A stretch of 33,766 nt of DNA from Candidatus Saccharimonadota bacterium (GTDB taxonomy: Bacteria; Patescibacteriota; Saccharimonadia; Saccharimonadales; UBA10212). This document shows positions 1 through 33,766 of this stretch, in pieces. The stretch spans positions 1-33,766 of the forward strand of contig JAICWR010000006.1 of NCBI GenBank assembly GCA_025934715.1. Direction: 5' to 3'. Below the pieces are notes generated by a model that was given only the letters and a program-made list of their open reading frames with translations, had not been told where the DNA came from and ran no database searches. The position numbers were made by a program, and so were the translations under genes. The stretch's first letter is position 1. Every line of letters starts with the position of its first letter.

Positions 1-126
1 CCCCGAGGCCCGCCGCCCTCGCCCTCCCCTCCGGGGGGTTCTTAACCTCCTCTTTCCCACACACCTCGGGTGCGCGGGTCTCGCCGCCCCCCCCACGTCA
101 CCCTTCACTGCTCTGTCCTTAACCGG

Positions 127-324
127 AAAGCTCAAACATTTTGAACTTTGCGGCTAAGAATTTAAGAACTAAATCTGTCATTGGCTGTCTAGGAGGCAGG
201 TTGCACTGGGGTCGGGTCGTGAGGTCACATTCCCAAAAAGTGGGTCCAGCGTAGTGCAGCCCGAGTCGGCTGACCTGCGGGCGGCAGGCGGCCCGGCGCG
301 TAACGCACACTTTTTGGGAATGTG
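127..324 (-). ncRNA. Possible structured RNA, may continue past the left window edge
   Basis: Perfect 17-bp inverted repeat CACATTCCCAAAAAGTG (226-242) / CACTTTTTGGGAATGTG (308-324) around a GC-rich 65-nt interior with smaller hairpins; second stem at 127-149 gives 10 bp with one G-U pair only when read as minus-strand RNA. No convincing ORF. Confidence 0.35.
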
Positions 325-347
325 CCGAGCGGCTTGTGTTTAGCGTC

Positions 348-1979
348 CTACTTCAATAACTCGGCGACTTCGATACGTTCGGATTTGGTGGCTTTTTCGG
401 TGACGATGAATCCGAGGTATTTGCCCAGTGCCAAGCGGGTTTGGGAATAAAGGGCGGCGCCGGCGCTGTAAATCAGAGTGGTTGGGATCAGATAAATCCA
501 CTGGATGACCATCCAGATGTTGCGGCGGCGCTTATAACGCAGCGGCTTGGGCGGCAAGCTGCGCATACTGAGGTAAAAAGACAGCACGATGCCAACCATG
601 GCCACGCGCTGGAGGCCGCTGGCGTACTGCGGTAGTTCGTTGGCCAAAAAGCCGAAGGTCTGGTTGTTGGTATGGAAGAAAAACAGCGGATAAGCCGCCA
701 GCAGCAGCAACAGCGGCGAGGTTGACCAGCTTAAATGCCCTTCCAAAAGCCGCCAGCCCTTGGCGATTTTTTTGTGCAGGGGAATATTGTTTATCTTGAA
801 AAAGGACTGGTTGACGAAATACGGGATATCGCTGACCCCCCACGCCCAGCGCCGCACCTGGACGAACTGCATTTTGAGCGTCCGCCAGTACTTCTCCGTC
901 AGTACAGCGTCCTGGTAAATCGGCACGAAAATCGGGTAAACGTGGTGGTTGCCATCGTAACGGAACCAGGTCCGCCAGTACTGGTGGCCGTCCTCGACGA
1001 TGGTGCGCACAGACCAAAAATCTGTGTCTATCAGCGCTGCCATCGGCTGGGCATGGGCCGAGAAGTTGCGCAGCATATGCGGCCGCGTGGACAGCATAAC
1101 ATTCCAAAAAGAGTTGCCGGTGGCCACCACCCGCATCGGCGCCGGTGCGTCCCAGATGTTGTTAAGATACATCGTCACTGGCTGGTAGCTGGCGTATTTG
1201 GGATCCTCGGTTGAGCAGTAGGTATAGGTCAGCGCCGCGAAGTATTTTTTATCGGGACGGTTGTCGGAATCGAGCGTGGTCACCAATACATGCAGGGGGT
1301 CGATCTTTGCTTCCTCCAGGTATTTTTGCAGGCGGCGGCCGGCATAAGTGACATTGCCGCCTTTACCTATAACCTCACCGGGGATGCCAGCCGGATGCCT
1401 GACGGCTTCGGCGTGGTGGAATTTTTTGCCGTACTTTTTGATAAAGTCGTCGGCCATTTTTTCGACTTCGGCCCCTCCCCGCTCTTCGTATGCCAGCACT
1501 AGGATGATTTTCTTAGAGTTGTAATCAGAATCCAAAACTGATTGGACGGTCGGCTCAACGACGTCGCGGGTTTCGTTATAAAAAGCGATGATCACGGCGT
1601 GGTAAAGCTGGCTGGGTTTGATGCGCTGGTGTTCCGGGATGTATTTGGCCACCCGGGTGATGTTACGGGCGTGCCATTTGGGCGCGCTGGTGTGGCGCGG
1701 CTCGAGGATTTCCAAATCCTGGTTAAGGTTATCCCATGGCAGGGCTTTGTGGGATTTCATCAGCCGCCAGCCTTGGATGGAACGGATATCGATGCCAACT
1801 GCCCGCGCGAACCAGAGCAGCAGATAGGCGACTATGAAATAGGCGGCCCAGGTGGGAAGGTATAGTCCCAGAATCACCGGCAGCAGCAGGATGGTGTAGG
1901 TCAGGACCGCCGGCAGGATTTCAAAGACGCGGTATTTCCAATCGCGATCTTCCGGCTGTGGAATTTCGATAGATCGCAT
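348..1979 (-). CDS. Membrane-associated family 2-like glycosyltransferase
   Basis: 543-aa ORF; N- and C-terminal hydrophobic helices, central GT-A-like segment (HAVIIAFYNETRDVVEPTVQSVLDSDY..., TTLDSDNRPDKKYF). Confidence 0.75.
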   Translation of the reverse strand: MRSIEIPQPEDRDWKYRVFEILPAVLTYTILLLPVILGLYLPTWAAYFIVAYLLLWFARAVGIDIRSIQGWRLMKSHKALPWDNLNQDLEILEPRHTSAPKWHARNITRVAKYIPEHQRIKPSQLYHAVIIAFYNETRDVVEPTVQSVLDSDYNSKKIILVLAYEERGGAEVEKMADDFIKKYGKKFHHAEAVRHPAGIPGEVIGKGGNVTYAGRRLQKYLEEAKIDPLHVLVTTLDSDNRPDKKYFAALTYTYCSTEDPKYASYQPVTMYLNNIWDAPAPMRVVATGNSFWNVMLSTRPHMLRNFSAHAQPMAALIDTDFWSVRTIVEDGHQYWRTWFRYDGNHHVYPIFVPIYQDAVLTEKYWRTLKMQFVQVRRWAWGVSDIPYFVNQSFFKINNIPLHKKIAKGWRLLEGHLSWSTSPLLLLLAAYPLFFFHTNNQTFGFLANELPQYASGLQRVAMVGIVLSFYLSMRSLPPKPLRYKRRRNIWMVIQWIYLIPTTLIYSAGAALYSQTRLALGKYLGFIVTEKATKSERIEVAELLK

Positions 1980-1982
1980 AAA

Positions 1983-2339
1983 TTATTGGATTGATATTAG
2001 TGAGTTGGCGACAATCGTGGCAAGGATGAGCAAAAAAACGGTTGAACCCAGCATGAACAAGGCCGCCAGACGCTTAGCGTTATAGATCCGGGCGCTTATG
2101 GCCACGGCAGCAAAAGAAGTCACAATCATGAACACAGCCAGGCTATAGATGTCGATTGGCTTACCGCTTAAATACTGCGTGCCGGTGATATTTGGCCGGT
2201 ATGCCACGATTGTAGTGGGATTGCGGCTGACATCAAACCGCAGCAACACCACGCTGACGCCAACGACGACCAGCACGACCATGACGGTTATAAGCAGTAA
2301 AACCAGCCGGTCGTGCAGAAATTTTTTGGGAATTTCCAT
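1983..2339 (-). CDS. Small membrane protein, hypothetical
   Basis: 118-aa ORF with several hydrophobic segments, directly upstream of and co-oriented with the glycosyltransferase. Confidence 0.6.
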   Translation of the reverse strand: MEIPKKFLHDRLVLLLITVMVVLVVVGVSVVLLRFDVSRNPTTIVAYRPNITGTQYLSGKPIDIYSLAVFMIVTSFAAVAISARIYNAKRLAALFMLGSTVFLLILATIVANSLISIQ

Positions 2340-2379
2340 TTAAATATAGTTTACAGGTTTTAAACGATAGCGAATAGCA

Positions 2380-2453
2380 TGGTGCGAGTGACGGGAATTG
2401 AACCCGTTTCTCCAGCTTGGGAAGCTGGCATACTACCGGTGTACTACACTCGC
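2380..2453 (-). tRNA. tRNA-Gly (CCC)
   Basis: Cloverleaf on minus strand; acceptor GCGAGTG/CACTCGC, anticodon arm CCAGC-TTCCCAA-GCTGG, T-arm GGGTTCAATTCCC, encoded CCA. Confidence 0.93.
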
Positions 2454-2466
2454 CTGCGCCTTGGTC

Positions 2467-2584
2467 TCTTAAATTTTGCAAAAACACGCATTGCCGCAGG
2501 TTTTTGCAAAATTTAGAGGAACAAGCGAGCCGAGGCTGAAAGTAAGCGAGTTTACACGCTTACGGAAGCCGTTGCCTCGCTTGT
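2467..2584 (-). other. Structured inter-tRNA spacer: two strong stem-loop elements
   Basis: 16-bp perfect inverted repeat TAAATTTTGCAAAAAC (2470-2485)/GTTTTTGCAAAATTTA (2500-2515); nested stem ACAAGCGAG (2521-2529)/CTCGCTTGT (2576-2584), GGCT/AGCC, GTAAGCG (2542-2548)/CGCTTAC (2557-2563). Confidence 0.7.
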
Positions 2585-2588
2585 GACG

Positions 2589-2665
2589 TGGAGCCACCTT
2601 GGGGACTCGAACCCCAGACCCCCGCTTTACGAAAGCGGTGCTCTAGCCAGCTGAGCTAAGGTGGC
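2589..2665 (-). tRNA. tRNA-Thr (CGT)
   Basis: Cloverleaf on minus strand; acceptor GCCACCT/AGGTGGC, anticodon arm CCGCT-TTCGTAA-AGCGG, T-arm GGGGTTCGAGTCCCC, encoded CCA. Confidence 0.93.
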
Positions 2666-2698
2666 CTAACAGACACGAGTATAGCAAATAGAAGCTCT

Positions 2699-3385
2699 TT
2701 AAAGTTGGGCGGGATAACCTGGGAAGAAGTCGGTCTTAAGGCGGTCTTCGGGGACGCCCATATCCTGGAGCATCTTTTCAAAAGCTTCGATCATTGGTTC
2801 CGGGCCGGATAGGTAAATTATTTTGGTTTGGTCATCGGCATATGGTTTCAGGTCCTCGGCCTCGATGTGGCGGTCGCCGACGAATTTATGAATCTTAAAA
2901 TTCGGATATTTGGCTTCCAGAGCCGCGAATTCGTCGCCGAACACGAAATTTTCGTCGCGGTTGGCGTACAACAGTTCGATATCGGGCATCTTGCCGTCGT
3001 GGTCGAATTGCAGCAGCATCGAATGGTACGGGGTGATGCCGATACCACCAGACACCAGCACATACTTTTTATCAAAATCATCGATTATGAATTTACCCTT
3101 GGGGCCATCAGCTTGGATGGTGTCGCCGGCTTTCAAGTTCTTTAAGGCTTTTTTGAAACTACTGCCCTTTTCATCCGTAAAACGGGTTGTGATGGTGATG
3201 TTTTTTTCATAAGGCGGCGCCGATATCGTGAACCAGCGTTCTTCGCCGCGGTTGTCTTCGTCTGGGTGCGGAAAAACGTAGTGCATATACTGGCCGGGCT
3301 GCCACTCAATGGGTTCTTCTGGCTCAAACACAAACGTTGTGACGTCTTGGAAAAGCGGCACACTCTTAGTAAGCGTTAACTTCAT
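2699..3385 (-). CDS. Ferredoxin-NAD(P)H reductase-like FAD/NAD-binding oxidoreductase
   Basis: 228 aa; WFTISAPPYEKNITITTR, KYVLVSGGIGITPYHSML, IYLSGPEPMIEAFEKML typical of the FNR superfamily; SD-like GGAGG upstream. Confidence 0.85.
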   Translation of the reverse strand: MKLTLTKSVPLFQDVTTFVFEPEEPIEWQPGQYMHYVFPHPDEDNRGEERWFTISAPPYEKNITITTRFTDEKGSSFKKALKNLKAGDTIQADGPKGKFIIDDFDKKYVLVSGGIGITPYHSMLLQFDHDGKMPDIELLYANRDENFVFGDEFAALEAKYPNFKIHKFVGDRHIEAEDLKPYADDQTKIIYLSGPEPMIEAFEKMLQDMGVPEDRLKTDFFPGYPAQL

Positions 3386-3420
3386 ACCTTCCTCCTTTTG
3401 CTATATAAATATACCAAAGT

Positions 3421-4584
3421 CTAATCTTGGGCGCAGCTGCCTGTACCCACTTGGCCGTGGTTTTTGGCCTGATTGACTAGCGGCTGGACTTGGTTGATAA
3501 GAATAGCGTAGCCGACGTTTCCCTGGCTGACAGATTTGGCGAACACCACTCCAGCCACCTGGCCGTTGGGCGCCAGCAGCGGGCCGCCGGAATCGCCCTC
3601 CTGCACATTGGCCTGGACTTCGTAGATGTTGCGTTCCACTGTGCCCTGGTTATAAATATTCCGGCCGATGGCGGTGACGTGGTCGATGATGGCTGCGTTT
3701 TCGGCCACCAATGACCCGCCGCCCGGGAAGCCCAGGGTGGCCGCCGCGTCCCTGTCGGGCAAGATTTGGCCGTTAAGCTTCAGCGGCGAGTCCGGCAAGT
3801 TATCGACTTTCAGTATGGCAATGTCAAGATTGGGGTCGAACCAGACTGGTTTAGCGAAATAAGCGCCGGAGCTATCAATCACCTGGGGATGGGCTATACC
3901 GGCCACTACATGGGCGTTAGTGACCACCAAGCCCGGCCCGGCCACGAAACCAGAGCCGAAAGCGAGGCCGCCGCAGCCGGCGCCCCGGATTTTGACAACT
4001 GACGCTTCATCAGCAACCACGGCTTTATTATCAACATGGTTGGTTGGTGAGATGGTGGTGTGCTGGGGCTCCAGCCCCAAAAAAACATCCGGGAAGCCGC
4101 CCGGGCTGATGATTTTTTCTAGCTTAGCGAATATATCTGGGGATGCCGGCAATGCGGTGTCCAGTTGCCCGATAATATAAGACTGGTTGATGCTTTGGCC
4201 TATGCCGTAACTGCGGACGTTAGCTAGCAGTGAGGCCGCCAGCCAGATGACAATAACTGTGAATATTAACTCCAGGGCGGAGCCGGCCGAGTCGTTCACG
4301 CCGCCTAGCTTCCAGCGTATAGCGTGCGGTTTTATGCGCCGGGCGATCTGCCGGCCAACTTCGGTCATCGCCAATGCGAAAGCCAACTCGACCAGCGACA
4401 CAGTCACCGCTTTGGTGAGCTGGTTGGAGAAGTGCGGCGCCACCTGGGCCACTAACCATGATCCCAGCACCAACCCGGCGATAAACCCGGCAAAGGTCAG
4501 CGCCAATTCAATCAGCCCGGCATGCCATCCCCTGATGACAGCCGTTATCATCATAAAGATAATAACTGCGTCCACCCAGTTCAC
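3421..4584 (-). CDS. CvpA-domain membrane protein fused to trypsin-like serine protease (MarP-like architecture)
   Basis: 387 aa; N-terminal CvpA-like transmembrane domain, then protease with NAHVVAG (His), DPNLDIAILKVD (Asp), QEGDSGGPLL (Ser). Confidence 0.85.
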   Translation of the reverse strand: MNWVDAVIIFMMITAVIRGWHAGLIELALTFAGFIAGLVLGSWLVAQVAPHFSNQLTKAVTVSLVELAFALAMTEVGRQIARRIKPHAIRWKLGGVNDSAGSALELIFTVIVIWLAASLLANVRSYGIGQSINQSYIIGQLDTALPASPDIFAKLEKIISPGGFPDVFLGLEPQHTTISPTNHVDNKAVVADEASVVKIRGAGCGGLAFGSGFVAGPGLVVTNAHVVAGIAHPQVIDSSGAYFAKPVWFDPNLDIAILKVDNLPDSPLKLNGQILPDRDAAATLGFPGGGSLVAENAAIIDHVTAIGRNIYNQGTVERNIYEVQANVQEGDSGGPLLAPNGQVAGVVFAKSVSQGNVGYAILINQVQPLVNQAKNHGQVGTGSCAQD

Positions 4585-4598
4585 GCTCTTAGCATAGC

Positions 4599-4619
4599 AA
4601 AAGCCGCCGGTTGGGCGGC
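4599..4619 (-). terminator. Rho-independent terminator of the Crp/Fnr gene
   Basis: Minus strand: GCCGCC-CAACC-GGCGGC followed by TTTT. Confidence 0.5.
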
Positions 4620-4626
4620 GCCGGAT

Positions 4627-5370
4627 TTAAGCAGCCGCTTCCGAATCAGGCACTGCTCTAAGCCTGATCCCGCCACTCAGTTTTTCGGTTATTTTAGAGC
4701 TGCTTTTGTCGGTTTCAACGTCATCTTTTTTAATAAATACTCTGGTGTATCCAGCTTTATTAACCTTGATTTGCTTTTTCCTCTCCATTTTTTGGAGGAG
4801 GTTTGAGACTGTCTCGCGGGTAAGGTTCACCAAATTGCCCAGTTCCTGGTGGGTCAGGCGGAATTTAATCGTGGAGTAGCCGTCGCCTTCTTCGCCGTAA
4901 TGCCTGGCCAAAAACTGGAAGGCCAGCTCTATTTTCTCCGCTGCTGAGTCGCTGGCCAGGACTTCCATTTGTTCCATCATCCGTTCCATCAGCTTGACGC
5001 CGGATTGCCGGGCAACTTCCATGTATTCGCCGTACTCTAAAAATCTCTCCACTATCACTTCGTATGAACCATAAGCCGCCTCGACATCGGTCAAGGCGTC
5101 GTAAAAATAGGCCGCGTGGTCCGACTGGATCAGAGGGATCGATTCCCCGGGCCCCAATATAGCCAGGGTCCGTTCATTGCCCTTTGATGTGATGTTATAC
5201 ATCCTGACGTACCCTGAAATCAGGTAATAAATACGGTCAATCTTATCGCCCTGGTAAACGATCATCTGCCTATGCGAAAAATGCCTATACGGCAGGTCAT
5301 TAAATAGATCGGCGATAGATTTAGCAGGAGGATTCTGGACGATGTCTGTGCCAGGTTGCTGTTTGCCCAT
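4627..5370 (-). CDS. Crp/Fnr-family transcriptional regulator
   Basis: 247 aa; cyclic-nucleotide-binding-like N-terminus and HTH LTHQELGNLVNLTRETVSNLLQKMERKKQI. Confidence 0.88.
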   Translation of the reverse strand: MGKQQPGTDIVQNPPAKSIADLFNDLPYRHFSHRQMIVYQGDKIDRIYYLISGYVRMYNITSKGNERTLAILGPGESIPLIQSDHAAYFYDALTDVEAAYGSYEVIVERFLEYGEYMEVARQSGVKLMERMMEQMEVLASDSAAEKIELAFQFLARHYGEEGDGYSTIKFRLTHQELGNLVNLTRETVSNLLQKMERKKQIKVNKAGYTRVFIKKDDVETDKSSSKITEKLSGGIRLRAVPDSEAAA

Positions 5371-5443
5371 TGCTTTAATTCTAGTGTCCGTGAATGCTAT
5401 GGTTCTGTAATAAATTCTACACCCGTCACTTTATATAGCATTT

Positions 5444-5520
5444 TGGCGGGCCCGACCGGATTTGAACCGGCGATCTCCTCCGTGACAGGGAGGCGTGTTA
5501 GGCCGCTACACTACGAGCCC
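5444..5520 (-). tRNA. tRNA-Asp (GTC)
   Basis: Cloverleaf on minus strand; anticodon arm CCTCC-CTGTCAC-GGAGG, T-arm CCGGTTCAAATCCGG, encoded CCA. Confidence 0.93.
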
Positions 5521-5637
5521 TCGAGCCTAAAACAGGGTGTATTGTAACAAGAACAGGGGTAGAAATAAAGATGACCCAGTCGGACCTGCCATCAAGCTTA
5601 TGCTTGCATATAATTTAATGTTAACTAGTCTTAATTT

Positions 5638-5865
5638 ATGGAAAATGAGCGAAAGTACACTCCGATAAATTGGCAGAACTTTGGCCGCAGGCTCACCCAA
5701 GAAGAATTCGATGAGATCCGTAGCAGGGTCGCCGGTCTGCACTTTGCCAAAGAGACGTTGGGTGACAACCCGAGGTTAATGCAAGCTTTATATGCCGCAG
5801 AAGCGCTCCAACGCGAAGTTGAAGTGCTTTCTAAAGATAGCCCGTTCCCTGCGGAAGAAGATTGA
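5638..5865 (+). CDS. Hypothetical protein
   Basis: 75-aa ORF, ATG start, TGA stop, AT-rich upstream region. Confidence 0.5.
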   Translation: MENERKYTPINWQNFGRRLTQEEFDEIRSRVAGLHFAKETLGDNPRLMQALYAAEALQREVEVLSKDSPFPAEED

Positions 5866-5900
5866 CAGGGGTGCCGTAAGCGGCAACCTCGTTCACGATA

Positions 5901-5929
5901 TTGCTTAAATGAATATTTAATGTTATAGT
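5901..5929 (+). promoter_or_regulatory. Sigma70-like promoter, possibly leaderless
   Basis: TTGCTT-17 bp-TATAGT, 6 nt between -10 and ATG at 5936. Confidence 0.55.
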
Positions 5930-5935
5930 ATTCAG

Positions 5936-6391
5936 ATGAGCACCTATGGTTTTTCCAGCTCCGAACTCGGCCTTACCCTTCATTCTCGGAAGAGGTACGT
6001 TCATAGTACCTTTGTTCCGGAAACTCTTCATGATGCAGCGCCGGGTGAATCCGAGCTTGAGAAGAAATATGGAATTAACCTGGAGCAACTAAAAAAATAT
6101 GTACGTGAACACCTTCTAAGCGATGTGGAGAAAACGATTATAAAAGGTGGCTTCACTGAGGCTGAAATAGGGCGCATGTACCAATATTGTCAAGAGGAAA
6201 CAGATTTCATCGAAAGCCTAACCGCCGAAACTATCACTGAGGACATCTTGATATGGTTAATTCAAAAGTCCAATAGCTACAGCGAGGAGCTACATGATAT
6301 AGAACATGGAAATGCTTATAGCTCCTCAAAGCCAGACGACCTGGCAGTCATCCAAAGAGTCCGACTATATACCGAGCCTCAAGACAAATAA
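5936..6391 (+). CDS. Hypothetical protein
   Basis: 151-aa ORF with promoter immediately upstream. Confidence 0.6.
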   Translation: MSTYGFSSSELGLTLHSRKRYVHSTFVPETLHDAAPGESELEKKYGINLEQLKKYVREHLLSDVEKTIIKGGFTEAEIGRMYQYCQEETDFIESLTAETITEDILIWLIQKSNSYSEELHDIEHGNAYSSSKPDDLAVIQRVRLYTEPQDK

Positions 6392-6469
6392 AGCAAACTC
6401 CTTCTACTTATTTGGTGAGACATATCTAACAGTCCGTTGAGCCCCTGAAGTGGTAGTTTTATATCTGTT

Positions 6470-7087
6470 ATGGCCAAGAGAGTTAAGACATTGGACGAGG
6501 TGCCGGTGGATCCGGTGGAAGCCGTCAAACGCGGCCTGATGCGCCGCGGCCTGTTCGCAGTGCCCCGGCAACGAAACAGCCCTGCAAAGAGCCACAAATC
6601 AGAAGAGAAAAAAGATCACGAAAGAGGCAAAGGCCAGGAAGTCAGCCGCAGTACAGATGAACAAGAACCAGGTGAAGTCCATGAAAAGCTGATTGAAATA
6701 ACCGAGAAAGCACATGATATTTTATTCACTGCCGACACGGTTTTCTTATTCACACTCATACCCGACACCATCACATTAGACCGTGAAAAACTGACTGTGA
6801 TCGACCGCTATTTTTATAAGGTGGCCAAGGTTACCACTGTGCCGATATCTTCAATGATTAGCGCTGACGTCAGTGTCGGCCCTTTTTTTGGCGCGGTCCA
6901 TATGACCTCCAAATATTTCATTGATAATTCTCACACCGTGAAGTTCTTGTGGCGGAAAGACGCTGAAGAGATTCACCGCCTACTCCAGGGCTTTATTATT
7001 GCCCAAGAGAAAAAAATTGACGTTAGCGACGTGGAAAAAGAAGATTTGAAAGTCCTTTTGCACGACCTTGGTCATGGCACCGAATAA
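6470..7087 (+). CDS. Hypothetical protein, possible PH-like domain in C-terminal half
   Basis: 205 aa; charged N-terminus, then ITLDREKLTVIDRYFYKVAKVTTVPISSMISADVSVGPFFGAVHMTSKYF resembling bacterial PH-like strands; TTGAGC-17-TATATC upstream. Confidence 0.6.
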   Translation: MAKRVKTLDEVPVDPVEAVKRGLMRRGLFAVPRQRNSPAKSHKSEEKKDHERGKGQEVSRSTDEQEPGEVHEKLIEITEKAHDILFTADTVFLFTLIPDTITLDREKLTVIDRYFYKVAKVTTVPISSMISADVSVGPFFGAVHMTSKYFIDNSHTVKFLWRKDAEEIHRLLQGFIIAQEKKIDVSDVEKEDLKVLLHDLGHGTE

Positions 7088-7091
7088 CTGA

Positions 7092-8234
7092 TCAGAAATG
7101 GACGTAAGTTTTGTAGGGGTGGGTTTTTTCGAGCTGTTTTATGAAGATTGATGGATCCTGGAGCTTGATAGTGATGTGCTGGGCGGTCACGCCGCTGCTT
7201 TTAACACCGGTGAGTTTGACGATTTGCAGAGTGGGCCCTTGCCCCGCCAGGACCGGACTGGCGATAATGACCCCAGCCACTTGCCCGGGCTTCATATTAA
7301 ATAAGGCATCCACAACTTCTGGCGGAACATTCGGGTTAGTCCGGCTGATGATAAAGCCATAGTCCCCGCCGTTGTCCTTGGCAGAAGGGTCGTCTGAATA
7401 TTTTTTAGCCAAATCGGCAAAGCTGGCTTTGGGGTTGTTAGACTGCGCCAGCGCGCTGGCGGCTTTTTGGGTGGCCGCGCTGTCCAGTTTGGCTGCGACC
7501 TTCTCGGCTAAAATCTCCTGCTTGAGGCTGCGTTTAAAGTCATTGACCGACCATCCCCAGTAATCGCGCAGGACGTCTTCGAAAACTTTATTGCTGCCGC
7601 CTAAGCGGTTTTGGTCGCGGACTTCATCCAAGCGGTTTTGGACTTCTTTATCAGATACGCTGACACCATTCTCGCGGGCCAGCTGTTTGATATAAGCGGC
7701 ATTGATGACATCCTGGAGGGCCTGTTTGCGAAATCCTAACAGCTGGTTGCGGTCAGCACCGCCAAAGTTGCGCTGCTGCTGGCTTTCGTAATAATGCACG
7801 TAGTGGCGCAGTTCGAACAAATAATTTTCATAGTCCACATAGTGGCTGCCGGCTTTGGCCACCGGGAACGGTACGACCTGCGTGACCCGATATAAGAACG
7901 AGTTGTACTGGTAATACTTATAAAGCGCCAGGCCGCAATAAACAAACAAGCCGATTAGCGCGCTGACGATGACCGTGACAGTAATATAAACGATGGTACG
8001 CTTGGAATGGCGCAGAGGATAGATGTACTTGCGGGCGCCGCTTAAGACCTGCTCCCGGTGCTCGCCGATGTTTTCGGTGGTGATTTGAGGCACGTTTTCG
8101 AGGCTGGGAGCCTGCGGCGCCTGGGGCAGCGGGCTTAGCTCGGCGGCTTTTTCGGTCACGGCCGGCACGAGTTCGTTCCTGACCTCCTTAGCCCGTTTTT
8201 TAAGCAACCGTGCGCGTTTGGGTTTCTTGGCCAT
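7092..8234 (-). CDS. Membrane-anchored parvulin-type peptidyl-prolyl isomerase (SurA/PrsA-like)
   Basis: 380 aa; one TM helix, SurA-N-like region, parvulin core FADLAKKYSDDPSAKDNGGDYGFI...VVDALFNMKPGQVAGVI. Confidence 0.8.
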   Translation of the reverse strand: MAKKPKRARLLKKRAKEVRNELVPAVTEKAAELSPLPQAPQAPSLENVPQITTENIGEHREQVLSGARKYIYPLRHSKRTIVYITVTVIVSALIGLFVYCGLALYKYYQYNSFLYRVTQVVPFPVAKAGSHYVDYENYLFELRHYVHYYESQQQRNFGGADRNQLLGFRKQALQDVINAAYIKQLARENGVSVSDKEVQNRLDEVRDQNRLGGSNKVFEDVLRDYWGWSVNDFKRSLKQEILAEKVAAKLDSAATQKAASALAQSNNPKASFADLAKKYSDDPSAKDNGGDYGFIISRTNPNVPPEVVDALFNMKPGQVAGVIIASPVLAGQGPTLQIVKLTGVKSSGVTAQHITIKLQDPSIFIKQLEKTHPYKTYVHF

Positions 8235-8243
8235 AAATAAGCT

Positions 8244-8822
8244 TTAAGCGGTTTCCTCTCTCTGCGTCGGCCGGGTTGTGTGGTGGATTCCCAAATCCCG
8301 CAAAATATGCACCATCTTGCCCTGTACCCGGTCCGGATGGTGTACTTGTTTTATCACCAAATCGCCAACGTAAGTTTGCACCACTATTGTACCAAACCGC
8401 AGGACGGTTTCCTCGAGGCCGGCGACCTGGTAATTAATCATTTGGATCTGGTCGAGCCCGATGTCGACCACATTAACCTGCAGCAGACTGCGGGTTTGCT
8501 GGATGAAGCGCTTGTTGGTCATGATGTACACGCTGAAGTACCAGCGCACCCACCACGGGAAAATAAGCACGCAAGCCAGGATGAAACTAGCCAGTAGGCT
8601 CAAAAAGAAAAAGGTTAAGCTTGGCGGGTTGTTTTTATCGACAGAAGTCAGGACGAGCGTGTAGAGAGGTCCAACCAGCATGCCGAACGACGCTAATATC
8701 AAACCCTTACGCATGATGATAGGGTGCTTGCGGAAAACCAGCAGGGCTTCTTCGTCTTCGAACTGTTCTTTGAAGTTTTTTTTGCGGGGCTTAGGCTGCT
8801 CCTTCGCCCTCTTTTCGCTCAT
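8244..8822 (-). CDS. Bacterial PH-domain membrane protein
   Basis: 192 aa; two TM helices then YIMTNKRFIQQTRSLLQVNVVDIGLDQIQMINYQ. Confidence 0.65.
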   Translation of the reverse strand: MSEKRAKEQPKPRKKNFKEQFEDEEALLVFRKHPIIMRKGLILASFGMLVGPLYTLVLTSVDKNNPPSLTFFFLSLLASFILACVLIFPWWVRWYFSVYIMTNKRFIQQTRSLLQVNVVDIGLDQIQMINYQVAGLEETVLRFGTIVVQTYVGDLVIKQVHHPDRVQGKMVHILRDLGIHHTTRPTQREETA

Positions 8823-8856
8823 GCCTACATTATAAAGAAGTTATGCGTTCCCCGCG

Positions 8857-8944
8857 AGCCTTGAGGATAAGGCTAGCGGAAAGGAGTGGCACGCGAGACC
8901 CCGCCTCGGTTTTGGCCACTTGATTGCCAAGATTGAGGCGGGGT
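8857..8944 (-). other. Structured trailer downstream of tRNA-Arg
   Basis: 10-bp stem ACCCCGCCTC (8898-8907)/GAGGCGGGGT (8935-8944) with inner TTGGC/GCCAA; second hairpin AGCCTT (8857-8862)/AAGGCT (8869-8874). Confidence 0.6.
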
Positions 8945-8961
8945 TGAAGTTAGCTAGGACG

Positions 8962-9036
8962 TGGTGCCCCCGAGAGGATTCGAACCTCTAGCTTCTCCTT
9001 AGGACGGAGTTATTTTATCCATTGAACTACAGGGGC
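8962..9036 (-). tRNA. tRNA-Arg (CCT)
   Basis: Minus strand GCCCCTG...; anticodon loop GTCCTAA, T-arm GAGGTTCGAATCCTC, encoded CCA. Confidence 0.9.
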
Positions 9037-9066
9037 CCGTTTAAATATTACCTTAATTAATCTTGA

Positions 9067-9621
9067 TCAGGCGCGCAGTTCGTCTGGGGCGAACCAGAGG
9101 TTGATTTCAAACTCGGCTTCGGTTTTATCACCCGAAGCGTGTACCAGGTTCATAATCGGCCGCTTTTCTTTGTTGGCCAGAGTGGGAGTGTCGTTAGAAT
9201 AATCGCCGCGGATAGTGCCCGGGTAGGCTTTGGCCGGCACGGTGTGGCCGACTAGTTCCCTAACTTTTTTTATAGCATCCTGGCCCTCTAAGACAATAGC
9301 CATGACCGGGCCAGAAGTTATGAAATTGACCATCCACCCCTGTATTTTCAACCCCATTTCATGCGGGTCGTCGGTGCCGAGCTCGGCTTTGGCGTCCAAG
9401 CCGGCTTCGGCATAAGTTTCCAGGCTTTTTTGGCCCATGCCTTCTATGAACTCGCGCCTTTCAGTTGGATAGTGCTTATTGGCCAGATTTTCCGAAGGCG
9501 TGACCATCTTGGCAGCCAGCATCTTTAGCCCGGCTTTTTCAAACCGGCTGATAATCTCTCCAACTAGCCCGCGCTGGACGGCGTCGGGCTTGAGCAGTAC
9601 TAAGGTTTTCTCCATTTTCAT
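9067..9621 (-). CDS. ndk: Nucleoside diphosphate kinase
   Basis: 184 aa; MEKTLVLLKPDAVQRGLVGEIISRFEKAGLK, MNLVHASGDKTEAEFEINLWF. Confidence 0.93.
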   Translation of the reverse strand: MKMEKTLVLLKPDAVQRGLVGEIISRFEKAGLKMLAAKMVTPSENLANKHYPTERREFIEGMGQKSLETYAEAGLDAKAELGTDDPHEMGLKIQGWMVNFITSGPVMAIVLEGQDAIKKVRELVGHTVPAKAYPGTIRGDYSNDTPTLANKEKRPIMNLVHASGDKTEAEFEINLWFAPDELRA

Positions 9622-9625
9622 CCGC

Positions 9626-9883
9626 CTAAACTTTTTTAAGTGTATTAGATAACATTTTATTAATGTGGTTTCTGCCCCATCCTGTTTTAAGCCACTTCTC
9701 TCTCAGATACGCATCATACTTATTGGTGAAGGCTTCATAAAATATTAAGTCATATGGACCAGAATCACTAGTCCATTTCACTCTGCGAGAATTATGTTCC
9801 TTAAGCCGTTTTTGCAAATTATTGGTGCATCCAGTATAAAACTTGCCGTCAAGTCTGCTTTTCAATATATAGACATAATACAT
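9626..9883 (-). CDS. GIY-YIG nuclease-domain protein
   Basis: MYYVYILKSRLDGKFYTGCTNNLQKRLKEH; track ORF extends to 9934 but the domain begins at this internal ATG. Confidence 0.85.
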   Translation of the reverse strand: MYYVYILKSRLDGKFYTGCTNNLQKRLKEHNSRRVKWTSDSGPYDLIFYEAFTNKYDAYLREKWLKTGWGRNHINKMLSNTLKKV

Positions 9884-9942
9884 AAAAAAGTTTGGCGGAC
9901 TAAGTATAACAGATGAGAATCTGAGCAACAACACTGCTCAAG

Positions 9943-9970
9943 TAGGCATTAGGGAGTAGGCAACAGGCAT
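9943..9970 (+). repeat. Heptamer array, left end of element A
   Basis: Four contiguous 7-mers, consensus YAGGCAN. Confidence 0.85.
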
Positions 9971-10272
9971 TAGTTTTTGAGCTTACTTATTAACGCGTAG
10001 AGCATTTTCTGAACCTCGCTGAGCAATTCCTCCGCTCTACGTGTTTCTATATGCGGGTACTCTTGCTTAATAATTACCACTTGCGTATCAAGTTCGGCTG
10101 CCGAGCCAAAGGCCATGGATAAGAATCGTATGTAGTCGCCTGTACTTCTTCTGGCGTAGCCCTCTGAAATATTTGAAGGGATGGAAACAGCAGATCTTTG
10201 AGCCTGACTTACAAGCCCGAACTGTTCACTTTTAGGAAGCTTTTTGGACAAGGCATAGGTTTCGCTAACCAA
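9970..10272 (-). CDS. Four-helix-bundle protein (S23/23S rRNA-intervening-sequence-protein-like)
   Basis: YKDLEVWKRSIALVSETYALSKKLP...RSAVSIPSNISEGYARRSTGDYIRFLSMAFGSAAELDTQ; frame stays open upstream of the TTG at 10272 and encodes YKDLEVWKRSIAL without a canonical start. Confidence 0.8.
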   Translation of the reverse strand: MVSETYALSKKLPKSEQFGLVSQAQRSAVSIPSNISEGYARRSTGDYIRFLSMAFGSAAELDTQVVIIKQEYPHIETRRAEELLSEVQKMLYALISKLKN

Positions 10273-10325
10273 AGCAATGCTACGTTTCCATACTTCTAAA
10301 TCCTTATACGAACGCGGCTTAACTA

Positions 10326-10353
10326 TTGCCTATATCCTATTGCCTATTCCCTA
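10326..10353 (+). repeat. Heptamer array, right end of element A, inverted relative to the left
   Basis: TTGCCTA TATCCTA TTGCCTA TTCCCTA. Confidence 0.85.
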
Positions 10354-10372
10354 AAAAGAAAATTGCTAGAGC

Positions 10373-10402
10373 TTGATATTGTACGACGCCTGCCATTACA
10401 CT
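10373..10402 (+). promoter_or_regulatory. Sigma70-like promoter for xerC/D, possibly leaderless
   Basis: TTGATA-18-TACACT, 7 nt before ATG at 10410. Confidence 0.5.
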
Positions 10403-10403
10403 A

Positions 10404-11324
10404 GTGCTTATGGATTATGAAGAAGCCGTCGGCCAATTCCTGGAATATTTGGAGCTGGAGCAAAACCGCTCCTTGAAGACCATCCAAAATTACAGCCATT
10501 ACCTGACCCGTTTAAGCGATTACGCCGGCGAGATAAAACTCAAAGATATCGACGCCGAACTGGTCCGCAAATGGCGGATGTGGCTCAACCGCCTGCCCAC
10601 GGCCACCAGCGACGAACTTAGCAAAATCACCCAAAATTACCACTTAATCGCCCTGCGGTCTTTTTTGCGCTTCTGCGCCAAGCGCGATTGGGAAACTATG
10701 CAGCCCGATAAAATCGAGCTGGCCAAGACCAGCCGGCCACAAGTGACTTTTTTGGCGCCGGATGAGCTGGAGCGGCTTACGTCACAACCGGACACCTCCA
10801 AGCAAAACGGCCTGCGCGACCGGGCTATATTGGAGTTGCTTTTTTCCAGTGGGCTGCGCGTCAGCGAACTGGTCGGGCTGGACCGCGACCACATCAACCT
10901 AAAACGGCGTGAATTCACCGTCCGCGGCAAGAGCCAAAAGGACCGGCCGGTGTTCATAAGCGATGAAGCCGCCGCCTGGATTGAACAATACCTGGCCAAG
11001 CGCGCCGATAACACCAAGCCGTTATTCATCCGCTACAGCGGCAGTAAAAAGGTCGATAACAGTGGTAATTTCACCCGCTTAACCGCCCGCAGCGTGCAGC
11101 GGATGGTCGCCCGTTACGCCAAAATGGCCGGCATAACCAAACATGTGTCGCCCCATACTTTGCGCCACAGTTTTGCCACAGACTTGCTGATGAACGGCGC
11201 CGATTTACGCAGCGTGCAGGCCATGCTGGGCCATTCCAACATCGCCACCACCCAAATTTACACCCACGTCACCGACCCGCACCTAAAAGAAATCCACTCC
11301 AAATTCCACGCTAAGAAACAATAG
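10404..11324 (+). CDS. XerC/XerD-family tyrosine recombinase
   Basis: 306 aa; N-terminal SAM-like domain, LLFSSGLRVSELVGL, HTLRHSFATDLLMNGADLRSVQAMLGHSNIATTQIYTHV; ATG at 10410 is a likelier start than GTG at 10404. Confidence 0.93.
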   Translation: MLMDYEEAVGQFLEYLELEQNRSLKTIQNYSHYLTRLSDYAGEIKLKDIDAELVRKWRMWLNRLPTATSDELSKITQNYHLIALRSFLRFCAKRDWETMQPDKIELAKTSRPQVTFLAPDELERLTSQPDTSKQNGLRDRAILELLFSSGLRVSELVGLDRDHINLKRREFTVRGKSQKDRPVFISDEAAAWIEQYLAKRADNTKPLFIRYSGSKKVDNSGNFTRLTARSVQRMVARYAKMAGITKHVSPHTLRHSFATDLLMNGADLRSVQAMLGHSNIATTQIYTHVTDPHLKEIHSKFHAKKQ

Positions 11325-11326
11325 CG

Positions 11327-12559
11327 TTAGTGCGGACCAAAACCGCTAGGTATTCCTGTGGTGGTGGTGCCGCCAGTACTTGGGATCGAATCACACACTC
11401 CGTTTTGATCAATGTTAGCGCTTATGTTCGAATCAGAAGTGGATGGGCCGTAAGTCCCGGGGCTGGTCACGCTGACATCAAAGCCTTTGCAAATGCTTTC
11501 CATCGATTGAACACCGTAGAGAGGTGTCTGGAAATTATTGCCGATGTCAATTCGGGCCCTTATCCGCTGGAGCACATCAGTCCCCTGGCCGGTGACGTCG
11601 ACAATCGCCTGGGCATTAGGAATCTGGGTCAAGCTTTGTCCGCCGTTAGTCGCCGCTTGTACAGTCACGTCAATTGGGTTATAACGGGCTGTAATTCTGA
11701 CGTAAAAATTGGTTGGGCTTAAATTGATGCCAGAAATGAAGCTGTTACACATCTGTGGGTTTGCGCTGGACCCACCGACCTTAAAAGTATTCCCAATCTT
11801 ACAGTTACCTGGCACAAAGCCGCCCTTGCCGATACTACCGCTACCGCAGTTACTGCCGCTATAACTAACACAGCCAGGAGTGCCAGAGCCGCCATTAGGG
11901 TACATATAATAAGTGCGAGATAGACTGCTAAGCGTCGCGTTCGTATCACTTGAACCTGGAAAGCCATTCGGAATTGGGTAAAGGTTAACTTCTAATAATC
12001 CTCCGGTTTGGGAAGTAATGCTGGACTCTTGCGGCAGGCTACCTAGAGACCCGAGTGGTGTAAAGCTCGAGGGTGTCTGGTCATTTTGCCAACTAAAATA
12101 CATACGGCCCATGTTTGGCTTGGATATTTGGAACGTCACCGATTGGTCCTTGCCAAGCTGGTAAACAAGGTTGTCGGGCTGGGTGTCTATGGTCACACAC
12201 GAATACTTGGCGATGCCGCTGCTTCCTGACAGGTCTGAAGTGAAATACTGGCCAAGGCTCGGCGGGCTGTTGCATTTGTCAAAACCGGTCCCGCCGGCGC
12301 CCAGGTACGCCCTGGCGTCGTCCAGCCCGGCCAAAGCCGAATAAAAGGCCTGGGCTGACAGCTCCCGGTCCAATGATTGGCGCAGTTCCCTATCCATCAG
12401 CTTAGAAAAGCCGACCGCGACCAAACCCAGCACGACAGCCAGGATCGCCACCACGATTAAAGATACCAACCCCGACTGGTCCGTTTTTGGCTTTTTGGTC
12501 TTCCTTAGCATAAACATATTTAACATCGCCTTAAATCGTTTGTAAAACCGTCCGGTCAA
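11327..12559 (-). CDS. PilX-like pilus assembly protein
   Basis: 410 aa; GLVSLIVVAILAVVLGLVAVGFSKLMDRELRQSLDRELSAQAFYSALAGLDDARAYL. Confidence 0.7.
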   Translation of the reverse strand: MTGRFYKRFKAMLNMFMLRKTKKPKTDQSGLVSLIVVAILAVVLGLVAVGFSKLMDRELRQSLDRELSAQAFYSALAGLDDARAYLGAGGTGFDKCNSPPSLGQYFTSDLSGSSGIAKYSCVTIDTQPDNLVYQLGKDQSVTFQISKPNMGRMYFSWQNDQTPSSFTPLGSLGSLPQESSITSQTGGLLEVNLYPIPNGFPGSSDTNATLSSLSRTYYMYPNGGSGTPGCVSYSGSNCGSGSIGKGGFVPGNCKIGNTFKVGGSSANPQMCNSFISGINLSPTNFYVRITARYNPIDVTVQAATNGGQSLTQIPNAQAIVDVTGQGTDVLQRIRARIDIGNNFQTPLYGVQSMESICKGFDVSVTSPGTYGPSTSDSNISANIDQNGVCDSIPSTGGTTTTGIPSGFGPH

Positions 12560-13223
12560 AATCAGCGGTGACGCAGAACTGGGAGCTGGTTAGCGCGCCG
12601 GTGCACTGGGCGTCGGGCGCCTGCCAGGGATTACTCCCAAAACCACCGGTGCCGCTGAAAAACAGGCCGTTAGGGCTGCCGCCGTAAAAAACCACGTACA
12701 GCCTTACCAGGCATACCGTCCCGTTGCCGTTTTGGCAGTCAACTTTTATGTGGTTAAGTTGCATACCGTTGCTTAGGAGCTGCTGGGCCGAGCTTGGTGT
12801 CACGCCTTGTTGAGTCAGCGTCTTACAGCCGGCGGGCATATCTTCGCGGTATACACCCTGAAGGCCGGCGCCTGCCGTGACTTGGGTACCCAAAACATAG
12901 GCATAACGATGGTCGCCGACACAAAAACTGTCCTGGTGGGACGAACCGGTGTTGCCATATGTATCATCTATAAGTTCAGGGTGGTTGGAGCCGAACTGTA
13001 TATCGTCTTGTATATCTTGCACTATGGTCCGGGTGGCGTTTTGGGTGTTAGCCATGTTCACACCTTTATAATAAATGCGGCTAATCTGTACAAATGAGGC
13101 CAAAACCACCACCAGCACCACCGAAAAGACCGCCGAAGCGATTAAAAGCTCAATAATAGTGAAGCCGGAATGTTTTGTCCCGCGCTGGGGTTTTCTTAAC
13201 GGTGTGATTATCGGCGAAGTCAT
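12531..13223 (-). CDS. Minor pilin with prepilin-type N-terminus (PilW-like)
   Basis: 230 aa; KHSGFTIIELLIASAVFSVVLVVVLASF. Confidence 0.85.
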   Translation of the reverse strand: MTSPIITPLRKPQRGTKHSGFTIIELLIASAVFSVVLVVVLASFVQISRIYYKGVNMANTQNATRTIVQDIQDDIQFGSNHPELIDDTYGNTGSSHQDSFCVGDHRYAYVLGTQVTAGAGLQGVYREDMPAGCKTLTQQGVTPSSAQQLLSNGMQLNHIKVDCQNGNGTVCLVRLYVVFYGGSPNGLFFSGTGGFGSNPWQAPDAQCTGALTSSQFCVTADFDRTVLQTI

Positions 13224-13231
13224 TTTTATCC

Positions 13232-14185
13232 CTAGCAGGGCGGTATATTATTGGCTTTTACTTCACTGCCGGATGGCTTTTGAATCGGACTTGGCGGCGA
13301 CGTCCAGGTGGAGCCATCTGTTAACGTGACTGTCAGGACAACTGTAAATGTCTTTACGCAAGGTGGAGGGATAAATGGATCAGGGGGTACGGAATTTGAG
13401 TATGGCAAATAGACAAAGAGGTGGGAAATTGGATCTTGGTTCTGGCAGGCCGTGTTTGTCGTTTTTGTCCCGTCACCCCAGTTCCAGGTGCAACCGGCTA
13501 CTTCACTCGGCGGGTTTGTAGAGGTGTTAGTAAAACTGCCTCTATAGCTGTAAGTAAGCGGGCCGGGAGATGGTGCTCCATTATCAATATTAAAACCAGC
13601 ATTGCCGTTTAGCGCCAAGCTGTTATTTGGCAAGCCAAGGGTTGCCGAGGGGTCGTAATTGAGCTTATAAAATAGGCTGGCTTTGTTGGTGCCGCCACCT
13701 AGCCTGGCCCAGCGCACCGTGATGGTATAAAGAGTTGGATTGGTGGTAGAGTCTGTTCCGCCACTGGTGGTGATATTAGCTAAATAAACAGCCCCTTCGC
13801 CCGTCCTCTGCTGTTGGCAGCCGGTACTATATGCAGAAGCAGTAGTTCCGTTGCTATTAGTGATCGCCTGGTTTTGGTTAAACCAGCCAGTGGCAGTGGA
13901 TACTTTGGCGCTATCGCTAAGGCAGAAGTTGCTTTTGCCCGCAAAATTAGACGTGAAGTCAGTGTCTTTTTGAAACCGCAGCCTTAAATCAGCTACCTGG
14001 TTTTCTAGTATATTGAGGGCCTCGTTATGCTCGCGGGCGGATATAGCTTGGTCGAGGCTGCGCTCAGCTGTAGCGTAACTGATGCCGACGGCAAAGGCGG
14101 CGATAGCGATGGCGATCAAAACTTCGACGATCGTGTCGCCTTGTTGTTTTAGCTTTGCGCTGGTTTTTTTTACGCGGAGTTCCAT
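13232..14185 (-). CDS. Minor pilin-like protein with PKD-like C-terminal domain
   Basis: 317 aa; GDTIVEVLIAIAIAAFAVGIS pilin helix; CTWNWGDGTKT...HLFVYLP...KTFTVVLTVTLTDGSTW resembles PKD. Confidence 0.75.
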   Translation of the reverse strand: MELRVKKTSAKLKQQGDTIVEVLIAIAIAAFAVGISYATAERSLDQAISAREHNEALNILENQVADLRLRFQKDTDFTSNFAGKSNFCLSDSAKVSTATGWFNQNQAITNSNGTTASAYSTGCQQQRTGEGAVYLANITTSGGTDSTTNPTLYTITVRWARLGGGTNKASLFYKLNYDPSATLGLPNNSLALNGNAGFNIDNGAPSPGPLTYSYRGSFTNTSTNPPSEVAGCTWNWGDGTKTTNTACQNQDPISHLFVYLPYSNSVPPDPFIPPPCVKTFTVVLTVTLTDGSTWTSPPSPIQKPSGSEVKANNIPPC

Positions 14186-14209
14186 AGCCTCTAGCTTTTC
14201 ACTTATACT

Positions 14210-15034
14210 TTAGCAGTTTACATACTGTAAGTTAACACTTGCGCCCAGGCCCAGGCTGCTATCGATAGTTATCTGGGCGAAGCTCTTACCATCCGTTAGG
14301 CAGATTTTCATCTGTTTAAGTTTAGTCGGGAGGCAGCTGCCGGTCATCTCCACACAGGGGACCACAGCATTGCCGGATTGGTCGGCGGCAAACGGCGGGG
14401 AGCCGTTAAAGTTATCGTACTGGTAGGCGTTCACGTCGCTCTCACCGTTAGACGCTGTTGAGCCCTCGGTGTTGATACTGGTGAAAAAACCGGCCAGATG
14501 GCTGGCGGTGTAGGATGAGCCAACCCCAGAACTCGTGACACTTTTCACATAAAGCGGCAGCAAGCTGAATGACTGGGTCAAATCAACGCCCGCCTGACCG
14601 ACGGCCGGCTCTGGATTGGAAGCCTGCAGAGTGGTGGGAAGGATACCGTTGTTATCACGCACCCCAAAAACCGGATAGGCATAGATTGTGCTCCCCTGGG
14701 TGTTATCCGGCGGAAACTGGAAGACTTTACCCAGGAACACGCAAGCCGGCGTATAACCGGGCCCAGGCAAGTTTGGTTGCAATACAGGACGCTGAACGCC
14801 GCTTATAAGCTGTGTTGAACAGCTATCCTTGTTAGGGTCGGCGCCAGTGAAGCCGGCTGAAACCTCGTTAATCCAAGCCTGGAGCTGCGACTGGGTGTCC
14901 CTTACACTTTGGTTAAAATCGGTTTGGGTTTGCCGGTTATCTATCAATTTAAAGGCCGAGACCATTATCAAGGCGGAAACCGCCAAAAAAATCATAACCT
15001 CTATAATGGTGTATCCAGCCGACACACGCCGCAT
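14210..15034 (-). CDS. Minor pilin with prepilin-type N-terminus
   Basis: MRRVSAGYTIIEVMIFLAVSALIMVSAFKLI; ATG at 15034 preferred over TTG at 15064 (TATACT 7 nt upstream). Confidence 0.8.
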   Translation of the reverse strand: MRRVSAGYTIIEVMIFLAVSALIMVSAFKLIDNRQTQTDFNQSVRDTQSQLQAWINEVSAGFTGADPNKDSCSTQLISGVQRPVLQPNLPGPGYTPACVFLGKVFQFPPDNTQGSTIYAYPVFGVRDNNGILPTTLQASNPEPAVGQAGVDLTQSFSLLPLYVKSVTSSGVGSSYTASHLAGFFTSINTEGSTASNGESDVNAYQYDNFNGSPPFAADQSGNAVVPCVEMTGSCLPTKLKQMKICLTDGKSFAQITIDSSLGLGASVNLQYVNC

Positions 15035-15082
15035 AGCCAACAGTATAGCATAAGGGGAAACCAAGGGGTCAAAACGCTAGCA

Positions 15083-15142
15083 ATTTACCGTTGACAGTTT
15101 ACCGTTTACAATGCGTTTACTATGAACCGTGAACCGTTTACT
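15083..15142 (+). repeat. Heptamer array, left end of element B
   Basis: ATTTACC GTTGACA GTTTACC GTTTACA (ATGC) GTTTACT ATGAACC GTGAACC GTTTACT. Confidence 0.88.
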
Positions 15143-15499
15143 ATGGGCAACCGGACCATTAGCTTTAGCGCCAATATTATTAACTTCTGTAAAAATGAAA
15201 AAATGACTCCAATAACTAAGCCTTTGATTGAACACTTAGTAAGGTCGGCTACATCTATCGGGGCCAACTATGCAGAAGCCAACAATGCGGCTTCAAAAGC
15301 TGATTTTCGAAGTAAAATTTATATTGCAAAGAAAGAAGCCGCTGAAACCAAGTACTGGCTAGCCCTGATGCTTAATTTAGCGGCGGATAGGAAGACATGC
15401 ACAGAGCTTCTGAATGAGAGCCATTATCTGTTAATGACCTTCCAAAAGATTATTAGTACCTTGAAGAATGGTAAACAGAAAGCAGTTAACGCAAGGTAA
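15122..15499 (+). CDS. Four-helix-bundle protein (S23/IVP-like)
   Basis: 125 aa; LVRSATSIGANYAEANNAASKADFRSKIYIAKKEAAETKYWLALM; N-terminus MNREPFTMGN and C-terminus NGKQKAVNAR are translated from repeat units. Confidence 0.85.
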   Translation: MNREPFTMGNRTISFSANIINFCKNEKMTPITKPLIEHLVRSATSIGANYAEANNAASKADFRSKIYIAKKEAAETKYWLALMLNLAADRKTCTELLNESHYLLMTFQKIISTLKNGKQKAVNAR

Positions 15500-15522
15500 A
15501 CAGTGAATGGTAAACTGTAAAC
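15470..15522 (+). repeat. Heptamer array, right end of element B, inverted relative to the left
   Basis: GGTAAAC AGAAAGC AGTTAAC (GCAA) GGTAAAC AGTGAAT GGTAAAC TGTAAAC. Confidence 0.88.
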
Positions 15523-15526
15523 GTTT

Positions 15527-16384
15527 TTAGAGGCCGAATAGGTTTTTATACCAAGTTATTAGGCTGTCGCCAAAGACTACGAAAATGCCGGTGGCGGCTA
15601 TTAAAAACGGGCCGTAGGGTGTTTTGCTGGCCATGGTCTTTTTGTTAGTTATAAGATGCGGCAGCACAAAAAGCGTCCCAAGCAGCGAGGAAACAAATAT
15701 CATCCCTAAGCTTTTATAGGGGTCGGACAGCAGGGTCCCGGTGACCAAACCAAGCCGGACGTCGCCAAAACCTATCCACTTGCCCTGCGAAAATGTATAC
15801 AAGATATAGAAAATGCCGCTGGCAATGGCCACGGATAAGGCCCATAGCCAGACCGCATGGCCGGGGCGCCCCTGGAATACGCCTATATAAACCGCGCGTC
15901 CGGCGGCCGCCACCGCTAAGGTGGGATAAATGATTTTATTCGGCAATATCATCCAGCGGATGTCATATACAGCCAATCCCATAAGGCCCACAGACGCCGT
16001 CAGCCAGGTGGCCAGCAGCAGCCACTGGCCGTTAAAGTGCGGCGCTGCTGGCCAAAATATGTAGCTTAGCGCGAAAATAAAGCCCATGGCCAGTTCTACA
16101 GCTGGATATTGCTTAGAAATCGTCTTGCCGCAGTGACGGCAGTGGCCTTTTAGCAAAATCCAGCTTATGACCGGCACTAAATCCAGGGCGGACAGCTGGT
16201 GGCGGCAGTTGGGGCACATGCTACGGCCTTTTAGTATGGAAAGGTCGCCATGATTTAGATTTCTTTTGCCTGTTGCCTGTTGCCTTTTGCCTATTCCCTG
16301 TTCATGCAGGCGCCAAACAAGGGCGTTAACAAAGCTGCCCAGCCCAAGGCCCAGAATGAATAGGATGATAGAAATTAGAAGCAT
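15527..16384 (-). CDS. pilD: Prepilin peptidase (A24 family)
   Basis: 285 aa; GLGLGSFVNALVWRLHEQ, two CxxC zinc motifs (CPNC, CRHC), YDIRWMILPNKIIYPTL, GFGDVRLGLVTG. Confidence 0.92.
   Translation of the reverse strand: MLLISIILFILGLGLGSFVNALVWRLHEQGIGKRQQATGKRNLNHGDLSILKGRSMCPNCRHQLSALDLVPVISWILLKGHCRHCGKTISKQYPAVELAMGFIFALSYIFWPAAPHFNGQWLLLATWLTASVGLMGLAVYDIRWMILPNKIIYPTLAVAAAGRAVYIGVFQGRPGHAVWLWALSVAIASGIFYILYTFSQGKWIGFGDVRLGLVTGTLLSDPYKSLGMIFVSSLLGTLFVLPHLITNKKTMASKTPYGPFLIAATGIFVVFGDSLITWYKNLFGL
16266..16300 (+). repeat. TTGCCTR heptamer array inside the pilD coding sequence
   Basis: TTGCCTG TTGCCTG TTGCCTT TTGCCTA TTCCCTG; encodes QGIGKRQQATGKR on the minus strand. Confidence 0.9.
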
Positions 16385-16402
16385 TAGGATAATCGTAGCA
16401 TA

Positions 16403-16434
16403 AAAAAAGCGGCCTTTTCAGGCCGCTTTTTGTT
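16403..16434 (-). terminator. Rho-independent terminator/attenuator between pilin gene and pilD
   Basis: Minus strand AAAAGCGGCCT-GAAA-AGGCCGCTTTTTTT. Confidence 0.85.
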
Positions 16435-16448
16435 TTAAACTTATGACC

Positions 16449-16955
16449 TTAACTTGATAGGCATTGCTTAACGTTAGCTCCACCGCTCTCGACTACAAAA
16501 TACACAGCGACAGAACGAGTGTTGGCTGTAAACGGTGGTACGTTTGCCCCGTTACAATCGAAGCCAACATCAACTGCAATGGCATTTAAGCCCGGAGTTG
16601 CTGGGGTTGCCGCAGAAACACTCGAGCAAGTTGTTGATGGTTGAACCGATACACTATTGGCTTGTGCGTTTGCAGCGGTATTACTGATAGTAGCGGATCC
16701 ATTTGCGACACCACATCCACCGGAGGTTGCCGGCAACTGACCGTTATTGTTTGATTCAAATGTCTGCACAGCCGACAGTATATCCGCGGCATCGTGTTTA
16801 ATGGCGTTGTTACGTGAGTTGCGGTTCAAAGCCGGTACGGCCAAGAACACAATTAGAAAGATTAAAGCGGCGATGGCCAACACGATTAGAACTTCGATTA
16901 TCGTGAATCCCTGTTCCCGCTTTTGTTTATATACGTTTTTCATGGTTTTAAGCAA
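16449..16955 (-). CDS. pilA: Type IV pilin (major-pilin candidate)
   Basis: 168 aa; EQGFTIIEVLIVLAIAALIFLIVFLAVPALNRNSRNNAIKHDAADILSAVQTFESNNNGQLP. Confidence 0.85.
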   Translation of the reverse strand: MLKTMKNVYKQKREQGFTIIEVLIVLAIAALIFLIVFLAVPALNRNSRNNAIKHDAADILSAVQTFESNNNGQLPATSGGCGVANGSATISNTAANAQANSVSVQPSTTCSSVSAATPATPGLNAIAVDVGFDCNGANVPPFTANTRSVAVYFVVESGGANVKQCLSS

Positions 16956-17045
16956 ATGCCCCCTTTGCTTGAGCGTTTAGTGTTTATGCTTATAAGGAGA
17001 TGATAATCTGTTGCCAGTAAAAAAGCAATAGCTATTAACGGACAT

Positions 17046-18260
17046 TTAAGTGGCTGTTATTTTGTTAGCTAAGCCGTAGATTGGCAACAATATGGCGGCC
17101 ACGATTATCAAAGCCATCACGCCCAGCAGAATCATCAGCACCGGCTCAATGATGGTCGATATCGCGGCAATTTCGTTATCGACCTCTTTTTCATAATAAT
17201 CGGCGGTCTTACCCAGCATAGTTTCCAGCGAGCCGGATTGTTCGCCGATTTTAATCATATCTGGGACTAATTCTAAGAAGTTAGGGTCGCCTTCGAGCGC
17301 TTCGGACAAGGCTTTGCCGCCTTTGACTTTTTCGGCGGCTTTATGGACCGAATCCGCTATATGCACATTATTGACTGCGTCGGCCACGATGTTCATGACC
17401 TGCAGCAGCGGCACGCCGCTGGCCACCAAGGTTTGCCCGGTGCGGCTAAATCTAGCCATGTACATTTTCATGAATAAATGCCCAATCGGCCACATCCGCA
17501 TCTTGGCCTTATCCACAATCTCCTTGCCGGGGCCGGAGCGGGCCCAGCGGGTGGTGAAAAAGGCGGCCACGCCCAGCAGGATGATTATCAGCCACCAAAA
17601 ATGGCTTATTAGCCGTGACAGGCCTAATAGGGCGCGGGTCACAAACGGCAACGTGGCGCCGGGTATGGTGGTGTAGACTTCCTGGACATGGGGCAGCACC
17701 ACCACGACCATGAACGTCACCACGGCAATCATCACAACTATGACAATGAGTGGGTAAATTAAGGCGCCGCGGACTTTGGAGATGATTTCAGCGTCTTTTT
17801 CCTGCTGGTTGGCCAGGCGCTCCAGCGCTTTATCCAGTGTTCCGGAGGCCTCGCCGGCCTCGACCAAACTGACATAAACATTGTTAAAAACCCCGGGGTA
17901 GCGGGCCAGGGCTTCGTGGAATGAGGAGCCGGCTTCGATGTCGGCCAGGACTTTTTCAATGATAAGCTTTAGGGGTTTGCTGGCAGTCTGCCCTTCCACG
18001 TTCCGTAGAGCCTGGGCCAGCGGCAAGCCGGCATTTATAAGCGTGGCGAGCTGGCGCGAAAAAATGACTTTGTCTTTGGTCTTAATCCGGTTGCGGAATC
18101 CGGTCAGGCTTTTTTCGCTGTTTGCAAGGTTAATTTCCAGGGGCGAGTAGCCCTGGCCTTTAATCGCCTTGGCGGCCGCTTTTTCATTTTCGGCCTGGAC
18201 TTCGGACTCAATCCGTTTGCCGGAGGCCGGGTCGCGCGCGACGAATGTGTATGTCAGCAT
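17046..18260 (-). CDS. pilC: Type IV pilus inner-membrane platform protein
   Basis: 404 aa; two T2SSF-like domains, FSRQLATLINAGLPLAQALRNVE, FSRTGQTLVASGVPLLQVMNIV, EPVLMILLGVMALIIVAAILLPIY. Confidence 0.93.
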   Translation of the reverse strand: MLTYTFVARDPASGKRIESEVQAENEKAAAKAIKGQGYSPLEINLANSEKSLTGFRNRIKTKDKVIFSRQLATLINAGLPLAQALRNVEGQTASKPLKLIIEKVLADIEAGSSFHEALARYPGVFNNVYVSLVEAGEASGTLDKALERLANQQEKDAEIISKVRGALIYPLIVIVVMIAVVTFMVVVVLPHVQEVYTTIPGATLPFVTRALLGLSRLISHFWWLIIILLGVAAFFTTRWARSGPGKEIVDKAKMRMWPIGHLFMKMYMARFSRTGQTLVASGVPLLQVMNIVADAVNNVHIADSVHKAAEKVKGGKALSEALEGDPNFLELVPDMIKIGEQSGSLETMLGKTADYYEKEVDNEIAAISTIIEPVLMILLGVMALIIVAAILLPIYGLANKITAT

Positions 18261-18263
18261 CAG

Positions 18264-19406
18264 CTAGCCTCTCATCAGGCGGTCTAGTTCTTCGAGGTCC
18301 ACCGCGTAGTTGCGAGCTTCATCGTAGCTGATAACACCGGTATGGATTAAGTTGACAAGCGTGCGGTCCATGCTTTGCATGCCGAATTCAGCGCCGGTTT
18401 GGATGACGGCTTCTAGCTGGTAGCTCTTGCCTTCGCGGACGATATTGCGTACGGCTGGCGTGGCGACCAGGATTTCAGCCGCCGCCACCCGGCCGCCGCC
18501 TAGTTTAGGAATCAGCCGCTGCGAGGCGATCGCCATCAGGATGTTGCCCAGCTGGGCGCGGACCTGGGGTTGCTGGTGGGGCGGAAAGACGTCAATCATA
18601 CGGTCGACGCTCTGGCTGGCGCTGTTGGTGTGCAAGGTCGCCAGCACCAGGTGGCCGGTCTCGGCGATGGTGATGGCCGCGGCGATGGTTTCTAAGTCGC
18701 GCATCTCGCCAATCAGCACCACGTCCGGGTCCTCGCGCAGGGCTGAGCGCAGGGCCGCCGAGAAACTAAAGGTGTCATAGTGCACTTCCCTCTGGACCAG
18801 CAGGGATTTTTGGGATTTATGGGTGTATTCGATAGGATCTTCAATCGTGATGATGTGGCGGGCCTGTTCACGGTTGATTTTATCGACCATCGCCGCCAAC
18901 GTGGTGGATTTGCCGGAACCGGTCGGACCGGTCACCAGCACTAGGCCGCGCGGGTATTCAGTGAATTTATTGACCACCTGGGGCAAGCCCAAATCCTCCA
19001 CGGTACGAATCACATTGGGAATCAAGCGCATGGCCGCCGCCACATTACCGCGCTCGTGGAAAGCGTTTACACGGAAGCGCCCCAAGTCGCCAAAGGCAAA
19101 GCTGAAGTCGAACTCCTTGTCCCGCAACAGGATTTGCTTTTGGTCCGGGTCCATCAGGCTGAAGACCAGTTCCTCCAGCGTTTTATCATCCAATAACGCG
19201 GCTCCGTGCACCGGTGTTAAAGCGCCGTCTATGCGCAGCATAGGCGGCATGCCCACCTGCAGGTGCAGGTCGGAAGCGTCTTTTTTGACCACTTCTTCTA
19301 ATAAAATTTCAATTTTGAGGTTACTTCCGGCCGGCGCTGGCGCCGGAGCCGTAGCAACTGGTGGCATTTGTGGTTTTGGTGGTGTTTGTGGTGTTTGCTG
19401 TTGCAC
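18264..19406 (-). CDS. pilT: Type IV pilus retraction ATPase
   Basis: 380 aa; VTGPTGSGKSTTLAAMVDKIN, LREDPDVVLIGEMRDLETIAAAITIAETGHLVLATLHTNSASQSVDRMIDVFP. Confidence 0.95.
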   Translation of the reverse strand: MQQQTPQTPPKPQMPPVATAPAPAPAGSNLKIEILLEEVVKKDASDLHLQVGMPPMLRIDGALTPVHGAALLDDKTLEELVFSLMDPDQKQILLRDKEFDFSFAFGDLGRFRVNAFHERGNVAAAMRLIPNVIRTVEDLGLPQVVNKFTEYPRGLVLVTGPTGSGKSTTLAAMVDKINREQARHIITIEDPIEYTHKSQKSLLVQREVHYDTFSFSAALRSALREDPDVVLIGEMRDLETIAAAITIAETGHLVLATLHTNSASQSVDRMIDVFPPHQQPQVRAQLGNILMAIASQRLIPKLGGGRVAAAEILVATPAVRNIVREGKSYQLEAVIQTGAEFGMQSMDRTLVNLIHTGVISYDEARNYAVDLEELDRLMRG

Positions 19407-19432
19407 TGTTTTCCCCTTAATCGGTGCCCTTT

Positions 19433-21247
19433 TTAAGCCTCGCTGGCGGCTACCCGGTCAACCTCTAATAAGCTCGTCAATCCGGCTAGAGCCTTAAGGT
19501 ACCCGTCCTGGCGCATTATGACCATGCCTTCGTCCTGGGCGGCCTTTTGGATGGCGGAACTGGTGGAATGCTTGAGGATATGGTCCTGGATTTTTTCAGT
19601 TACCTCAAAAACTTCGTACAGCCCCATGCGCCCGGAGTAGCCGGTCGGGTTGTCGGGGGTTATTTTACCCTTGACCAAAGTATAAGCGTTTTGGGTGGCC
19701 AGAGGCAAGCTCTTATAGCCCAGGTCGCTGGCGACCTTGGCCATCTCTTCATTATTCTTGGGCAAAAGGCTGCCGACCACGCTGTGTATCCCCTCGGTTT
19801 CGGCCGGGCTGGATTTATACGATTCGCCGCCGGCCACGCTGCGGCGCACCAGGCGCTGGCCGATGACGGTATGGACTGTGCTAGCGATAAGGAAAGGCTC
19901 CAGCCCCATGTCCAAAAGCCGCGGCAGGATGCCAGCGGCGCTATTGGTGTGCAGCGTGGAAAACACCAAGTGGCCGGTCAGGGCCGCCTGGATGGCCAGG
20001 TTAGCGGTTTCTTTATCGCGTATCTCGCCGACCATAACCACATCGGGGTCCTGGCGCAAAACGCTGCGCAGGCCCGTGGCGAAAGTCAGGCCCACGTCGG
20101 CGTTGATTTGAATCTGATTGACGCCATCTATCTTGTACTCAACGGGGTCTTCCAGCGTGACTATATTAATAGTGTCGTTCTTGATCTCCTGCAGCATGGC
20201 GTACATGCTGGTGCTTTTACCCGAGCCGGTCGGACCGGACGTCAAAATCATGCCGTGGGGCTGTTTTAGGCCCTTACGGATGGTCCGTAGCGCCCGGCCG
20301 GTGTAGCCCATGTCTTCAAGCTTAAGGCTGGTGCCGGATTTATCCAGCAGGCGGATGACCACTTGCTCGCCCCAAACCACCGGGCTGATGGCTATACGCA
20401 GGTCGATTTCCAAATCTTCCACTTTGATGGTGAACTGGCCGTCCTGGGGCACTCGGTGCTCGTCAATTTTCAGGTTTGAGAGGATTTTGACCCGGCTGAC
20501 AATCGCCGGCTCGGTGCTCTTGGGCAGCCTCATGACCTCGCGCAACACTCCGTCTATGCGGCAACGGATTTTGAGCTCGTTTTCCATCGGTTCTATGTGG
20601 ATGTCACTGGCACGGTTCCTGGCGGCATATTCCATGATGGCGTTCAGGGCCTTGCTGATAGGCGAGTCTTCAACTATGACCTTCACTTTGGCTTTAGCGT
20701 TGGGCTTGACTTCTCCTTTGGGCTGGTCTTCGGCGGGCTGTTCGGCATTTTCGGCCTCTTCCACCCCGGCCAACATCGTGCTTATGCCCTTTTGGATATT
20801 CTTTTCGTACTGCTTGAGCATACGGCGGATGCCGGATTCGCTGGCGGCATAAACTTTTAGAGGCTTGCCGATCTTGTTGCTTAGAAAGTCCACTGCCTGG
20901 ACATTGTTAGCGTCTAACATAGCCACCACCAGCCGGTCGCCCATCGTGCCCAGCGGCACGGCCATGTAGAAGTTGGCCGTGTCCTTGCTCAGCAAGTCGA
21001 GGACTTTTTGGGGTATCGGCGGCGATTCGGACAAGTTGACGTAGGGGATGTTATTGACCTTGGCGGTCGCCTGGGTCAGGTCCTCGTCTTTCACCACACC
21101 TTCTTTTATAAGCAAGCTGAACAGCGGCTGGTGGCTTTTTTCGGATTTGGCTTTGTAGAGTTCGAGTTCTTCTTTAGATAAGATACCGCTGTTTACAAGC
21201 TCGTCCTCAATCTGGTGCTGGGTTGATTCGGATAACAATACACTCAT
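19433..21247 (-). CDS. pilB: Type IV pilus assembly ATPase
   Basis: 604 aa; GspE N-terminal domain, LTSGPTGSGKSTSMYAML, LRQDPDVVMVGEIRDKETANLAIQAALTGHLVFSTLHTNSAAG. Confidence 0.95.
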   Translation of the reverse strand: MSVLLSESTQHQIEDELVNSGILSKEELELYKAKSEKSHQPLFSLLIKEGVVKDEDLTQATAKVNNIPYVNLSESPPIPQKVLDLLSKDTANFYMAVPLGTMGDRLVVAMLDANNVQAVDFLSNKIGKPLKVYAASESGIRRMLKQYEKNIQKGISTMLAGVEEAENAEQPAEDQPKGEVKPNAKAKVKVIVEDSPISKALNAIMEYAARNRASDIHIEPMENELKIRCRIDGVLREVMRLPKSTEPAIVSRVKILSNLKIDEHRVPQDGQFTIKVEDLEIDLRIAISPVVWGEQVVIRLLDKSGTSLKLEDMGYTGRALRTIRKGLKQPHGMILTSGPTGSGKSTSMYAMLQEIKNDTINIVTLEDPVEYKIDGVNQIQINADVGLTFATGLRSVLRQDPDVVMVGEIRDKETANLAIQAALTGHLVFSTLHTNSAAGILPRLLDMGLEPFLIASTVHTVIGQRLVRRSVAGGESYKSSPAETEGIHSVVGSLLPKNNEEMAKVASDLGYKSLPLATQNAYTLVKGKITPDNPTGYSGRMGLYEVFEVTEKIQDHILKHSTSSAIQKAAQDEGMVIMRQDGYLKALAGLTSLLEVDRVAASEA

Positions 21248-21255
21248 TTATCCCC

Positions 21256-21534
21256 TTAGAACGAAGTGCCGCCCCCCTGGAATGGAGACTGGTTATTGCT
21301 GTTGCCGATCTGGATAAGCTGGGTCGGGTCAAGCGCGTTGGTGTTTAAGAAACTGGTATAAGTGCTGTCGTGCTGCACGTCCGGGAAAGTCGGGCTGATT
21401 TTATCGACCACTGGTACTTTGATCGGCCGGCTTTGGGGCGTACCGAAAATCGCCCCCGACACCACTATCGAAATCATGGCGGCTATCAGCGCCACAAAGA
21501 TTATCACGATCATATTTTGTCTTTTTTTCGTCAT
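21256..21534 (-). CDS. Small single-TM protein in pilus operon
   Basis: 92 aa; one N-terminal TM helix; between pilB and pilO-like genes, overlapping the latter by 4 nt. Confidence 0.65.
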   Translation of the reverse strand: MTKKRQNMIVIIFVALIAAMISIVVSGAIFGTPQSRPIKVPVVDKISPTFPDVQHDSTYTSFLNTNALDPTQLIQIGNSNNQSPFQGGGTSF

Positions 21535-22214
21535 TTCACCACCTGTGTCGCTGTTAAATCTAAGCTCTTGGCCGGCTGGAAGTAGGTTGTCATATTGATG
21601 GTCAGTTTCATTGATTTGTCAGTGCCGTCGATTTCCAAAGTGTTCAAATCGAACGGCCGGATGGAGCGCTCAAAATCCTGCAAAAGCTGCTGGGCGGATT
21701 TGTAGTTGGCGCTGGCTTCAAACGAAAACGGAATTGCTTTTGACTGCGGCTGGGCTTGCGGCTGGTCGCTGTTGCCGGTCGGGTCGTCGGTTATATTTAG
21801 GTTGTTGAATGTCACACTGCGCCCGGCCAGGACTTTTTCAATGCTGCTGGCCAGCGCCGGCACGTCATATTTACTGGGCAGCGCGTCTAAGACGATGCGC
21901 GGGTTATCGCCGTCGCTGGGCCCGTTGGCTTTGGGGTCGGCGTTGCCGCCTATGGCATTGGGGTTCTGCTGGGCAAAGACATTGTACTGGGTCAGTAGCG
22001 TCTGGGCATTGTTGTAGTTATCTTTTAAGGTTGCGGCCACGTTCCGCTCGGCGTGCAGGGCCCGCCGCTGGTAAAGGCCTTTGGAGACCAAAGCTTTGGT
22101 GGCGAATAGGCCGAACACGCAGAAAGCCACGGCCACTGCCACCACCACCAGTATGGTCGACTGGCTTTTATCTATCTGTACGTGCTTGACGGACGTTTTC
22201 TTAGCTTCAGCCAT
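21531..22214 (-). CDS. pilO: PilO-like pilus assembly protein
   Basis: 227 aa; N-terminal TM, coiled coil, position after pilN. Confidence 0.65.
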   Translation of the reverse strand: MAEAKKTSVKHVQIDKSQSTILVVVAVAVAFCVFGLFATKALVSKGLYQRRALHAERNVAATLKDNYNNAQTLLTQYNVFAQQNPNAIGGNADPKANGPSDGDNPRIVLDALPSKYDVPALASSIEKVLAGRSVTFNNLNITDDPTGNSDQPQAQPQSKAIPFSFEASANYKSAQQLLQDFERSIRPFDLNTLEIDGTDKSMKLTINMTTYFQPAKSLDLTATQVVK

Positions 22215-22924
22215 TATTGTCCCCCTTGCTGGGCCGGTTTCTTACCAGTGTCGCCATTGAATATCGGGTTGACCGAAGCCGGCGCATTCAGCACTGAGCG
22301 CGTGGTCGTCTCCTGCGGAACCTTCAATGACACCGACTGGGTGGCATTGAACAGCGCCGGGTCGAAGCTCGTGTCGATCGTATAAGTGGCTTCTTTATCA
22401 TTGCGGTCGATGCTGGTTAGCACCACGTTGCTGAACGCCTGGGTGCTATTGCTGTTTGTCGAGGTCGTGAAGGTAGTGAACTTAATGGTGTCGACGAATT
22501 TATTGACAGTTTCCACGCTATCGGCCGTGCCTACGAATTCCATGGTGTTGGCAGAAGTGTCCAAAGTCAGCTTGCCCAAATTGATTTTAGACGGGGTGAG
22601 TTCGGGCAAGTAATTGAACAGTCGTGAAACGATATGCTTGTTTTGGTGCAGGCTTGGCAAAGCCCCCAGTTGGTTCTGGATAGTCAATATTTTTTCGATA
22701 TTAGGGATGCTCTTAAGTTTTTGGCTGTAATTGTTTATTTGGTTGTTGGCGTCATTAAGCAGTTTTTTCTGGAGCACATCAACCGACAGAAAACTGATTA
22801 TGAATATCACTAGCACCACTAAGCAGGCCAGTGCCGACAGTCCGTAGACCACCCGTTTTTGGCGTTGGGCGCGGTTAAACTCCAGTTTCACATCCGGCAG
22901 CAGGTTAAACTGTACGACGCTCAT
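22214..22924 (-). CDS. pilN: PilN-like pilus assembly protein
   Basis: 236 aa; MSVVQFNLLPDVKLEFNRAQRQKRVVYGL then TM; position after pilM. Confidence 0.75.
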   Translation of the reverse strand: MSVVQFNLLPDVKLEFNRAQRQKRVVYGLSALACLVVLVIFIISFLSVDVLQKKLLNDANNQINNYSQKLKSIPNIEKILTIQNQLGALPSLHQNKHIVSRLFNYLPELTPSKINLGKLTLDTSANTMEFVGTADSVETVNKFVDTIKFTTFTTSTNSNSTQAFSNVVLTSIDRNDKEATYTIDTSFDPALFNATQSVSLKVPQETTTRSVLNAPASVNPIFNGDTGKKPAQQGGQ

Positions 22925-23961
22925 GACCGCCTCTCAGCCAACCCGCAGGCCACACCTAAATGATTAGAAGCCGCCAGCAGTTCGTTCTGCCGGCTGGCCG
23001 GGAAAGAAACATTCCGCCAGGCGTTGCCGATTTCCACATTGACTCCGAACTTATTAGCCAGGTACAGCGGAAATTCCGGCAACGTGGAGGCGCCGCCGGT
23101 CACGATAATCCGCTCCAGTTTAGCCGTGGGGTACCGGTCCTGGAAGAATTTGATGGATTTTTCGATTTCTGAAACCAAGCCGTCCACCACGCCCACGATC
23201 GCTGAATACACCCTGCCCTCGAGCTTATCTTTATTCATACCGAACTTATAAACGAACTGTGTGGCCTGGGCAGTGTCCACGCCCAAACCTGTCACGGCCG
23301 AGCGGATTATGCCTTCGGTGCCTACGGGCATCGAGCGCGTCAGCCGCGGCGCGCCGTTAACGGCTATGACCAAGTCGGTCGTGCGGTCGCCTATATCTAA
23401 AACCATCTGCGGCTGGGTGGCATCGGGAGCCACCATGGCCCGCATCACCGCGAAGGTGTCAGGCTCAAATGCGATCACGTTAAAGCCTACGGCCTCCAGC
23501 ATATCCAGCCGGCTCTCAACGTACGAATTCGGCACGCTGGAAAGCAGCACTTCGGATTTAGTTGGTTCTTTGGGCGAATCTCCCAGCAGGACCCAGTCAA
23601 TCTTGGATTCGGCCAGCGGCGTTGGGATGAAAGAATCTGCCTGGTAGCGGATAGTTTTGGCCAGCTCGTCCTCGGACAGTTTTTCCATGTCCACCACTGT
23701 CGTGAAAACCCGGCTGGCCGGTACACCGACCGCCACGTTGCGGGTGGTGATGCCCATTTGTTTAATCAGCTCGGCAATGACACGCCCCAGCTTCTGCTGG
23801 TCGGCTTTGGAGTCACTGACGGCCAGGTTGCCGTCCACCGGCCCAGAACCATAGCGGTCGAGCGTTTTAATGGGGCCGGCGCCGCGCAGCTGCACAGCCC
23901 TGATGGACGATGTACCGATATCTAGTCCGAAAAAGTCCGATACCCCACTCAGTATGTCCAT
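22921..23961 (-). CDS. pilM: Actin-like pilus assembly protein
   Basis: 346 aa; FFGLDIGTSSIRAVQLRG, VLDIGDRTTDLVIAVNGAPRLTRSMPVG, RIIVTGGASTLPEFPLYL. Confidence 0.92.
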   Translation of the reverse strand: MDILSGVSDFFGLDIGTSSIRAVQLRGAGPIKTLDRYGSGPVDGNLAVSDSKADQQKLGRVIAELIKQMGITTRNVAVGVPASRVFTTVVDMEKLSEDELAKTIRYQADSFIPTPLAESKIDWVLLGDSPKEPTKSEVLLSSVPNSYVESRLDMLEAVGFNVIAFEPDTFAVMRAMVAPDATQPQMVLDIGDRTTDLVIAVNGAPRLTRSMPVGTEGIIRSAVTGLGVDTAQATQFVYKFGMNKDKLEGRVYSAIVGVVDGLVSEIEKSIKFFQDRYPTAKLERIIVTGGASTLPEFPLYLANKFGVNVEIGNAWRNVSFPASRQNELLAASNHLGVACGLAERRS

Positions 23962-24034
23962 ATTAATATTTGATTCTTATTTATTTATTACTTGCCTTGA
24001 TTATAGCATAAGCTCTTAGGTGCAAAACACTTTG

Positions 24035-26809
24035 TCAAAAGACCGGCGCCAGGCTGAACGTTCCCCGGTTGGCGCCGAATTGGGACGGCAGTGCCGGAGC
24101 GCCAATCACCATAGAGGGGACAAAGTTGAAGATCTCCGCCGGATTGCCGGTTATACCGCCGGGGTCACTGGATGGCGCGTCCAGCGTCCCGTGCGACCTT
24201 AACAGCACCAACCTCTGGGCGACCACAGCGCCGTTCACTACAAGCTGGTTATTGCAATGGCTCCCCACTACGCAAGTATAGAAGTTGCCGCCGCTGGTGT
24301 AGTTTGGCGGCTGGGGTTGCGCCACATACAGCCCGTCCAGCTCAGATACACCACTGCTCAAAGTAATATTGCCGCGGGCAATTATCGCCAAATAGGGGAT
24401 GTTGTTTTGGCTCGAGGGGTCAAAGTCCTTTCGGTAAAGAATGTCGGCGTTTATTGTCACATCGCCGTCAACAAACAAGGTGACTTGTTTGCCTTGTGGC
24501 ACCTGTACAGTACTATTGATTATTACACTGGAGCCGGATTTAAATTGGCATCTGTCAGGACAGACAGTGTTTATCTCGCTGTTTAGGTCTGTGGTATAAG
24601 GCTGCACTTTGTCGGGGCCTTGTGTAATTTGGGTATCGGTGAAGTAATCCTTGACACATTGGTTGGGAGGGCCGCCGTTAAGGTGGCCACCCATGTTGGT
24701 AGATCCATAACCGGCGATGTTGTTGGCAAAGACTGGGCGCTTCCCGCTGGAGACATCGCCACTAAAGAAACCAAGCGGACCCGTAGGCTGGCCAGGAATC
24801 GTGCCCATGGCTATGGCGCCAAAGTCTGTCCGTGAACCTCTATTGCTTGACTGCTTGCCAAATCCCACGATACTGCCGCCATAGCCGCTGGCGCCGGCGC
24901 TGACATAGGGCGGGTCGCCGGAATTACCGCAGCTGAGCGGGGTGTTGGTAAACGGATTATTGTTAGGGCTGGCAAAACCGCCGCCGGCACTGGCATCCCC
25001 GTTCCACACCTGGAAGTAAGGCAACGCATTTGCTGTAAAAGGTGCTGAGCAGGAAATCACATGGGCGTTATAAGTTGCGGTAGCTGTCAGGGTACCGTTG
25101 GAATTTATAATAGCTGTAATAAATACCGGCTGAGTACGCGTACTCCCTGCAGCCACTACGCTGCTGCCCGGATTCGGCGCACTAACACTACTGAGGCTCC
25201 CTGCAGGAACGCCTTGGTCCGAGCTATAAGTGACCGTTGCGCTAGTTGGGGTCGTATTTACAGTTGTAAAGGTAAATATAAATTTGCCTGTCTGTCCAAC
25301 TTCCGCAAGGCTGGGAGCAGCAGCAGAACAGGTTATCTTTACAGAGCCGCTAGTGCTACATTTGCCGTTTCCAAAGGGCACGGCTATGGCATCATTATTA
25401 ATACTGTCATAGAGCGTGTACGTCTCCGTTGCGTCGGCTGGTCTGGTGAACGAATGGGTAGCCGAGCCGTTTACAACGAAGTCACTTGTGAAGCCACCGG
25501 TAGCATCTGTCGGCCAGGCTTCACGGTCTGGGGTTTGCCTTACCTGGAAACCCTTTCCAAATGGGTATGGACCCTTATTAGTAATAGTAACAAGCACTTT
25601 AGTATCGGTTGCGTCCATGGGGTCCGGCGTGGCAGTGCAGGTAAACGTAGCGCAGTTAAATGGTGTTAGATTATATTTGCCGCTAATTTGTGAGATGCCT
25701 CCGTCCATAGCAATGAATATGGTATTTCTTTTACCGACAGCTTGTATCAGCAACCGGTAGCGGTAGTGGTTGTCAAAGGGTTGGGTCGGGAATTGCCCGT
25801 TTTCATTTGCCTGCAGTTCACCGGTTGTGAATATATCATTATTACCACTACCGTCTTTCGCGGTTTGCCAATTTGATACGTTATTTCGAGCGTCCACCCA
25901 GGTCTCCCGCTGTATTATCATCCGGATATTGGGATTCCAGGCGCTATTATTTGCATCCATATCCCTGTACTCTATCGTTCCGGACCTTGTTTGCCGGTAG
26001 TTAGTACATGATTCGTCGACTCCAAAGACTATTTGCTGGGTGAAAATCTGGCCGTTAGATAAATTCCCGGTCCTGTAGCCATAGCCGGTTTGATCGGCGC
26101 CAGACCCAATCTCTGAGTCTTGCGAGGTATTGGAAATCTGCACACGGAAAGAATTTTCACCTTGAATTGTGCCATTTTGGTTGACGGACACCCTTAGATA
26201 AACAACTTTGATATAACCCGATCCGGACACGCCGTTGGAGTCTACACTCTGGCCCCCGACTGACAAAGAGTCTCCTCTCCACCAGTGAATTCCGGAAAAA
26301 GTAACGGTAGTCGAACAGGCGGCCTGCGAGCCAACTGTTTGCGGCCCCTGGAAAACTCCAAAAGTAGTACTCCACATACTAAAGGTAGACGCCGGGCCGG
26401 AATTTGTACTGTTTTGGCTATAATCGGGATATTTTAAGCCTGTGTTAGGGTCTGTAGTTTGACAGTCCGGGCTGGCATTGGTAACTGTTATGGTAATGAT
26501 GTCCTGATTCCGAAGATAAATCGGGATATTGGCAGTTGGATGCTGGTATTGAGTATCATTACCTACGTCAAAAAATGGTTGGTGAGTGCCGGTGAAGGCT
26601 CCGCTGTTAGGCCATGTATTTGAGGGTGGGTTCTCGGCCACGCTGTTTGGCGCCGGCGCCTTCGAGCTTACAGTAGACCCGCTTGTCACGGGGGTAACGC
26701 AGCCGGCATCACCTGGTATACAAGCTGCGGATGCTTTTTTATACGGTATTGCTAAGGCTAAAAAGCATGCAAAAACAGTCAGCCCACTAAATAAAAGCCT
26801 TTTCTTCAC
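24035..26809 (-). CDS. Large secreted protein of the pilus locus (adhesin/tip candidate)
   Basis: 924 aa; signal peptide MKKRLLFSGLTVFACFLALAIPYKKASA, long extracellular-type region with CARDB-like segment (VLVTITNKGPYPFGKGFQVRQ). Confidence 0.65.
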   Translation of the reverse strand: MKKRLLFSGLTVFACFLALAIPYKKASAACIPGDAGCVTPVTSGSTVSSKAPAPNSVAENPPSNTWPNSGAFTGTHQPFFDVGNDTQYQHPTANIPIYLRNQDIITITVTNASPDCQTTDPNTGLKYPDYSQNSTNSGPASTFSMWSTTFGVFQGPQTVGSQAACSTTVTFSGIHWWRGDSLSVGGQSVDSNGVSGSGYIKVVYLRVSVNQNGTIQGENSFRVQISNTSQDSEIGSGADQTGYGYRTGNLSNGQIFTQQIVFGVDESCTNYRQTRSGTIEYRDMDANNSAWNPNIRMIIQRETWVDARNNVSNWQTAKDGSGNNDIFTTGELQANENGQFPTQPFDNHYRYRLLIQAVGKRNTIFIAMDGGISQISGKYNLTPFNCATFTCTATPDPMDATDTKVLVTITNKGPYPFGKGFQVRQTPDREAWPTDATGGFTSDFVVNGSATHSFTRPADATETYTLYDSINNDAIAVPFGNGKCSTSGSVKITCSAAAPSLAEVGQTGKFIFTFTTVNTTPTSATVTYSSDQGVPAGSLSSVSAPNPGSSVVAAGSTRTQPVFITAIINSNGTLTATATYNAHVISCSAPFTANALPYFQVWNGDASAGGGFASPNNNPFTNTPLSCGNSGDPPYVSAGASGYGGSIVGFGKQSSNRGSRTDFGAIAMGTIPGQPTGPLGFFSGDVSSGKRPVFANNIAGYGSTNMGGHLNGGPPNQCVKDYFTDTQITQGPDKVQPYTTDLNSEINTVCPDRCQFKSGSSVIINSTVQVPQGKQVTLFVDGDVTINADILYRKDFDPSSQNNIPYLAIIARGNITLSSGVSELDGLYVAQPQPPNYTSGGNFYTCVVGSHCNNQLVVNGAVVAQRLVLLRSHGTLDAPSSDPGGITGNPAEIFNFVPSMVIGAPALPSQFGANRGTFSLAPVF

Positions 26810-27354
26810 TAGCCTGCCCCGAGCTGTTTAAGCATTTTCTTATAGACATCCACGATTCCAGACGGGGCTCCGCTATTGGGCTGCTGGGCCTTAATAATCG
26901 CTTTTTTTAAGCTGCTGATTTCCAGGCTTTTGTCGCCTTTGGCTTTTGCCACACCTACCAGGTCATCCCACAATTCCCACGGCACATTGTTGTCAGGAAT
27001 CTTACTGGTTGCTTCTTTTAAAAGTGACTCTGCTTGGTTAAGGTTGCCGGCGGCTTCAGCCGCATTAACTGCTTCTATGTAATAATTAACAGCCGCCTTG
27101 TAGTTTTGAGAGCCAATGGCTTTCTGGGCGTTGCTGCTGTCGGTTGATGCAACCATGGCATTGCTTGGCCCCTTCGTGGAAAAGGAAGTAGGCTGTGAAG
27201 CTTTATGTTTGTTGTGTTCGGATAATCCGACTACTACAGCAATAACAATAATCGCTAGTATAGCTACGTATAAAATTCTTTTTTGGTTTAAGCGCCCGCC
27301 CATACTGAGCCTTCGCATAGTAAGCATTATAGGTATGAAAGCTAAAGCCTGCAA
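26809..27354 (-). CDS. Membrane-anchored protein with TPR-like helices
   Basis: 181 aa; one TM, KAIGSQNYKAAVNYYIEAVNAAEAAGNLNQAESLLKEA. Confidence 0.6.
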   Translation of the reverse strand: MQALAFIPIMLTMRRLSMGGRLNQKRILYVAILAIIVIAVVVGLSEHNKHKASQPTSFSTKGPSNAMVASTDSSNAQKAIGSQNYKAAVNYYIEAVNAAEAAGNLNQAESLLKEATSKIPDNNVPWELWDDLVGVAKAKGDKSLEISSLKKAIIKAQQPNSGAPSGIVDVYKKMLKQLGAG

Positions 27355-27382
27355 TAAGTAAGAGAGAGTTTATATTTGTTTA

Positions 27383-27408
27383 GGCCCCGCGGTGTTAGCC
27401 GCGGGGCC
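27383..27408. terminator. Strong GC hairpin, no good U-tract on either strand
   Basis: GGCCCCGCGG-TGTTAG-CCGCGGGGCC, 10 bp perfect. Confidence 0.45.
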
Positions 27409-27426
27409 TTGTTGCCGAACCGTTCT

Positions 27427-28128
27427 TCAGCCAGTCGTGGTAGTTGTGGGCGGTGTTCCCGGAAGGCACGCCTGAGCGGTTTGGACTGGCGCATGAGCGA
27501 TCCTGACCCACCGCTTCTTGTGCCGGTACCTTCCCTGGGCCGTAACCTTGAAGCATTGACCAGGTTGTCCGCTGATCCAAAAGACTGCCCTGGGCAGGTT
27601 CCCCTCGCTGACGTTGACATTCTTCCACATTGGCACACCCTTAACGAAATGCCATTGCAGGTTCGTCTTGGGGATGCGCTTGTGATAGGTGCTCCGGTAG
27701 AAGGCGTCCGTGAAATGGGTCTTGTGGTCGCTGTCCTTCAGCAGTGTGACACCGCCCGACAAAAGCAGCTGCGACCACATAGCCGGAATGATGTCCTTCT
27801 TTCCTAGAACGTGATAGACCACCGATTCCCCGCCCCCGTAGTGAAAACCGATGACGTACTCGGCTTTGATTCCAGTTGAGGTAACTTCCTTCTTGATGGG
27901 ACCGAATATGCCCCAGTTCTCCATCAGCTCTGGGTAATCCTTGGCCCAGTGCGTCTGGGCCAGCGTCCTAGTGCTAGCGGCGTTGGCGTTCATGGTTGCC
28001 GATGCTGTCGTGGCCGCGATGAACGCGGCGCAGATAGCGACAACGGTATGCATGCGGCGGGGAGGCCAAGTGTCCGCAATCGCCCCCCTGGCCAGCCTTA
28101 CAGCCAGCCGTGTCATCTTGCGGCGCAT
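27427..28128 (-). CDS. Secreted hypothetical protein
   Basis: Track ORF starts at GTG 28137; ATG at 28128 has better SD spacing. Signal-peptide-like MHTVVAICAAFIAATTASA, then HWAKDYPELMENWGIFGPIKKEV...YVIGFHYGGGESVVYHVLG. Confidence 0.65.
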   Translation of the reverse strand: MRRKMTRLAVRLARGAIADTWPPRRMHTVVAICAAFIAATTASATMNANAASTRTLAQTHWAKDYPELMENWGIFGPIKKEVTSTGIKAEYVIGFHYGGGESVVYHVLGKKDIIPAMWSQLLLSGGVTLLKDSDHKTHFTDAFYRSTYHKRIPKTNLQWHFVKGVPMWKNVNVSEGNLPRAVFWISGQPGQCFKVTAQGRYRHKKRWVRIAHAPVQTAQACLPGTPPTTTTTG

Positions 28129-28356
28129 TCGCGCCACCCCCTTTCAAGGGCCAGTTAGAGTAGGTTCGGTTGAAAAAGTGCTCCAAAGGCTCGGGGAGCC
28201 ATGGATAATCTCAGTCTCAACCCAAACCCCTTGGTACTTATGTAATACCATCAACAGGGGTAGGAAATCAATTGCTTATGTTTTAAAAACATTCCCTGCC
28301 ACTCTTCTTTATCCAGCAGGGAAAATACTTAACTTGTTAAGTATTCATTAGCGAAA

Positions 28357-28385
28357 TTGCATTAGCCTGCCGGCAGTGCTATAAC
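28357..28385 (+). promoter_or_regulatory. Sigma70-like promoter driving the structured RNA
   Basis: TTGCAT (28357-28362)-17-TATAAC (28380-28385). Confidence 0.5.
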
Positions 28386-28391
28386 TTGAAC

Positions 28392-29054
28392 CAGTATTTG
28401 GAGTGTGGTCCAAAAACAAGTTCTTCGACAAGTTGTCCAAAAGAAATACAGGCTAGTTAGATTAGCGCCCGTTCGATGGCTGCTTGATAGCAAGTTATCG
28501 GACTAGAAGCGCTCCAGGCAGCCCGGGAAAACTACAGCCAGGCGGCAGCCGCCCTTCCCCTTCGCGGTTGTCGCTAAAACTCCGCAGGTGGACGGCCAAC
28601 GACCCCGGGCAGCGGCGGCGGTCACTTGTGCTTTATCGGCAAGTGGCCGCCACCGCAGTTAGCACTTTCTTCGCCCCGCCAGAAGAGACGCTTCGGGCGT
28701 CTCTCCTCCTCTCAGGGGCCCCCAGGGAGCGGCCGCACAGCACGGTCCCGAATCGCAAACGCGGCCGCTCCCCTTCCCAGTCCAAGTCGGCCTCCTCCGG
28801 CCACGGCAGAGGCTGCTTGCTGGCTGCCTGCTGTACAGTAGCCTCTGCCCCTTAAGCTTGCCTGCGACGATGTTGCGGTAGGTGGGAGACACCAACCGTT
28901 TTTGGCGCGGGCAGTGGCGACGGCGTTTTAATGCCCTCACGCTGTTGCCAGCGGCAGCCGGCGAATCGCGGCGCCGGCTGCCGCAAACTTCTTTTCGGAC
29001 AACCAAACCACTACACGGCTTCGCCCCTCAGCCAAATGAGGGGCTTTTTATTTT
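28392..29054 (+). ncRNA. Large multi-stem structured RNA candidate, about 660 nt
   Basis: Promoter upstream, ordered series of 5-13 bp stems (see finding), terminal U-tract hairpin; only implausible low-complexity ORFs inside. Confidence 0.65.
29023..29054 (+). terminator. Rho-independent terminator of the structured RNA
   Basis: GCCCCTCA-GCCAAA-TGAGGGGC followed by TTTTTATTTTTA. Confidence 0.85.
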
Positions 29055-29056
29055 TA

Positions 29057-29650
29057 TTATTCCTCGGCCGCTGATTCTGTCTCAATTTCAGGCTGATTTA
29101 ATTCAGATTCAATGCCATCAAGCCACACTAGGTAGGCATGTTGCCTTACGCTATGCAGGGATTTCACATGCTCGATTAATAGCCCCAGCGGTATCCCTTC
29201 TTCTTTTGACACGCGCTCAAGTATCTCCAGCCGGCAGTCGTGTGGATAGCCAGCCATGACCTTATTAAAAACATTTACAGCCATCCTGTCAGCTATGTCA
29301 TGTCTCCGTTTTTCCTGGACTTCACGAATAATTTCAGATTCAGCTTCCAGATCAATATCAATTTCTCTAGCTCTTTTTAATACAGCCGGCCGGAGATCGC
29401 ACACCCGGCCGCCCTCCGCAAGGTAGATCCTTTCGGCAAATCGGACGATTGCCGATTTTCCAATTATGTAAGATGTACGCCGGCCACGGGTCAAGTCAGT
29501 GTCGTCTAACAACATTTCAGTTTGCTGGGTGTCAACTTCTTCGGACGTATAGGCGACTGAGTTTATCATCGATATCCGCAGAGATTCTTCTATCGGCTTA
29601 CCTCCGTAAAAGTCGGCGGGCCTGACTACTTTCACTAGGGGGGGCGTCAA
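29057..29650 (-). CDS. Hypothetical protein, probably C-terminal part of a frameshifted gene
   Basis: 197-aa ORF overlapping the upstream ORF at a C7 tract; no well-placed start. Confidence 0.55.
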   Translation of the reverse strand: MTPPLVKVVRPADFYGGKPIEESLRISMINSVAYTSEEVDTQQTEMLLDDTDLTRGRRTSYIIGKSAIVRFAERIYLAEGGRVCDLRPAVLKRAREIDIDLEAESEIIREVQEKRRHDIADRMAVNVFNKVMAGYPHDCRLEILERVSKEEGIPLGLLIEHVKSLHSVRQHAYLVWLDGIESELNQPEIETESAAEE

Positions 29651-30053
29651 GCTCCCTCCCCTCGAAACTTAACCCACCTCCAGCCGTAAGATAGCTATCG
29701 ATGGCAACACTGTAGAGTTTTTCGTATTCAAGAACCGGCAAGCCTGCTTGATCGAATGACTCATGTAGGCTTTGTAGCATATCAGTTAGTTGATTCGCGG
29801 CCAGTTCAATTTCTGCCGGGTTATTTATCATTTTTCGAATTATTGCCTCAAGCCAGGCGGCTTTTTGGATATTACTTAGCTTCGGGTGTTCGATAACAGA
29901 TTTCTCAAGATCTTTGAGTCTCTGCTCGGCTTCTTGTCTTAAGCTTTCGATATGCTCAGCATACCTATCAGCCGTAGATTCAGATTCCGTTACCTTACCG
30001 CGCGCAATATACAAAGCTTCTAAAGTAGGATACCTGGGGTCGTTTACATCCAT
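29598..30053 (-). CDS. Hypothetical protein, probably N-terminal part of the same gene
   Basis: 151-aa ORF, ATG start; frame diverges after LSFEGRELDAPP at C7. Confidence 0.6.
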   Translation of the reverse strand: MDVNDPRYPTLEALYIARGKVTESESTADRYAEHIESLRQEAEQRLKDLEKSVIEHPKLSNIQKAAWLEAIIRKMINNPAEIELAANQLTDMLQSLHESFDQAGLPVLEYEKLYSVAIDSYLTAGGGLSFEGRELDAPPSESSQARRLLRR

Positions 30054-30154
30054 TTGACTCCTTTGCAGATTAGTATCCCACCGCTATTGGCACCATTGCA
30101 AGCAATAGCAATTTACAGATTACAAAACCTAGTTGGGTTTAGTTGGCCCTGGCT

Positions 30155-30877
30155 TTAAGATGCGATGGATTCCGAGGGCTCTGGCGGGACTTGGCTTTCT
30201 AGTACTAAACTTGGCTCTGGTTGGTCTTGGTTCTCTAACACTGGCGAGTGGTCGTAAATCAGTTTTAGCGCTGTACTGCCCAAAATCTTAAAATCATATG
30301 TCATCGAGGCGTTTTCAAAATATTTCAAGTCCCGCTTCATCACTTCTTTCCAAACTTCTTTATTGAGATTTATGTATCGGCGGCGATATAACTGGCCGGG
30401 AGAAGTTAAGCCGTGCCTAAATTCTTGGTAACTTTCATACCATTCTTTGAATAACTCGGGCGAGGATTTGGACATATCATCAAGGGTCTCTTGTAGCATC
30501 GGCCTTAGGCCAACTAAGGACAGGTCGCCTTTGGCGACTTGCAAAAGCTGCGGCCATTCATCAATGCCAGATTGCCGTATAACCTGGCCAATAATACTGG
30601 CCCGTGGATCATGCGTGCCATAAGTTTCTAGGTCTGGGCCTTTGGCCCGTTCCCGAATAGTCCGGAACTTTCTCACTTTTAAAGAATCTTCGTCTGGGCC
30701 TATCCTATCCTGAGTGAAGATAGGGTTCCAGGACCGGTGATCTATATCAGAAGCCAATGCCGCAGATCCCGCCAATGGCAATAAGGCAGCTCCAATAATG
30801 AAACCACCCCAGGCATCCAGGCGCCTTTTGTCCTCGCTATGCAAATACTCTGCACCCCGCAGCTGCCTCACAATCAT
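30155..30877 (-). CDS. Bacterial sugar transferase (monotopic phosphoglycosyl transferase family)
   Basis: 240 aa; KRRLDAWGGFIIGAALLPL re-entrant helix, PIFTQDRIGPDEDSLKVRKFRTI, GIDEWPQLLQVAKGDLSLVGLRP. Confidence 0.85.
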   Translation of the reverse strand: MIVRQLRGAEYLHSEDKRRLDAWGGFIIGAALLPLAGSAALASDIDHRSWNPIFTQDRIGPDEDSLKVRKFRTIRERAKGPDLETYGTHDPRASIIGQVIRQSGIDEWPQLLQVAKGDLSLVGLRPMLQETLDDMSKSSPELFKEWYESYQEFRHGLTSPGQLYRRRYINLNKEVWKEVMKRDLKYFENASMTYDFKILGSTALKLIYDHSPVLENQDQPEPSLVLESQVPPEPSESIAS

Positions 30878-30960
30878 TACGAATAGTATCTCATATTATT
30901 TATAATATGTCAATATAAATAAGGAGTAGGGAGGAATTTATATCCCTCCCTACTCCGTAC

Positions 30961-31308
30961 CTAGCTTTTATCTGATGTTTTTTTATTGGTTTTTAAGCCA
31001 GCATAGAACTCTTTTTGGGCCGCTGCGATATCCCAGCCAGCTGAGTTAGACAACTCGCCTTCGACATAGTGCTTAATCTGCGCCCACTGCACCGGGCTGA
31101 ACAGCCGCAGCTTTTGGCTGTAGGTTTCGTTTTCGGTGTTGGGCTTTGGCCCGAATTTGGAAAATTCGATGTATTCTCTGCCCTCGCCGGTCTTACCGTG
31201 ACGGGCGTAAAATTTATTGGCTGAATTTTTGTGCAGCGGGATTTCCAAGTAAACTTCCTCGCCCCACGGCAAAACTTTTACTGCTTGGGTTAGTGTTGAT
31301 TGAGACAT
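30961..31308 (-). CDS. Hypothetical protein
   Basis: 115-aa ORF with SD-like AAGGAG upstream of ATG. Confidence 0.65.
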   Translation of the reverse strand: MSQSTLTQAVKVLPWGEEVYLEIPLHKNSANKFYARHGKTGEGREYIEFSKFGPKPNTENETYSQKLRLFSPVQWAQIKHYVEGELSNSAGWDIAAAQKEFYAGLKTNKKTSDKS

Positions 31309-31364
31309 ATTGAACTCCTTCCGCGCGCCCTGCGGGCGCCGGTTCTTTAAATTATATTGCTAAA

Positions 31365-31396
31365 CAAAAAACCATCCTTCGACTGGCTCAGGATGG
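31365..31396 (-). terminator. Rho-independent terminator in the leader of the 115-aa ORF
   Basis: Minus strand CCATCCT-GAGCCAGTCGA-AGGATGG followed by TTTTTTG. Confidence 0.75.
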
Positions 31397-31478
31397 CCTA
31401 AATCACTTTTGCTCTCATCGTCCTCCTTCTCACGGCTCATTTAGGTGGCAGTCGTACCGTGACTTAAATTATGAGCTT

Positions 31479-31507
31479 ATTTTATGCCCGCCTGAAAGCC
31501 AGCGCAA
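31479..31507 (-). promoter_or_regulatory. Sigma70-like promoter
   Basis: Minus strand TTGCGC (31507-31502)-17-TAAAAT (31484-31479). Confidence 0.5.
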
Positions 31508-31562
31508 CTCCCTAAAACCTTTATGCTTTTTTGACCGCTGTGGCGCATTGTAAATTCCACCA

Positions 31563-31850
31563 TTAAAATTGCCAATAAGAAAATGAGTAAGTTAAAAAAA
31601 TCAGAGCTGTTAATCCTAGGTTAGCTATAAAAGCCAGGATTATAAAAATTGCACTGAAACTCACACGACGTCGCATATCGAGCAATGAAAAAATAATACC
31701 CGCTATAGGAAATATTATTGGAGCCAGTATCAGCCAGTGGTTATTATCTATGTTTTTTACATATTCATTGACTACATCCATAGCAATGAAGCCTAAGGTA
31801 AAAAAAGCAACAGAAAAATACAATTTTTTTATAGGTCTTTTAGTGGGCAT
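31563..31850 (-). CDS. Small membrane protein, hypothetical
   Basis: 95 aa, three hydrophobic segments. Confidence 0.55.
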   Translation of the reverse strand: MPTKRPIKKLYFSVAFFTLGFIAMDVVNEYVKNIDNNHWLILAPIIFPIAGIIFSLLDMRRRVSFSAIFIILAFIANLGLTALIFLTYSFSYWQF

Positions 31851-31937
31851 CCATTAAATGATAATCAACAAATCAACCTTGCGCATCTATTTTATTAGTT
31901 GATATAATTTGACTAATTGTCAATTTGGGTATTTTAC

Positions 31938-33766
31938 ATGCTTAAGTTTAAGAGTGGGCGAGTAGCCCTATGTTTATTTTCACTAACCTGTTTCGCGCTG
32001 GCCGGAGGATTAGTCCGTCTTGCGGCAGCTAATGATAGTTCCCCATGGTTGTCCTCCAACCTGTCCTTAAACAAGCTTGGAGTCGTGTCCGCTACAGATA
32101 TCCCGTCAACACTTTTTGGCGGTGGCAATGTTAATTGTACTGTTGTCTACGACGGTAAGTGCTCAATAGACTCGCCTTACGGCGCAATCTGGAGTAGCTC
32201 GGTTTGGCTTGACGGTAAATGGCGGACAATCAAGGACTATGGCGGCAACAGCTCTAATTTTTTTGCAATCCCCAATTCTGACACCGCTATCACAACCTCG
32301 TCGCCGCCGGGTTTTGGTTCTTATTTATATTTTACCGATGATACATCTCTAGGTTTGACACCGAACTACGTTGTCGGTTCGCCCGATTTAGGCGCCGGCT
32401 TAAGCTACTTTCAGCTTAACCGGCCATACAACAGGAAATTGGCAGATAAAACAGGTAGCCGTTTGGCTGCTGATTTAAACTCTATGGCTTTTTCTGGCGA
32501 CAGCCAGTGGATGGTTGTCACAAGTCCAAACGTCGCAAACCTACGGGTCAATATAATCACTGGAGAAGTTTTACCTTTCGGGAAGACATTAACTTATGGC
32601 TTTGGCCAAAATCCAGTGCCTAAAAACACCATCACTAGTGACGGCCGCTACGCATTGGAGGCCACCCGCGATGCTTCCACCTTTGCAATCTATGACTTAT
32701 CCACCTGCGCGGCGGCGCCTGATTCAATTTCCCGCCCAGTTAGCTGCCAAAGCCGTGAACTACTAAATAGCGGCTATCTGGCCAGCCATATACCAGGCTA
32801 CAGTGGCACAGCATATGCCCGTTTCATTTCCGATAGCACGTTGATGTTCTATGCCAGCTACACTGATGGATCCACTACAAAATATGGGCAATATATTTTA
32901 AGCACAGAGCCTGACAGTACCAGCCAGCAGCAGTACCTAGCCTTGGGAGATTCTTATATTTCAGGCGAGGGTACTTTTGATTATTTAAGCGGAACCGATA
33001 CTGGTGCGAATAAATGCCATCTTTCGCCCTCATCTTATCCATTCCTAATCGGTCGTGATCTGAGTTATGACACTTATAATTCAGTGGCGTGCTCCGGAGC
33101 TACGACAGACGACATCATAAATTCAAGCGACAATTATGATGGCCAAACCAGCTACGGCCTTACCAGGGAAGAATTACAAAACACAGTCCAATTCGATAAT
33201 TTTTTAAACTCTTTTTCGCCCGGTTGGATTAACCAGCTCGAGTTTGTTAAAAAGTATCAGCCCCAAGCAATAACAATCTCTATCGGCGGCAATGATATGG
33301 GATTTTCTAATATTCTTGAACAATGTGTAGCGTTTTGGAAAGCCAACACGTGCTACAGCACGTACGAAGACCGGCTCGAACTAGTGGGCTTAATCAATAA
33401 CACGGTGTTCCCAAATCTGGTAAAGACCTACTCGCTGCTAAAACAGACTGGGCCGGCAAACATGCGCATCTATGCTATCGGCTATCCCCAAATTGCCCTG
33501 CCGGGCGGGGATTGTGCTGTTAATGTCCAGTTAAATAATGACGAGCTAGTCTTCTCGCAGCAGCTTATCAGCTATCTGGATAGCGTAGTTAAGGCAGCGG
33601 CTGACAGGGTTGGAGTCAGGTATGTTGAAGCACAGGATGCTTTGGAAGGACACCGTCTTTGTGAAGCCGGACCAGATTCAATCGCGATGAACGGTATAAC
33701 TGCCGGCAATGACCGTCCCTCAATACTGGGCGGGCCACTTGGCGATGAAAGCTACCATCCGAATAA
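31938..33766 (+). CDS. Secreted SGNH/GDSL hydrolase-like protein, truncated by window end
   Basis: ATG at 31938, open for 609 codons to the window edge; hydrophobic N-terminus; LALGDSYISGEG, ACSGATTDD, SIGGNDMGF, DESYHPN match SGNH blocks. Confidence 0.88.
   Translation, partial: MLKFKSGRVALCLFSLTCFALAGGLVRLAAANDSSPWLSSNLSLNKLGVVSATDIPSTLFGGGNVNCTVVYDGKCSIDSPYGAIWSSSVWLDGKWRTIKDYGGNSSNFFAIPNSDTAITTSSPPGFGSYLYFTDDTSLGLTPNYVVGSPDLGAGLSYFQLNRPYNRKLADKTGSRLAADLNSMAFSGDSQWMVVTSPNVANLRVNIITGEVLPFGKTLTYGFGQNPVPKNTITSDGRYALEATRDASTFAIYDLSTCAAAPDSISRPVSCQSRELLNSGYLASHIPGYSGTAYARFISDSTLMFYASYTDGSTTKYGQYILSTEPDSTSQQQYLALGDSYISGEGTFDYLSGTDTGANKCHLSPSSYPFLIGRDLSYDTYNSVACSGATTDDIINSSDNYDGQTSYGLTREELQNTVQFDNFLNSFSPGWINQLEFVKKYQPQAITISIGGNDMGFSNILEQCVAFWKANTCYSTYEDRLELVGLINNTVFPNLVKTYSLLKQTGPANMRIYAIGYPQIALPGGDCAVNVQLNNDELVFSQQLISYLDSVVKAAADRVGVRYVEAQDALEGHRLCEAGPDSIAMNGITAGNDRPSILGGPLGDESYHPN

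Follow-up and report, generated by a model that had tools for sequence, protein, structure and literature searches.

Cyanobacteria carry heptamer repeats of the STRR type. Tandem intergenic heptamers have also been described as GGGAATC in Xanthomonas and as GGGGA(C/T)T in Nostoc, with 70 close inverted pairs in Xcc and 75 in Xac; in the available part of that study they are treated as G-quadruplex repeats, and its main text names no XCC0516 or XCC05xx gene (PMC4692102). Heptamers are also part of the IVS in the 23S rRNA gene of Coxiella burnetii, which contains an S23 ORF and terminal inverted repeats, bears heptamers (GACAGAT) beside the start codon in a copy number that varies between strains, and is cut from the transcript by RNase III; the available part of that paper does not present the inverted repeats and heptamers as a general mobile design (PMC4990558). 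In CPR bacteria, ORFs of the S23 family PF05635 lie within rRNA insertions (PMC11270868), and PF05635 is described as resembling the Avd protein of diversity-generating retroelements (PMC10053308). REPIN-RAYT systems combine short, dispersed, non-autonomous palindromic doublets with one or few partner genes per genome, encoding a tyrosine transposase (PMC3116915), and MITEs are short multi-copy sequences that have inverted ends and encode no enzyme themselves. Within the open-licence literature, we found no paper linking S23 genes outside rRNA to heptamer arrays.

Here we analysed a stretch of 33,766 nucleotides (the window), contig JAICWR010000006.1 (C25) of a Candidatus Saccharimonadota genome of 0.71 Mb that is 94.85% complete (GCA_025934715.1, hereafter G000). 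Two S23 genes of the window are framed by inverted heptamer arrays and are called elements A and B. The relevant features are the following:

9626..9934, minus strand: small GIY-YIG gene, inserted separately and outside the element; its true start is probably near 9883 (profile match, spacer alignment)
~9884..9942, no strand: remainder of the ancestral ndk-xerD spacer, with the GIY-YIG insertion on one side and element A on the other (AACAGAT leader, TGCTCAA; alignment by eye against relatives)
9943..9973, plus strand: 3' array of the S23 gene, TAGGCAA type, overlapping the stop codon (sequence, TRF)
9970..10329, minus strand: S23/IVP gene (PF05635, TIGR02436), frame open from 10329, stop codon at 9970-9972 (profile matches, ORF reading)
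10323..10353, minus strand: 5' array of the S23 gene, in opposite orientation to the 3' array (sequence, TRF)
10354..10403, no strand: ancestral spacer, xerD side (TTGATATTGTACGACGC, shared with relatives; alignment by eye)
about 15080..15523, plus strand: element B, S23 gene 15122-15499 framed by inverted TTTACCG/GGTAAAC arrays (ORF list, profile match, array scan)
16263..16302, minus strand: solo heptamer A array, in frame within the prepilin peptidase gene pilD, 15527-16384 (TRF, heptamer search)

Element A is what the initial annotation had described, an S23/IVP-like gene between inverted 7-mer arrays whose minus-strand stop codon overlaps the end of one array. The left array reads TAGGCAT TAGGGAG TAGGCAA CAGGCAT TAG on the plus strand (9943-9973), and the right one (10323-10353), once reverse-complemented, is TAGGGAA TAGGCAA TAGGATA TAGGCAA TAG; TRF recovered both at period 7. 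The gene, one of three PF05635 genes in the source genome, belongs to PF05635 (E 5e-26, 91.3 bits for a cut-off of 33.8) and matches TIGR02436 (E 2e-28, 98.8 bits for a cut-off of 24). As its frame is open up to 10329, it is longer than the TTG-initiated ORF at 9970-10272. No ATG, GTG or TTG lies ahead of the domain, a lack found in 2 of the 81 array-bearing S23 genes considered below; the gene may thus use a rare start codon or be at an early stage of decay. The other nearby unit of this architecture, which has a different heptamer (TTTACCG), proved real as element B, whose protein is 20% identical to that of element A.

Element A resembles the Coxiella IVS in its S23 ORF of ~120 codons, its total of ~0.4 kb, its terminal inverted repeats and its tandem heptamers. 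Unlike that IVS, it sits in an intergenic spacer, between ndk and xerD and outside a 23S rRNA gene (the sole Rfam match over 8900-16500 of the window is a tRNA), has another heptamer, and has gene-less relatives elsewhere in the genome. Like REPINs, these relatives are dispersed, short and non-autonomous, several of them are palindromes, and they occur in a genome with few partner genes; however, the S23 partner is a four-helix protein and not a tyrosine transposase, the arms are tandem heptamers, co-resident heptamers differ, and G000 has no match to Y1_Tnp, the domain of the RAYT partner. As in MITEs, the dispersed copies of heptamers A and B have inverted ends and no transposase gene, whereas their tandem-heptamer ends differ by family and one form carries a conserved gene that is not a known transposase. 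The reverse transcriptase that accompanies Avd in diversity-generating retroelements has no counterpart in G000 (0 RVT_1 matches). Xcc offers a parallel, with gene-less inverted heptamer pairs and the S23 protein Xcc0516 (PDB 2gsc) in one genome. A connection with the rRNA was found in Azospirillum lipoferum plasmid AZO_p2, in which a full LSU rRNA match contains an S23 element bounded by heptamer arrays, the insert replacing a helix loop that is short in relatives. Therefore, the classical rRNA IVS appears to be one special case of the array-framed S23 design.

We then considered how general this design is. S23 genes came from PF05635 matches in 99 genomes (37 positive), from a search with the protein, which gave 80 named loci biased to its relatives, and from plasmid loci. 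After removal of duplicate loci, identical proteins, domains shorter than 60 aa and loci collected for other purposes, 165 S23 domains were kept, 95 of which had arrays at both sides. The matched-array test covered 160 loci, 5 with short flanks being removed. Results showed matched inverted arrays at 80 of the 160 loci, in many phyla, compared with none of 800 dinucleotide-shuffled controls and 5 of 744 placements of the same geometry elsewhere in the same loci; the other half of the S23 loci had no matched arrays. A stricter first scan had found arrays upstream of 61, downstream of 73 and on both sides of 50 of 122 genes, against 52 of 886 control windows. Array similarity to the own partner was 0.88 in inverted orientation, compared with 0.56 in direct orientation and 0.62 between elements, and the heptamers varied widely (TAGGCAA, TAGTGAT, GCAGATT, AGGTTAC, GGGAACA and others). 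Thus the suggestion that period 7, the inverted orientation and the S23 partner stay constant while the heptamer varies holds across S23 loci. Arrays were also rarer near other genes, one of the two comparisons by which the annotation would have its proposal judged: besides the 5 of 744 placements, inverted heptamer arrays framed 0 of 20 GIY-YIG loci and 2 of 20 Y1-transposase loci. The latter two (L226 and L228) carry array-bounded Y1 (RAYT-like) transposase genes, with an S23 gene ~1 kb away in L226. S23 genes were found in 35 records of the plasmid collection and gave no match among 50,697 phage records. In Anabaena and Pseudanabaena plasmids, S23 genes sit between cas6 and cas4 of type I-D CRISPR loci (L150; H82).

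Array positions with respect to the gene were analysed, like strand polarity and the Mantel correlation below, only in the 81 S23 genes with matched arrays. The upstream array ended at a median of 7 nt from the start codon, the downstream array overlapped the stop codon in 51 of 81 genes, and the gene strand had more G than C in 71 of 81 cases (27 of 33 clusters). All this would fit arrays that are expression signals of S23, the upstream one as a purine-rich region for ribosome binding and the downstream one as a stem. We regard this explanation as very unlikely, considering that it is weakened by the dispersed gene-less copies, that empty sites lack the arrays too, and that solo arrays lie inside pilD. 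An exact RNA stem was also rejected as the constraint on the arrays: unit-order complementarity of the two arms was weak, above zero in 54 of 81 genes and at p<=0.05 in 7 of 81.

The annotation had further proposed that protein and repeat co-diversify, each protein clade pairing with its own heptamer. Protein identity correlated with heptamer similarity (Mantel rho 0.35, reached by 0 of 2000 permutations), also across phyla (rho 0.27, 0 of 2000 permutations). Pairs more than 70% identical had a common heptamer in 40 of 40 cases (similarity >0.85), but at 45-55% identity only ~5% of pairs did, so that a clade owns no stable heptamer. None of 17 co-resident S23 pairs had a common heptamer, as chance would lead one to expect at those identities. 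Since heptamers turn over faster than the protein, descent alone could explain the correlation. The data are therefore compatible with co-diversification, without proving it in the strict sense.

To place element A in its own lineage, we looked at the ndk-xerD spacer of relatives. In 16 of 16 relatives ndk and xerD are adjacent, with neither S23 nor GIY-YIG between them, and element A is thus a lineage-specific insertion; the spacer alignment, made by eye, does not resolve a target-site duplication. The same alignment answers the question raised about the small GIY-YIG gene outside the left array. As ancestral sequence (~9884-9942) separates this gene from the array, there were two insertions, and involvement of GIY-YIG is not borne out. 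As to whether GIY-YIG genes recur beside S23, only 3 of 81 S23 genes had one within 1.5 kb, against 0.75 expected, counting small genes among the matches listed and leaving out UvrC-length frames. With a separate insertion and no array-bounded locus either, GIY-YIG was rejected as partner. At the genome level, S23 was present in 24 of 38 genomes with a small GIY-YIG gene among the matches listed (p 4e-5, 99 genomes). Two further observations concern this spacer. In a relative of another genus (G008, L138), a gene-less palindromic heptamer hairpin with a different heptamer occupies the ndk-xerD position of element A. Several relatives (L130-L138) have an operator-like palindromic box ahead of xerD/ndk (GAACATATTTTTTGTTC in L136), which lies at 9920-9942 in the window.

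Occupied and empty sites were then compared on plasmids. A cyanobacterial plasmid conjugation operon contains S23 in Trichormus and Scytonema and is empty in Nostoc linckia and Aulosira; GTAAT flanks the insert on both sides in the occupied sites (L153 and L160) and is present once in the empty ones (L158 and L159), although this pentamer may belong to the end of the element itself. At the same site, another plasmid (L161) keeps an eroded S23 remnant. In a second operon (L167 compared with L165), a gene-less array pair had been inserted with GTCA at both sides. A clean duplication at an S23 insert was seen at one site and not at four other compared sites; the TraM, RNR, integrase and ABC-transporter plasmid sites and the Azospirillum 23S site did not give clean target duplications. 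The cas6-cas4 plasmid site was discarded as an occupied/empty pair because the relative holds a different insert there. Comparison of near-identical cyanobacterial plasmids over two stretches of 50 kb revealed no heptamer indel. As a separate observation, two loci with common flanks (L156 and L157) appear to carry the S23 gene in opposite orientations, as if it had been inverted between repeats, and an ISL3-like transposase lies beside L156. Taken with the site of element A, these comparisons show that related elements insert as discrete units, and the mobile nature of the S23 heptamer element is well supported.

Both heptamers of the window were also found without a gene. Outside C25, heptamer A is present on C22 and C24, as a palindrome on each, and at the end of C9; in 98 siblings it had no match at 0 or 1 mismatch and 3 matches at 2 mismatches. 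Heptamer B (GTTTACC) gave 13 hits including element B, with gene-less sites on C9, C13, C16, C19 and C32, several of them palindromes of roughly 100 bp, and 0 hits for the reversed control. Element B, next to pilD, is absent from that position in 16 of 16 relatives. The pilD loops of two relatives (G006 and G008; loci L269 and L271) contain heptamer-like in-frame runs, read by eye, each with its own heptamer; it looks as if the variable loop of prepilin peptidase in three genomes were a landing site for heptamer runs.

A survey of siblings in 20-kb stretches, chosen before reading, identified 17 gene-less inverted pairs in 797 kb from 25 S23-positive genomes (6 with a pair) and 0 in 800 kb from 30 S23-negative ones (Fisher p 0.006 by genome). 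By batch, pairs occurred in 3 of 5 against 0 of 10 genomes and then in 3 of 20 against 0 of 20; the comparison of single-stretch genomes (3 of 20 S23-positive, 0 of 20 S23-negative) is not significant alone. Five of the 17 pairs matched the heptamer of a resident S23 element (p 0.003), and the remaining ones had no significant match. Heptamer palindromes are therefore confined to S23-bearing genomes among the sampled siblings.

Which enzyme could move these elements? Arrays could be ordinary MITE/REP-like repeats moved by an unrelated transposase, RAYT-type Y1 or other, with S23 as a passenger. Y1_Tnp indeed goes with S23 (22 of 33 Y1-positive genomes among 99, Fisher p 4.7e-5), two Y1 genes are array-bounded, and the short target duplications look transposase-made. 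However, the source genome has no match to Y1_Tnp, rve or RVT_1; gene-less pairs were seen in 0 of 7 S23-negative, Y1-positive genomes (240 kb) and in 2 of 6 S23-positive, Y1-negative ones; and arrays are far commoner around S23 than around other genes. A passenger would also have to be reconciled with purifying selection: where computable, dN/dS of S23 pairs was mostly 0.03-0.2 (0.86 in the nearest plasmid pair, with almost no changes), indicating that the protein is maintained in the relatives tested. We consider the passenger explanation unlikely. Y1/RAYT was accordingly rejected as the mover, its association with S23 at the genome level leaving the gene-less pairs unaccounted for, and rve integrases were rejected as they are not associated with S23 (8 of 15 rve genomes, p 0.25). 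The co-occurrence of S23 with both Y1 transposase and small GIY-YIG genes may in part reflect general mobile-element load.

RNA-based spread was also weighed, in which the elements would be non-autonomous retroelements and an Avd-like S23 would use a reverse transcriptase in trans. The likeness of PF05635 to Avd fits this, and the gene-strand polarity of the arrays suggests action on a transcript, but G000 lacks RVT_1 and genomes with a reverse transcriptase are not associated with S23 (9 of 18, p 0.28). Reverse transcriptase in trans was rejected on these grounds, and we hold this route to be very doubtful indeed.

We favour the reading that these are mobile S23 (IVS-type) elements, and that they probably make up a selfish system of two parts similar to REPINs, with the S23 protein acting on the heptamer hairpin of its own element. 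A small four-helix-bundle protein gene framed by inverted heptamer arrays would move as a unit. S23, whose solved relatives 2gsc (Xcc0516) and 2rld have five chains each in the PDB, would bind the heptamers of its own array where these form a hairpin in DNA or RNA; that S23 plays such a role is likely. By analogy with RAYT and REPINs, S23 may aid the spread or persistence of the element and of its gene-less derivatives, the cutting and joining enzyme presumably being supplied in trans. The classical 23S IVS would then be such an element inserted in an rRNA helix, at a place where RNase III can remove it. More tentatively, S23 might be a sequence-specific partner of heptamer hairpins, each protein with its own heptamer and co-resident elements orthogonal; the pair might then be a new minimal mobile system, from which the rRNA IVSs and the heptamer repeats of Nostoc and Xanthomonas also originate.

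If true, this would unite S23-encoding rRNA IVSs, the uncharacterised S23/four-helix family, the dispersed cyanobacterial and xanthomonad heptamer repeats, and the inverted heptamer hairpins of small bacterial genomes. The function of S23 would become testable, as binding of the heptamer that frames its own gene, and if the pairs are orthogonal, they would offer a naturally occurring collection of modules that recognise short repeats.

Follow-up and report, generated by a model that had tools for sequence, protein, structure and literature searches.

A candidate orphan structured RNA gene in a 0.71-Mb Saccharimonadota genome

The question raised by this locus is what is encoded within a 919-nt intergenic stretch (28138–29056) that contains a strongly structured region and lies between two orphan genes, both on the minus strand. 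The window, the whole stretch of DNA that we analysed, is an entire contig (C25, 33.8 kb) of a draft genome (G000, 0.71 Mb). Homologue searches with the proteins of the neighbouring genes identified them as orphans and gave no PHROG matches, and no prophage genes were found adjoining the structured region. The closest tRNA is ~19 kb away, and the site adjoins a type IV pilus cluster (pilM, pilN, pilB, pilT and pilC). Our preferred answer, to which we assign a probability of about 0.6, is that positions 28392–29054 are a freestanding gene for a structured RNA; it is best read as an orphan that is genus-restricted and fast-evolving, of which a single congeneric relative may exist.

Transcription signals and predicted fold

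The predicted transcript (28392–29054, + strand) is ~660 nt long, noncoding and highly structured, as indicated by its folding score, its coding scores and the lack of an Rfam match. The promoter proposed in the sequence-only reading is present with both hexamers and the spacing that it gave (28357–28385, + strand): TTGCAT (28357–28362) and TATAAC (28380–28385) are separated by a 17-nt spacer and accompanied by an extended -10 TG, placing the predicted start near 28392, and there is a counterpart in the congener G001. The -35 box is weak, and because it matches just 3/6 consensus positions the promoter is absent from the list returned by a consensus scan. At the other end, the intrinsic terminator claimed at 29023–29054 (+ strand) consists of an 8-bp stem, GCCCCTCA/TGAGGGGC, followed by TTTTTATTTT; a terminator scan lists it (29023–29044 plus the T-run) on the + strand only, and its stem has a pair probability of 1.0. 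We note that, taken as a class, such terminator-like sites are no more frequent than in shuffled sequence (two found, against a mean of 2.0). The earlier view that there is no credible coding sequence here also holds, with ORFs inside the region having hexamer scores of -29 to -48 under a model trained on G000, negative in every ORF tested, and called genes scoring clearly positive. A promoter, a noncoding transcript of ~660 nt and an intrinsic terminator would together make up a freestanding RNA gene, and we infer that it is expressed as a + strand transcript. The gene downstream of the terminator is convergent, and no + strand gene lies 3' of the RNA.

Folding of the + strand gives a minimum free energy of -324 kcal/mol, whereas its shuffles average -258 (z -9.2) and none of the 120 is as low; the minus strand has a z of -4.8; the structure therefore exceeds chance and is biased to the + strand, in agreement with the proposal of a structured RNA. 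The stems that had been listed by eye were all recovered at their positions, most of them with ensemble pair probabilities of 0.7–1.0; weaker helices are those at 28397–28414 (0.51) and an additional helix at 28858–28914 (0.47). The accompanying argument that G-U pairs point to function in the + strand transcript is right in direction, with 8 G-U pairs against 2 A-C mismatches on that strand in an unbiased stem count, but it carries little statistical weight (p=0.11, not significant alone).

An element that the sequence-only reading did not list is a long-range closing helix of 14 bp with one bulge, which pairs 28432–28445 with 28989–29003 (pair probability 0.97–1.0) and is equalled in stability by just 2/2000 shuffles of the end segments. 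It would tie both ends of the RNA together around one branched domain and about ten hairpins rich in GC. Outside it lies the 5' hairpin TTTGGA-GTGTGG-TCCAAA (28397–28414), which is kept at the syntenic G001 locus. The 5' strand of the helix forms the 3' part of a motif, TCGACAAGTTGTCCAAAAGAA (28425–28445), that recurs in a structured RNA on G001 contig C4. Within the helix, the fold and ensemble calculations place, all on the + strand, a hairpin domain combining AGCGC/GCGCT with GTTCGATGGCT/AGTTATCGGAC (28464–28513), the branched domain with closing stem GCCCGGG/CCCGGGC (28521–28610), a long hairpin GCGGCGGCGGTCACTTGT/GCAAGTGGCCGCCACCGC (28612–28656), a hairpin with arms AGAGACGC and GCGTCTCT on either side of its loop (28684–28704), a 12-bp hairpin GGGAGCGGCCGC/GCGGCCGCTCCC (28725–28772) and a 13-bp hairpin GGCAGAGGCTGCT/AGTAGCCTCTGCC (28805–28849). 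The least certain part, at 28858–28914, is an irregular domain in which internal loops separate helices of 9 bp + 5 bp + 4 bp; its low probability applies to the outer pairs. A 12-bp hairpin with two G-U pairs (28915–28950) follows, then a perfect 13-bp hairpin, GCGGCAGCCGGCG/CGCCGGCTGCCGC, seen in the fold (28951–28984), and finally the 3' strand of the closing helix (28989–29003), which overlaps GCAAACTTCTT (28983–28993).

Relationship to known RNA families

The region matches no known family, as the sequence-only reading had judged. Rfam scans at the gathering threshold and with E up to 10 returned only tRNAs of the window and chance matches, with no match to OLE, ROOL or GOLLD, so that the resemblance to these RNAs suggested earlier is unsupported beyond analogy. 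RNase P RNA and tmRNA, which that reading had also failed to find here, are both located elsewhere in the genome and were rejected as candidates: an RNase P RNA of type A lies at G000:C26:11060-11410 (251 bits) and the tmRNA at L127:1330-1728 (93.5 bits), with none in the window. BLAST searches against 61 relatives, 16 genomes of the family and 394 of the order gave nothing beyond short chance matches, which fell in coding DNA or in terminators, and searches of phages, plasmids, viral contigs and GTDB gave nothing relevant. Two single-sequence covariance models, each of one domain of the RNA, recovered only self and noise, R1 in 394 genomes plus local sequence and R2 in local sequence. These searches found no alignable homologue of the RNA body; an orthologue, in G001, exists for the 5' hairpin alone.

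ROOL and GOLLD are phage and prophage RNAs that form RNA-only nanocages; ROOL env-120 is 659 nt and GOLLD is often >800 nt (PMC12286853). The window RNA is like them in its similar length, its many hairpins, its freestanding nature and its lack of a known function (PMC12286853), but differs in having no Rfam match, no tRNA island, no adjoining phage genes, no conserved core that we found and no broad distribution. OLE is likewise a structured freestanding RNA of ~600 nt; it occurs mostly in Bacillota and has conserved sequence blocks (PMC12054373 and PMC9723947), whereas the window RNA has neither an Rfam match nor blocks of this type. The nearest documented situation is that of the unnamed, homologue-free intergenic regions left by screens on GC content and intergenic length, 31 of them in Thermovirga lienii (PMC6429828). 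These single-genome candidates are also long, GC-rich and without homologues (PMC6429828), although the window RNA differs in having a documented promoter, terminator, closing helix and sister-species context. In the open literature that we searched, we found no large structured RNA described from this branch of tiny bacteria.

The corresponding site and a possible relative in a sister species

The syntenic place in G001 falls where contigs C1 and C58 meet, a join that we infer in these draft genomes from ends that share roughly 90 nt with a single mismatch. Two collinear blocks connect it to the window, one at 28264–28296 (82%, E 5e-5), the other covering the first hairpin at 28393–28414 (91%, E 2e-4). 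A G001 promoter, TTGCAA-17-TACATT, lies upstream of the shared hairpin with nearly the same spacing as in the window. The hairpin reads TTTGGAGTGTGGTC[C/T]AAA across both genomes, and in G001 (TTTGGA-GTGTGG-TCTAAA) a single C to U change turns a G-C pair into G-U, keeping the pair. No other piece of the predicted transcript is conserved at this locus. The hairpin was rejected as an order-wide motif, being found exactly in G000 and G001 only, with no exact match in 392 other genomes of the order.

Downstream of the hairpin the two genomes differ completely, and the RNA body is not conserved at this place. G001 instead has a structured leader of ~215 nt, then a gene for a 119-aa orphan membrane protein, and then its own terminator. 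The leader is strongly folded, with a hairpin covering the ribosome-binding site, and it contains a domain similar to RAGATH-10 (RF03147; L045:46-132, minus strand; 32.1 bits, E 2e-4, against a cut-off of 41.2). The genes on the other side of the syntenic locus differ too, and we read the spot as a variable-cargo site. The locus as a whole (window 27427–31308 and G001 C1/C58) is bounded by a TPR-like gene at a conserved position and by the gene at 30961–31308, and its contents are different secreted orphan proteins, either the RNA or the membrane protein, and a sugar transferase. The RNA gene would then occupy a site at which, in the sister species, this promoter and first hairpin precede a small membrane-protein gene.

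A possible relative lies at a non-syntenic locus on G001 contig C4, where a predicted transcript unit of ~780 nt (L157:3743-2957, minus strand) has the same layout as the window RNA: a promoter (TTGCAT-16-TATACT), GC-rich hairpins, a terminator and a closing helix, here of 10 bp and matched by 2/2000 shuffles. Its own strand folds with a z of -12.7 against -8.6 for the other strand, with 9 G-U pairs against 4 A-C mismatches in the stem count. The two RNAs have in common the motif TCGACAAGTT-n-CAAAAGAA on the 5' strand of the closing helix (TCGACAAGTT-TGCAAAAGAA in the C4 version) and GCAAACTT[C/G]TT on the 3' strand, and GCAAACTTCTT is 10/11 like the C4 RNA at the same place. None of 5000 shuffles reaches the summed end-motif score (p about 2e-4 before correction), a figure that concerns two short motifs spotted once about ten candidates had been inspected, and by blastn alone the similarity is not significant against all intergenic regions. 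Across the order the 5' motif occurs at chance level, and TCGACAAGTT-n-AAAAG was rejected as a family marker, its match count being at the control level; among the genomes that contain it, a long noncoding structured setting is seen only in G000 and G001. The evidence for a relationship between the C4 and window RNAs is suggestive.

Alternative explanations and possible role

How far strong structure sets this region apart was judged from the ~660 kb of G000 and ~520 kb of G001 that we analysed, in which intergenic regions of at least 300 nt were scored. By folding excess the window region ranks about 7th of 93 in G000; several others are equally or more structured, many of them symmetric foldback-like DNA, and among the stronger-scoring regions some occur in related copies and the majority differ little in folding between the two strands. 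Being strongly structured is therefore not enough to make a region of G000 unusual; this one is distinguished by being single-copy and strand-biased while also having a promoter, a closing helix and a terminator. Families of 100–200-nt foldbacks occur in intergenic regions of both genomes, with copies ~70–85% alike and both strands folding well (among others, L122:9307-9620, L127:13035-13409, L127:15711-16326, L125:3649-4092 and L157:37-184). Two other strongly structured intergenic regions, one in each genome, contain a short frame starting MPWWGWL with a hydrophobic stretch (L121:7928-8372 and L163:9019-9631, both minus strand), which may be an unannotated conserved micropeptide.

Given this background, the region could itself be a foldback (MITE-like) or hairpin-array element, with any relevant structure at the DNA level and transcription incidental. 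The abundance of strong foldbacks in both genomes, several with sequence-related copies, is consistent with this, as are the closing helix, which doubles as a terminal inverted repeat, and the non-syntenic position of the element-like C4 copy. We nonetheless regard it as rather unlikely, since most such elements are strand-symmetric whereas the window and C4 RNAs favour the strand with promoter and terminator, and G000 has no second copy of the region beyond a 22-nt palindrome. A clear target-site duplication was not found, and the syntenic G001 locus carries other cargo and is not an empty site. A structured mRNA leader whose gene has been lost or replaced would account for the synteny, the conserved promoter and 5' hairpin, the strongly folded G001 leader with its RAGATH-10 score of 32 bits, and the similar total lengths of the predicted transcripts (about 645 and 660 nt). 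This is an unlikely reading, however, as the window RNA has no gene, ribosome-binding site or protein remnant, differs from the G001 leader that replaces it in giving no RAGATH-10 signal, and is ended by its terminator ahead of any + strand gene.

Very little probability attaches to a protein gene or pseudogene that is GC-rich, of foreign origin and so far unrecognised. In G001 the cargo at the syntenic place is a GC-rich gene (62%), and the window region does contain a 123-aa ORF (28484–28855), but the coding scores are negative, a Pfam search gave no match, and tblastn of the pseudo-translated RNA against GTDB and viral contigs found no relatives. A highly divergent member of a known large class (OLE, ROOL or GOLLD) is equally improbable: only length and a closed multi-hairpin layout speak for it, as in the 659-nt ROOL env-120 RNA (PMC12286853), against the failure of Rfam to match even at E up to 10 and the lack of detectable prophage genes adjoining the RNA.

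On the preferred reading of a freestanding RNA gene, we tentatively predict, with low confidence, that the RNA acts in trans as a stable folded scaffold or RNP-type RNA, rather than as an antisense RNA or mRNA leader, because its body is self-closed and terminator-ended and no gene on the same strand follows. It is also conceivable, at a similarly low probability, that the window and C4 RNAs represent a new class of large closed RNAs that evolve very fast and are exchanged as cargo among variable chromosomal sites in this genus of ultra-small bacteria. Members of such a class would have nothing in common but the closing-helix motifs (TCGACAAGTT-n-CAAAAGAA and GCAAACTT[C/G]TT) and the architecture, and ordinary sequence and covariance searches would consequently miss it. 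A noncoding RNA of 660 nt is a real investment for a ~0.7 Mb genome, in a branch of tiny bacteria that are probably host-dependent. If it is transcribed, large ornate RNAs would also arise as fast-changing local cargo invisible to homology-based screens, which speaks for screens based on architecture (promoter, closing helix, terminator and strand-biased fold) as well as on sequence.

Upstream of the promoter lies a perfect 10-bp palindrome, AATACTTAAC-TT-GTTAAGTATT (28324–28345), which is one copy of a genome-wide element of the form AAATACTTAAC-NN-GTTAAGTATTT. There are ~37 copies in G000, 36 in G001 and 32 in G002, against 0 for a reversed-pattern control, and 15/16 genomes of the family have matches. 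About half of the G000 copies are intragenic, nearly always in the one open frame, and some of these have counterparts at the same position in orthologues from other genera; the palindrome is absent from the syntenic G001 promoter. Because it is dispersed genome-wide with about half of its copies inside genes, we rejected a role as operator of the window RNA, to which this copy is probably unrelated. It looks like a chromosome-organisation site (matS/NBS-like) or a widespread operator.

Two further genes of the window are recorded here as separate observations. A tyrosine recombinase (10404–11324; Phage_integrase match, E 3e-46) is possibly a Xer-type chromosomal recombinase. At 32049–33766 there is a partial secreted protein, truncated at the contig end, with a GDSL/SGNH-esterase-like motif (LALGDSYISGEGTFDY), and a reading frame resembling it is present on G001 C58.
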